Source: Chloroflexota bacterium (GTDB taxonomy: Bacteria > Chloroflexota > UBA6077 > JADZDV01). From it: a stretch of DNA of 32,690 bases. Within the stretch, counting starts at the first letter, position 1. Every line of letters begins with the position of its first letter. The translations under genes and the position numbers were made by a program. The stretch lies in assembly GCA_020850915.1 (NCBI GenBank), contig JADZDV010000591.1, positions 1 to 32,690 of the forward strand, in the 5' to 3' direction. Below are positions 1 to 32,690 of the stretch, one piece after another. Below the pieces are notes generated by a model that did no database searches, was not told where the DNA came from, and worked only from the letters and a program-made list of their open reading frames with translations.

Positions 1-35
1 CGCATGATTGTCGCTCCCTCACGTCTGCGATGATA

Positions 36-1050
36 GAGTCCCAGCAAGAGTGCAAGAGCGGGGCGGCCGGTTGACAGAGCCGGCCACTGTGTGGTCCTCC
101 TCGGGATGGACAAGATCACCGAAGGAGAGGAGCCACGACGATGGCCGACACGGTCAGCATGGCACTGGGAGAGCTGGGGCGCAAGGTGGAGCAGCAGGGC
201 GACGTGGACGTTCCGCGGGAAGGGGTGCGGGTGCTGAGCCAGGCGCTGATGAAAGTGGAGGTGAGCCAGCAGCTCGGGGCTGAGCGGCACGAGCGGACGG
301 CGGAGCGGGCCGGCTACCGCAACGGGTACCGCGAGCGGGACTGGGACACGCGGGTGGGGACGATCGGACTGAAGGAGCCGCGGGTGCGTTACGGCGGCTA
401 CCTGCCGAGCTGGCTGGAGCCGCGGGAGCGTGCGGAGCAGGCGCTGGTGGCGGTGGTGCGGGAGGCCTACGTCCAGGAGATCTCGACCCGGAAGGTCGAT
501 GACCCTTCGGCTGCGCTCATGGCAGGCTCTGGCCAAGTCGCTGGGGCTGGACGGGATCTCCAAGAGCCAGCCGGATGCCGCCAGCGCGCGCGAGCAGTGG
601 CGGAAGGTGGCCGACGGGCCGCGGGCGCGGTTCCCACGGGCGGCGGCGCTGCTGGACGAGGCGGAGGAGGACGTGCTGGCCTACCTGGCCTTCCCGCGGG
701 AGCACTGGCGCCAGATCTGGAGCAACAACCCGCTGGAGCGGCTGAAGAAGGAAGTCAAGCGGCGGACCGATGTGGTGGGCATCTGCCCGAAGCCGACCGC
801 GGTGATCCGGCTGGTGGGGGCGGTGCTCGCCGAGCAGCATGACGGGCGGCAGGTCTGCCGCCGCTCCTTCAGCGCCGAGTCGCTGGCCAAACTCAACAAG
901 GAGGAGCCGACCAAACCGTCGGCCTTCCTGGCGGCCGGCTGAACGGGGCGGCCTGTGGAGTTGTGGACAACGCGTCGCGTTGCCGCACAGCCCCACAGGC
1001 CCGACGACGACGAGGACCACGCACCCCAACGTACACACTTGACGGGGCTC
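36..1050 (+). mobile_element. Decayed IS256-family insertion sequence
   Basis: The element is bounded by imperfect terminal inverted repeats. The left end begins GAGTCCCAGCAAGAGTG at 36. The complement of the right end begins GAGCCCCGTCAAGTGTG, reading leftward from 1050. About 15 of 21 positions match. It carries a broken IS256 (mutator-type) transposase. It lies inside a DUF5615 toxin gene on the opposite strand: the toxin frame is good down to about 1051 and then becomes IS sequence. No convincing 8-9 bp target duplication was found, so the exact ends may be off by several bases. At about 1.0 kb it is shorter than the usual 1.3-1.5 kb, which fits an internal deletion. It is not expected to be autonomous. 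Confidence 0.75.
141..942 (+). pseudogene. IS256-family transposase, frameshifted and internally deleted
   Basis: The N-terminal part (141 to about 503) matches the family: the Cys-less 'GYRNGYRERDWDTRVGTI' block, then '[10 protein letters not shown]'. The reading frame is then lost and resumes +1 at about 529 with '[14 protein letters not shown]'. This is best explained by roughly 25 extra bases at 504-528. After that motif the protein jumps straight to '[10 protein letters not shown]', followed by the conserved C-terminal block '[18 protein letters not shown]'. Relative to a full transposase of about 400 residues, about 150 residues are missing, including both catalytic aspartates (the usual LDATY and SDAHEG regions). 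The third acidic residue, in NPLER, remains. The gene cannot make an active DDE enzyme. Family assignment is secure; the exact mutation history is inferred. Confidence 0.85.
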
Positions 1051-1327
1051 CAACTTCTTCTCGAAGGAGGTGCGCGATCGCGGCCGTACCAGCATTGCCG
1101 ATGTCGAGCCAGATCACCTTCGGAGGCGCACCTTCGACAAAGCTGCGCTCGCGAAAGTCGGTGTCCTTCGAGACGATCGCAAAGCCGCGCGCGCGGGCAT
1201 ATTCCCAGATCTGCCGATCCGTCGCCCCGAGCAGGCCAGCATCGCGAACATGTTCGCTGCCGGGATACTCTTTCGCTAGCAGGTAGGTCAGCCGCCGGCT
1301 GAGGTTCTCGTCGACAAGCAGCCTCAC
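1051..1327 (-). pseudogene. DUF5615 (PIN-like) toxin, 3' end interrupted by IS
   Basis: The protein starts MRLLVDENLSRRL and continues 'GATDRQIWEYARARGFAIV' and 'SKDTDFRE', the hallmark acidic motifs of DUF5615/Mut7-C-like PIN-fold proteins (D6, D55, D57). These are the usual toxin partners of DUF433 antitoxins. The start is GTG at 1327, overlapping the antitoxin stop as GTGA, so translation is probably coupled. Family members are about 110-120 aa. Here the native sequence ends near residue 92 ('AHLLREEV') and the frame then reads into IS256 sequence until a stop at 893. The complement of bases 29-1 reads RRREGATIMR, which resembles the expected continuation, so the missing tail probably lies left of the IS. 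The toxin is likely inactivated or altered. Confidence 0.75.
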
Positions 1328-1548
1328 TGCACGGAGTGCGAGAGCCGTCGTTCGCGTGCCGCTGCGAACGCGAAGATCGCGCGGATGTCATCCCGCGTCA
1401 GGTCGGGGAAGTCGGCGAGAATCTCGTCCTCGCTCATCCCGCCCGCGAGGTACTCCAGCACGTCGTACACGGTGATCCGCGTGCCCTTGATATGGGGCTT
1501 GCCGCTCCGCACATCGGGGTCGACCGTAATTCGCTCACGCCAGCACAT
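1324..1548 (-). CDS. DUF433 antitoxin
   Basis: This 74-aa protein carries the DUF433 core: 'ITVDPDVRSGKPHIKGTRIT' then 'VYDVLEYLAGGMSEDEILAD', 'FPDLTRDDIRAIFAFAAARE'. DUF433 proteins are small winged-helix-like antitoxins encoded directly upstream of DUF5615 toxins, as here (4-nt overlap). An upstream ATG at 1584 exists. I chose 1548 because conservation begins there and because a TACACT -10 box ends 6 nt before it, which predicts a leaderless mRNA starting at this ATG. With the partner toxin interrupted by an IS, the antitoxin may be an orphan. It could still autoregulate or cross-neutralise related toxins, but that is speculation. Confidence 0.8.
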   Translation of the reverse strand: MCWRERITVDPDVRSGKPHIKGTRITVYDVLEYLAGGMSEDEILADFPDLTRDDIRAIFAFAAARERRLSHSVQ

Positions 1549-1554
1549 GGTGGG

Positions 1555-1560
1555 AGTGTA
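1555..1560 (-). promoter_or_regulatory. -10 box of the DUF433/DUF5615 pair
   Basis: TACACT on the minus strand is followed by 6 nt and then the ATG at 1548. This is the same hexamer and spacing as upstream of the acyl-CoA synthetase at 2000. No clear -35 box or Shine-Dalgarno sequence is present, so a leaderless transcript is predicted. Confidence 0.5.
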
Positions 1561-1812
1561 CCGCGCAGCCGATGGCTGCACCATCTCGGTCTGCCGACAG
1601 GCCGAGGTCGAGTCGCGCCGACAGTCGATCAGGGAGTGCAGGCGTCACCACCCGGTGTCCAGACCCGTCCGACGTCTGCAGGCGGCGTCTGACTCCGGTG
1701 CTCGACGGCATAGCTGCTCCTCTTCATCCAGGAACGCTGGGGTGGCGCTCGGACGGTGCTGGTGTCGCCTGCTGCTACGGAGCGTGTACTGATACGGCAA
1801 TCTGACGTGCCG
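1561..1812. other. Non-coding spacer with no recognised gene
   Basis: Short overlapping frames occur here on both strands, but none shows a family motif or a credible start signal. The stretch lies between the toxin-antitoxin pair and a transposase remnant, so it may be decayed mobile DNA. Nothing specific is recognised. Confidence 0.4.
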
Positions 1813-1950
1813 CTACAACCCCTTCTGGAGGAAGCCGGTCTCGTCGACCGCCAGTACGCCGCCCGTGTCGCTCAACTTCTCGATCATCTGCTCGGGGAGA
1901 TCGCCACAGGCCGCCTGCTCGAGCCAGCGGGCAGCGGCATGGCGGTGGTC
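1813..1950 (-). pseudogene. Fragment of an IS701-like DDE transposase
   Basis: On the minus strand a 45-codon frame reads 'EQMIEKLSDTGGVLAVDET' and then GFLQKGL before a stop. The block (V)LxVDETGFxKKG is the signature around the first catalytic aspartate of IS701-type transposases, normally followed by an RQYSGTAG motif that is missing here. There is no start codon and no further transposase sequence on either side, so this is a relic. It marks the 1-2000 patch as an old integration zone. The assignment rests on one motif. Confidence 0.5.
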
Positions 1951-1987
1951 TGATGCGCGTCGCTCGCCACGGTAGCGCCGCTCTCGT

Positions 1988-1993
1988 TACACT
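1988..1993 (+). promoter_or_regulatory. -10 box of the acyl-CoA synthetase gene
   Basis: TACACT ends 6 nt before the ATG at 2000. There is no Shine-Dalgarno sequence in the short gap, so transcription is predicted to start at or next to the A of the start codon. Confidence 0.5.
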
Positions 1994-1999
1994 GGCAGC

Positions 2000-3604
2000 A
2001 TGATCGCGACGGAGCGCAGTGAGACTGGCCAGGTCAGGACTGTCTGGGAGTTGATACTCCAGGCGACCACCCGTTTCTCTGACAAGGTGGCGCTCGGCCT
2101 GATCGACGGCGACCATCTGACCCGCTGGACCTACGGCGACCTGCGCAGGTACGTCGAGCGAACCGCGACCGTGCTTCACGAGCGTGGCGTGCGACGCGGC
2201 GACCGAGTCCTGCTCTGGGGGCCGAACCTGCCCGAGTGGGGCGGCATCTTCTTCGCGCTGTTGCGCCAGGGTGCCATCGTCGTGCCGCTCGACGTTCGCT
2301 CCGTGGAGGAGTTCGTCCAGCGTGTCGCAAAGCGGACGCGGGCGACACTCCTCGTGGCCGGGAGCGCGCAGGCGGCCTCGCTGCGCCAGGCACCCTGTCC
2401 GGTCCTTCGCTTCGACGAGATTCCGTCGTTTGATGCGCCGCAAGCTGCCCCGGTCCCGCCCCCCGCCGAGACCGGCCCGGATGACCTGGTCGAGATCGTT
2501 TTCACCTCCGGCACGACCGGCGAGCCCAAAGGCGTCATGGTGACCAACGGCAACCTCGTGGCGAACGTCCAGGTCATGGACGAGGTGATCCACCTGGACC
2601 CGAGCTACCGTCTGCTGTCGCTGCTGCCCTTGAGCCACCTGTTCGAGCAGACCGTCGGCCTGATGGACGTTCTGATCTCGGGTGCCAGCACGATCTACCT
2701 GAAGACGCTCCAGCCCGCTCGGATCTTCGACCACATGGCGTCCCAGCAGATCACGTGTATGCTCTGCGTCCCGCAGGTGCTGGAGCTGTTCCTCCAGGGG
2801 ATCGAGCGGGAGGTCCGCCGCGCCGGTAAGACCCGTCAGTGGGAGCTGCTGCACCACCTTGCGCGCTATCTGCCGTTCCGCTGGCGCCGGCTGTTGTTCG
2901 CGCCGCTCCACAAGCGGATGGGCGGCCACTTCCAGTTCTTCGTCGTCGGCGGAGCGGCCCTGGATGCCGGCCTCGGCCAGCAGTGGGAGGAGATGGGCAT
3001 CAAGGTGCTCCAGGGCTACGGCACGACCGAGGCCTGTCCGGCCATCTCAGTGAATCGACTGAATCGCCGCGAGATGGATACGGTCGGCTGGCCGGTGCCG
3101 GGCATGGAGATCAGGATCGCACCGGATGGCGAGGTGATGATCCGGGGACCGCTGGTGAGCCCCGGCTACTGGGAGAACGAGGAAGCCACGCGCGCCGCGT
3201 TCTCCGATGGCTGGTACGCCACGGGCGACCTCGGCGAGATTAGCAGTACCGGCGCCCTCCGGCTGCGCGGACGAAAAAAGAACATGATCGTCCTGGCGAA
3301 CGGTCAGAACGTCTATCCAGAGGACGTCGAAGCGGCCCTGCGGATGCATCCAGCCGTGAAGGACGCAGTCGTCGTCGGGCTCCACCGAGGCCGGGCGGAC
3401 GTCGACGTGCACGCGATTCTCGCGATGCACGAGCCGGCCCAGGCGAGCGCGGCAGTGAAAAGCGCGAACGGGCGCCTCTCGGCACACCAGCAGATCCGCG
3501 GCTTCACCCTCTGGCCGGAGGACGACTTCCCACGCACGCTGACGATGAAGGCCAGGCGGCCGGTCATCGAGGCGCGGCTGCCGGAGCTGCAAGCGAAGCC
3601 GTAG
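2000..3604 (+). CDS. AMP-forming acyl-CoA synthetase (FadD-like)
   Basis: This 534-aa cytoplasmic ANL-superfamily enzyme is predicted to activate a fatty or other carboxylic acid to acyl-AMP and then acyl-CoA. Visible motifs in order: P-loop 'IVFTSGTTGEPKG' at 166-178; 'GYGTTEACPAIS' at 339-350; 'YATGDLG' at 406-412; the hinge block 'GRKKNMIVLANGQNVYPEDV' at 424-443; and 'PRTLTMKARR' at 511-520, with K517 as the likely adenylation lysine (more often PRTxxGK). The long-chain acyl-CoA synthetase type is favoured by the short hinge and the 'LPLSHLFEQ' block. The chain length used cannot be read from sequence. The start is set by the conserved N-terminus and the -10 box 6 nt upstream. The stop codon lies inside a 22-bp inverted repeat. 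An O-succinylbenzoate or other ligase of the same superfamily is less likely. Confidence 0.88.
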   Translation: MIATERSETGQVRTVWELILQATTRFSDKVALGLIDGDHLTRWTYGDLRRYVERTATVLHERGVRRGDRVLLWGPNLPEWGGIFFALLRQGAIVVPLDVRSVEEFVQRVAKRTRATLLVAGSAQAASLRQAPCPVLRFDEIPSFDAPQAAPVPPPAETGPDDLVEIVFTSGTTGEPKGVMVTNGNLVANVQVMDEVIHLDPSYRLLSLLPLSHLFEQTVGLMDVLISGASTIYLKTLQPARIFDHMASQQITCMLCVPQVLELFLQGIEREVRRAGKTRQWELLHHLARYLPFRWRRLLFAPLHKRMGGHFQFFVVGGAALDAGLGQQWEEMGIKVLQGYGTTEACPAISVNRLNRREMDTVGWPVPGMEIRIAPDGEVMIRGPLVSPGYWENEEATRAAFSDGWYATGDLGEISSTGALRLRGRKKNMIVLANGQNVYPEDVEAALRMHPAVKDAVVVGLHRGRADVDVHAILAMHEPAQASAAVKSANGRLSAHQQIRGFTLWPEDDFPRTLTMKARRPVIEARLPELQAKP

Positions 3605-3679
3605 GGTGAGCACCGCGCACCACGTGCTTCGTACCCGGGTGGCGACCGGCGAGGCAATGGTGCGCGGTGCTCACCCTAC
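3601..3679. repeat. 22-bp perfect inverted repeat at the gene end, possible terminator
   Basis: Bases 3601-3622 (beginning GTAGGGTGAGCACCGCGC) are exactly complementary to 3658-3679, with a 35-nt loop. The arm contains the TAG stop of the acyl-CoA synthetase. A third, 20/22 copy lies at 3994-4015, where it overlaps the stop of the convergent dehydrogenase. The structure could terminate transcription, though it has no T-tract. The reuse of the same word at another gene end points to a REP-like dispersed element. Confidence 0.7.
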
Positions 3680-3721
3680 GATAGTTCGCCATCCCGCCCC
3701 CCTTGGTGTCCTGAGCCCCAT

Positions 3722-3854
3722 AGTCATCGTGAGCGCCAGCGAAGGATCACCTGGTGGGAGACCGGCAGACCGCGCCCACCCTTCGATTATCCGGTGGAGT
3801 GACCCCGGGAGGGTAGTCTGCAACTGCGTGATCCCTCCTTCGTCGGGATGACAG
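3722..3854. repeat. Imperfect inverted-repeat element (MITE/REP-like)
   Basis: The left arm (3722-3750) reads AGTCATCGTGAGCGCC, AGCGAAGGATCAC. The right arm (3829-3854) reads TGATCCCTCCTTCG, TCGGGATGACAG. The arms are complementary over the GTCAT and GAAGGATCA parts, enclosing about 78 nt. There is no coding capacity. The small size, inverted ends and intergenic position suggest a palindromic dispersed element. Confidence 0.45.
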
Positions 3855-3959
3855 GAGGCATCGGGATGACAGGAGGCATCGGGATGACAGGGGGCTCTGA
3901 ATGACAGGGGGCTCTGAATGACAGGGGGCTCTGAATGACAGGGGGCGCTGGTTGACAGG
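3843..3959. repeat. Tandem 17-19 bp repeats built on GGATGACAGG / GAATGACAGG
   Basis: There are two 18-bp units (TCGGGATGACAGGAGGCA), one 19-bp unit ending GGGGGCTC, then three 17-bp units (TGAATGACAGGGGGCTC and a variant), and a final degenerate TGGTTGACAGG. The array lies in the spacer between the convergent genes and continues directly from the right arm of the 3722-3854 element. This suggests it grew by slippage from that element's end. Confidence 0.8.
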
Positions 3960-3993
3960 TTGTTTCACGGCTTCGCGGCTTCGCGAGAGGCGC

Positions 3994-4015
3994 TGGCGCG
4001 CGGTGCGCACCCTAC
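3994..4015. repeat. Third copy of the GTAGGGTG..GCACCGCGC word
   Basis: It matches 3658-3679 at 20 of 22 positions. On the minus strand it contains the TAG stop codon of the dehydrogenase gene, mirroring the arrangement at the end of the acyl-CoA synthetase. Confidence 0.65.
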
Positions 4016-4902
4016 TCGGGGCGGACGACCTCGACGCCGCTCAGGCGCTCCAGCGGCAACACGGTGGCTGACATGTCCTGGTCTCCGAGTCCGGCCGTAC
4101 GCGCCTCCTTGAAGACCTCTTCCGCCAGGCTGGTCAGGAGCAGACGCGTCCCAAGCTGCTCTCCGACGGCGTGGATGAGTCCCAGGTCTTTCAGGATCAC
4201 GTTGACCGAGGTTGCCGGGTCGAACTTCCGCTGGATCATGAGCGGCACATTACGATTGAGCATGGTGCTGCCGCCAAAGCTTGTCCCGATGATGTCGAGC
4301 ACCGCCTGAGGGTCTGCGCCCGCCTTGACGGCGAACACCAGAGCCTCCGAGGCTGCCGCCGTGTGGACGGCGACCAGGAGCTGATTGACGAGCTTGATCG
4401 CGGTGCCGGCCGACGTGCCGCCCACGTGGTGGACGTTCTTGCCCATCGCCTCGAAGAGTGGTCTGGCGCGCTCGAATGCCTGCCGATCGCCGCCGATCAT
4501 GAAGGTCAGGCTCCCAGCGGCCGCGCCGCCAGGTCCGCCGCTCATCGGCGCGTCGAGGAACGAGGCGCCCCGCCGCGCGGCCGCCTCTGCGCACGCTCGA
4601 CTGGTTTCCGGTCCAACCGTGCTGCAGTCCACCAGAACCTGGCCGGCCGCCGCGTTCGGCACCAGGCCATCCTCGTCCAGGTAGACGCGTCGGACCTCGT
4701 CCACCGTGGGGAGGGCCGTGAAGACGACATCGGCCGCGCTGATCACGGCCCGCGGCGAGTCAGCCGGTCGGGCGCCCTGCTGGGCCAGCTCGTCCACGAC
4801 GGCCCGACCGCGGTTGTGAACGGTGACTTCGAAGCCAGCCTTCAGCAGGTGCTCCGTCATCGGCCGGCCCATTCGACCGAGTCCGACGAATCCAGCGCGC
4901 AT
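4012..4902 (-). CDS. 3-hydroxyisobutyrate dehydrogenase-family NAD(P)-dependent oxidoreductase
   Basis: This 296-aa cytoplasmic beta-hydroxyacid dehydrogenase oxidises a short beta-hydroxy acid (3-hydroxyisobutyrate, tartronate semialdehyde or similar). The N-terminal Rossmann signature GFVGLGRMGRPM places the Gly-rich loop at residues 7-12. The substrate motif 'DAPMSGGPGGAAAGSLTFMI' is at 117-136. The catalytic lysine is K170 in 'GTAIKLVNQLL', with N173. The start at 4902 was preferred to the longer frame (4947) because the fold starts here and GAGAGGGGG lies 6 nt upstream. It is convergent with the acyl-CoA synthetase. A role in branched-chain amino-acid breakdown is possible beside an acyl-CoA synthetase, but the genes are not co-transcribed. 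The exact substrate is unknown. Confidence 0.88.
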   Translation of the reverse strand: MRAGFVGLGRMGRPMTEHLLKAGFEVTVHNRGRAVVDELAQQGARPADSPRAVISAADVVFTALPTVDEVRRVYLDEDGLVPNAAAGQVLVDCSTVGPETSRACAEAAARRGASFLDAPMSGGPGGAAAGSLTFMIGGDRQAFERARPLFEAMGKNVHHVGGTSAGTAIKLVNQLLVAVHTAAASEALVFAVKAGADPQAVLDIIGTSFGGSTMLNRNVPLMIQRKFDPATSVNVILKDLGLIHAVGEQLGTRLLLTSLAEEVFKEARTAGLGDQDMSATVLPLERLSGVEVVRPE

Positions 4903-4965
4903 CGACGTCCCCCTCTCCCATCTCAGCCGGCCTCCGACTGCTGCCACCGGCCCGCCACTCTGTCG

Positions 4966-4971
4966 AGTGTA
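4966..4971 (-). promoter_or_regulatory. -10 box (TGATACACT) of the dehydrogenase gene
   Basis: An extended -10, TGA-TACACT, on the minus strand predicts a start near 4959 and a leader of about 57 nt that includes the strong purine-rich ribosome site. The -35 region is weak. Confidence 0.4.
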
Positions 4972-5105
4972 TCAGATGCCCGTGACGTGTCCGGCTCTGT
5001 ACGTCGTTGCCACCACCCCAATGGGTGACCGGCCTCACCTGTCCAACAGTCCCGTGGCGGCCCCGAGCAGCGTTGTTTGTATGCGACTGGTGGAGGGATC
5101 TGGCC

Positions 5106-6017
5106 ATGCCTCGATACGACAAATGGTTCGCGTTCCGCGTTGCCGTCCTGCTCGGGCTCGTGGGCACGCTGTTCGCGGGCCTGGCGACTCCGCCTCCGCG
5201 AGCGCTGTCGTCCTCGCGTAGCGGACTGCCCACGGAGATGCAGGTCGAGCCGTTGCCCGGAACGAGCGGGCTGGTGCCTGATCCCAACAGTCCGAATTTC
5301 ACGCAGATCAGCGGCACGATCAGCGCCATCGATACGTTCTCGACGCCAATGCGCGTCTTGCTGGCCACCGCAACCCGCGACGTCATCGTCTACGTGACCG
5401 ATCCGCTCCTGCTGCCGATCCTCGGTCTGGGCCAGAGCGTCACGTTCGGGGGAGTCTGGATCACGCCACAGGTGGACTTCCATGCGACGCAGGCGGTCAG
5501 CAACACGATCGCCTCCTCGCCGACCGGCGGTCTGACGCTCGGCGCGCCGATCGACGCCATCTACGGGGGCTCGACCGGGACCTCGACCGACGGGACGTCG
5601 TCCATCACGAGCTACACCTCGAGCGGCGGCTCGTCGGTCTACGTCGGCTCGACCGTCGGCGGCAGCTCGGATGAGAATGACAACGGCGGCAGCGACACGA
5701 GCTCCAATGACAACGACGAGGATGACGAGATCACCGTCTGCGGCGACAACAACGACAACGACGCGACGTGTATCACACCGACCCCAATGGCGACCGCGAC
5801 TGTGACTGGGACCCCGCCGACGGCGACTCCGACGGCCACGGCGACGATCACCTTGACGCCGACATCGACCCGCACGCCGACATCGACCCGTACCCCGACG
5901 CCGACACGTACGCCGAGAGCGACGGCAACGCCGAAGAAGACGCCCACCAAGCCGCCGGTCAAGCCGAACGCCGCCCGGACCACCACCGCCGGCAAGAGCA
6001 AGCTCGGCGGACGTTAG
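5106..6017 (+). CDS. Secreted protein with small beta domain, acidic linker and Thr-Pro stalk
   Basis: This 303-aa exported protein has no recognised enzymatic motif. The start at 5106 has GTGGAGGGA upstream and gives a clean signal peptide (basic MPRYDK, then 'FRVAVLLGLVGTLFAGLA'). Residues of about 55-140 form a beta-rich module ('SGTISAIDTFSTPMRVLLAT ... VTFGGVWITPQV') that resembles small OB-fold/DUF5666-type domains. A Ser/Asp/Asn-rich acidic linker (about 155-220) follows, then a Thr-Pro-rich stretch (about 225-275), and a basic tail ending KSKLGGR. Such stalks usually hold domains away from the cell surface. There is no sortase motif or final membrane helix, so its retention is unclear. 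A 16-bp hairpin follows. The function is unknown. Confidence 0.75.
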   Translation: MPRYDKWFAFRVAVLLGLVGTLFAGLATPPPRALSSSRSGLPTEMQVEPLPGTSGLVPDPNSPNFTQISGTISAIDTFSTPMRVLLATATRDVIVYVTDPLLLPILGLGQSVTFGGVWITPQVDFHATQAVSNTIASSPTGGLTLGAPIDAIYGGSTGTSTDGTSSITSYTSSGGSSVYVGSTVGGSSDENDNGGSDTSSNDNDEDDEITVCGDNNDNDATCITPTPMATATVTGTPPTATPTATATITLTPTSTRTPTSTRTPTPTRTPRATATPKKTPTKPPVKPNAARTTTAGKSKLGGR

Positions 6018-6026
6018 CCCGAACAC

Positions 6027-6076
6027 CCGACATCGAACGAGACCGCGGGCGAGACCACGCTCTCGTTCGATGTCGG
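6027..6076 (+). terminator. 16-bp perfect hairpin after the secreted-protein gene
   Basis: Bases 6027-6042 (CCGACATCGAACGAGA) pair perfectly with 6061-6076 around an 18-nt loop. There is no T-run, as for the other hairpins in this window. It lies between two co-directional genes. Confidence 0.65.
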
Positions 6077-6115
6077 TCCAACAACAGGGGCCTTTCCAGG
6101 GCGCGGGTACTCTGC

Positions 6116-6121
6116 TAGGAT
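6116..6121 (+). promoter_or_regulatory. -10 box of the glycosidase-like gene
   Basis: TAGGAT is preceded at 17-bp spacing by TTTCCA, a partial -35 at 6093-6098. Predicted start is near 6128, about 26 nt before the ATG at 6154. The same TAGGAT hexamer serves ino1. Confidence 0.4.
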
Positions 6122-6153
6122 GCCTCACAGGGACATTTCCCCGTCCGGACCCC

Positions 6154-8136
6154 ATGCAGCGTCGTCTCACGCTCTGCTTAACGCTGGCCCTGCTCGTGGT
6201 CGTGCTGAGTCCACCCCAGCCGGCCCGCTTGCAGGGCTACGAGGCCATCCAGCCGCTGCCGCCGGTCGCATCGCGCGACCCGCGTTTTGGCATCGTCCAG
6301 GCGCTCCAATCGCCCAGCCTCGCCAGCGCGGCGGGAGCAACCTGGGAGCGGATCATCTTTCCCTGGACTGTCATGGAGCGGGAGCCCGGCAAGATCGGCC
6401 CGGGATACTTCTCGGATGACCGCATCCGCGCCGAGGTGGCGCGCGGGTTCACGGTTGTGGGCCTGCTGATCTACACGCCCGATTGGGCCGCCCCGAATCC
6501 CAGGGCGCCTCACCCGAAGTACGTGCCTCGCAACCTCTACCGGACCTGGAACGACCCGGACAACTACTGGGGACGCTTCGTCTGGGCGGTAGCACACCGC
6601 TACCAGGGGATCGTGAACCAGTGGATCGTCTGGAACGAGATGGACATCTACGATCCTGCCGGACGCTACTCCTTTGACGGCAGCTTCGAGGATTACTTCC
6701 AGTTGGTGAAGGTCGCGTACCAGGCAGCCAAGGCAGCCAACCCGAAGGCACGGGTCATGCTGGGCGGTATGGCCTACTGGCTCGATCAGACGTACGGCCG
6801 CCCGCCGTACCTCGCGTCGCTGCTCGAGGTCGCGAAACGCGACCCACTTGCGCGGCTGAACGGCTACTTCTTCGACGGCGTGATCGTCCACACCTATGCA
6901 AACCCCCTCAACTCGTATGCCGTCCCGACGGTGATGCGGCGGATCATGCGGGAGCGCGGCTTCGACAAACCGATCTGGATTGGCGAGAGCAACGTCGTGC
7001 CCGGCGACGATACTCTGGCGCCGACGCCGCCCGGCTCGTTCCGGGCGAGCATGGAAGAGCAGGCCGACTACATCATCCAGTCGTTCGCGCTCGGCATCGC
7101 GGCCGGTGTCGAACGACAGGGCGTCTACAAGATGATCGATGAGCAGCCTGAGAACGGCCAGTGGTTCGGTCTGGTCCGCAACGACGGTTCAGTCAGGCCA
7201 GCTTACGTGGCGTATCAGGTGGCCGCGAAGTACATGGCCGGTGCAAAGTGGGCGTTCTACGCGTGGAACGGCTCGTCGAGCCCCCCGACAGACGAAGAGA
7301 TCACCGGCCTGCTCGACTCCGATCGCAACCGCACACAGTTCCAGTGGCCGGGCGATATCAATCGGGTCGTCATCGAGCGCGGCCCTCGGCTCACAACGGT
7401 CGTCTGGAACAGCTCGGGGGTTCCGGTCCGCGGCCGGATTCCGGCGGCGGCGCCTTACGCGGTCGCGGTGACGCCAGCCGGCCAGGTGGGCCAATTTGTG
7501 GCGCGCAACGGCTTCTACGAGATCGACCTGGATCCGAGCCATCACAACGCGGATCCGAACGACCGCTCGGTCAATCTCATCGGCGGACGCCCCTGGATCC
7601 TCGAGGAGAACGTGACGCCCTTGCCCGGCACCGTCCGCACGGAGATCGAGAGCGTCTGGCCACATGGCAATGCGCCGGTCGAGCAGGCGACCCAGGCGGA
7701 CATCGTTGGCGACCTGCTCCTGCCCGACCGCTCTGCTCCGGCGCCGTGCCGATGGGAACCGCGAGTACAGCTCTGGGCTGCCCAGAACGGCGGCGACCGG
7801 CGGGTGATCGCCACGGGACGGAAGGACTGGGTGCTGCGTGACGGTCGCCGCGATCCTGTCTGGCGCTTCGACAACATCGACGTGCGAGCGGCGCGCAGCT
7901 TCATGAACTGGCTCGAGTTCACCATCACGGTGGACGGCTATCCCTCGAGCGCCCAGCCGTGGGTCTACCGCGCCCCGCCGCCGCCACTCCAGCCGGAGCC
8001 CGCCCCGGCCGGCCAGACCGCTCTGGCCACCGCTCCAATCACCAGCCCGACTCCAGGACCGGAGCAAGTGGCGCCGCCTGGCCCACCGGCGACCGACACG
8101 AGCGTGCCGTTCAGCCTGCCGGCCGGCTGCGCCTGA
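6154..8136 (+). CDS. Secreted clan GH-A glycoside hydrolase-like protein
   Basis: This 660-aa exported protein has a signal peptide at residues 1-28 ('LTLCLTLALLVVVLSPPQPA'). Residues 45 to about 370 form a TIM-barrel of the GH5/GH39-like type: 'QWIVWNEMD' places the acid/base at E162, and 'KPIWIGESN' places the nucleophile at E278. Other barrel landmarks are 'GVIVHTYANPL' and 'MLGGMAYWL'. The C-terminal part (about 420-610) looks like one or two beta-sandwich modules, ending in a Pro-rich tail. It probably cleaves a glycoside or polysaccharide outside the cell; the substrate cannot be read. ATG 6154 was chosen because it starts the signal peptide; the longer frame runs into the hairpin. Some relatives are annotated only as hypothetical, so activity remains to be shown. 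Confidence 0.8.
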   Translation: MQRRLTLCLTLALLVVVLSPPQPARLQGYEAIQPLPPVASRDPRFGIVQALQSPSLASAAGATWERIIFPWTVMEREPGKIGPGYFSDDRIRAEVARGFTVVGLLIYTPDWAAPNPRAPHPKYVPRNLYRTWNDPDNYWGRFVWAVAHRYQGIVNQWIVWNEMDIYDPAGRYSFDGSFEDYFQLVKVAYQAAKAANPKARVMLGGMAYWLDQTYGRPPYLASLLEVAKRDPLARLNGYFFDGVIVHTYANPLNSYAVPTVMRRIMRERGFDKPIWIGESNVVPGDDTLAPTPPGSFRASMEEQADYIIQSFALGIAAGVERQGVYKMIDEQPENGQWFGLVRNDGSVRPAYVAYQVAAKYMAGAKWAFYAWNGSSSPPTDEEITGLLDSDRNRTQFQWPGDINRVVIERGPRLTTVVWNSSGVPVRGRIPAAAPYAVAVTPAGQVGQFVARNGFYEIDLDPSHHNADPNDRSVNLIGGRPWILEENVTPLPGTVRTEIESVWPHGNAPVEQATQADIVGDLLLPDRSAPAPCRWEPRVQLWAAQNGGDRRVIATGRKDWVLRDGRRDPVWRFDNIDVRAARSFMNWLEFTITVDGYPSSAQPWVYRAPPPPLQPEPAPAGQTALATAPITSPTPGPEQVAPPGPPATDTSVPFSLPAGCA

Positions 8137-8158
8137 TGACGTGGTTCGTGGTTAGCGA

Positions 8159-8200
8159 CCAACCACCAACCACCAACCACCAACCACCAACCACCAACCA
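8159..8200. repeat. Six perfect 7-bp tandem repeats (CCAACCA)
   Basis: Six exact copies lie in the 68-bp gap between the convergent glycosidase-like gene and ccdA. The preceding GTGGTTCGTGGTTAG can pair with the repeats, so the gap can fold into several alternative hairpins and might act as a bidirectional terminator. Confidence 0.85.
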
Positions 8201-8204
8201 CTCG

Positions 8205-8951
8205 CTACTGCGCGAGCCCGGTGCCGAACGTCCGGGTCAGCCAGCCCGCGATCGACGCCATGTCGCCGTTGAAGACCAGCAGCCCCATGGCGACGAGCAG
8301 CACGCCGCTGAGCTTCTCGACGAGGGCGAGCCTGGGGCGCAGGCCGCGAATGGCGCTCATGGCGCGCTCCAGGGTGAGGCCGGCCACGATGAATGGAATG
8401 CCGAGGCCGAACGCGTAGGTCAAGAGCAGCACTGCGCCGCCGCCGACCGTCTGCTCCTGGCTCGCCAGGGCCAGGATGCCCGCCAGGAACGGTCCAATGC
8501 AGGGCGTCCAGCCGATCCCAAAGGCAGCCCCCATTAGGAATGCGCCCGGTAGCCCCCGCTGCCGCGCAGCGCTCAGATCCAGCCGCTTCGCTCGGTACAG
8601 GAGCGGCACGCGAAGCAGCCCGAGCACGTGCAGCCCGAAGATGACGATGATGACGCCGCTGAGCCTGGACAGCAGCGTCTGGTGCTGCAGGAACAGGCGG
8701 CCCAGGAGTGAGGCTGAGGCTCCGAAGATGGCGAAGACCACCGCCAGCCCCAGAACAAAGGCGCCGCCGTGCAGCAGCACCCTTCCCCTTGCCGAGTCTG
8801 TCCGCCCCTCCCGCAGCTCCTCCGCGGAGAGCCCGGTCATGTATCCCAGGTAAGCCGGCAGGAGCGGCAGCACGCAGGGCGATGCGAAGGACAGCAGCCC
8901 GGCGCCGATGGCAAGTACGAGCGTGAGTGGCGAGAGCTGCAGGTCTGGCAT
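8205..8951 (-). CDS. ccdA: CcdA/DsbD-type thiol-disulfide transmembrane protein
   Basis: This 248-aa inner-membrane protein carries reducing equivalents from cytoplasmic thioredoxin across the membrane, for cytochrome c maturation or extracytoplasmic disulfide reduction. It has six predicted membrane segments. The two redox cysteines are C26 in 'LSFASPCVLPLLPAYLGY' and C151 in 'GIGWTPCIGPFLAG'. The annotated frame extends to 9161, but the first 70 residues are unlike the family. MPDLQLSPLTLVLA at 8951 is the natural start and sits 7 nt after a TACAAT -10 box. It is divergent from the C39-like gene and convergent with the glycosidase-like gene. A c-type cytochrome encoded at 24944 is a plausible client elsewhere in the window. 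No partner thioredoxin-like gene is adjacent. Confidence 0.92.
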   Translation of the reverse strand: MPDLQLSPLTLVLAIGAGLLSFASPCVLPLLPAYLGYMTGLSAEELREGRTDSARGRVLLHGGAFVLGLAVVFAIFGASASLLGRLFLQHQTLLSRLSGVIIVIFGLHVLGLLRVPLLYRAKRLDLSAARQRGLPGAFLMGAAFGIGWTPCIGPFLAGILALASQEQTVGGGAVLLLTYAFGLGIPFIVAGLTLERAMSAIRGLRPRLALVEKLSGVLLVAMGLLVFNGDMASIAGWLTRTFGTGLAQ

Positions 8952-8958
8952 CAGGTAG

Positions 8959-8964
8959 ATTGTA
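8959..8964 (-). promoter_or_regulatory. -10 box of ccdA
   Basis: TACAAT on the minus strand ends 7 nt before the ATG at 8951, and there is no Shine-Dalgarno sequence. A leaderless mRNA is predicted. Confidence 0.55.
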
Positions 8965-9089
8965 AGCCTGTCGGGAGACGCCGTCGCTGGTCGGCCGGCG
9001 CGCCAGCAGTCAAGCCGGATCGGGCAACGGGGTGTTACAACCGCGCAAAGGTTCGCGCCGACACGCTCCGCAACCGACCCGCGCGCATG

Positions 9090-9095
9090 CATAAT
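9090..9095 (+). promoter_or_regulatory. -10 box of the SH3-like/C39-like gene
   Basis: CATAAT ends 6 nt before GTG at 9102. This spacing decides the start: an ATG at 9087 in the same frame would overlap the -10 box. Confidence 0.5.
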
Positions 9096-9101
9096 CCTAG
9101 C

Positions 9102-10427
9102 GTGCAAGCGATACCGCTCCGAAAAGCGCGCTCCTCTCGTCCAGGGCGTTTCCTGAGACACGGCGGGCTGCTCCTGCTGATCGCGGCGTTGTCCGCCAGC
9201 GCCATCGCATCACAGTCCGGTTTCCAGCCGGATCTCGCGGCCGCGCTGGTCGGACTAGCGCTGGCGCCCGCCCCGGAGCCCTCGCTGCCCGCGGCCGCGG
9301 CTCCGGTGGTAATGCCACCCTCGTCCGTGACCGCGCCTGCTGCCACCCAGGGCGCTCAGACTGGCGACGTCGCCGAGCACGATTCCGCGGTCCTGTCGAG
9401 TCGCACGACCTTTCCAGCCGGCGACTGGGTCTTGAACCACCGCGAGGCGGTGCTCTACGCGCAGCCATCAGCTCAGTCCGAGCGGTTCACGACGCTCCCG
9501 CCATGGAGCTACCTCCGAGTGCTGGACGGCACGCCGGGCTGGCTGCTGGTGCTCTACGATGGCGATGGCGCGCGGCAGGCCGGGACGGCCTGGGTTCCGG
9601 CCGACGCGGTCGGACCGTCAGATCCGCCGCCGGGCTGGCTGATGAGCGTCGTCGACACGCCGCTGCTGGCTGGTCCTCACGACGGCGCGCCGCGCTTCAC
9701 TACCGTCCCACCATGGACCATTCTCCAGGTCACTGGTGACCAGCAGAACGGACGCGTGCCGGTCTTGTACGCGGGCGACGGCCAGGGGCATGCGCCCGGT
9801 CCCGCCTGGGCCGAGCGCCAGTACCTGGAGTACGCTCGAGCGCCTCGCGACTCGCGCCTGGACTGGGGCCAGCGGGCTGGGGCGGCTGGGGACCTCGTGC
9901 GCCTCAACATCCCGCATCGCTCTCAGCTCGACGGCAGCGCGTTCGCCCGCTCCAACTCTGGACCGGTCGCGGTAGCGATGGCTCTCGCCGCGTTCGGCCG
10001 CGACGTACCGACCGCTGAGCTCCGCGACCTCGCCAATCGGTCCCAGCGAACGCCGATCCCGAGCGACCGTCTCGGCATCGACGTCGTGGCGTCCCTGGTG
10101 GAGCGCGAGGGCCTCCGGCCGGTGGATCTCTTCGCGTCGAGCGGGCAGCTTGCGCGCTGGCGCCTGGACGACATCCGGCACCATCTCCGCGCCGGGCACC
10201 CGGTGATCCCACAGCTTCGCTATCGCCTGGTCCCCGGTAACGACACGTACTCCGCGACGTACGACCATTTCGTCGTCATTGCCGGCTTCGAGGGCAGCCG
10301 CTTCCTCTACAACGACCCGATCCCGGGGCGACAGGGGACCGGGGACGTCTGGATCGAGGGCGACCTCCTGGAGCGCGCCTGGGCCGCCAGCGACGCGCCA
10401 TACGCCGGCTTCGCGGTCCGCCCCTAG
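9102..10427 (+). CDS. Exported SH3-like repeats plus C39-like pseudo-peptidase domain
   Basis: This 441-aa protein has an N-terminal membrane/signal segment ('GGLLLLIAALSASAIASQ', 21-38) and a Pro/Ala-rich linker (about 50-100). Two SH3b-like modules follow: about 107-172 ('WVLNHREAVLYAQPS', 'TLPPWSYLRVLDG') and about 179-245 ('DTPLLAGPHDGAPRFTTVPP'). The C-terminal domain (267-441) is C39-like: 'NIPHRSQLDGSAFARSNSGP' at 269-288, then 'TYDHFVVIAGFEGSRFLYND'. In active C39_2 peptidases the block reads N-C-G-P. Here the nucleophile position is S286 (codon TCT at 9957-9959), while H389 and D405 are kept. It is therefore predicted to be a non-proteolytic envelope or peptide-binding protein, or one with unusual Ser chemistry. 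GTG 9102 is chosen from the -10 spacing. Confidence 0.78.
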   Translation: MQAIPLRKARSSRPGRFLRHGGLLLLIAALSASAIASQSGFQPDLAAALVGLALAPAPEPSLPAAAAPVVMPPSSVTAPAATQGAQTGDVAEHDSAVLSSRTTFPAGDWVLNHREAVLYAQPSAQSERFTTLPPWSYLRVLDGTPGWLLVLYDGDGARQAGTAWVPADAVGPSDPPPGWLMSVVDTPLLAGPHDGAPRFTTVPPWTILQVTGDQQNGRVPVLYAGDGQGHAPGPAWAERQYLEYARAPRDSRLDWGQRAGAAGDLVRLNIPHRSQLDGSAFARSNSGPVAVAMALAAFGRDVPTAELRDLANRSQRTPIPSDRLGIDVVASLVEREGLRPVDLFASSGQLARWRLDDIRHHLRAGHPVIPQLRYRLVPGNDTYSATYDHFVVIAGFEGSRFLYNDPIPGRQGTGDVWIEGDLLERAWAASDAPYAGFAVRP

Positions 10428-10470
10428 ACGTACGTAACCGCGGGCCGCTTCCGGGGCGTTTCCTGGGCGC

Positions 10471-10476
10471 TACAAT
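10471..10476 (+). promoter_or_regulatory. -10 box of glpK
   Basis: TACAAT lies 10 nt before the ATG at 10487. The predicted leader is at most about 4 nt and carries no Shine-Dalgarno sequence. Confidence 0.5.
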
Positions 10477-10486
10477 CGGCCTTACG

Positions 10487-11983
10487 ATGAGCGACCAGTT
10501 CATCCTGGCGATCGACCAGGGCACCACCGGCACCGCCGCGCTGGTCTTCGATCGTCAAGGACAGGTCATCGCGCACGCCGACCGGGAGATTCGCCAGATC
10601 TACCCCCGTCCCGGCTGGGTCGAGCACGATCCGGAGGAGCTGTTCCAGTCGGCTGTCCAGGTTGCTCGTGAGGCGCTGAGCGCGGCGTCGCTCGAGGCGC
10701 GACAGCTCGCGGCACTGGGTATCAGCAATCAGCGGGAGACGACTCTGCTGTGGGATCGCGCCAGTGGCGAGCCCGTCGCGAACGCGGTCGTCTGGCAGTG
10801 TCGACGGAGCGCTCCGATCTGCGAGGAACTGCGTGAGGGCGGCTTCGAGTCCGAGATCCGCACGCGCACTGGTCTGGTCGCCGACGCCTATTTCTCCGGC
10901 ACGAAGCTGCGCTGGCTGCTGGACCACGTCCCCGGGCTACAGGCGCGCGCCGAGGCCGGCGAGGTGCTGTTTGGAACGGTTGAGAGCTGGCTCATCTGGC
11001 GGCTCTCGGGCGGACGGACCCACGTGATGGATGCCGCGAACGCTTCCCGCACCATGTTGTTCAATCTGGAAGAACAACGCTGGGACCCGGTGATGCTTGC
11101 CAGGCTGGGAGTGCCGGCGGCGTTGCTGCCGGAGGTCCGGCCGAATAGCGAGCGCTATACGGACACTGACCCTTCCGTGTTAGGGGTGCCGGTGCCGATC
11201 GCCGGGGCCGCGGGCGATCAGCAGGCCGCGCTCTTCGGCCAGGCCTGCTTCGGCCGGGGCAGCGCTAAGAACACCTATGGCACGGGAGCATTCCTGCTGG
11301 TCAACGCCGGTGACCGTCCTCCCCGTTCCGCGCACGGCCTGGTCTCGACCGTGGCGTGGAAGCTTGGCGACCAGGTCACGTTCGCCCTCGAGGGCAGCGT
11401 CTTTATCTCCGGCGCGGCGATCCAGTGGCTCCGCGATGGGCTCGGTATCATCCGGAGCGCGGACGAGAGCGAGGCGCTCGCCCTGAGTGTCGAGGACAGT
11501 GGAGGAGTCTTCTTTGTGCCGGCCTTCGTCGGACTCGGGGCGCCTCACTGGGACATGTACGCCCGGGGCGCCATCGTCGGACTGACCGGAGGCAGCGGCC
11601 GGGCGCACCTTGTCCGGGCCGCGCTGGAGTCGATCGCTTTTCAGCTACGGGATGTCGTCACGGCGATGGGAGCGGATCTTGGGCAGGCGATCTCGTGCCT
11701 GCGCGTCGACGGCGGCGGATCAGCCAATCGGTTCCTGCTACAGTTTCAGGCTGACCAGCTTGGCATTCCGGTGGAGCGCAGCTCTGTCGCGGAGACGACA
11801 GCACGCGGCGCTGCCTTCCTGGCAGGGCTCGCCGTGGGATTCTGGCCTGACCTCGAGACGTTGCAGGGCATGGCCACGCCCGGCGAGCGGTTCACGCCAC
11901 GCATGGACGATCCACGCCGGGCCGAGCTGTACAGCGACTGGAAGCGGGCCGTCGCGCGAGCCAGCGATTGGGCCCATCACTGA
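10487..11983 (+). CDS. glpK: Glycerol kinase
   Basis: This 498-aa FGGY-family cytoplasmic kinase converts glycerol plus ATP to glycerol-3-phosphate. It begins with 'FILAIDQGTTGTAALVFDRQ' (phosphate-1 loop) and has 'PGWVEHDPEEL', 'LGISNQRETTLLWDRASGEP', 'AVVWQCRR', the 'AGAAGDQQAALFGQACF' block, and 'KNTYGTGAFLLVN'. The C-terminal FGGY signature lies in 'LRVDGGGSANRFLLQFQADQ'. The length equals that of typical GlpK. The gene stands without glpF or glpD nearby, so glycerol may be supplied by lipid turnover. A small cupin gene follows 13 nt downstream and is probably co-transcribed. Confidence 0.96.
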   Translation: MSDQFILAIDQGTTGTAALVFDRQGQVIAHADREIRQIYPRPGWVEHDPEELFQSAVQVAREALSAASLEARQLAALGISNQRETTLLWDRASGEPVANAVVWQCRRSAPICEELREGGFESEIRTRTGLVADAYFSGTKLRWLLDHVPGLQARAEAGEVLFGTVESWLIWRLSGGRTHVMDAANASRTMLFNLEEQRWDPVMLARLGVPAALLPEVRPNSERYTDTDPSVLGVPVPIAGAAGDQQAALFGQACFGRGSAKNTYGTGAFLLVNAGDRPPRSAHGLVSTVAWKLGDQVTFALEGSVFISGAAIQWLRDGLGIIRSADESEALALSVEDSGGVFFVPAFVGLGAPHWDMYARGAIVGLTGGSGRAHLVRAALESIAFQLRDVVTAMGADLGQAISCLRVDGGGSANRFLLQFQADQLGIPVERSSVAETTARGAAFLAGLAVGFWPDLETLQGMATPGERFTPRMDDPRRAELYSDWKRAVARASDWAHH

Positions 11984-11996
11984 AACGAGGTGAGCG

Positions 11997-12314
11997 ATGA
12001 TCGACCCATCGGAGAACCCGATCGGCACGGAGCTGGTTTTCGAGGACGACACGCTGCGCGTCTGGCGGATCGACATGCCGCCGGGCGCAACGGCCGACTG
12101 GCACACGCATCACCTGGACTACATCTCGGTCATCATCGAGGGCGATTTCATCGAGCGCCCGAACGCTGACGGGTCGGTGGACCGCCTGGAGGTCAAGCCG
12201 GGAGACTTCATGCGCTCGTACCAGGGTCCGCTGCGCCACATGCTGCGGAACACCAGCGAGCGCCGCTTTCGGAACGTCGTGATCGAGATCAAGAACACCA
12301 GCACCGGCGCCTGA
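11997..12314 (+). CDS. Small single-domain cupin
   Basis: This 105-aa protein has the cupin motif 1 region 'PPGATADWHTHHLDYISVII' with EGDF, including three histidines (the HTHH cluster at about 38-41) that could bind a metal. Motif 2 lies near 'PGDFMRSYQGPLRHMLRNTS'. AGGTGAG precedes the ATG by a few bases, and the gene follows glpK by 13 nt, so they form an operon. Small cupins of this type are found as ligand sensors, isomerases or dioxygenase-like proteins. Nothing here identifies the ligand, and a link to glycerol use is only suggested by position. Confidence 0.8.
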   Translation: MIDPSENPIGTELVFEDDTLRVWRIDMPPGATADWHTHHLDYISVIIEGDFIERPNADGSVDRLEVKPGDFMRSYQGPLRHMLRNTSERRFRNVVIEIKNTSTGA

Positions 12315-12326
12315 GAGTCGCCAGCA

Positions 12327-12346
12327 GCCCGGCGCCAGCGCCGGGC
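12327..12346 (+). terminator. GC-rich hairpin after the glpK-cupin operon
   Basis: GCCCGGCG pairs with CGCCGGGC around a CCAG loop. A second small hairpin (GCTACC TGA GGTAGC) lies at 12364-12378. There is no T-tract. Confidence 0.55.
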
Positions 12347-12404
12347 CGGCGGACGAGGGAGCGGCTACCTGAGGTAGCACCGGCTGCGACGGACTCGTGT
12401 CGAC

Positions 12405-12456
12405 ACGGCCCTACCGGTCTGTCGACCACGCTGCGACATTGTTCGGGCGCACCCGG
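12405..12456. repeat. Dispersed ~50-bp repeat, copy A
   Basis: It begins ACGGCCCTACCGGTCTGTCG and ends near CGGGCGCACCCGG. It is closely related to 18536-18585: the first 23 bases are identical and the rest carries a few substitutions and a one-base gap. It lies in the gap before the LVIVD-type gene, 15 nt upstream of a promoter. Confidence 0.85.
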
Positions 12457-12470
12457 TGGCCCCTCCCGGC

Positions 12471-12499
12471 TTGCGCTGGAGCGAGCTGTTGTGTAGATT
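12471..12499 (+). promoter_or_regulatory. Promoter of the LVIVD-type gene
   Basis: TTGCGC (12471-12476), a 17-bp spacer and TAGATT (12494-12499) predict a start near 12506, about 107 nt before the chosen GTG at 12613. This leaves a long leader whose content is unexplained. Confidence 0.5.
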
Positions 12500-12612
12500 C
12501 GGCTCAGGCTTCGACCACACAAGAGGCGACCCGAGGCGGGAAGCGTCGAGGTTGACTGGCGCTTCGTCGGGTGGGTCGCGCGGCGATGCGTTCACGCGAA
12601 GGGAGTTACCTG

Positions 12613-13788
12613 GTGACTGCTGCGAACATCGGACCGGACGGGCAGCCGGAAGCCCGCAACATGCGACTGGTCGGCCACTTCGACATGGACTGGCGTGGCG
12701 ACGGCATGCACGTCAACGTTACGGACGGCTACGCCTTCTTCGCTCACATGGGCGACAACCGGATCGGCACCTCGATCGTGGACGTGAGAGACCCGGAGCA
12801 TCCGACGCTGGTGGCCCAGATTCCGGTGCCGGACCACACGCACAGCCACAAGGTGCAGATCGTTGGGGACGTGCTGCTGGTCAACTACGAGCAGTACGGC
12901 AGCGGCGGCACCGGCCAGACCGGCGTCAAGACGTTCGACATCTCCGATCCGCGCGAACCGCGTGAGATCGGCTTCTACGCCATGCCTGGCCGCGGCGTCC
13001 ATCGCCCGACCTATTGGGAGAACCCGTACGCCTACGTCAGCGGCAGCGACGCCCCCAACTGGGACGACCAGTTCCTGATCACCCTGGACGTCAGCGACCC
13101 CACGAACATGAAGGAGGTCGGTCGTTGGTGGTACCCCGGCCAGCACCTCGCCGGCGGTGAGTCTCCGTCCTGGAAGGACCAGGGCCTGCGGTACGCGCTG
13201 CACCACGCGATCGCACGCGGCAATCGGCTCTACCTGGGCTACTGGGACGCCGGCCTGGTGATCCTGGACAACAGCGATCGGTCGAAGCCGACCTTCCTCA
13301 GCAACCTGAAGTTCACGCCTGAGGAGAGCGGCGAGACCCACTCGGCTGTGCCGATGCCGGGTCGCGACGTGCTTGTTCTGACCGACGAGTGCATCGTCAA
13401 CGACTGCCAGGACATCATGAAGCAAGTCCGCGTCGTGGACATCTCGGACGATCGCAATCCCAAGGTCGTGTCGCTGCTGCCGGTTCCCCAGGGCAACTTC
13501 TGCGAGCGCGGCGGTCGCTTCGGCCCGCACAACATTCACGAGGGGAGGCCTGGCACCCTCCAGGACGGCAATACCGTCTACCTGACCTACTTCAACGCCG
13601 GTATTCGTGTCTACGACATCTCGGACGCCGCCAATCCGCGCGAGATCGCCTATTTCATCCCCGAGGCGCCCCAGGGGCGCAGGTCGATCCAACTGAACGA
13701 CCTGGTCGTCACCAACGACGGCCTGATCTACGTCAGCGACCGCTTTGCCGGCGGCCTCTACATCTTCGAGCTGACCGGCCGAGACTGA
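12613..13788 (+). CDS. LVIVD-repeat beta-propeller protein, cytoplasmic
   Basis: This 391-aa protein is built of repeats of the LVIVD type: 'VDVRDPEHPTLVAQIPV', 'FDISDPREPREIGFY', 'LDVSDPTNMKEVGRWW', 'LDNSDRSKPTFLSNL', 'VDISDDRNPKVVSLL' and 'YDISDAANPREIAYF'. Each is one blade of a predicted propeller. There is no signal peptide, unlike many LVIVD proteins. His-rich spots 'PDHTHSHK', 'YALHHAIA' and 'GPHNIHEGR' could bind metal, a feature shared with selenium-binding-protein-like propellers. The start is GTG 12613, with AAGGGAG 7 nt upstream; ATGs at 12571 and 12586 lack a ribosome site. The gene is monocistronic between a dispersed repeat and a hairpin. The reaction, if any, is unknown. Confidence 0.8.
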   Translation: MTAANIGPDGQPEARNMRLVGHFDMDWRGDGMHVNVTDGYAFFAHMGDNRIGTSIVDVRDPEHPTLVAQIPVPDHTHSHKVQIVGDVLLVNYEQYGSGGTGQTGVKTFDISDPREPREIGFYAMPGRGVHRPTYWENPYAYVSGSDAPNWDDQFLITLDVSDPTNMKEVGRWWYPGQHLAGGESPSWKDQGLRYALHHAIARGNRLYLGYWDAGLVILDNSDRSKPTFLSNLKFTPEESGETHSAVPMPGRDVLVLTDECIVNDCQDIMKQVRVVDISDDRNPKVVSLLPVPQGNFCERGGRFGPHNIHEGRPGTLQDGNTVYLTYFNAGIRVYDISDAANPREIAYFIPEAPQGRRSIQLNDLVVTNDGLIYVSDRFAGGLYIFELTGRD

Positions 13789-13793
13789 TCTCC

Positions 13794-13822
13794 GTAGCGG
13801 CGCGGCTCGTCCGCGCCGCTGC
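13794..13822. terminator. Hairpin terminator between convergent genes
   Basis: AGCGGCGCGG pairs perfectly with CCGCGCCGCT around a CTCGT loop, extended by a G-T and a G-C pair. It lies 6 nt after the propeller gene's stop. Confidence 0.65.
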
Positions 13823-14139
13823 CGCCACCCCGGGGACGCGCCGCGGCGAGATGCCGACCCCCCGATCTCTGGACCCGGGGCAGGGAGGCTAGCGCGATCG
13901 GCCCAGGTGGGACGCCCCAGGCGCTCCCTGGCACGTGCACGATCGCGGCCAACGGACGTGATCATCGTCGCCGCGGACGGGCCGGGTCTTGCTGGATCAG
14001 CCCAGTCCGACCGTGCGTGATGCCGACCGGATTCGTCGCGACTGCCAGCAGCGACGGGCGCGGACTCTTGATGACTGACCGCCAGCCAACGACCCGGCGA
14101 CGGCTGTCAAGTCCGCGGATTGGCGAGCGACAGCCCGGT
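13823..14139. other. Intergenic spacer, nothing recognised
   Basis: This is a gap of about 315 bp between the convergent propeller and malic-enzyme genes. No frame with recognisable homology, RNA gene or clear repeat was found. Confidence 0.5.
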
Positions 14140-15555
14140 TCAGGCGTTCGGCTCACGGCGGGCAACGCCGGTCTGGTACGCCGCCTGGGCGACCGCGGCA
14201 GCCACCGCCGAACTGACGCTCCGATTGAAGACTGATGGGATGATGTAGTCCTCGGTCAGCTCGTCCTCGCCGATCACGTTGGCGATCGCCAGGGCGGCGG
14301 CGTGGTTCATCTCTTCGTTGACGCGGGAGGCGCGCGAGTCAAGTGCGCCGCGGAAGACGCCCGGGAAGGCCAGGACGTTGTTGATCTGGTTGGGATAGTC
14401 GGAGCGGCCGGTGGCCATGACTCGGACGAAATCGCTGACCTCTTCCGGCTGTACCTCCGGCCGAGGATTGGCCAGTGCGAAGACGATGGCGTCCGACGCC
14501 ATCGTTCGCACCGCGTCCGGCTTCAGAACGTCCGGGACAGAGAGGCCGATGAAGACGTCAGCGCCGCGAACGGCCTCGTTGACCGAGCCGACGACACGGT
14601 CGAGGTTCGAGTTTGCCGCGATCCAGGCCTTCTCTTCGTTCAGGTCGGTCCGACCGGCGTGAATCGTCCCGCGGCTGTCGCACATGATGAGGTCTCTCGC
14701 GCCCGCGGCCATCAGCGTCTTCGCCGTTGCGATGCCGGCCGCGCCTGCGCCCATCATGACGATTCGCACCTCGTCCAGCTCCTTCCCAACCACCTTCAGG
14801 GCGTTGACGAGCGCGGCGTAGGTCACGATGGCCGAGCCGTGCTGGTCGTCGTGGAAGATCGGAATATCCAACAGTTCCTGGAGGCGCGCCTCGATCTCGA
14901 AGCAGCGCGGCGCCGCGATGTCCTCCAGGTTGATCCCGCCAAAATCCGGTGCGACGCGCACGACCGTTTCGACGATCTCATCTGTGTCCTGGGTATCCAG
15001 GCAGAGCGGGAACGCGTCGACGCCGGCAAACTCCTTGAACAGCAGCGCCTTACCCTCCATGACCGGCATGGCCGCTCTGGGACCGATGTTGCCGAGACCT
15101 AGCACCGCGGAGCCGTCTGTGACGATAGCCACGGTGTTCCGCTTGATCGTCAGGTTCCAGACCTTGTCCGGATCGCCGGCGATCGCCAGACAGACCCGGG
15201 CAACGCCCGGGGTGTACGCCATGGAGAGATCGTCGCGGGTCTTGACCGGGATCTTGCCGGTCACCTCGATCTTGCCGCCGAGGTGGAGTAGGAAGGCGCG
15301 GTCGGACACGTGCACGACCTGCACGCCGCCCACCTGGTTGACTCGCTCGACGATCGCCTGGCCGTGCTGCTCGTCCCGCGCGGCAGCCGTGATGTCCCGT
15401 ACGAGCCGCTCGGCGTCGGCCGAGACGATGTCGATCGCGCCGATATCTCCCCCGGCTTCGCCGATCGCTGTCGTCAGTTGGCCGAGTCGCCCGGGACTGT
15501 TCTCGATCTGGCACCGCGGGGTGAGACTGTAGCTAGCACTCGGGAGGATGCTCAT
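14140..15555 (-). CDS. NAD(P)-dependent malic enzyme with N-terminal ACT domain
   Basis: This 471-aa cytoplasmic enzyme decarboxylates malate to pyruvate. Residues of about 8-85 form an ACT domain ('ENSPGRLGQLTTAIGEAGGD'), suggesting allosteric control by a small ligand. The malic-enzyme body follows: 'SMAYTPGVARVC' (catalytic Tyr region), 'VMEGKALLFKEFAGVDAFPL' (catalytic Lys), metal ligands in 'GGINLEDIAAPRCFEIE' and 'PIFHDDQHGSAIV', and Rossmann GAGAAGIA. This is the short bacterial form, without a phosphotransacetylase domain. The start at 15555 has GGGGAG 7 nt upstream; longer starts lack a ribosome site. Its first 23 nt overlap the 3' end of the kinase gene, so the two are probably translated as a coupled pair. 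Confidence 0.93.
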   Translation of the reverse strand: MSILPSASYSLTPRCQIENSPGRLGQLTTAIGEAGGDIGAIDIVSADAERLVRDITAAARDEQHGQAIVERVNQVGGVQVVHVSDRAFLLHLGGKIEVTGKIPVKTRDDLSMAYTPGVARVCLAIAGDPDKVWNLTIKRNTVAIVTDGSAVLGLGNIGPRAAMPVMEGKALLFKEFAGVDAFPLCLDTQDTDEIVETVVRVAPDFGGINLEDIAAPRCFEIEARLQELLDIPIFHDDQHGSAIVTYAALVNALKVVGKELDEVRIVMMGAGAAGIATAKTLMAAGARDLIMCDSRGTIHAGRTDLNEEKAWIAANSNLDRVVGSVNEAVRGADVFIGLSVPDVLKPDAVRTMASDAIVFALANPRPEVQPEEVSDFVRVMATGRSDYPNQINNVLAFPGVFRGALDSRASRVNEEMNHAAALAIANVIGEDELTEDYIIPSVFNRSVSSAVAAAVAQAAYQTGVARREPNA

Positions 15556-16894
15556 CTGGAAACTCCCCATTCGTAGCGTTTGCCCCGCGGGAATCCTGCG
15601 CCGTGGTTCCGCCCGCGCGGCGTAAGTGTCTCGCAACCTGACGCGCAAGGTCATCTGTGTCGAACGGCTTGATCACGACACCGTGGCAGCCCGCCGCGAG
15701 AGCGTCAGCGATATCCTGCTCGCGCACGAGCGCTGAGAGGGCCAGAATGGGAATGGACGAGGTCTTGGGGTCGCGCTTGAGACGACGCGCCACTTCGAAA
15801 CCGTCCAGGTGTGGCAGCATCAGGTCCAGCAAGATCAAGTCTGGCTGCTCCGCCGCCGCCCTGATCGCCTGGAGACCGTCGGCCGCGGTGATGACCCGCA
15901 CCGGACGGACCGTCTCGAGCAGCAGCTTGATCATGTCCCGATTGTCCAGCTCGTCTTCCACCACCAGCACGGTACCTTCGATCCGTGTCGACCTCACCAG
16001 GGTCTCGGAGGCGGGTGAGGGACTCGCCTCGACCGGAACGGTGAAGCTGAAGACGCTGCCCCGCCCCAGGCCAGGACTTTCCGCCCGCACCTCACCGTGG
16101 TGCAGCTCGACCAGGCGCCGAACGATCGCCAGGCCGATGCCGGCCCCGCCGAAACGGCGCCGAACGCTGGAGTCCGCCTGGTAGAACCGGTCCCAGACAC
16201 GCGGCAGATGCTGGGGCTCGATGCCGACGCCGGTGTCCAACACGCTCACCACCACCGCGCCGTCCTCCTGTCGGGCGCTCACGTCGACTGTGCCAGCTCC
16301 TGGCGAGAACTTGATGGCATTGCTGAGCAGGTTGACCAGCACCTGGACCAGGAGCGGCTGATCCGCGAGCACGAGGGGCAGATCGGCGGGAGAGGTCGTC
16401 CGCAGGGTGATGTGCGCCGCCGCCGCCTGTTCGCGGACCTGAACGAGCGCCGCCTGGATGACGTCCGAGATGGCGAGCGGTGCCGGCTCCAGCTCGACCG
16501 CCCCACTCTCGAGTCTCGAGACGTCCAGGAGGTCGTTCACGAGAGCCAGCAGGCGGTTGGCTGCCTGGCGCACCGCCTGCTGGTGGCGATACTGCCGGGA
16601 AGATCGGTCAGCCTGGGTGTCGCGGAGGAGCAGGTCGGTATAGCCGAGGATCGCGGTGAGCGGCGTCCTCAGCTCGTGAGAGATCATCGCCAGGAAATCG
16701 GTCTTGATCCGATCGGCGTCGCGGCGCTCCTCGCGCAAGCGCGCGATCTCGGCTCTGGCGTTCTCGAGCGCTGCCTCGAGCGCCAGTCGGTCGGACGAAT
16801 CAGGCTCAATCGGCGTCGTCGTTACCCTTCCCGCGGTGCAGCACGGCGTCCGGACTCCGGTCGCCCTCCTGGGGCCATGGCTGAGTATAAGCAC
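15533..16894 (-). CDS. Soluble hybrid histidine kinase (HisKA-HATPase-REC)
   Basis: This protein is about 453 aa, with no membrane segment and no recognised sensor domain. A short coiled coil ('LALEAALENARAEIARLREE') leads into the H-box 'MISHELRTPLTAILGYTDLL', with phospho-accepting H73. It then has N-box 'LVNLLSNAIKFSPG', G1 'DTGVGI', G2 'GGAGIGLAIVRRLVELHHGE', and a C-terminal receiver with 'LILLDLMLPHLDG' (phospho-Asp) and 'VVIKPF' (Lys). No output domain follows, so phosphate probably passes to another protein. The start is uncertain: GTG 16894 has GGGA upstream, GTG 16990 would add 32 unconvincing residues, and a TATACT box lies just inside 16894. The 23-nt overlap with the malic-enzyme gene suggests joint control. 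Confidence 0.88.
   Translation of the reverse strand: MLILSHGPRRATGVRTPCCTAGRVTTTPIEPDSSDRLALEAALENARAEIARLREERRDADRIKTDFLAMISHELRTPLTAILGYTDLLLRDTQADRSSRQYRHQQAVRQAANRLLALVNDLLDVSRLESGAVELEPAPLAISDVIQAALVQVREQAAAAHITLRTTSPADLPLVLADQPLLVQVLVNLLSNAIKFSPGAGTVDVSARQEDGAVVVSVLDTGVGIEPQHLPRVWDRFYQADSSVRRRFGGAGIGLAIVRRLVELHHGEVRAESPGLGRGSVFSFTVPVEASPSPASETLVRSTRIEGTVLVVEDELDNRDMIKLLLETVRPVRVITAADGLQAIRAAAEQPDLILLDLMLPHLDGFEVARRLKRDPKTSSIPILALSALVREQDIADALAAGCHGVVIKPFDTDDLARQVARHLRRAGGTTAQDSRGANATNGEFPDEHPPEC
16884..16889 (-). promoter_or_regulatory. Internal TATACT -10 box near the kinase start
   Basis: TATACT on the minus strand is followed by 5 nt and an ATG (16878) in another frame. That ATG opens an 18-codon reading frame (MAPGGRPES...) ending in TAA just before the conserved kinase sequence. 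It may be a leaderless upstream peptide or a sign that the kinase start is misread. Confidence 0.35.
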
Positions 16895-16964
16895 CGCGCA
16901 TTCCCGACGCGAGCGCCACGGCGGCCGTGGAGCACTCCGCTCCCGGACTGCGCCAGTCGCCTCG

Positions 16965-17207
16965 TCAGGCTGTTCGAGCGAGCGGTACACCGTCTGGCGC
17001 GGAGGACCGGTAGCGCTCCGGCAGACCGTCTCGCCGCTTGGGCTCGCGGCCAGAATGGCCGAGACCGAGGAGCTCGCTCGGAGAGAGCAGCACGACCCGA
17101 TCCGCGATTGGAGGGAACTGCGCCGCGAAGCACATGGCCGCGTTCCGCCGGTCGAGCCACGGGCGGACCCGCGCGTTCGACTGTTGGACGATGTCGTCGA
17201 GCTCCAC
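16965..17207 (-). CDS. Possible small protein upstream of the kinase
   Basis: This is an 80-codon frame starting at GTG 17207, with GAGG about 8 nt upstream. It reads 'VELDDIVQQSNARVRPWLDR', then 'NAAMCFAAQFPPIADRVVLL' and 'SPSELLGLGHSGREPKRRDG'. The first 45 residues have a normal amino-acid mix and look protein-like; the last 30 are Arg/Pro/Ser-rich and less convincing. The stop is 70 nt before the preferred kinase start, or overlaps the GTG at 16990. I do not recognise a family. It could be a decayed gene end rather than a working protein. Confidence 0.35.
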   Translation of the reverse strand: MELDDIVQQSNARVRPWLDRRNAAMCFAAQFPPIADRVVLLSPSELLGLGHSGREPKRRDGLPERYRSSAPDGVPLARTA

Positions 17208-17296
17208 TGGCGTCGCCTCAGAGGCAGGTGAGCCCGGGCGTGCCACGACCGAGACGGGCCAGCATTCGGGTTCGGCCGGGTTGTTGCACCTGGCGC

Positions 17297-17302
17297 TATG
17301 CT
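17297..17302 (+). promoter_or_regulatory. Possible -10 box of the alcohol dehydrogenase gene
   Basis: TATGCT lies 62 nt before the ATG at 17365. The -35 region is poor. The rest of 17208-17364 holds no recognisable gene. Confidence 0.3.
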
Positions 17303-17364
17303 TCAGGTCGGGCCGCCGCGGTGGCGGGCGAGCGGCCAGTCGTAGCAGAAACGAGGTGCAGGGC

Positions 17365-18477
17365 ATGTCAGGCGAGCGCGGCAGGGTGGCGGCGTTCTAC
17401 GGACCCGGCAAGTCATTCGAGCTCAAGGAGTACGCGGTTCCCGATCCGGAGCCAGGCGCCCTCGTGCTGAAGATCCGTATCGCCAATGTGTGCGGGTCCG
17501 ACCTGCACCAGTGGCGGGGCGAGTTCGACGTCGCGAAATTCGGCCGCCCGTACCCCCAGATCCTCGGTCACGAGATGGTCACGACCGTGCAGGCGCTCGG
17601 AGCGGGCGTGACGCACGACACCCAGGGCCAGCCCGTCAGCGTTGGCGACCGGGTGGTGTTCCGGTCCTTCATTCCCTGTGGCAGGTGCCGCGCCTGCGTC
17701 AAGCGGATCTTCCGCGCCTGTCCGAATGCTCGGACGTACCTGAACAATAGCTGTGACGTCGCACCGCATTTCTTCGGCGCGTTCGCCGACTACCACTACC
17801 TGAAGCCTGGCGCCGCGTTTTTCAAGGTGCCCGACGAGATCAGCGACCAGATGGCGGCCGGGATCAACTGCGCCTTCTCTCAAGTTGTCGGCGGCTTGCA
17901 GCTCGCCCAGCTCAAGCTGGGCGAGAACGTCGTCATTCAGGGCGCCGGCGGGCTGGGCGTCTACGCGACGGCCGTTGCGAAGGAGCTGGGCGCCGGCCGA
18001 GTCATCGTCATCGACGGCATTCCGGAGCGACTGGAGCTGGCGCGGCAGTTCGGCGCCGACGAGCTGATCGACCTACAGGAGCTTCGGACGCCGGACGAGC
18101 GTGTGCAGCGAGTGCTCGAGTTGACGGACGGCTGGGGCGCGGACGTGGTAGCCGAGCTGGTCGGCCATCCGCGCGTCGTGCCGGAGGGGCTACGGATGGT
18201 CGGTCGCACCGGGCGCTATCTGGAGATTGGCAACATCAGCCCAGGCCTGACCTACGAGATCGACCCCTCTCAGCTCATCTTTCGCAACATCACCATGTAC
18301 GGCATGGTCTACTACGAGGCGGAGCACTTGCAGCAAGCGCTCGAGCTGATGAGCCGCACCCGGACGAAATATCCCTGGGACCGCGTGCTGAGCCACAGCT
18401 ACGCGCTCGAAGACATCGAGACCGCCTTCCAGATGGCGGACCAGGGGCGGGTGACGCGCGCCGCGATTGTCCTCTAG
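17365..18477 (+). CDS. Zinc-dependent medium-chain alcohol dehydrogenase
   Basis: This 370-aa cytoplasmic MDR-family oxidoreductase acts on an alcohol or polyol with NAD(P). Catalytic zinc ligands are C43 in 'NVCGSDLHQWRG' and H69-E70 in 'ILGHEMV'. Structural zinc cysteines are C105, C108, C111 and C119 in 'CGRCRACVKRIFRACPN'. The cofactor site is 'GAGGLGVYATAVAKELGA' followed by 'VIVIDGIPERLELARQFGAD'. ATG 17365 is chosen because the family N-terminus starts there and GAGG lies upstream; the frame is open to 17038. The family covers threonine, sorbitol and many other dehydrogenases, and the substrate cannot be set from sequence. It precedes the isochorismatase-type gene, but a dispersed repeat and a promoter separate them. 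Confidence 0.9.
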   Translation: MSGERGRVAAFYGPGKSFELKEYAVPDPEPGALVLKIRIANVCGSDLHQWRGEFDVAKFGRPYPQILGHEMVTTVQALGAGVTHDTQGQPVSVGDRVVFRSFIPCGRCRACVKRIFRACPNARTYLNNSCDVAPHFFGAFADYHYLKPGAAFFKVPDEISDQMAAGINCAFSQVVGGLQLAQLKLGENVVIQGAGGLGVYATAVAKELGAGRVIVIDGIPERLELARQFGADELIDLQELRTPDERVQRVLELTDGWGADVVAELVGHPRVVPEGLRMVGRTGRYLEIGNISPGLTYEIDPSQLIFRNITMYGMVYYEAEHLQQALELMSRTRTKYPWDRVLSHSYALEDIETAFQMADQGRVTRAAIVL

Positions 18478-18535
18478 CGGCCAGCGCTCCCGCGGACCAG
18501 GCGGCCAGGCGGGGTGCGCCCAACGTGTATTGGAA

Positions 18536-18585
18536 CGGCCCTACCGGTCTGTCGACCGCGCCGCGGCATTTTCGGGCGCACCGGG
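18536..18585. repeat. Dispersed ~50-bp repeat, copy B
   Basis: ACGGCCCTACCGGTCTGTCG opens a segment matching 12405-12456 (copy A). As with copy A, it lies after one gene and just before the promoter of the next, here 14 nt upstream of a -35 box. Confidence 0.85.
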
Positions 18586-18599
18586 CCAGGCGTCTCGCC

Positions 18600-18628
18600 T
18601 TGACAGGTCGGGGCGGGAGTCGCACACT
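18600..18628 (+). promoter_or_regulatory. Promoter of the isochorismatase-type gene
   Basis: A perfect TTGACA (18600-18605), a 17-bp spacer and CACACT (18623-18628) predict a start near 18635, giving a 26-nt leader with GGAGG 7 nt before GTG 18661. Confidence 0.6.
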
Positions 18629-18660
18629 TGAGACACCACACGAGCGTTGGAGGCGACAGG

Positions 18661-19401
18661 GTGCAGCCACCAGTAGCGATCCAGGATCGCGGTGAATACA
18701 AGCGCGGCATGAAGGAGCTGTTGACGATCGACCCGAAGAAGACGGTCGTCCTGACGGTGGACATGCAGCGCGACTATCTGGACATGGAGATCGGCACCTC
18801 ACCGGTCGCGCCCGATGAGTCGGAGCGGGTCATCAGCCACGCCAGGGAGCTGCTTGCCTTCGCTCGCGCCGAGGGCATCCCGGTCATCCACACGTACGTG
18901 AAGCGCCGGCCCATCGAAGTGGACCGTGGCTTCCTGACGAGCGTCTTTGGCGAAGTCAGCCGGGCCAACCGGCTGTCGCAGAATGCGCAGGCGCCGGCGC
19001 GCAAGGGCGCCGACCGAGTAGCTGGCACGCAACAGGCCGAGGTCCCCGAGGTGCTGGTCGAGCCTGGCGACGTGCACGTCACGACCAAGCGGGTCATGGA
19101 CTCCTATCTCGGAACCGACCTGGAGCGGTTGCTGAGCAAGGTGTTCAAGGCCGAGACGGTGATCCTGACCGGCATCAACACCGACACGTGCGTCTATGCA
19201 ACGACGTTTGGCACGGTGAACCGAGGCTTCAAAGCGGTGGTCATCTCCGACTGTGTGGCCAGCATGCGGGGCAAGGACCACCATTGGATGGCGCTGGAGC
19301 TGATGTCCCGCTCGATCGCCTGGGTGCTGACGGTGGACGAGTTCAAAGCGAAGGTGGAGGCGACAAAGAGCGCCGTGCCGGTGACGGTCGGCGCCCGCTA
19401 G
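18661..19401 (+). CDS. Isochorismatase-family cysteine hydrolase
   Basis: This 246-aa cytoplasmic hydrolase has the family triad: D34 in 'VVLTVDMQRDYLDME', K143 in 'HVTTKRVMDSYLGTDLERLL', and C177 in 'TGINTDTCVYATTFGTVNRG'. Members cleave amides, ureido or related bonds (nicotinamidase, biuret hydrolase, N-carbamoyl amidases), and some act on isochorismate. A roughly 45-residue insert between D34 and K143 (around 95-135) is longer than in nicotinamidase and may shape the substrate pocket. GTG 18661 is supported by GGAGG at 7 nt; ATG 18709 is an alternative that keeps all motifs. The true substrate is open. Confidence 0.88.
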   Translation: MQPPVAIQDRGEYKRGMKELLTIDPKKTVVLTVDMQRDYLDMEIGTSPVAPDESERVISHARELLAFARAEGIPVIHTYVKRRPIEVDRGFLTSVFGEVSRANRLSQNAQAPARKGADRVAGTQQAEVPEVLVEPGDVHVTTKRVMDSYLGTDLERLLSKVFKAETVILTGINTDTCVYATTFGTVNRGFKAVVISDCVASMRGKDHHWMALELMSRSIAWVLTVDEFKAKVEATKSAVPVTVGAR

Positions 19402-19421
19402 ACCGGCTTCGGTCTCGAGAC

Positions 19422-19452
19422 CGCCGCGACGAGCTGAAGGCTCGTCGCGGCG
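19422..19452. terminator. 13-bp hairpin between convergent genes
   Basis: CGCCGCGACGAGC pairs perfectly with GCTCGTCGCGGCG around a TGAAG loop. It is symmetric, so it can serve both the hydrolase gene and ino1, whose stop is 7 nt away. Confidence 0.75.
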
Positions 19453-19458
19453 CGTCGC

Positions 19459-20622
19459 TCAGCTTTGTCCCCGCGTGGCCCCGACGCCCTCGGCGTGGCC
19501 GGCCACCCCGTTCGCCGGGTGGTTCGCGGCCCCGTTCCCGCCGTCAACACTCGGGACACCAGCGATGAACGCCTCTGTCAGATTGCGAGCCACCTCGTCC
19601 TTGTACTGGACCGGCGGGGATTTCATCAGGTAGGCGGATGGCCCCTCGAGCGCGCCGGACAGGCCGCGGTCGCGGGCGAGCTTGACGCAGCGCACCGCGT
19701 CGATCACGACGCCCGCGGAGTTCGGCGAATCCCACACCTCGAGCTTCATCTCCAGGTTGAGCGGCACATCACCGAACGAGCGGCCCTCCAGTCGAATGTA
19801 GGCCCACTTGCGGTCCGTCAGCCACGGCACATAGTCCGAGGGACCGATGTAGACGTTCTCCGCGCCGAGGTCGTAGTCGAGCTGGCTGGTGACCGAGTTG
19901 GTCTTGGAGATCTTCTTCGACTCCAGCCGACTGCGCTCCAGCATGTTCATGAAGTCGGTGTTGCCGCCGACGTTGAGCTGGCTGGTTCGCTCCAGGCGCA
20001 CGCCGCGCTCGCGGACGAGGCGGGCCAGGACTCGGTGGACGATGGTCGCCCCGACCTGGCTCTTGATGTCGTCGCCGACGATCGGTAGGCCGGCCTGCTC
20101 GAAGCGACCGCGCCAGTAGGCCTCGCGCGCGATGAACACCGGAATGCCGTTGACGAAGCCGCAGCCGGCCTGGAGCACCTGCTCCACGTACCACTTCGTC
20201 GCCGTCTCGCTCCCCACCGGCAGGTAGTTGACGACCACATCCGTACCCGTGTCCTGAAGGATGCGCACGATGTCGGATGTCGAGCCATCGGCCTTGGTGA
20301 TGACTTTGGAGAGGTACTGGCCAAGCCCGTCATGAGTCATGCCGCGCTGGACCTGGACGCCAAGCCGCGGGACGTCCGAGAACCGGATGGTGTTGTTCTG
20401 ACCGGAGAAGACCGCCTCGCTCAGATCCTTGCCGACCTTGTCACGGTCGACGTCGAACGCGGCGGAGAACTCGACGTCGCCGACGTGGTAGCCGCCAAGA
20501 TCAACGTGCATGAGACCGGGGACGAAGTCGTCCGGAGCGGCGTCGCGGTAGTACTGGACGCCCTGGACGAGGGCGGAGGCACAGTTGCCAACGCCGACGA
20601 TGGCGACGCGAACTTTGGACAT
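19459..20622 (-). CDS. ino1: Inositol-3-phosphate synthase
   Basis: This 387-aa NAD-dependent cytoplasmic synthase converts glucose-6-phosphate to 1L-myo-inositol-1-phosphate, the first step toward inositol lipids, mycothiol-like thiols or compatible solutes. It is the actinobacterial/archaeal type. The N-terminus has '[20 protein letters not shown]'. Further blocks are '[20 protein letters not shown]', '[13 protein letters not shown]', '[20 protein letters not shown]' and '[13 protein letters not shown]', with catalytic lysines in '[14 protein letters not shown]' and the C-terminal '[20 protein letters not shown]'. GGGAG lies upstream of the ATG. The last 30 residues are variable. The promoter is covered by two palindromes shared with the divergent LacI-type gene. 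Confidence 0.94.
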
Positions 20623-20657
20623 GGGTGATATGCTCCCGATTGAAGTGCGCTACAGCC

Positions 20658-20663
20658 ATCCTA
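20658..20663 (-). promoter_or_regulatory. -10 box of ino1
   Basis: TAGGAT on the minus strand sits 17 bp from TTCCGG (20681-20686), a weak -35 that lies at the junction of the two operator palindromes. Predicted start is near 20651. Confidence 0.5.
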
Positions 20664-20668
20664 GCACA

Positions 20669-20696
20669 GGAAAGCGCTTTCCGGAAAGCGCTTTCC
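20669..20696. promoter_or_regulatory. Two abutting perfect palindromic operators (LacI-type)
   Basis: GGAAAGCGCTTTCC occurs twice without any gap, at 20669-20682 and 20683-20696. The core AAAGCGCTTT with a central CG is the classic LacI/GalR-family operator form. The pair overlaps the spacer and -35 of ino1 on one side and the -35/spacer of the regulator gene on the other, so binding should block both promoters. Centres are 14 bp apart, less than two helical turns, so the two dimers would bind on different faces or compete. Confidence 0.85.
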
Positions 20697-20702
20697 GCAT
20701 CG

Positions 20703-20708
20703 TATTCT
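20703..20708 (+). promoter_or_regulatory. -10 box of the LacI-type regulator gene
   Basis: TATTCT starts 6 bp after the second operator. The paired -35 region falls inside the operators, predicting autorepression. The predicted leader is about 58 nt. Confidence 0.45.
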
Positions 20709-20771
20709 GGCCGGTTCCACCAGGCATGGTGCCCCTCACACTGGGCTGCGCTGCATGAGGGTGCGATCGCG

Positions 20772-21770
20772 GTGACAACGATTCGCGACGTGGCAGTCCG
20801 GGCGGGCGTGTCCATTGCCACCGTGTCGCGCGTGCTGAACCGCTCCGATCACCCGGTGCGGTTGGACGTTCGTGAGCGTGTCCTGCGGGCCGCGGCAGAG
20901 CTGGACTTCCACCCGAGCTCGCTGGCGCGGGCGCTCGCCGGGCGCGATACCCGTACTCTGGCGCTGGTCGTGCCGGACATCGCCAACCCGTATTACCCGC
21001 GGCTGTCCCGCGGCGCGGAGGACGTGGCGTCGGGCCACGGCTACGCGCTGTTGATCTGCAATACGGACTACTCTGCCGCCAAGCTGGACGAATACCTGCG
21101 CATCCTGCGGGACAAACGAGTTGACGGGGTGCTGCTGGCGGGCGGTGGCAACGAGCAGAACGGCGCCATCGGCGCGCTGGCCGGAGCGTCGCTGCCGATC
21201 GTCGCGGTGGGTCGCCATGCCCTTGATGCCCCGGCCGTGCGGATCGACAACGTGCTCGCCGCCGAGATGGCGACGAGCCACCTCCTCGCGCTCGGTCGCC
21301 GGCGGATCGCCGTTCTGGGCGGACCGCGGGACCATACGACCGTCGCGGACCGCCTGGCTGGTTATCGCCGGGCACTCGGACGGGTGGGGCTTGCGCCGGC
21401 TCGAGAGCTGGAAGGGGACTTCACCCCGCGCTCGGGACAGCAGGCAGTTGCGCAGCTTCTCACGGGGAGCTGCCTGCCAGACGGCCTCTTCTGCGCCAAT
21501 GACAGCATGGCGATCGGCGCGCTCGTGCAGTTTCGCCGCGCGGGCGTGCGGATTCCCGAAGACGTCGCAATTGTCGGATTCGACGATGTGCCACTCGCGG
21601 AATACGTTGAACCCGGTCTGACGAGTGTCGCCGTGCCGGCCTACGAGCTGGGCGCAACGGCCGCGACGATGCTGGTCTCAAGACTTTCTGGCAGGGCGGT
21701 GGACACCGTCGTCTGGCTGCGGACGACGGTGGTCGTGCGCGGCTCGACGGTTACTCGAGATACTCCTTGA
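20772..21770 (+). CDS. LacI/GalR-family transcriptional regulator
   Basis: This 332-aa protein has an N-terminal helix-turn-helix and hinge: 'TTIRDVAVRAGVSIATVSRV', then LNRSDHPV, with the hinge helix 'SSLARALAGR'. A periplasmic-binding-protein-like sugar-sensing core follows ('TLALVVPDIANPYYPRLSRG', 'FDDVPLAEYVEPGLTSV'). GTG 20772 is the start: it opens the HTH directly and has GAGGG 10 nt upstream. The frame is open further upstream but would run over the operator. It is divergent from ino1, with two perfect palindromes in between, so it is predicted to control ino1 and itself in response to a sugar or inositol-related ligand. Its 3' end overlaps the convergent sigma-factor gene by 20 bp. 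Confidence 0.92.
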   Translation: MTTIRDVAVRAGVSIATVSRVLNRSDHPVRLDVRERVLRAAAELDFHPSSLARALAGRDTRTLALVVPDIANPYYPRLSRGAEDVASGHGYALLICNTDYSAAKLDEYLRILRDKRVDGVLLAGGGNEQNGAIGALAGASLPIVAVGRHALDAPAVRIDNVLAAEMATSHLLALGRRRIAVLGGPRDHTTVADRLAGYRRALGRVGLAPARELEGDFTPRSGQQAVAQLLTGSCLPDGLFCANDSMAIGALVQFRRAGVRIPEDVAIVGFDDVPLAEYVEPGLTSVAVPAYELGATAATMLVSRLSGRAVDTVVWLRTTVVVRGSTVTRDTP

Positions 21771-22848
21771 GGCGGCGACGCAGCTCCGGGCGACGTAGCT
21801 TGGCGATCGCCTCGGATTCGATCTGGCGGACACGCTCGCGGGAGAGACCGAGGATGTTCGCGATCTCGCCGAGCGTGTGCGGACGCCGGTCCATGATCCC
21901 GAACCGCATCTTGAGCACCAGCCGCTCCCGGCCGGTCAGCGTCTGGAGAGCCTCCTCGACGTGGTCGCTCAGGAGCCGCTCCTCCGCCACGTCCGACGGC
22001 GGCCGACCCTGGCGATCGGCCACCAGGTCGGCAACCGTGCTCTCGTCATCACCGCCAATCGGCGCCTCCAGGGAGATCGGCGTGCTGGCGGCGCGGAGCG
22101 TCTCGCGGACCTTCTCGACGGTGATCCCCATCGCCTCGGCGATCTCCTCGGGCAGCGGCTCGCGGCCGAGGTCCTGCTGGAGACGCTGCGAGGCCGAGAA
22201 GACGTCGCCGATGAACTCGATCATGTGGACTGGCACGCGGATCGTCCGGCTCTGATTGGCGATCGCCCGCGTGACCGCCTGGCGAATCCACCAGTAGGCG
22301 TAGGTGCTGAACTTGTAACCGCGCCGGTAATCAAACTTCTCTACAGCGCGCGACAGACCGATGTTGCCCTCCTGGATCAGGTCGAGGAGCGGCAGGCCGC
22401 GGCCCATGTACTTCCGGGCGACGGAGACGACGAGCCGGAGGTTGGATTCCATCAGACGGCGTCGGGCCGCCTCGCCACGCTCCAGGTCTTCCTGGAGGTC
22501 GTGATGGCGGCCGATCTGCGCCAGCGCCGCGACCTCTTCGTTGGCCCTGAGACCTCGCTCGTAGGCCATGGCAAGCTCAACTTCTTGCGCCGCGGTGAGG
22601 AGCGGCACCCGAGTGATGTCTCGGAAGTAGATGGCCAGCGAAGAATCGGCCACCATGTCGACGTCGAGCTGCTGCGTCTCGATCGCGTGAACGTCAAGCA
22701 GCTCCTGCGCTACCGCGGGCTCGTGGTAGCCTCCCGAAGTGTCGTCCTCGGACCACTCAGGATCAAGCTCGTCAGAGGTCTCTTCCGACTCCTCCTCATC
22801 GTCCTGGTCCTCGATATCCACCAGCTCGCTCTCAGCGATCTCAGTCAT
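21751..22848 (-). CDS. rpoD: RpoD-family primary-type sigma factor
   Basis: This 365-aa sigma-70 protein has an acidic N-terminus ('LVDIEDQDDEEESEETSDEL') in place of a long region 1.1. Region 1.2 begins 'SLAIYFRDITRVPLLTAAQE'. Region 2 contains 'NLRLVVSVARKYMGRGLPLL', 'DLIQEGNIGLSRAVEKFDYR' and the -10-melting 'YKFSTYAYWWIRQAVTRAIA'. Region 3 follows. Region 4 ends in 'GEIANILGLSRERVRQIESE', the -35-binding helix. The start at 22848 has AAGGA upstream; an earlier start at 22935 adds unlike sequence. It is either the housekeeping sigma or a close paralogue. The window's promoters (TTGACA/TAnnnT) agree with such a factor. It overlaps the convergent LacI-type gene by 20 bp at the 3' end. Confidence 0.92.
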   Translation of the reverse strand: MTEIAESELVDIEDQDDEEESEETSDELDPEWSEDDTSGGYHEPAVAQELLDVHAIETQQLDVDMVADSSLAIYFRDITRVPLLTAAQEVELAMAYERGLRANEEVAALAQIGRHHDLQEDLERGEAARRRLMESNLRLVVSVARKYMGRGLPLLDLIQEGNIGLSRAVEKFDYRRGYKFSTYAYWWIRQAVTRAIANQSRTIRVPVHMIEFIGDVFSASQRLQQDLGREPLPEEIAEAMGITVEKVRETLRAASTPISLEAPIGGDDESTVADLVADRQGRPPSDVAEERLLSDHVEEALQTLTGRERLVLKMRFGIMDRRPHTLGEIANILGLSRERVRQIESEAIAKLRRPELRRRLKEYLE

Positions 22849-22974
22849 GCAGTCGCTGTCCTTACCATAGAGTTGCCGGTCACGGCGTTCGCGCGGAGCG
22901 CCCGGACCGCGGTACACCATCTGGACTCCGGGCAATCCGTACGCCCAGGCGGATCACCCACTCTTCCACTTAAC

Positions 22975-23004
22975 ATAATACGCCGCATGTTCCTAGTATC
23001 TCAA
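22975..23004 (-). promoter_or_regulatory. Proximal promoter of the sigma-factor gene
   Basis: On the minus strand TTGAGA (23004-22999), an 18-bp spacer and TATTAT (22980-22975) predict a start near 22968 and a leader of about 120 nt. Confidence 0.55.
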
Positions 23005-23240
23005 GCTCGCCCGGGCCCATGGAAGACGTCGTGCCCTGTCAACGGTCGCCGCGGGGTGCTGGTTGCGCGCCCTCGGCGGTCCGAATCGCTCCGCGTGGCG
23101 TTTGCCAGCGCTGTTTGCGCGCAACGAGTGGGTCGAGCGCTGGGCACCGTGAGCCTCACGTCCTTCAGCGCTCCTTGCATCGACCGACCCCTCTGGCCTG
23201 CGCCACGCTTGCAGACCGTGACGCCTCCGAGACCCTGTAC
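23005..23240 (-). ncRNA. Candidate small RNA or long leader upstream of the sigma gene
   Basis: About 235 nt lie downstream of a near-consensus promoter (23247-23275) and upstream of the proximal sigma promoter. There is no convincing gene: a 91-codon and a 59-codon frame exist but show Arg/Ala/Pro-rich, non-conserved content. No known RNA family (6S, RNase P, SRP, tmRNA) was recognised. It may be an sRNA, or just the leader of a longer rpoD transcript. Confidence 0.3.
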
Positions 23241-23246
23241 GTCTAC

Positions 23247-23275
23247 AGAATGCGACCGTTCGCTTCACATGTCAA
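23247..23275 (-). promoter_or_regulatory. Strong distal promoter facing the sigma gene
   Basis: A perfect TTGACA (23275-23270), a 17-bp spacer and CATTCT (23252-23247) predict a start near 23240, almost 400 nt upstream of the sigma ATG. Confidence 0.6.
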
Positions 23276-23333
23276 GAGGCAGAGTGCACCAATTCCGAAG
23301 AATCGGCGAGATTCGGCTTCCCTCCGTCGCCGG

Positions 23334-24332
23334 CTACCGCGGTGCTGGCACGGCTGCGACGTCGAAGTTCCGCGCGTAGAGCCGATCGATCTCCTCCAGG
23401 TCCGCCGCGGTGAGTTCCGGCGGGTCCGAGGCCGTGGCGAACTCCACGAGCTGCTCGCGGTTGTAGATGTTCGGCAGCACCGAGCTGACCATCGGCTCCG
23501 CCAGCAGCCACCTGATCGCCGCCTGTCCCAGTGTCTGTCCGCGGCCGGCGGTCAGGAACTCCAGCCGCTGGATCTTCTGCAACCCCTCGATCAGCCAGCT
23601 TCGTGGACGGTGGGCGCGATGGTCGCTCGGCGGGAAGGTGGTCTCCGCCGTGTAGTGGCCCTCCAGCAGACCGGAGGAATGGGGCACCCGAACGAGCAGG
23701 CTGGTGTTCGTCTCCCGCGCAACCGGCAGGAACCGCCGGCAGGGATCCTGCTCGAGCACGTTGTAGATCACCTGCAGGCAGGGCATGGACGGCCGCGCCC
23801 TCATGGCCTGGTCCCCGTGCTCCGTACCGCCGATGGCGGGGCCAAGCGCCGCGCCGTAGCTCCGGATCTTGCCTTCCTCGACCAGCCGCTCGAGCAGCTC
23901 GAAGAGGTCGTCGCGCTGCATCGCGTCCATCCGAGGGTTGTGAAGCTGGTAGAGGTCGACGTAGTCCGTTCCCAGCCGCTCCAGGCTCTGCTCCAGGGCG
24001 AACCGTATGAACTCCGGGCTCCAGTTGTGCGGGCGCTCGCGCTGTCCCCGCCGCTCCTGGGGGTCGCTGTAGAAGTCGTAGCCGAACTTCGTGCCGATGA
24101 CGATCTCGGAGCGCCGATCGCCAAACGCCCGCGCCAGGATCGTTTCCCCGCGGCCGTTGCCGTAGGTGTCGGCCGTGTCGAAAAAAGTGATACCGAGCTC
24201 CAGCGCCTGACGAAGCAGGCCTGTCGCGTCGTCGTCCGAGTAGTCGCCCCACCAGCCGGCGGAGATCGTCCACACGCCGAAGCCAACTTCGGACAGCCGG
24301 ACGTCGGACCGAGCGAGCGTGCGGTATCTCAT
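23334..24332 (-). CDS. Aldo/keto reductase
   Basis: This 332-aa NAD(P)H-dependent TIM-barrel oxidoreductase has the catalytic tetrad: D52 and Y57 in 'FFDTADTYGNGRGE', K82 in 'IGTKFGY', and H131 in 'YVDLYQLHNPR'. The cofactor end has 'QAAIRWLLAEPMVSSVLPNI'. It belongs to the broad group of bacterial aldo/keto reductases with many carbonyl substrates. Its ATG overlaps the DUF1802 stop as ATGA, and it is the last gene of the hemQ-cytochrome c-DUF1802 operon. In that company it may handle a reactive carbonyl or act in cofactor metabolism, but nothing in the sequence specifies this. Confidence 0.9.
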   Translation of the reverse strand: MRYRTLARSDVRLSEVGFGVWTISAGWWGDYSDDDATGLLRQALELGITFFDTADTYGNGRGETILARAFGDRRSEIVIGTKFGYDFYSDPQERRGQRERPHNWSPEFIRFALEQSLERLGTDYVDLYQLHNPRMDAMQRDDLFELLERLVEEGKIRSYGAALGPAIGGTEHGDQAMRARPSMPCLQVIYNVLEQDPCRRFLPVARETNTSLLVRVPHSSGLLEGHYTAETTFPPSDHRAHRPRSWLIEGLQKIQRLEFLTAGRGQTLGQAAIRWLLAEPMVSSVLPNIYNREQLVEFATASDPPELTAADLEEIDRLYARNFDVAAVPAPR

Positions 24333-24928
24333 GCGGACAGACTCCTCGCTGTCGCACGGGCGAGGGCGCGCTTCAACGTCTCGAGCTGCTCGCCGTACTG
24401 CTCGTCGGCGAGGACGGCGGTGGCTCCCTGGAGCGCGATCGGCTCAGCCAGGCTCACCCAGGAGGAGCAGCCGCCGTATTCTGGTCGGAAGGACACGGAC
24501 AGAGGCTCCGGCAGCCGGTAGACTCGCAGGGCTAGCACGTGAAGCGGGTGTCGCGGCTTCCAGCGCAGGAGCTCAGCCGCGTAGTGGGACGACCAGCAGT
24601 GCAGGTCGTCGAGCACGGCCAACTGATCGAGCTCCGCGATCTCGATGTCGTCGGTCACCTGAGCCCAGAGGCGGATCGGCACCTGGTCGGCGGCGCCGCG
24701 GCGCGCCAGGACGCTGGCTAATGTCTCACGATGCGGCGGTTTGAGCAGGTCTTCTCGCTGGTGCTCGTAGGTTGGGTAGAGTACGAAGTCCGCGTGCTCG
24801 AGGTAGAAATCCCGTCGGACCTCGCGAATGCCGCCCTTCCGGAGCAGCAGGATCTGCTGGCCGCGCTCGAGCGACTCGCAGGCGACAGCCCACTCCTTCA
24901 GACCGGTTCGAGTGCTCTCAGGCTTCAT
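24329..24928 (-). CDS. DUF1802 family protein
   Basis: This 199-aa soluble protein of unknown function has the DUF1802 opening 'LKEWAVACESLERGQQILLL', then RKGGIREV, then 'ADFVLYPTYEHQREDLLKPP'. The middle contains 'WAQVTDDIEIAELDQLAVLD', 'HCWSSHYAAELLRWKPRHPL', 'HVLALRVYRLPEP' and 'PEYGGCSSWVSL'. No catalytic motif is evident. GGAG lies 6 nt before the ATG. It sits 15 nt after the cytochrome c gene and overlaps the aldo/keto reductase gene by 4 nt, so it is firmly within a redox/heme operon. That context is the best available clue to its role. Confidence 0.8.
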   Translation of the reverse strand: MKPESTRTGLKEWAVACESLERGQQILLLRKGGIREVRRDFYLEHADFVLYPTYEHQREDLLKPPHRETLASVLARRGAADQVPIRLWAQVTDDIEIAELDQLAVLDDLHCWSSHYAAELLRWKPRHPLHVLALRVYRLPEPLSVSFRPEYGGCSSWVSLAEPIALQGATAVLADEQYGEQLETLKRALARATARSLSA

Positions 24929-24943
24929 GTGCTGCTCCAGCGG

Positions 24944-25393
24944 CTAGCGCGAGGTGTAGAGGAACGCGACCAGGTCGCCGGCTTCCTTGTCGGTCAGGCC
25001 CAGATTCGGCATGGACGTCCCTGGCTTGACGCCCTGGGGATCCTCCACCCAGCGCCTGACGTTGGCCGGCGTGTTCGGCAGGGTGTTCGCGGCGAGCATG
25101 GGCCGCTTCGATGGGTCGCCAAGGCCGGTCAGGTTCGGCCCGACCGAGCCGCCGTTGATCCCAGGGCCGCTGTGGCAGGCGACGCAGCCTTTGGCCGTGA
25201 AAAGCTGCTTGCCGTTGTTCGCGTCCCCGGCCACAGCAGTCGAGCCACCGCTGGGGCTCCCCGTGGCCGGGGCGCCGCCCGGCTTTGTTGGAGCCGGCGT
25301 TGGGAGCGGGCGGCTCCCCTGGGCAGGGGTGCACGCGAGCAGACCCAGGCCCAGCAGCACCATGACAACAGTCCAACCGATATGTTGCGTCAT
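24944..25393 (-). CDS. Lipoprotein c-type cytochrome (monohaem)
   Basis: This 149-aa exported haem protein has a signal peptide with lipobox LGLLAC; C21 is the predicted lipidation site anchoring it outside the cytoplasmic membrane. A Pro/Thr/Gly-rich tether (22-55) follows. The haem motif is 'AKGCVACHSGPG' (C70, C73, H74). The distal ligand is M128 in 'PGTSMPNLGLTDKEAGDLVA', a class I cytochrome c pattern. The ATG at 25393 overlaps the hemQ stop as ATGA; an earlier start would lie inside hemQ. It probably carries electrons to or from a membrane oxidase. The ccdA gene earlier in the window would suit its maturation. Confidence 0.92.
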   Translation of the reverse strand: MTQHIGWTVVMVLLGLGLLACTPAQGSRPLPTPAPTKPGGAPATGSPSGGSTAVAGDANNGKQLFTAKGCVACHSGPGINGGSVGPNLTGLGDPSKRPMLAANTLPNTPANVRRWVEDPQGVKPGTSMPNLGLTDKEAGDLVAFLYTSR

Positions 25394-26094
25394 CCAATCG
25401 CCTCCAGGGCGTCTCCGATGCTCATGCGCTCGCAAGTGAAGATCGGCGTGTCACGCAGGGTGTATGAGCTCGCAGCCGATTCCCGGAGCTCCATCACCAG
25501 GTCCAGGAAATCCGCCGGCACGTCGCCCTCGAACGCGACGACGAACTCCGGGTCGTCCAGGCCGAAAGAGTAGCTCGTGTTGATCTTGACCGAAGGGTAT
25601 TTGTGTCCCACGCGGATGTGGTCGCGCATCATGGCGGTGCGCTCCTCAAGCGGGAGCTGGTACCACGGTCGAGTCTTCCAGAACGGGTAGACGAAGAGGT
25701 AGCGCGCTCCGCCTGGCTGAACGGTCAGGCGCCTGCCCTCCTGTGCCTCGTGCCGGTGGTCCGCCACGTACACGGAGCGTCTGGTCATCGCCAGGTAAGA
25801 GTGCGGCAGCTCGAGGTAGGGACCGAGTCGACAGCGGTTGATCGCCGTCTGAAGCGCGCGGAAATCCTCGAGTTGGTAGCTGACGCACCAGATCAGCAGG
25901 TCGCAATCGGCGCGCATCCCGACAGTCGAGTAGGTTCTGAGGACCGGCACGCGTCGGGCGAAGTCCTCGACGATGCCGGCCAGTTCGCCCCGGTCCATCC
26001 GTCGCTCGGCGTCTGGCCGCGCACGCCACTCTGGACGCACCCGGTAGAACGCGTAGCGAACAAACTGGCGATTGTCGCCTGGCTCAGTGTTCAT
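25390..26094 (-). CDS. hemQ: Chlorite dismutase-family protein, HemQ-like
   Basis: This 234-aa ferredoxin-like haem protein matches the coproporphyrin/HemQ side of the family by 'YLFVYPFWKTRPWYQLPLEE', then 'RTAMMRDHIRVGHKYPSVKI', then 'NTSYSFGLDDPEFVVAFEGD'. Y136 (in YPFWKT) aligns with the HemQ tyrosine that forms the radical in decarboxylation; the axial His lies in the H159-H164 stretch. In Gram-positive-type haem synthesis it converts iron coproporphyrin III to haem b. The Ser usual in YPMSK is Trp here (FWK), so activity is likely but not proven. No chlorite-dismutase distal-Arg motif was identified. It leads the operon with the cytochrome c, DUF1802 and aldo/keto reductase genes. Confidence 0.85.
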   Translation of the reverse strand: MNTEPGDNRQFVRYAFYRVRPEWRARPDAERRMDRGELAGIVEDFARRVPVLRTYSTVGMRADCDLLIWCVSYQLEDFRALQTAINRCRLGPYLELPHSYLAMTRRSVYVADHRHEAQEGRRLTVQPGGARYLFVYPFWKTRPWYQLPLEERTAMMRDHIRVGHKYPSVKINTSYSFGLDDPEFVVAFEGDVPADFLDLVMELRESAASSYTLRDTPIFTCERMSIGDALEAIG

Positions 26095-26130
26095 AGCTGG
26101 TGAGTGTCTCCGTTCAGCGGTGCCGCATAC

Positions 26131-26150
26131 ATGCTAGTCACGGATAGCAT
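26131..26150. promoter_or_regulatory. Dyad with divergent -10 boxes (ATGCTA-N8-TAGCAT)
   Basis: The palindrome places TAGCAT on both strands. On the minus strand it is 17 bp from TCGACG and would start the hemQ operon near 26124 (30-nt leader). On the plus strand it could start the NHL gene transcript near 26157. The symmetry may also be a regulator site. Confidence 0.45.
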
Positions 26151-26195
26151 CGACGTCGAGGCGGCCGTGTCGCGGCTGGAAGCGGGTGCGAGCGG

Positions 26196-28523
26196 ATGGC
26201 GGGAGTCTCACAATCGCATCACTTTCGGCCGTCTTCTCCTGCTTGTCACCTTCTGTTACGCACCCGAAACGTGATACTACGCAAGACGCCCGGCCAGTCG
26301 CGTTGCTACGCGGTCGGCTGTCACATCCAGGAGTGGCCCGCGTCGTTGACCCCGGTAGCTCTTCGATATCTGACGCTGCTCTGCATCGTCGCTAGCCTGT
26401 CTCTTGCCGTGCTCGCAGACGGTGCGCCAGGCGGACTCGCCGCCAACCAGCTCACCGCGCCGCTCGCCGCCGTGCCCGGCTGTCCAACGGGTGTCCCTCC
26501 GGGCACCTATGTACTGGAGTCGAAATGGGGCGGCGAGGGATCCGGCGACGGTGAGTTCTCGGCGCCCAGCGGCGTTGCCGTCGATCCCCTCGGCAACGTC
26601 TACATTGCCGACGACAACAATCATCGCGTCCAGAAGTTTGACGCATCCGGCGCGTTCCTCGCCAAGTGGGGTACCAACGGCGGCGGGAGCGGCCAGTTCC
26701 AGGACCCCCGAGGCATCGGCTTCGGGAATGGCAGCGTTTTCGTCGCGGACACCTTCAACGATCGTCTGCAAGTGTTCACGCCGAACGGCAGCCCGCTGCT
26801 GCGCTGGGGTAGCTTCGGCACGGCGGATGGGCAGTTCAAGCGGCCGTACGGCGTGGCCGTGAACGACAGCGGCGACTCCTTTGTCGCGGACTACCAGAAT
26901 CACCGCATCCAGAAGTTCAACGCGGATGGGTCGTGGCTGCAGAAGTGGGGGACGCCCGGCTCGGCGGACGGCCAATTGAGCTTTCCGCGCGGGACAGCCC
27001 TTGACAGCTCGGGCAACGTCTACGTCGTCGAGGAGGGCAACCGCCGCGTTTCGAAGTTCACAGCAACCGGCGAGTTCCAGATGAGGTTTGGCAGCGGCGG
27101 CGACGGGATTGGCCAGTTCGACACGCCGCGCGGCGTCGCGGTGGACGGGTTCGGAAACATCTACGTCGCGGATACGTTCAACAACCGGGTTCAGAAGTTC
27201 GATTCGACGGGTGCCTTTCTCGCGACGTGGGGGACCGGCGGTCCAGGGGACGGCGAGCTCAGTTCTCCCTACGGAGTGGCGGTGGACAGCTCCGGGGGCG
27301 TCTACGTCGCGGACACCGGCAATAACCGCGTCCAGAAGTTTGCCGCCTGTTCTGGGACCGCGCCGACGGCCACCGTCACGCTGACGCCCACGGCGACGAC
27401 AACCCCCACCCTCAGCGCGACGCCGACCCAGACCGCCACGAGCACGAGCGTGCCGACCCCGACCGAGACCGCGACCGCGACTGCGACGCCCAGTCCGACC
27501 TACACGGACACTCCGACGCCCACGCAGACGAGCACGCCGACCGCCACCCTCGCGCCCACCATGACGCCGACCTCGACTGAGGTGCCGACCGCCACTCCAA
27601 CCCTCACACCGTCGGCGACACCGACGATCACGGCGACGCCGACGGTGACTCAGACCCCAACCAGGACGCTCGTGCCGACCCGAACGCCAGTCCCAACGCG
27701 GACGCGAGCCCCGACGAAAACCCGAGTCCCTACCAGAACTCCCGTGCCAACGCGAACTCCGACGCCAACAAGAACGCTCACTCCGACCCGAACGCCGCGG
27801 CCTTCGCTCACACCAACCGAGTTTCCGACCGCGACCGCCACCCGCGCCGCGTCGCCCTCCCCCTCCCCCACGGCAAGCTCCCTGCCTACCGCCACGTCCG
27901 TAGTGGCGGGTACGGCCTCCCCGACCGTAACCGTCACAGCGACGCCCACAGTCCCGCCCACGGCGACGGGGACGCCCACAGTCCCGCCCACGGCGACGGG
28001 GACGCCCACAGTCCCGCCCACGGCGACGGGGACGCCCACAGTCCCGCCCACGGCGACGGGGACGCCCACGGTCCCGCCCACGGCGACGGCGACGCCCACA
28101 GTCCCGCCCACGGCGACGGGGACGCCCACGGTCCCGCCCACGGCGACGGGGACGCCCACAGTCCCGCCCACGGCGACGGCGACGGCGACGCCCTGGTCCG
28201 GCCAGCTCGTCAACGAGACCCGTTCGATCGTTCTTTCGATCGTTCAGCAGACGTCCAGCCGGACAACTCTGCGGGCTGACGTCGTGGCGGTGAGCGGCTC
28301 GGGCAATCCGTTGCCCGGCGTCGGGGTGACCGTTGAGCTGGTCCAGCCGGACGGCTCAACGGTCGTGGGCAAGGCCAAGACGAAGGCCAGCGGTGTGGCG
28401 ACGCACTCGTTCCGGGTGCGGCAGCCAGGGCTGTATATCGCCCGTGTGCGGGCGATAACCGCCAGGGGCCGAACGTTCCAGCCGGGGCCCGCCGACTGGT
28501 CAGATCCGGTCGCCGTACCATAG
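26196..28523 (+). CDS. Exported six-blade NHL propeller with Thr-Pro stalk
   Basis: This protein is up to 775 aa. The hydrophobic segment '[20 protein letters not shown]' is the export signal. Six NHL repeats follow (about residues 108-385), each of the form '[20 protein letters not shown]' plus QKFD, making a complete six-bladed propeller. About 270 residues of Thr-Pro-rich sequence come next, including eight [10 protein letters not shown] units. A C-terminal domain (about 670-775) contains '[14 protein letters not shown]', '[18 protein letters not shown]' and '[10 protein letters not shown]'. The same domain recurs in the gene at 30804. Start is uncertain: ATG 26196 lacks a ribosome site; GTG 26271 shortens the unusual N-terminus. 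It is probably a surface-displayed ligand-binding or adhesion protein. No enzyme motif was seen. Confidence 0.82.
27942..28181. repeat. Eight 30-bp in-frame tandem repeats encoding [10 protein letters not shown]
   Basis: There are eight near-identical units, ACGCCCACAGTCCCGCCCAC plus a CGGCGACGGGG-type end. Differences are few (AGT/GGT, GGGG/GGCG), so the array is recent and likely to vary in copy number between strains. It lengthens the stalk by 10 residues per unit without changing frame. Confidence 0.95.
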
Positions 28524-28561
28524 GCGACGGTCGTTGCCAGCCCGCGCGGCCCTCAGGCGGG

Positions 28562-30460
28562 TCAGTCTACCAGCAGGAACCACCAGTCGCTCGGATCCCC
28601 GACCGGCGCGCCGTGTTGATCTACGGCGAGGACTCGCCATCGGTACAGGCCGCGCAGCGAGAGCGACGAACGCTTCAGCGAGCAGATCGTCGCGGTCGTG
28701 ACAGCCTGTAACGAGGCTTGCCCTGTCCAGACGGCACTCCCACACTGTTTCACTCGTTCGCCCGTGCCACGGAGATCGGGTGCTTCCACCACGCCGAACG
28801 GACGAAGCTGCACCAGGTAGCTGCTGGCGCCGCCCACACCGATCCAGCGCAGGTCCAGCGCGCTGCTGGAGCCAGGCGCCAGAATCTCCGCGTTCGCCGG
28901 TCCAAGGAGAACGGGACGGTCGGCAGGACCTTCACGCAGGAGGATGCGCCCGAATGCGTGCGCCTCCTCGCCGGGTGCCGGCTCGTCGCGCAGCCGGAAA
29001 TCTCCGCTGCGATCGTACTGCTGACCCTGAAACGCCGCGTCAGCCAGCTCGAAACGGTGAATCTTCCACTGTCCTGTCGAGCCAACCGGGACCTGCTCAG
29101 CCGGTGCGTAGATCTCGTCTTCCGACGCGGCGATGCCGCTCCGGTCGTACTCGAGCTGGAAGGCGCCGCCGCCCTGGTCGAAGTACTCGACGTCGATTCT
29201 GGCCAGGCGTGGCCCACCCCGGAGCGCCTCGGGCACGGCGAAGTGCAGGTATCCGACTCCTTCCGTCGGCTCGATCAGCGGACGCACAGCGGGCCGTCCC
29301 CCGAGCTGCGTGGAGACACCCAACTCTTCCGCCGCGGCGGTCAGCCAGCGAAGGTAGTTCGATTCGCCCGTGCCCACATCGATCCAGGCGTCGCGGACCG
29401 TTTCGCCCCCGAGTTGATGGAAGAACTGAGTGTAGCGGCGCGACAGCTCGATGTAGCTCCGACCGTACTCCGCGGAATCCGCGATGGCAGTCGCTTCCCA
29501 CTGCTCGTTCCAGGTCTCCAGAAGCAGCCAAGAGGCGCCGCTCAAGCTGGCCGCTCGTAGGTCCCGCGTGAACAGCGCGCCGTTCTCCCGGTCCCGAGTG
29601 TAGCCCACGCGGTCCGGCACGAGCCGATCGTCGTAGCCCGGCCCCAGAGACACCGTCCGCCCGGCGAAGAGCGGCCCGGTGAGCGCGCCTCCCCATGCGA
29701 AGACGTCGTCGGTCTGAAAGGACGTACCCAGGGCGGCCGCGCGTTCGTCCCAGGTCCGCTCCCGCACGATGTAGGGCCGAACCCCCAGCCGCTCTTCGAG
29801 CCGCGCGTACAGGGCTGCCGTGGTCCGATCGTCGAAGCGAAGGCTGCTGCCCTCCTCAGTGTCCGGTCGCCAGAGAAAGATGATTGGCTGTCCACCCAAT
29901 CTCGCCCAATCGCAGGCGGGGACCCGATCGAAGAAGGAGGCGATCTGTTCGATGAATGTACCCAGTCCGCGGTCGGTGGTGAGATCGGCGAGGTCTTCGA
30001 CCGGTCGCTCTCTGAGCAGCTCCGCGTACAGGTTCGTATCGAGGAAGAGACCGATGGCTGGAGCTCTCCTACCCCGCGCCAGGAGTGAGTCGCGAGCGGC
30101 GACCAGCTCATCCAGGCCATGCTCTGACCAGGCTGGCTCAGTGCCCCAGTACACGGCCAGCGCCACGTCGACTCCCGCGGAACTCATGTCCTGGAGCTGC
30201 TGCCGATGCCACGCCGGGTTGCGCCAGTCAAACGGACGGTTCGCTGGCGGGTGAATGGCGAGCGCGGGTTCCTCACGGTCCTTCTCCTGGTACCAGTAGT
30301 AGAGGTAGGAGAGCACCAGGCGATCGTCTGGGCTGAAATCCGTCCTGTCGGCCTCGCGACAGGCGGCTGAGCCTGGCGGCTTCGTGGCGGTGGCGCCGGT
30401 GAGGATCAGGGTGGCGCTCGCGGTGAGACAGGCGATCAGGACAACGCGAATGGTCGCCAC
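28562..30460 (-). CDS. Secreted DUF5010/GH99-like glycosidase-type protein
   Basis: This 632-aa protein has a signal peptide (residues 1-26, 'VVLIACLTASATLILTGATA'). The N-terminal barrel-like part has 'VLSYLYYWYQEKDREEPALA', 'SAGVDVALAVYWG', 'AIGLFLDTNLYAELL', 'GGQPIIFLWRPDTEEG' and 'WLLLETWNEQWEATA', a pattern seen in DUF5010 and GH71/GH99-type proteins; E in ETWNEQWE is a candidate catalytic residue. The middle (about 390-480, 'LHFAVPEALRGGPRLARIDV', 'YFDQGGGAFQLEYD') resembles the DUF5010 carbohydrate-binding C-domain. The end (about 520-632) is fibronectin-III-like. Start is GTG 30460 with GGAG 6 nt upstream. It is convergent with the first NHL gene (38-bp gap) and divergent from the second. 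It is probably involved in surface glycan turnover. Confidence 0.75.
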   Translation of the reverse strand: MATIRVVLIACLTASATLILTGATATKPPGSAACREADRTDFSPDDRLVLSYLYYWYQEKDREEPALAIHPPANRPFDWRNPAWHRQQLQDMSSAGVDVALAVYWGTEPAWSEHGLDELVAARDSLLARGRRAPAIGLFLDTNLYAELLRERPVEDLADLTTDRGLGTFIEQIASFFDRVPACDWARLGGQPIIFLWRPDTEEGSSLRFDDRTTAALYARLEERLGVRPYIVRERTWDERAAALGTSFQTDDVFAWGGALTGPLFAGRTVSLGPGYDDRLVPDRVGYTRDRENGALFTRDLRAASLSGASWLLLETWNEQWEATAIADSAEYGRSYIELSRRYTQFFHQLGGETVRDAWIDVGTGESNYLRWLTAAAEELGVSTQLGGRPAVRPLIEPTEGVGYLHFAVPEALRGGPRLARIDVEYFDQGGGAFQLEYDRSGIAASEDEIYAPAEQVPVGSTGQWKIHRFELADAAFQGQQYDRSGDFRLRDEPAPGEEAHAFGRILLREGPADRPVLLGPANAEILAPGSSSALDLRWIGVGGASSYLVQLRPFGVVEAPDLRGTGERVKQCGSAVWTGQASLQAVTTATICSLKRSSLSLRGLYRWRVLAVDQHGAPVGDPSDWWFLLVD

Positions 30461-30715
30461 TCAGAGCTCCGAAGGATGGGGGGTTGCACGGGCACGACCG
30501 CGGCGGAAGAACAGCCCGCTGGCGGCTCGCGCGGTGCGCGCGAGCGACGCGAGGCGGACTCTCCAGCCCCTCGCCGCCACCGGAGTCGACCGTGAAGCGC
30601 TGAAGATGCTACCGGACCTGACGCGCGGCGCACACATTCTCTGTTTGACCGCGCGCCAGCTCGGTTCCGCGACCCGCGGCGTATGACATCCGCGATGTCG
30701 TAGCTGGTCGAAACC
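30461..30715. other. Intergenic region between divergent envelope genes
   Basis: No gene is seen here. A TAGCAT -10-like box for the DUF5010-type gene lies on the minus strand at 30605-30610, without a good -35. The rest holds nothing recognised. Confidence 0.35.
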
Positions 30716-30744
30716 TTGTCAAGAGTAATTCGTTATTGTACCTT
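30716..30744 (+). promoter_or_regulatory. Promoter of the second NHL gene
   Basis: TTGTCA (30716-30721), a 17-bp AT-richer spacer and TACCTT (30739-30744) predict a start near 30751, about 53 nt before GTG 30804. Confidence 0.5.
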
Positions 30745-30803
30745 CAGGACCGTTGGGACCATGAGGGCAGTTTACGGTCTCGTGACGGGACTGGGGGGCC
30801 TGA

Positions 30804-32690
30804 GTGTCACGTGAGAAGAGCGCGCGGATGGGCTACGCCGGGCGGGCCGTGTTGGCCGCGTGCGCCATCATTGCGCTGCTGGGTGCGCGGGGTATGGATC
30901 GCTGGGATCAGACCAGCGGTGTCCGGGCCGCGCCCCTGAATCAGACGACGTGCGGCATCGACGGCTTCCAGCTCGTCACGAGCTGGGGCGGCTTCGGATC
31001 GGATGACGGCGAGCTCAATCTGCCCAACTCTGTCGCCGTTCGAGGTTCGAACGTCTTTGTCGCTGATACCGGCAACGGCCGCGTTCAGAAGTTCGATACC
31101 AGCGGGAACTTCGTGTCGAAACTCACCGGGTCCAGCGGGAAGCCGTTCAGTGGGCCGGCTGGCGTGGCCGTTGACTCGTCTTCCAACCTCTACGTCTCGG
31201 ACACGAGCAACAATCGAATTCAGAAATTCGATTCGGGTGAGAACTTTGTGACGCTGTGGGGTGGCTCGGAACCGACAGCCGGGTCAGGCGAGGGCGAGTT
31301 CTCCTTTCAGCGCGGAGTGGCGTCTGGTGGTTCGGCCGTCTACGTTGCAGACTGGGGCAACAACAGAATTCAGAAGTTCGACTCCGACGGAACGTTCTTA
31401 TGGCAGGTTGGGACCTCTGACCACTCCCCAGGGTCTGGAGAGCTGGAGTTCAGCTTCCCACGCGGTATCGGGGTTGACAAGTTCGATCGGGTACTGGTCG
31501 CGGACACCGGGAACCACCGCATCCAGAAGGTCAATTCGGGCGGCTCATTCCTGGTCAGCGAGTGGGGGAGTCAGGGCAGTGATGACGGGGAATTCCAGTC
31601 ACCGCGCGGAGTTGGCGCGGATGCGCAGGCCAACGTCTATGTGGCCGACTACGGCAATGATCGTATCCAGGTGTTCGACTCGCTGGGGAACTTCTGCCTT
31701 ACGTTCGGCCAGGGCCTGCTCTCCGGGCCGAGCGACGTGGCGTTAGATGCCGCCGGGAACCTGTACGTAGCCGACAGCAACAACAACAGGATTCGGAAGT
31801 ACTCGCCGGTCTTTCCACCCACTTCCACTCCTACCACGACCTCTACCCCGACAGAGACCAGCACAAGCACCAGCACGCCAACCGAAACAGCGACTCCCAC
31901 TGAGACAGCGACTCCCACCGAGACGGCGACTCCCACCGAGACGGCGACTCCCACCGAGACGGCGACTCCCACCGAGACCGCCACGCTCACGCCGATTGAA
32001 ACCGCGACGCCGACAGAGACCCCCACGCCGACGAGCACCTCGTCGCCAACTATTACCCCGACGTTCACCCCGGCCTCGACTCCTACGATCACCTCCACTC
32101 CGACGCCCGGCCCGCATGTGGCCTACACGGTGAGCCACGATCTCGTCGCCTCGTCGCTGGTCGACGGGAAGGCCACTATTCAGTCGGTCGTCGATCTCGC
32201 CGACAGCACCGGCACCGTGCCCAGCTCGGTCCAGGTGGCGGTCAAGCTCACGCAGCCGGATGGCAGCGTTATGACCCGCCGGAGATCCTTCCGCGCCACG
32301 ACACACGCTGTTCTGTCGTTCAAAGTGAAGCAGGTCGGGACGTACTCGGCGCAAGTGATCTCGATCGTGGTAAGAAAGGCGGCCTTCAAGCCCGGGCCCG
32401 CGGACCTTGCCGAGCCGGCGACTGTGGACGCCGCGACCGCCACTCCGAGCGCCACGCCAGGCGTCCCACCGACCCGCACGCAGCCGCCTACGCGCACGCC
32501 GCGACCGAGCCGCACGCCTGTGCCTACCAGAACGCCCACACTGACGGCGCCGCCCACCTCAACGGGCACCACAACGCCGACGCCGACCGTGACCGGGACC
32601 CCCACTCAGACCCTGCCGCCGACCGACACGCCCACCGTCACGCCGACGCGGACGCTAGAGCCGACGCAGACGCTAAAGCCGACCAAGACC
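30804..32690 (+). CDS. Second exported six-blade NHL propeller with Thr-Pro stalks, partial
   Basis: The open frame runs off the right edge (629 codons seen). The start is GTG 30804 with GGGGGG upstream, or ATG 30828; both precede the export signal 'AGRAVLAACAIIALLGARG'. Six NHL repeats (about 53-335) read like 'VAVRGSNVFVADTGNGRVQK' and 'ALDAAGNLYVADSNNNRIRK'. A Thr-Pro-Glu stalk with six TPTETA units follows, then a domain (about 435-535) with 'VAVKLTQPDGSVM', 'SFKVKQVGTYSAQVISI' and 'FKPGPADLAEPATV' that is homologous to the C-terminus of the gene at 26196. A second Thr-Pro-rich, Arg-containing stalk then continues past 32690. It is a clear paralogue of the first NHL gene, with an extra tail. 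Confidence 0.85.
   Translation, partial: MSREKSARMGYAGRAVLAACAIIALLGARGMDRWDQTSGVRAAPLNQTTCGIDGFQLVTSWGGFGSDDGELNLPNSVAVRGSNVFVADTGNGRVQKFDTSGNFVSKLTGSSGKPFSGPAGVAVDSSSNLYVSDTSNNRIQKFDSGENFVTLWGGSEPTAGSGEGEFSFQRGVASGGSAVYVADWGNNRIQKFDSDGTFLWQVGTSDHSPGSGELEFSFPRGIGVDKFDRVLVADTGNHRIQKVNSGGSFLVSEWGSQGSDDGEFQSPRGVGADAQANVYVADYGNDRIQVFDSLGNFCLTFGQGLLSGPSDVALDAAGNLYVADSNNNRIRKYSPVFPPTSTPTTTSTPTETSTSTSTPTETATPTETATPTETATPTETATPTETATPTETATLTPIETATPTETPTPTSTSSPTITPTFTPASTPTITSTPTPGPHVAYTVSHDLVASSLVDGKATIQSVVDLADSTGTVPSSVQVAVKLTQPDGSVMTRRRSFRATTHAVLSFKVKQVGTYSAQVISIVVRKAAFKPGPADLAEPATVDAATATPSATPGVPPTRTQPPTRTPRPSRTPVPTRTPTLTAPPTSTGTTTPTPTVTGTPTQTLPPTDTPTVTPTRTLEPTQTLKPTKT
31875..31982. repeat. Six 18-bp in-frame tandem repeats encoding TPTETA
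   Basis: The units are ACTCCCACCGAGACGGCG and close variants; the middle ones are identical. This differs in length and sequence from the 30-bp array of the paralogue, so the two stalks expanded independently. Confidence 0.9.

Follow-up and report, generated by a model that had tools for sequence, protein, structure and literature searches.

Two abutting LacI-type operators in the spacer that separates ino1 from a divergently oriented LacI-family gene in a Chloroflexota bacterium

The DNA analyzed here, referred to below as the window, is a stretch of 32,690 nucleotides from a Chloroflexota bacterium (contig JADZDV010000591.1) in which ino1 and a LacI-family gene are divergently oriented around a common spacer. 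ino1 (positions 19459 to 20622, minus strand, with its ATG at 20622) encodes an inositol-3-phosphate synthase of 387 amino acids that matches TIGR03450 (mycothiol_INO1; 552.6 bits, E value of 3.8e-166, under the curated cutoff of 638) and PF01658 (125.1 bits, above the cutoff of 27). The regulator gene, here called lacI (20772 to 21770, plus strand), encodes 332 amino acids and most likely starts at the GTG at 20772, so that the ino1-lacI spacer runs from 20623 to 20771. Its product has an N-terminal LacI helix-turn-helix and a periplasmic-binding-protein-like sensor domain (PF00356 and PF13377) and belongs to the LacI/GalR family; 20 NCBIfam models matched it, none at the cutoff. An AlphaFold model of the protein (pLDDT of 86.3) aligned best with CcpA, PurR, RbsR, and LacI, and this predicted fold shows its family only. 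The tetramerization tail of LacI comprises residues 340 to 357 (PMC3899939); since the 332-residue window protein seems to be without this tail, it is probably a dimer.

Within the spacer, two exact copies of the CG-centered 14-bp palindrome GGAAAGCGCTTTCC lie end to end, an ino1-proximal operator at 20669 to 20682 and a lacI-proximal operator at 20683 to 20696, with their centers 14 bp apart and with neither overlap nor gap. The half-sites, GGAAAGC and GCTTTCC, form an even palindrome around a central CG, as in operators of the LacI/GalR family, for which a central CG is usual according to PMC4052901. Because each copy is itself palindromic, the pair (20669 to 20696) forms one perfect palindrome of 28 bp, the longest in the window. 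The longest palindrome in 200 simulated windows (first-order Markov) was at most 22 bp, and we therefore rejected a chance origin of the palindrome; the two abutting, perfect LacI-type operators described in a first-pass annotation of this DNA were thus confirmed. It is the palindrome that constitutes the evidence, and the bare number of matches is not telling: at up to 3 mismatches, the whole window holds one further match to GGAAAGCGCTTTCC (at 9121, with 3 mismatches), while shuffled windows averaged 1.24 matches, 14 of 100 reaching three. Two other candidates were set aside. The junction palindrome GCTTTCCGGAAAGC is disfavored as a third operator, its outer base being C and not the G that is paired with R20 of the regulator, and a CcpA-like global site appears unlikely, as the window has no second good site and the arms are unlike the cre consensus.

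We searched 251 Chloroflexota genomes for the abutting pair, allowing up to 2 mismatches and using the reversed pattern as a control. The pair was present in 4 genomes (control, 0; chance expectation, 0.04 to 0.22). One of them, G243, repeats the arrangement of the window, with ino1, the pair, and a divergent LacI gene in that order; the contig stops inside the LacI gene, and the encoded fragment has the SIATVSR helix of the window protein and 45% identity to it over 187 residues. In G155, the pair is directly upstream of ino1, and in G160 and G081, it immediately precedes LacI-family genes whose products have 39 and 35% identity, respectively. In the phylum to which G004 belongs, a search of 249 genomes returned G004 and G429, with one match in the control; G004 had been known before this search, so that G429, in which the pair precedes a LacI gene (30% identity), is the sole new match. 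Among 68 LacI upstream regions, one (that of G004) has an abutting CG-centered pair, against an expectation of 0.06, and G099, with a LacI protein of 50% identity, has only an imperfect pair at a spacing of 13 bp. That the pair might be a chance or structural element with no regulatory role is in keeping with its occurrence in few lineages. The recurrence of the element at ino1 and LacI genes, with no control match in the 251 genomes, joins the simulation in arguing against this reading, to which we give next to no credence.

The window LacI protein has 21 listed orthologues (P0002 to P0022, from the jgi, lgn, and ena sets; 58 to 91% identity, two of them short pieces), most of which carry the recognition helix VSIATVSR; P0034 and P0061 (55% identity, short) may be orthologues too. 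In some orthologue predictions, the spacer has been translated because the predicted start lies too early. Nineteen LacI proteins have an N-terminal extension, three of them orthologues, and the extension KALSGKRFP of P0016 is an exact frame of the pair, while ESAFWKALS of P0017 is another frame of it with one change; the third, P0021, shows no pair. The P0016 and P0017 stretches, which were chosen for this test after being seen, permit two perfect abutting CG-centered palindromes, as do 0 of 400 random 16-residue protein pieces. A further candidate read-through, that of P0244 (a 46% relative), was rejected, its score of 14 being equaled or exceeded by 51 of 400 random pieces. Longest-contig sizes are equal in three LacI/Ino1 orthologue pairs (40289, 17554, and 4310), which suggests that lacI and ino1 stay linked among the orthologues. 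The best LacI identity in 400 Chloroflexota genomes was 50%, a second draw of 371 genomes gave a single match, the same one as before, with 21 genomes listed that added none to those of the first draw, and viral contigs gave none; the class of G023 was represented by one genome.

We also examined 34 other ino1 loci, namely, the 30 best Chloroflexota matches together with L131 and L068 to L070. None of the 34 has a LacI neighbor, and upstream stretches of up to 1.5 kb contain no copy of the operator. In a tree built from 61 Ino1 sequences (the window, 32 of the 34 loci [L069 and L070 were left out], and 28 of 120 listed proteins), the window protein groups with P0121 to P0137 (17 proteins from jgi and ena; support of 100/99) amid Chloroflexota sequences. 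Conservation of the pair in related ino1/LacI spacers, proposed earlier as a check, was therefore seen in part: the pair is present in G243, in G155, and in the two protein read-throughs, and it is absent from the 34 other ino1 loci, all of them without a LacI neighbor. In two Chloroflexota loci (L107 and L127), ino1 is preceded by a gene whose product, by eye, resembles an ArsR-like helix-turn-helix protein. The literature listings searched contain no report of a Chloroflexota divergon of LacI and ino1, and the divergent unit, absent from the 34 other loci examined, appears to be new. Because the same arrangement recurs in a few relatives, the pair and its neighboring genes very probably constitute a real switch.

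The nearest genome-derived relatives of the regulator come from Moorella-type genomes; in all, LacI proteins of 48 to 51% identity were seen in 10 of the genomes examined (G001 to G003, G099, G422, G506, G570, G595, G620, and G645). The site GGAAAACGTTTTCC is present upstream of the LacI gene in 9 of the 10 and is missing in G099; it lies at −27 to −32 in seven genomes, at −75 in G422, and at −236 in G620, and in 8 of the 9 genomes, it is just downstream of a TTGACA and −10-like box, which is the position of a repressor site. It was absent within 260 bp of 13 weaker LacI matches. The sequence GGAAANCGNTTTCC occurs exactly in 12 of 153 loci (962,914 bases), and these are the loci of the nine genomes with GGAAAACGTTTTCC and of G004. 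The window and these relatives share the operator arms (GGAAA...TTTCC) and differ in the base adjoining the central CG, so that the Moorella-type core is ACGT and that of the window is GCGC. Moreover, in 7 of 9 Moorella-type cases there is one perfect site near the gene start, with more imperfect sites upstream, in contrast with the abutting pair of the window. In the LacI code of PMC2978694, R20 is tied to the outer operator G, and residues 55, 15, and 5 are tied to the inner base. R20 of the recognition helix and the outer G of the operator agree with this code; R20 is common to the window and Moorella proteins, whereas residues 5 and 15 differ, as the code would suggest. Residue 15 alone was rejected as an explanation of the inner base, since the L004 protein has I15 like the window protein and yet has an ACGT core.

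The first-pass annotation had the pair overlap the promoters on both sides, which was borne out only in part. No promoter was found on either strand between 20600 and 20800 when these positions were scanned for sigma-70 promoters under strict settings. On the ino1 side, reading the sequence directly gave a putative extended −10-like box, TGCTAGGAT (20658 to 20666, minus strand), 2 bp from the pair. Counterparts occupy the same place in G243 (TGCTAGGCT) and G155 (TGCTACGGT), so that in all three ino1 promoters the pair is followed within 1 to 2 bp by a TGCTA-type −10 sequence. Counted on the sequence, the expected −35 position is 17 bp before the −10-like box and coincides with the operator junction, TTCCGG (20681 to 20686, minus strand), a poor match to TTGACA; the expected −35 positions of G243 and G155 are poor as well. 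On the lacI side, we found only a weak −10-like TATTCT (20703 to 20708, plus strand), a low-confidence assignment. The ino1 ATG of G155 and G243 is merely 6 bp past the −10-like box (L169:1278 and L156:1482), and the leader in the window is longer; as judged from these positions, the spacing suggests that the ino1 mRNAs of G155 and G243 may be leaderless.

We infer that the adjacent LacI-family protein probably binds the abutting operators and represses both ino1 and its own gene, with an effector modulating binding. The protein would recognize both 14-bp palindromes, and one or two dimers on the pair would cover the ino1 −35 region and block RNA polymerase. The same bound dimers would also hold down transcription of lacI on the other side. 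Binding would be altered by a small effector, probably myo-inositol or else a close metabolite, so that ino1 output would track need; myo-inositol is a first candidate by its likeness to the effector of IpsA only. Repression of ino1 together with autorepression is favored because the pair covers the −35 position and because the site in the relatives is downstream of the −10-like box. As the first-pass annotation had it, the operators are common to ino1 and the divergent LacI gene; the autoregulation that it proposed is probable.

LacI-type control of ino1 had been thought to be without a standard precedent, a view that did not survive comparison with IpsA (Cg2910 and Rv3575), a LacI-type regulator of ino1 in Corynebacteriales that is described, with myo-inositol as the effector, in corynebacteria and mycobacteria (PMC3899939). 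According to the same source, IpsA of Corynebacterium glutamicum activates ino1 from two sites in the ino1 promoter, and myo-inositol releases it. The window shares with this system a LacI-type protein, two palindromic sites in the ino1 promoter, and a link to control of inositol synthesis. The window protein might likewise use the same operators to activate ino1 and be released by inositol; the pair would then stand in for the missing −35 box, with the bound regulator recruiting polymerase. Because the strict promoter scan found nothing, and with −35 positions that are poor in the window, G243, and G155, a promoter that depends on an activator is conceivable. However, PMC3899939 reports that IpsA-activated genes have sites upstream of −35, whereas repressed genes have sites overlapping −35 and/or −10, and the window pair instead lies on the expected −35 position of a promoter that is itself predicted only. 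In addition, among the nearest genome-derived relatives, 8 of 9 genomes have the site past the −10-like box, where repression is expected. We therefore regard activation as unlikely and repression as the better account. The two systems differ in other respects as well: the IpsA gene is next to znuACB in many genomes, away from ino1 (same source), whereas lacI is divergent to ino1 and has one abutting operator pair in common with it; IpsA also has further targets. The window protein may not be close to IpsA in sequence: the best 60 of its 136 PDB matches (best, 1.6e-53; 60th, 1.4e-19) do not include the IpsA structure 3H5T; the structure is likewise outside the best 60 of 80 matches for an actinobacterial LacI protein, L039. 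The window points to a further case of inositol synthesis being controlled at its first step by a LacI-type regulator, here in an uncultured clade that is probably of the Chloroflexota; the gene arrangement differs from that of IpsA, and the sign is possibly opposite.

It could also be argued that the pair chiefly autoregulates the LacI gene, that the true targets are elsewhere, and that ino1 is a bystander. In G004, G160, G081, and G429, the pair is upstream of a LacI gene and the stretch read contains no ino1; the Moorella-type LacI gene precedes an operon that looks catabolic by eye, where the window has ino1, and the three Moorella genomes searched are without ino1. Against this stand the pair at ino1 in G155, where the 9 kb that were read gave no match to LacI, and the searched neighbors in the window, which are Ino1, an isochorismatase-type protein, a zinc dehydrogenase, a sigma factor, and an aldo/keto reductase. 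Nor is there a sign of a wide regulon: counted per strand at up to 2 mismatches, single sites numbered 24 in G155 (control, 31) and 23 in G243 (control, 14). Because these numbers are near those of the control, a small local regulon is likely as judged by site counts, and a wider G243 regulon was rejected, its single sites being near background and those that were inspected lying among genes that share no function by eye. We consider a bystander role for ino1 improbable, more so than activation, and we retain repression of ino1 and lacI from the shared pair.

The 14-bp center spacing had been called unusually tight, an impression that the literature corrects. In PMC4052901, pairs of LacI-family sites show spacing peaks at 13, 22, and 32 bp, and pairs at ~13 bp occur upstream of 110 operons, with GntR at gntKU as the tested case; such pairs are described as hard to reconcile with dimer-DNA structures, which contact the seven bp nearest the center. 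GntR of Escherichia coli at gntKU thus resembles the window in having two LacI-family sites closer than two usual footprints, and in E. coli K-12, we found a TGTTACCGATAACA site and, by eye, a second one 13 bp on, which fits the 13-bp class. The sites of that class overlap, whereas those of the window, at 14 bp, abut exactly. Similar abutment was seen elsewhere. L004 (a Bacillota metagenome-assembled genome) has three abutting 14-bp sites at 7436 to 7477 (GGAAAACGTTTTCC at 7436, GGAAAACGTTTAAC at 7450, and GGAAATCGATTTCC at 7464), located downstream of a TTGACA/GATAAT-type promoter and before what by eye is a creatininase-like gene, and two abutting sites (4905 and 4919) in its lacI promoter. 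In L154, L155, and L161 (1501 to 1528), 14-bp sites abut in pairs upstream of LacI genes that belong to other subfamilies; GGAAACCGGTTTCC occurs twice in L154, where the recognition helix is SRGTVSK, and the helix in L161 is SPTTVSR.

Strict 14-bp abutment and the triple array look like a sibling mode of the 13-bp class, and arrays in which two or three 14-bp sites strictly abut are new. We tentatively hypothesize that such arrays of strictly abutting 14-bp operators represent a separate mode of binding, employed by several LacI subfamilies of the Chloroflexota and the Bacillota, in which adjacent dimers would pack side by side on rotated faces of one DNA stretch or exclude each other, and that the window element might thereby share out a single repressor between lacI and ino1. 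The pairs and the one triple, all in the same register, are natural substrates for the open structural question on tight LacI pairs: at 14 bp, the seven-bp contact zones just touch without overlapping, which makes simultaneous versus exclusive occupancy directly testable.

Three other features of the window may be recorded. An RpoD-like sigma factor gene (21754 to 22848) is convergent with lacI, its best RpoD models being under their cutoffs. Two overlapping frames at 141 to 942 look like a broken IS256-type transposase. Finally, a long open reading frame at 26196 to 28523 has what by eye are NHL-like repeats, together with a TPT-rich stretch of low complexity whose units are nearly identical.
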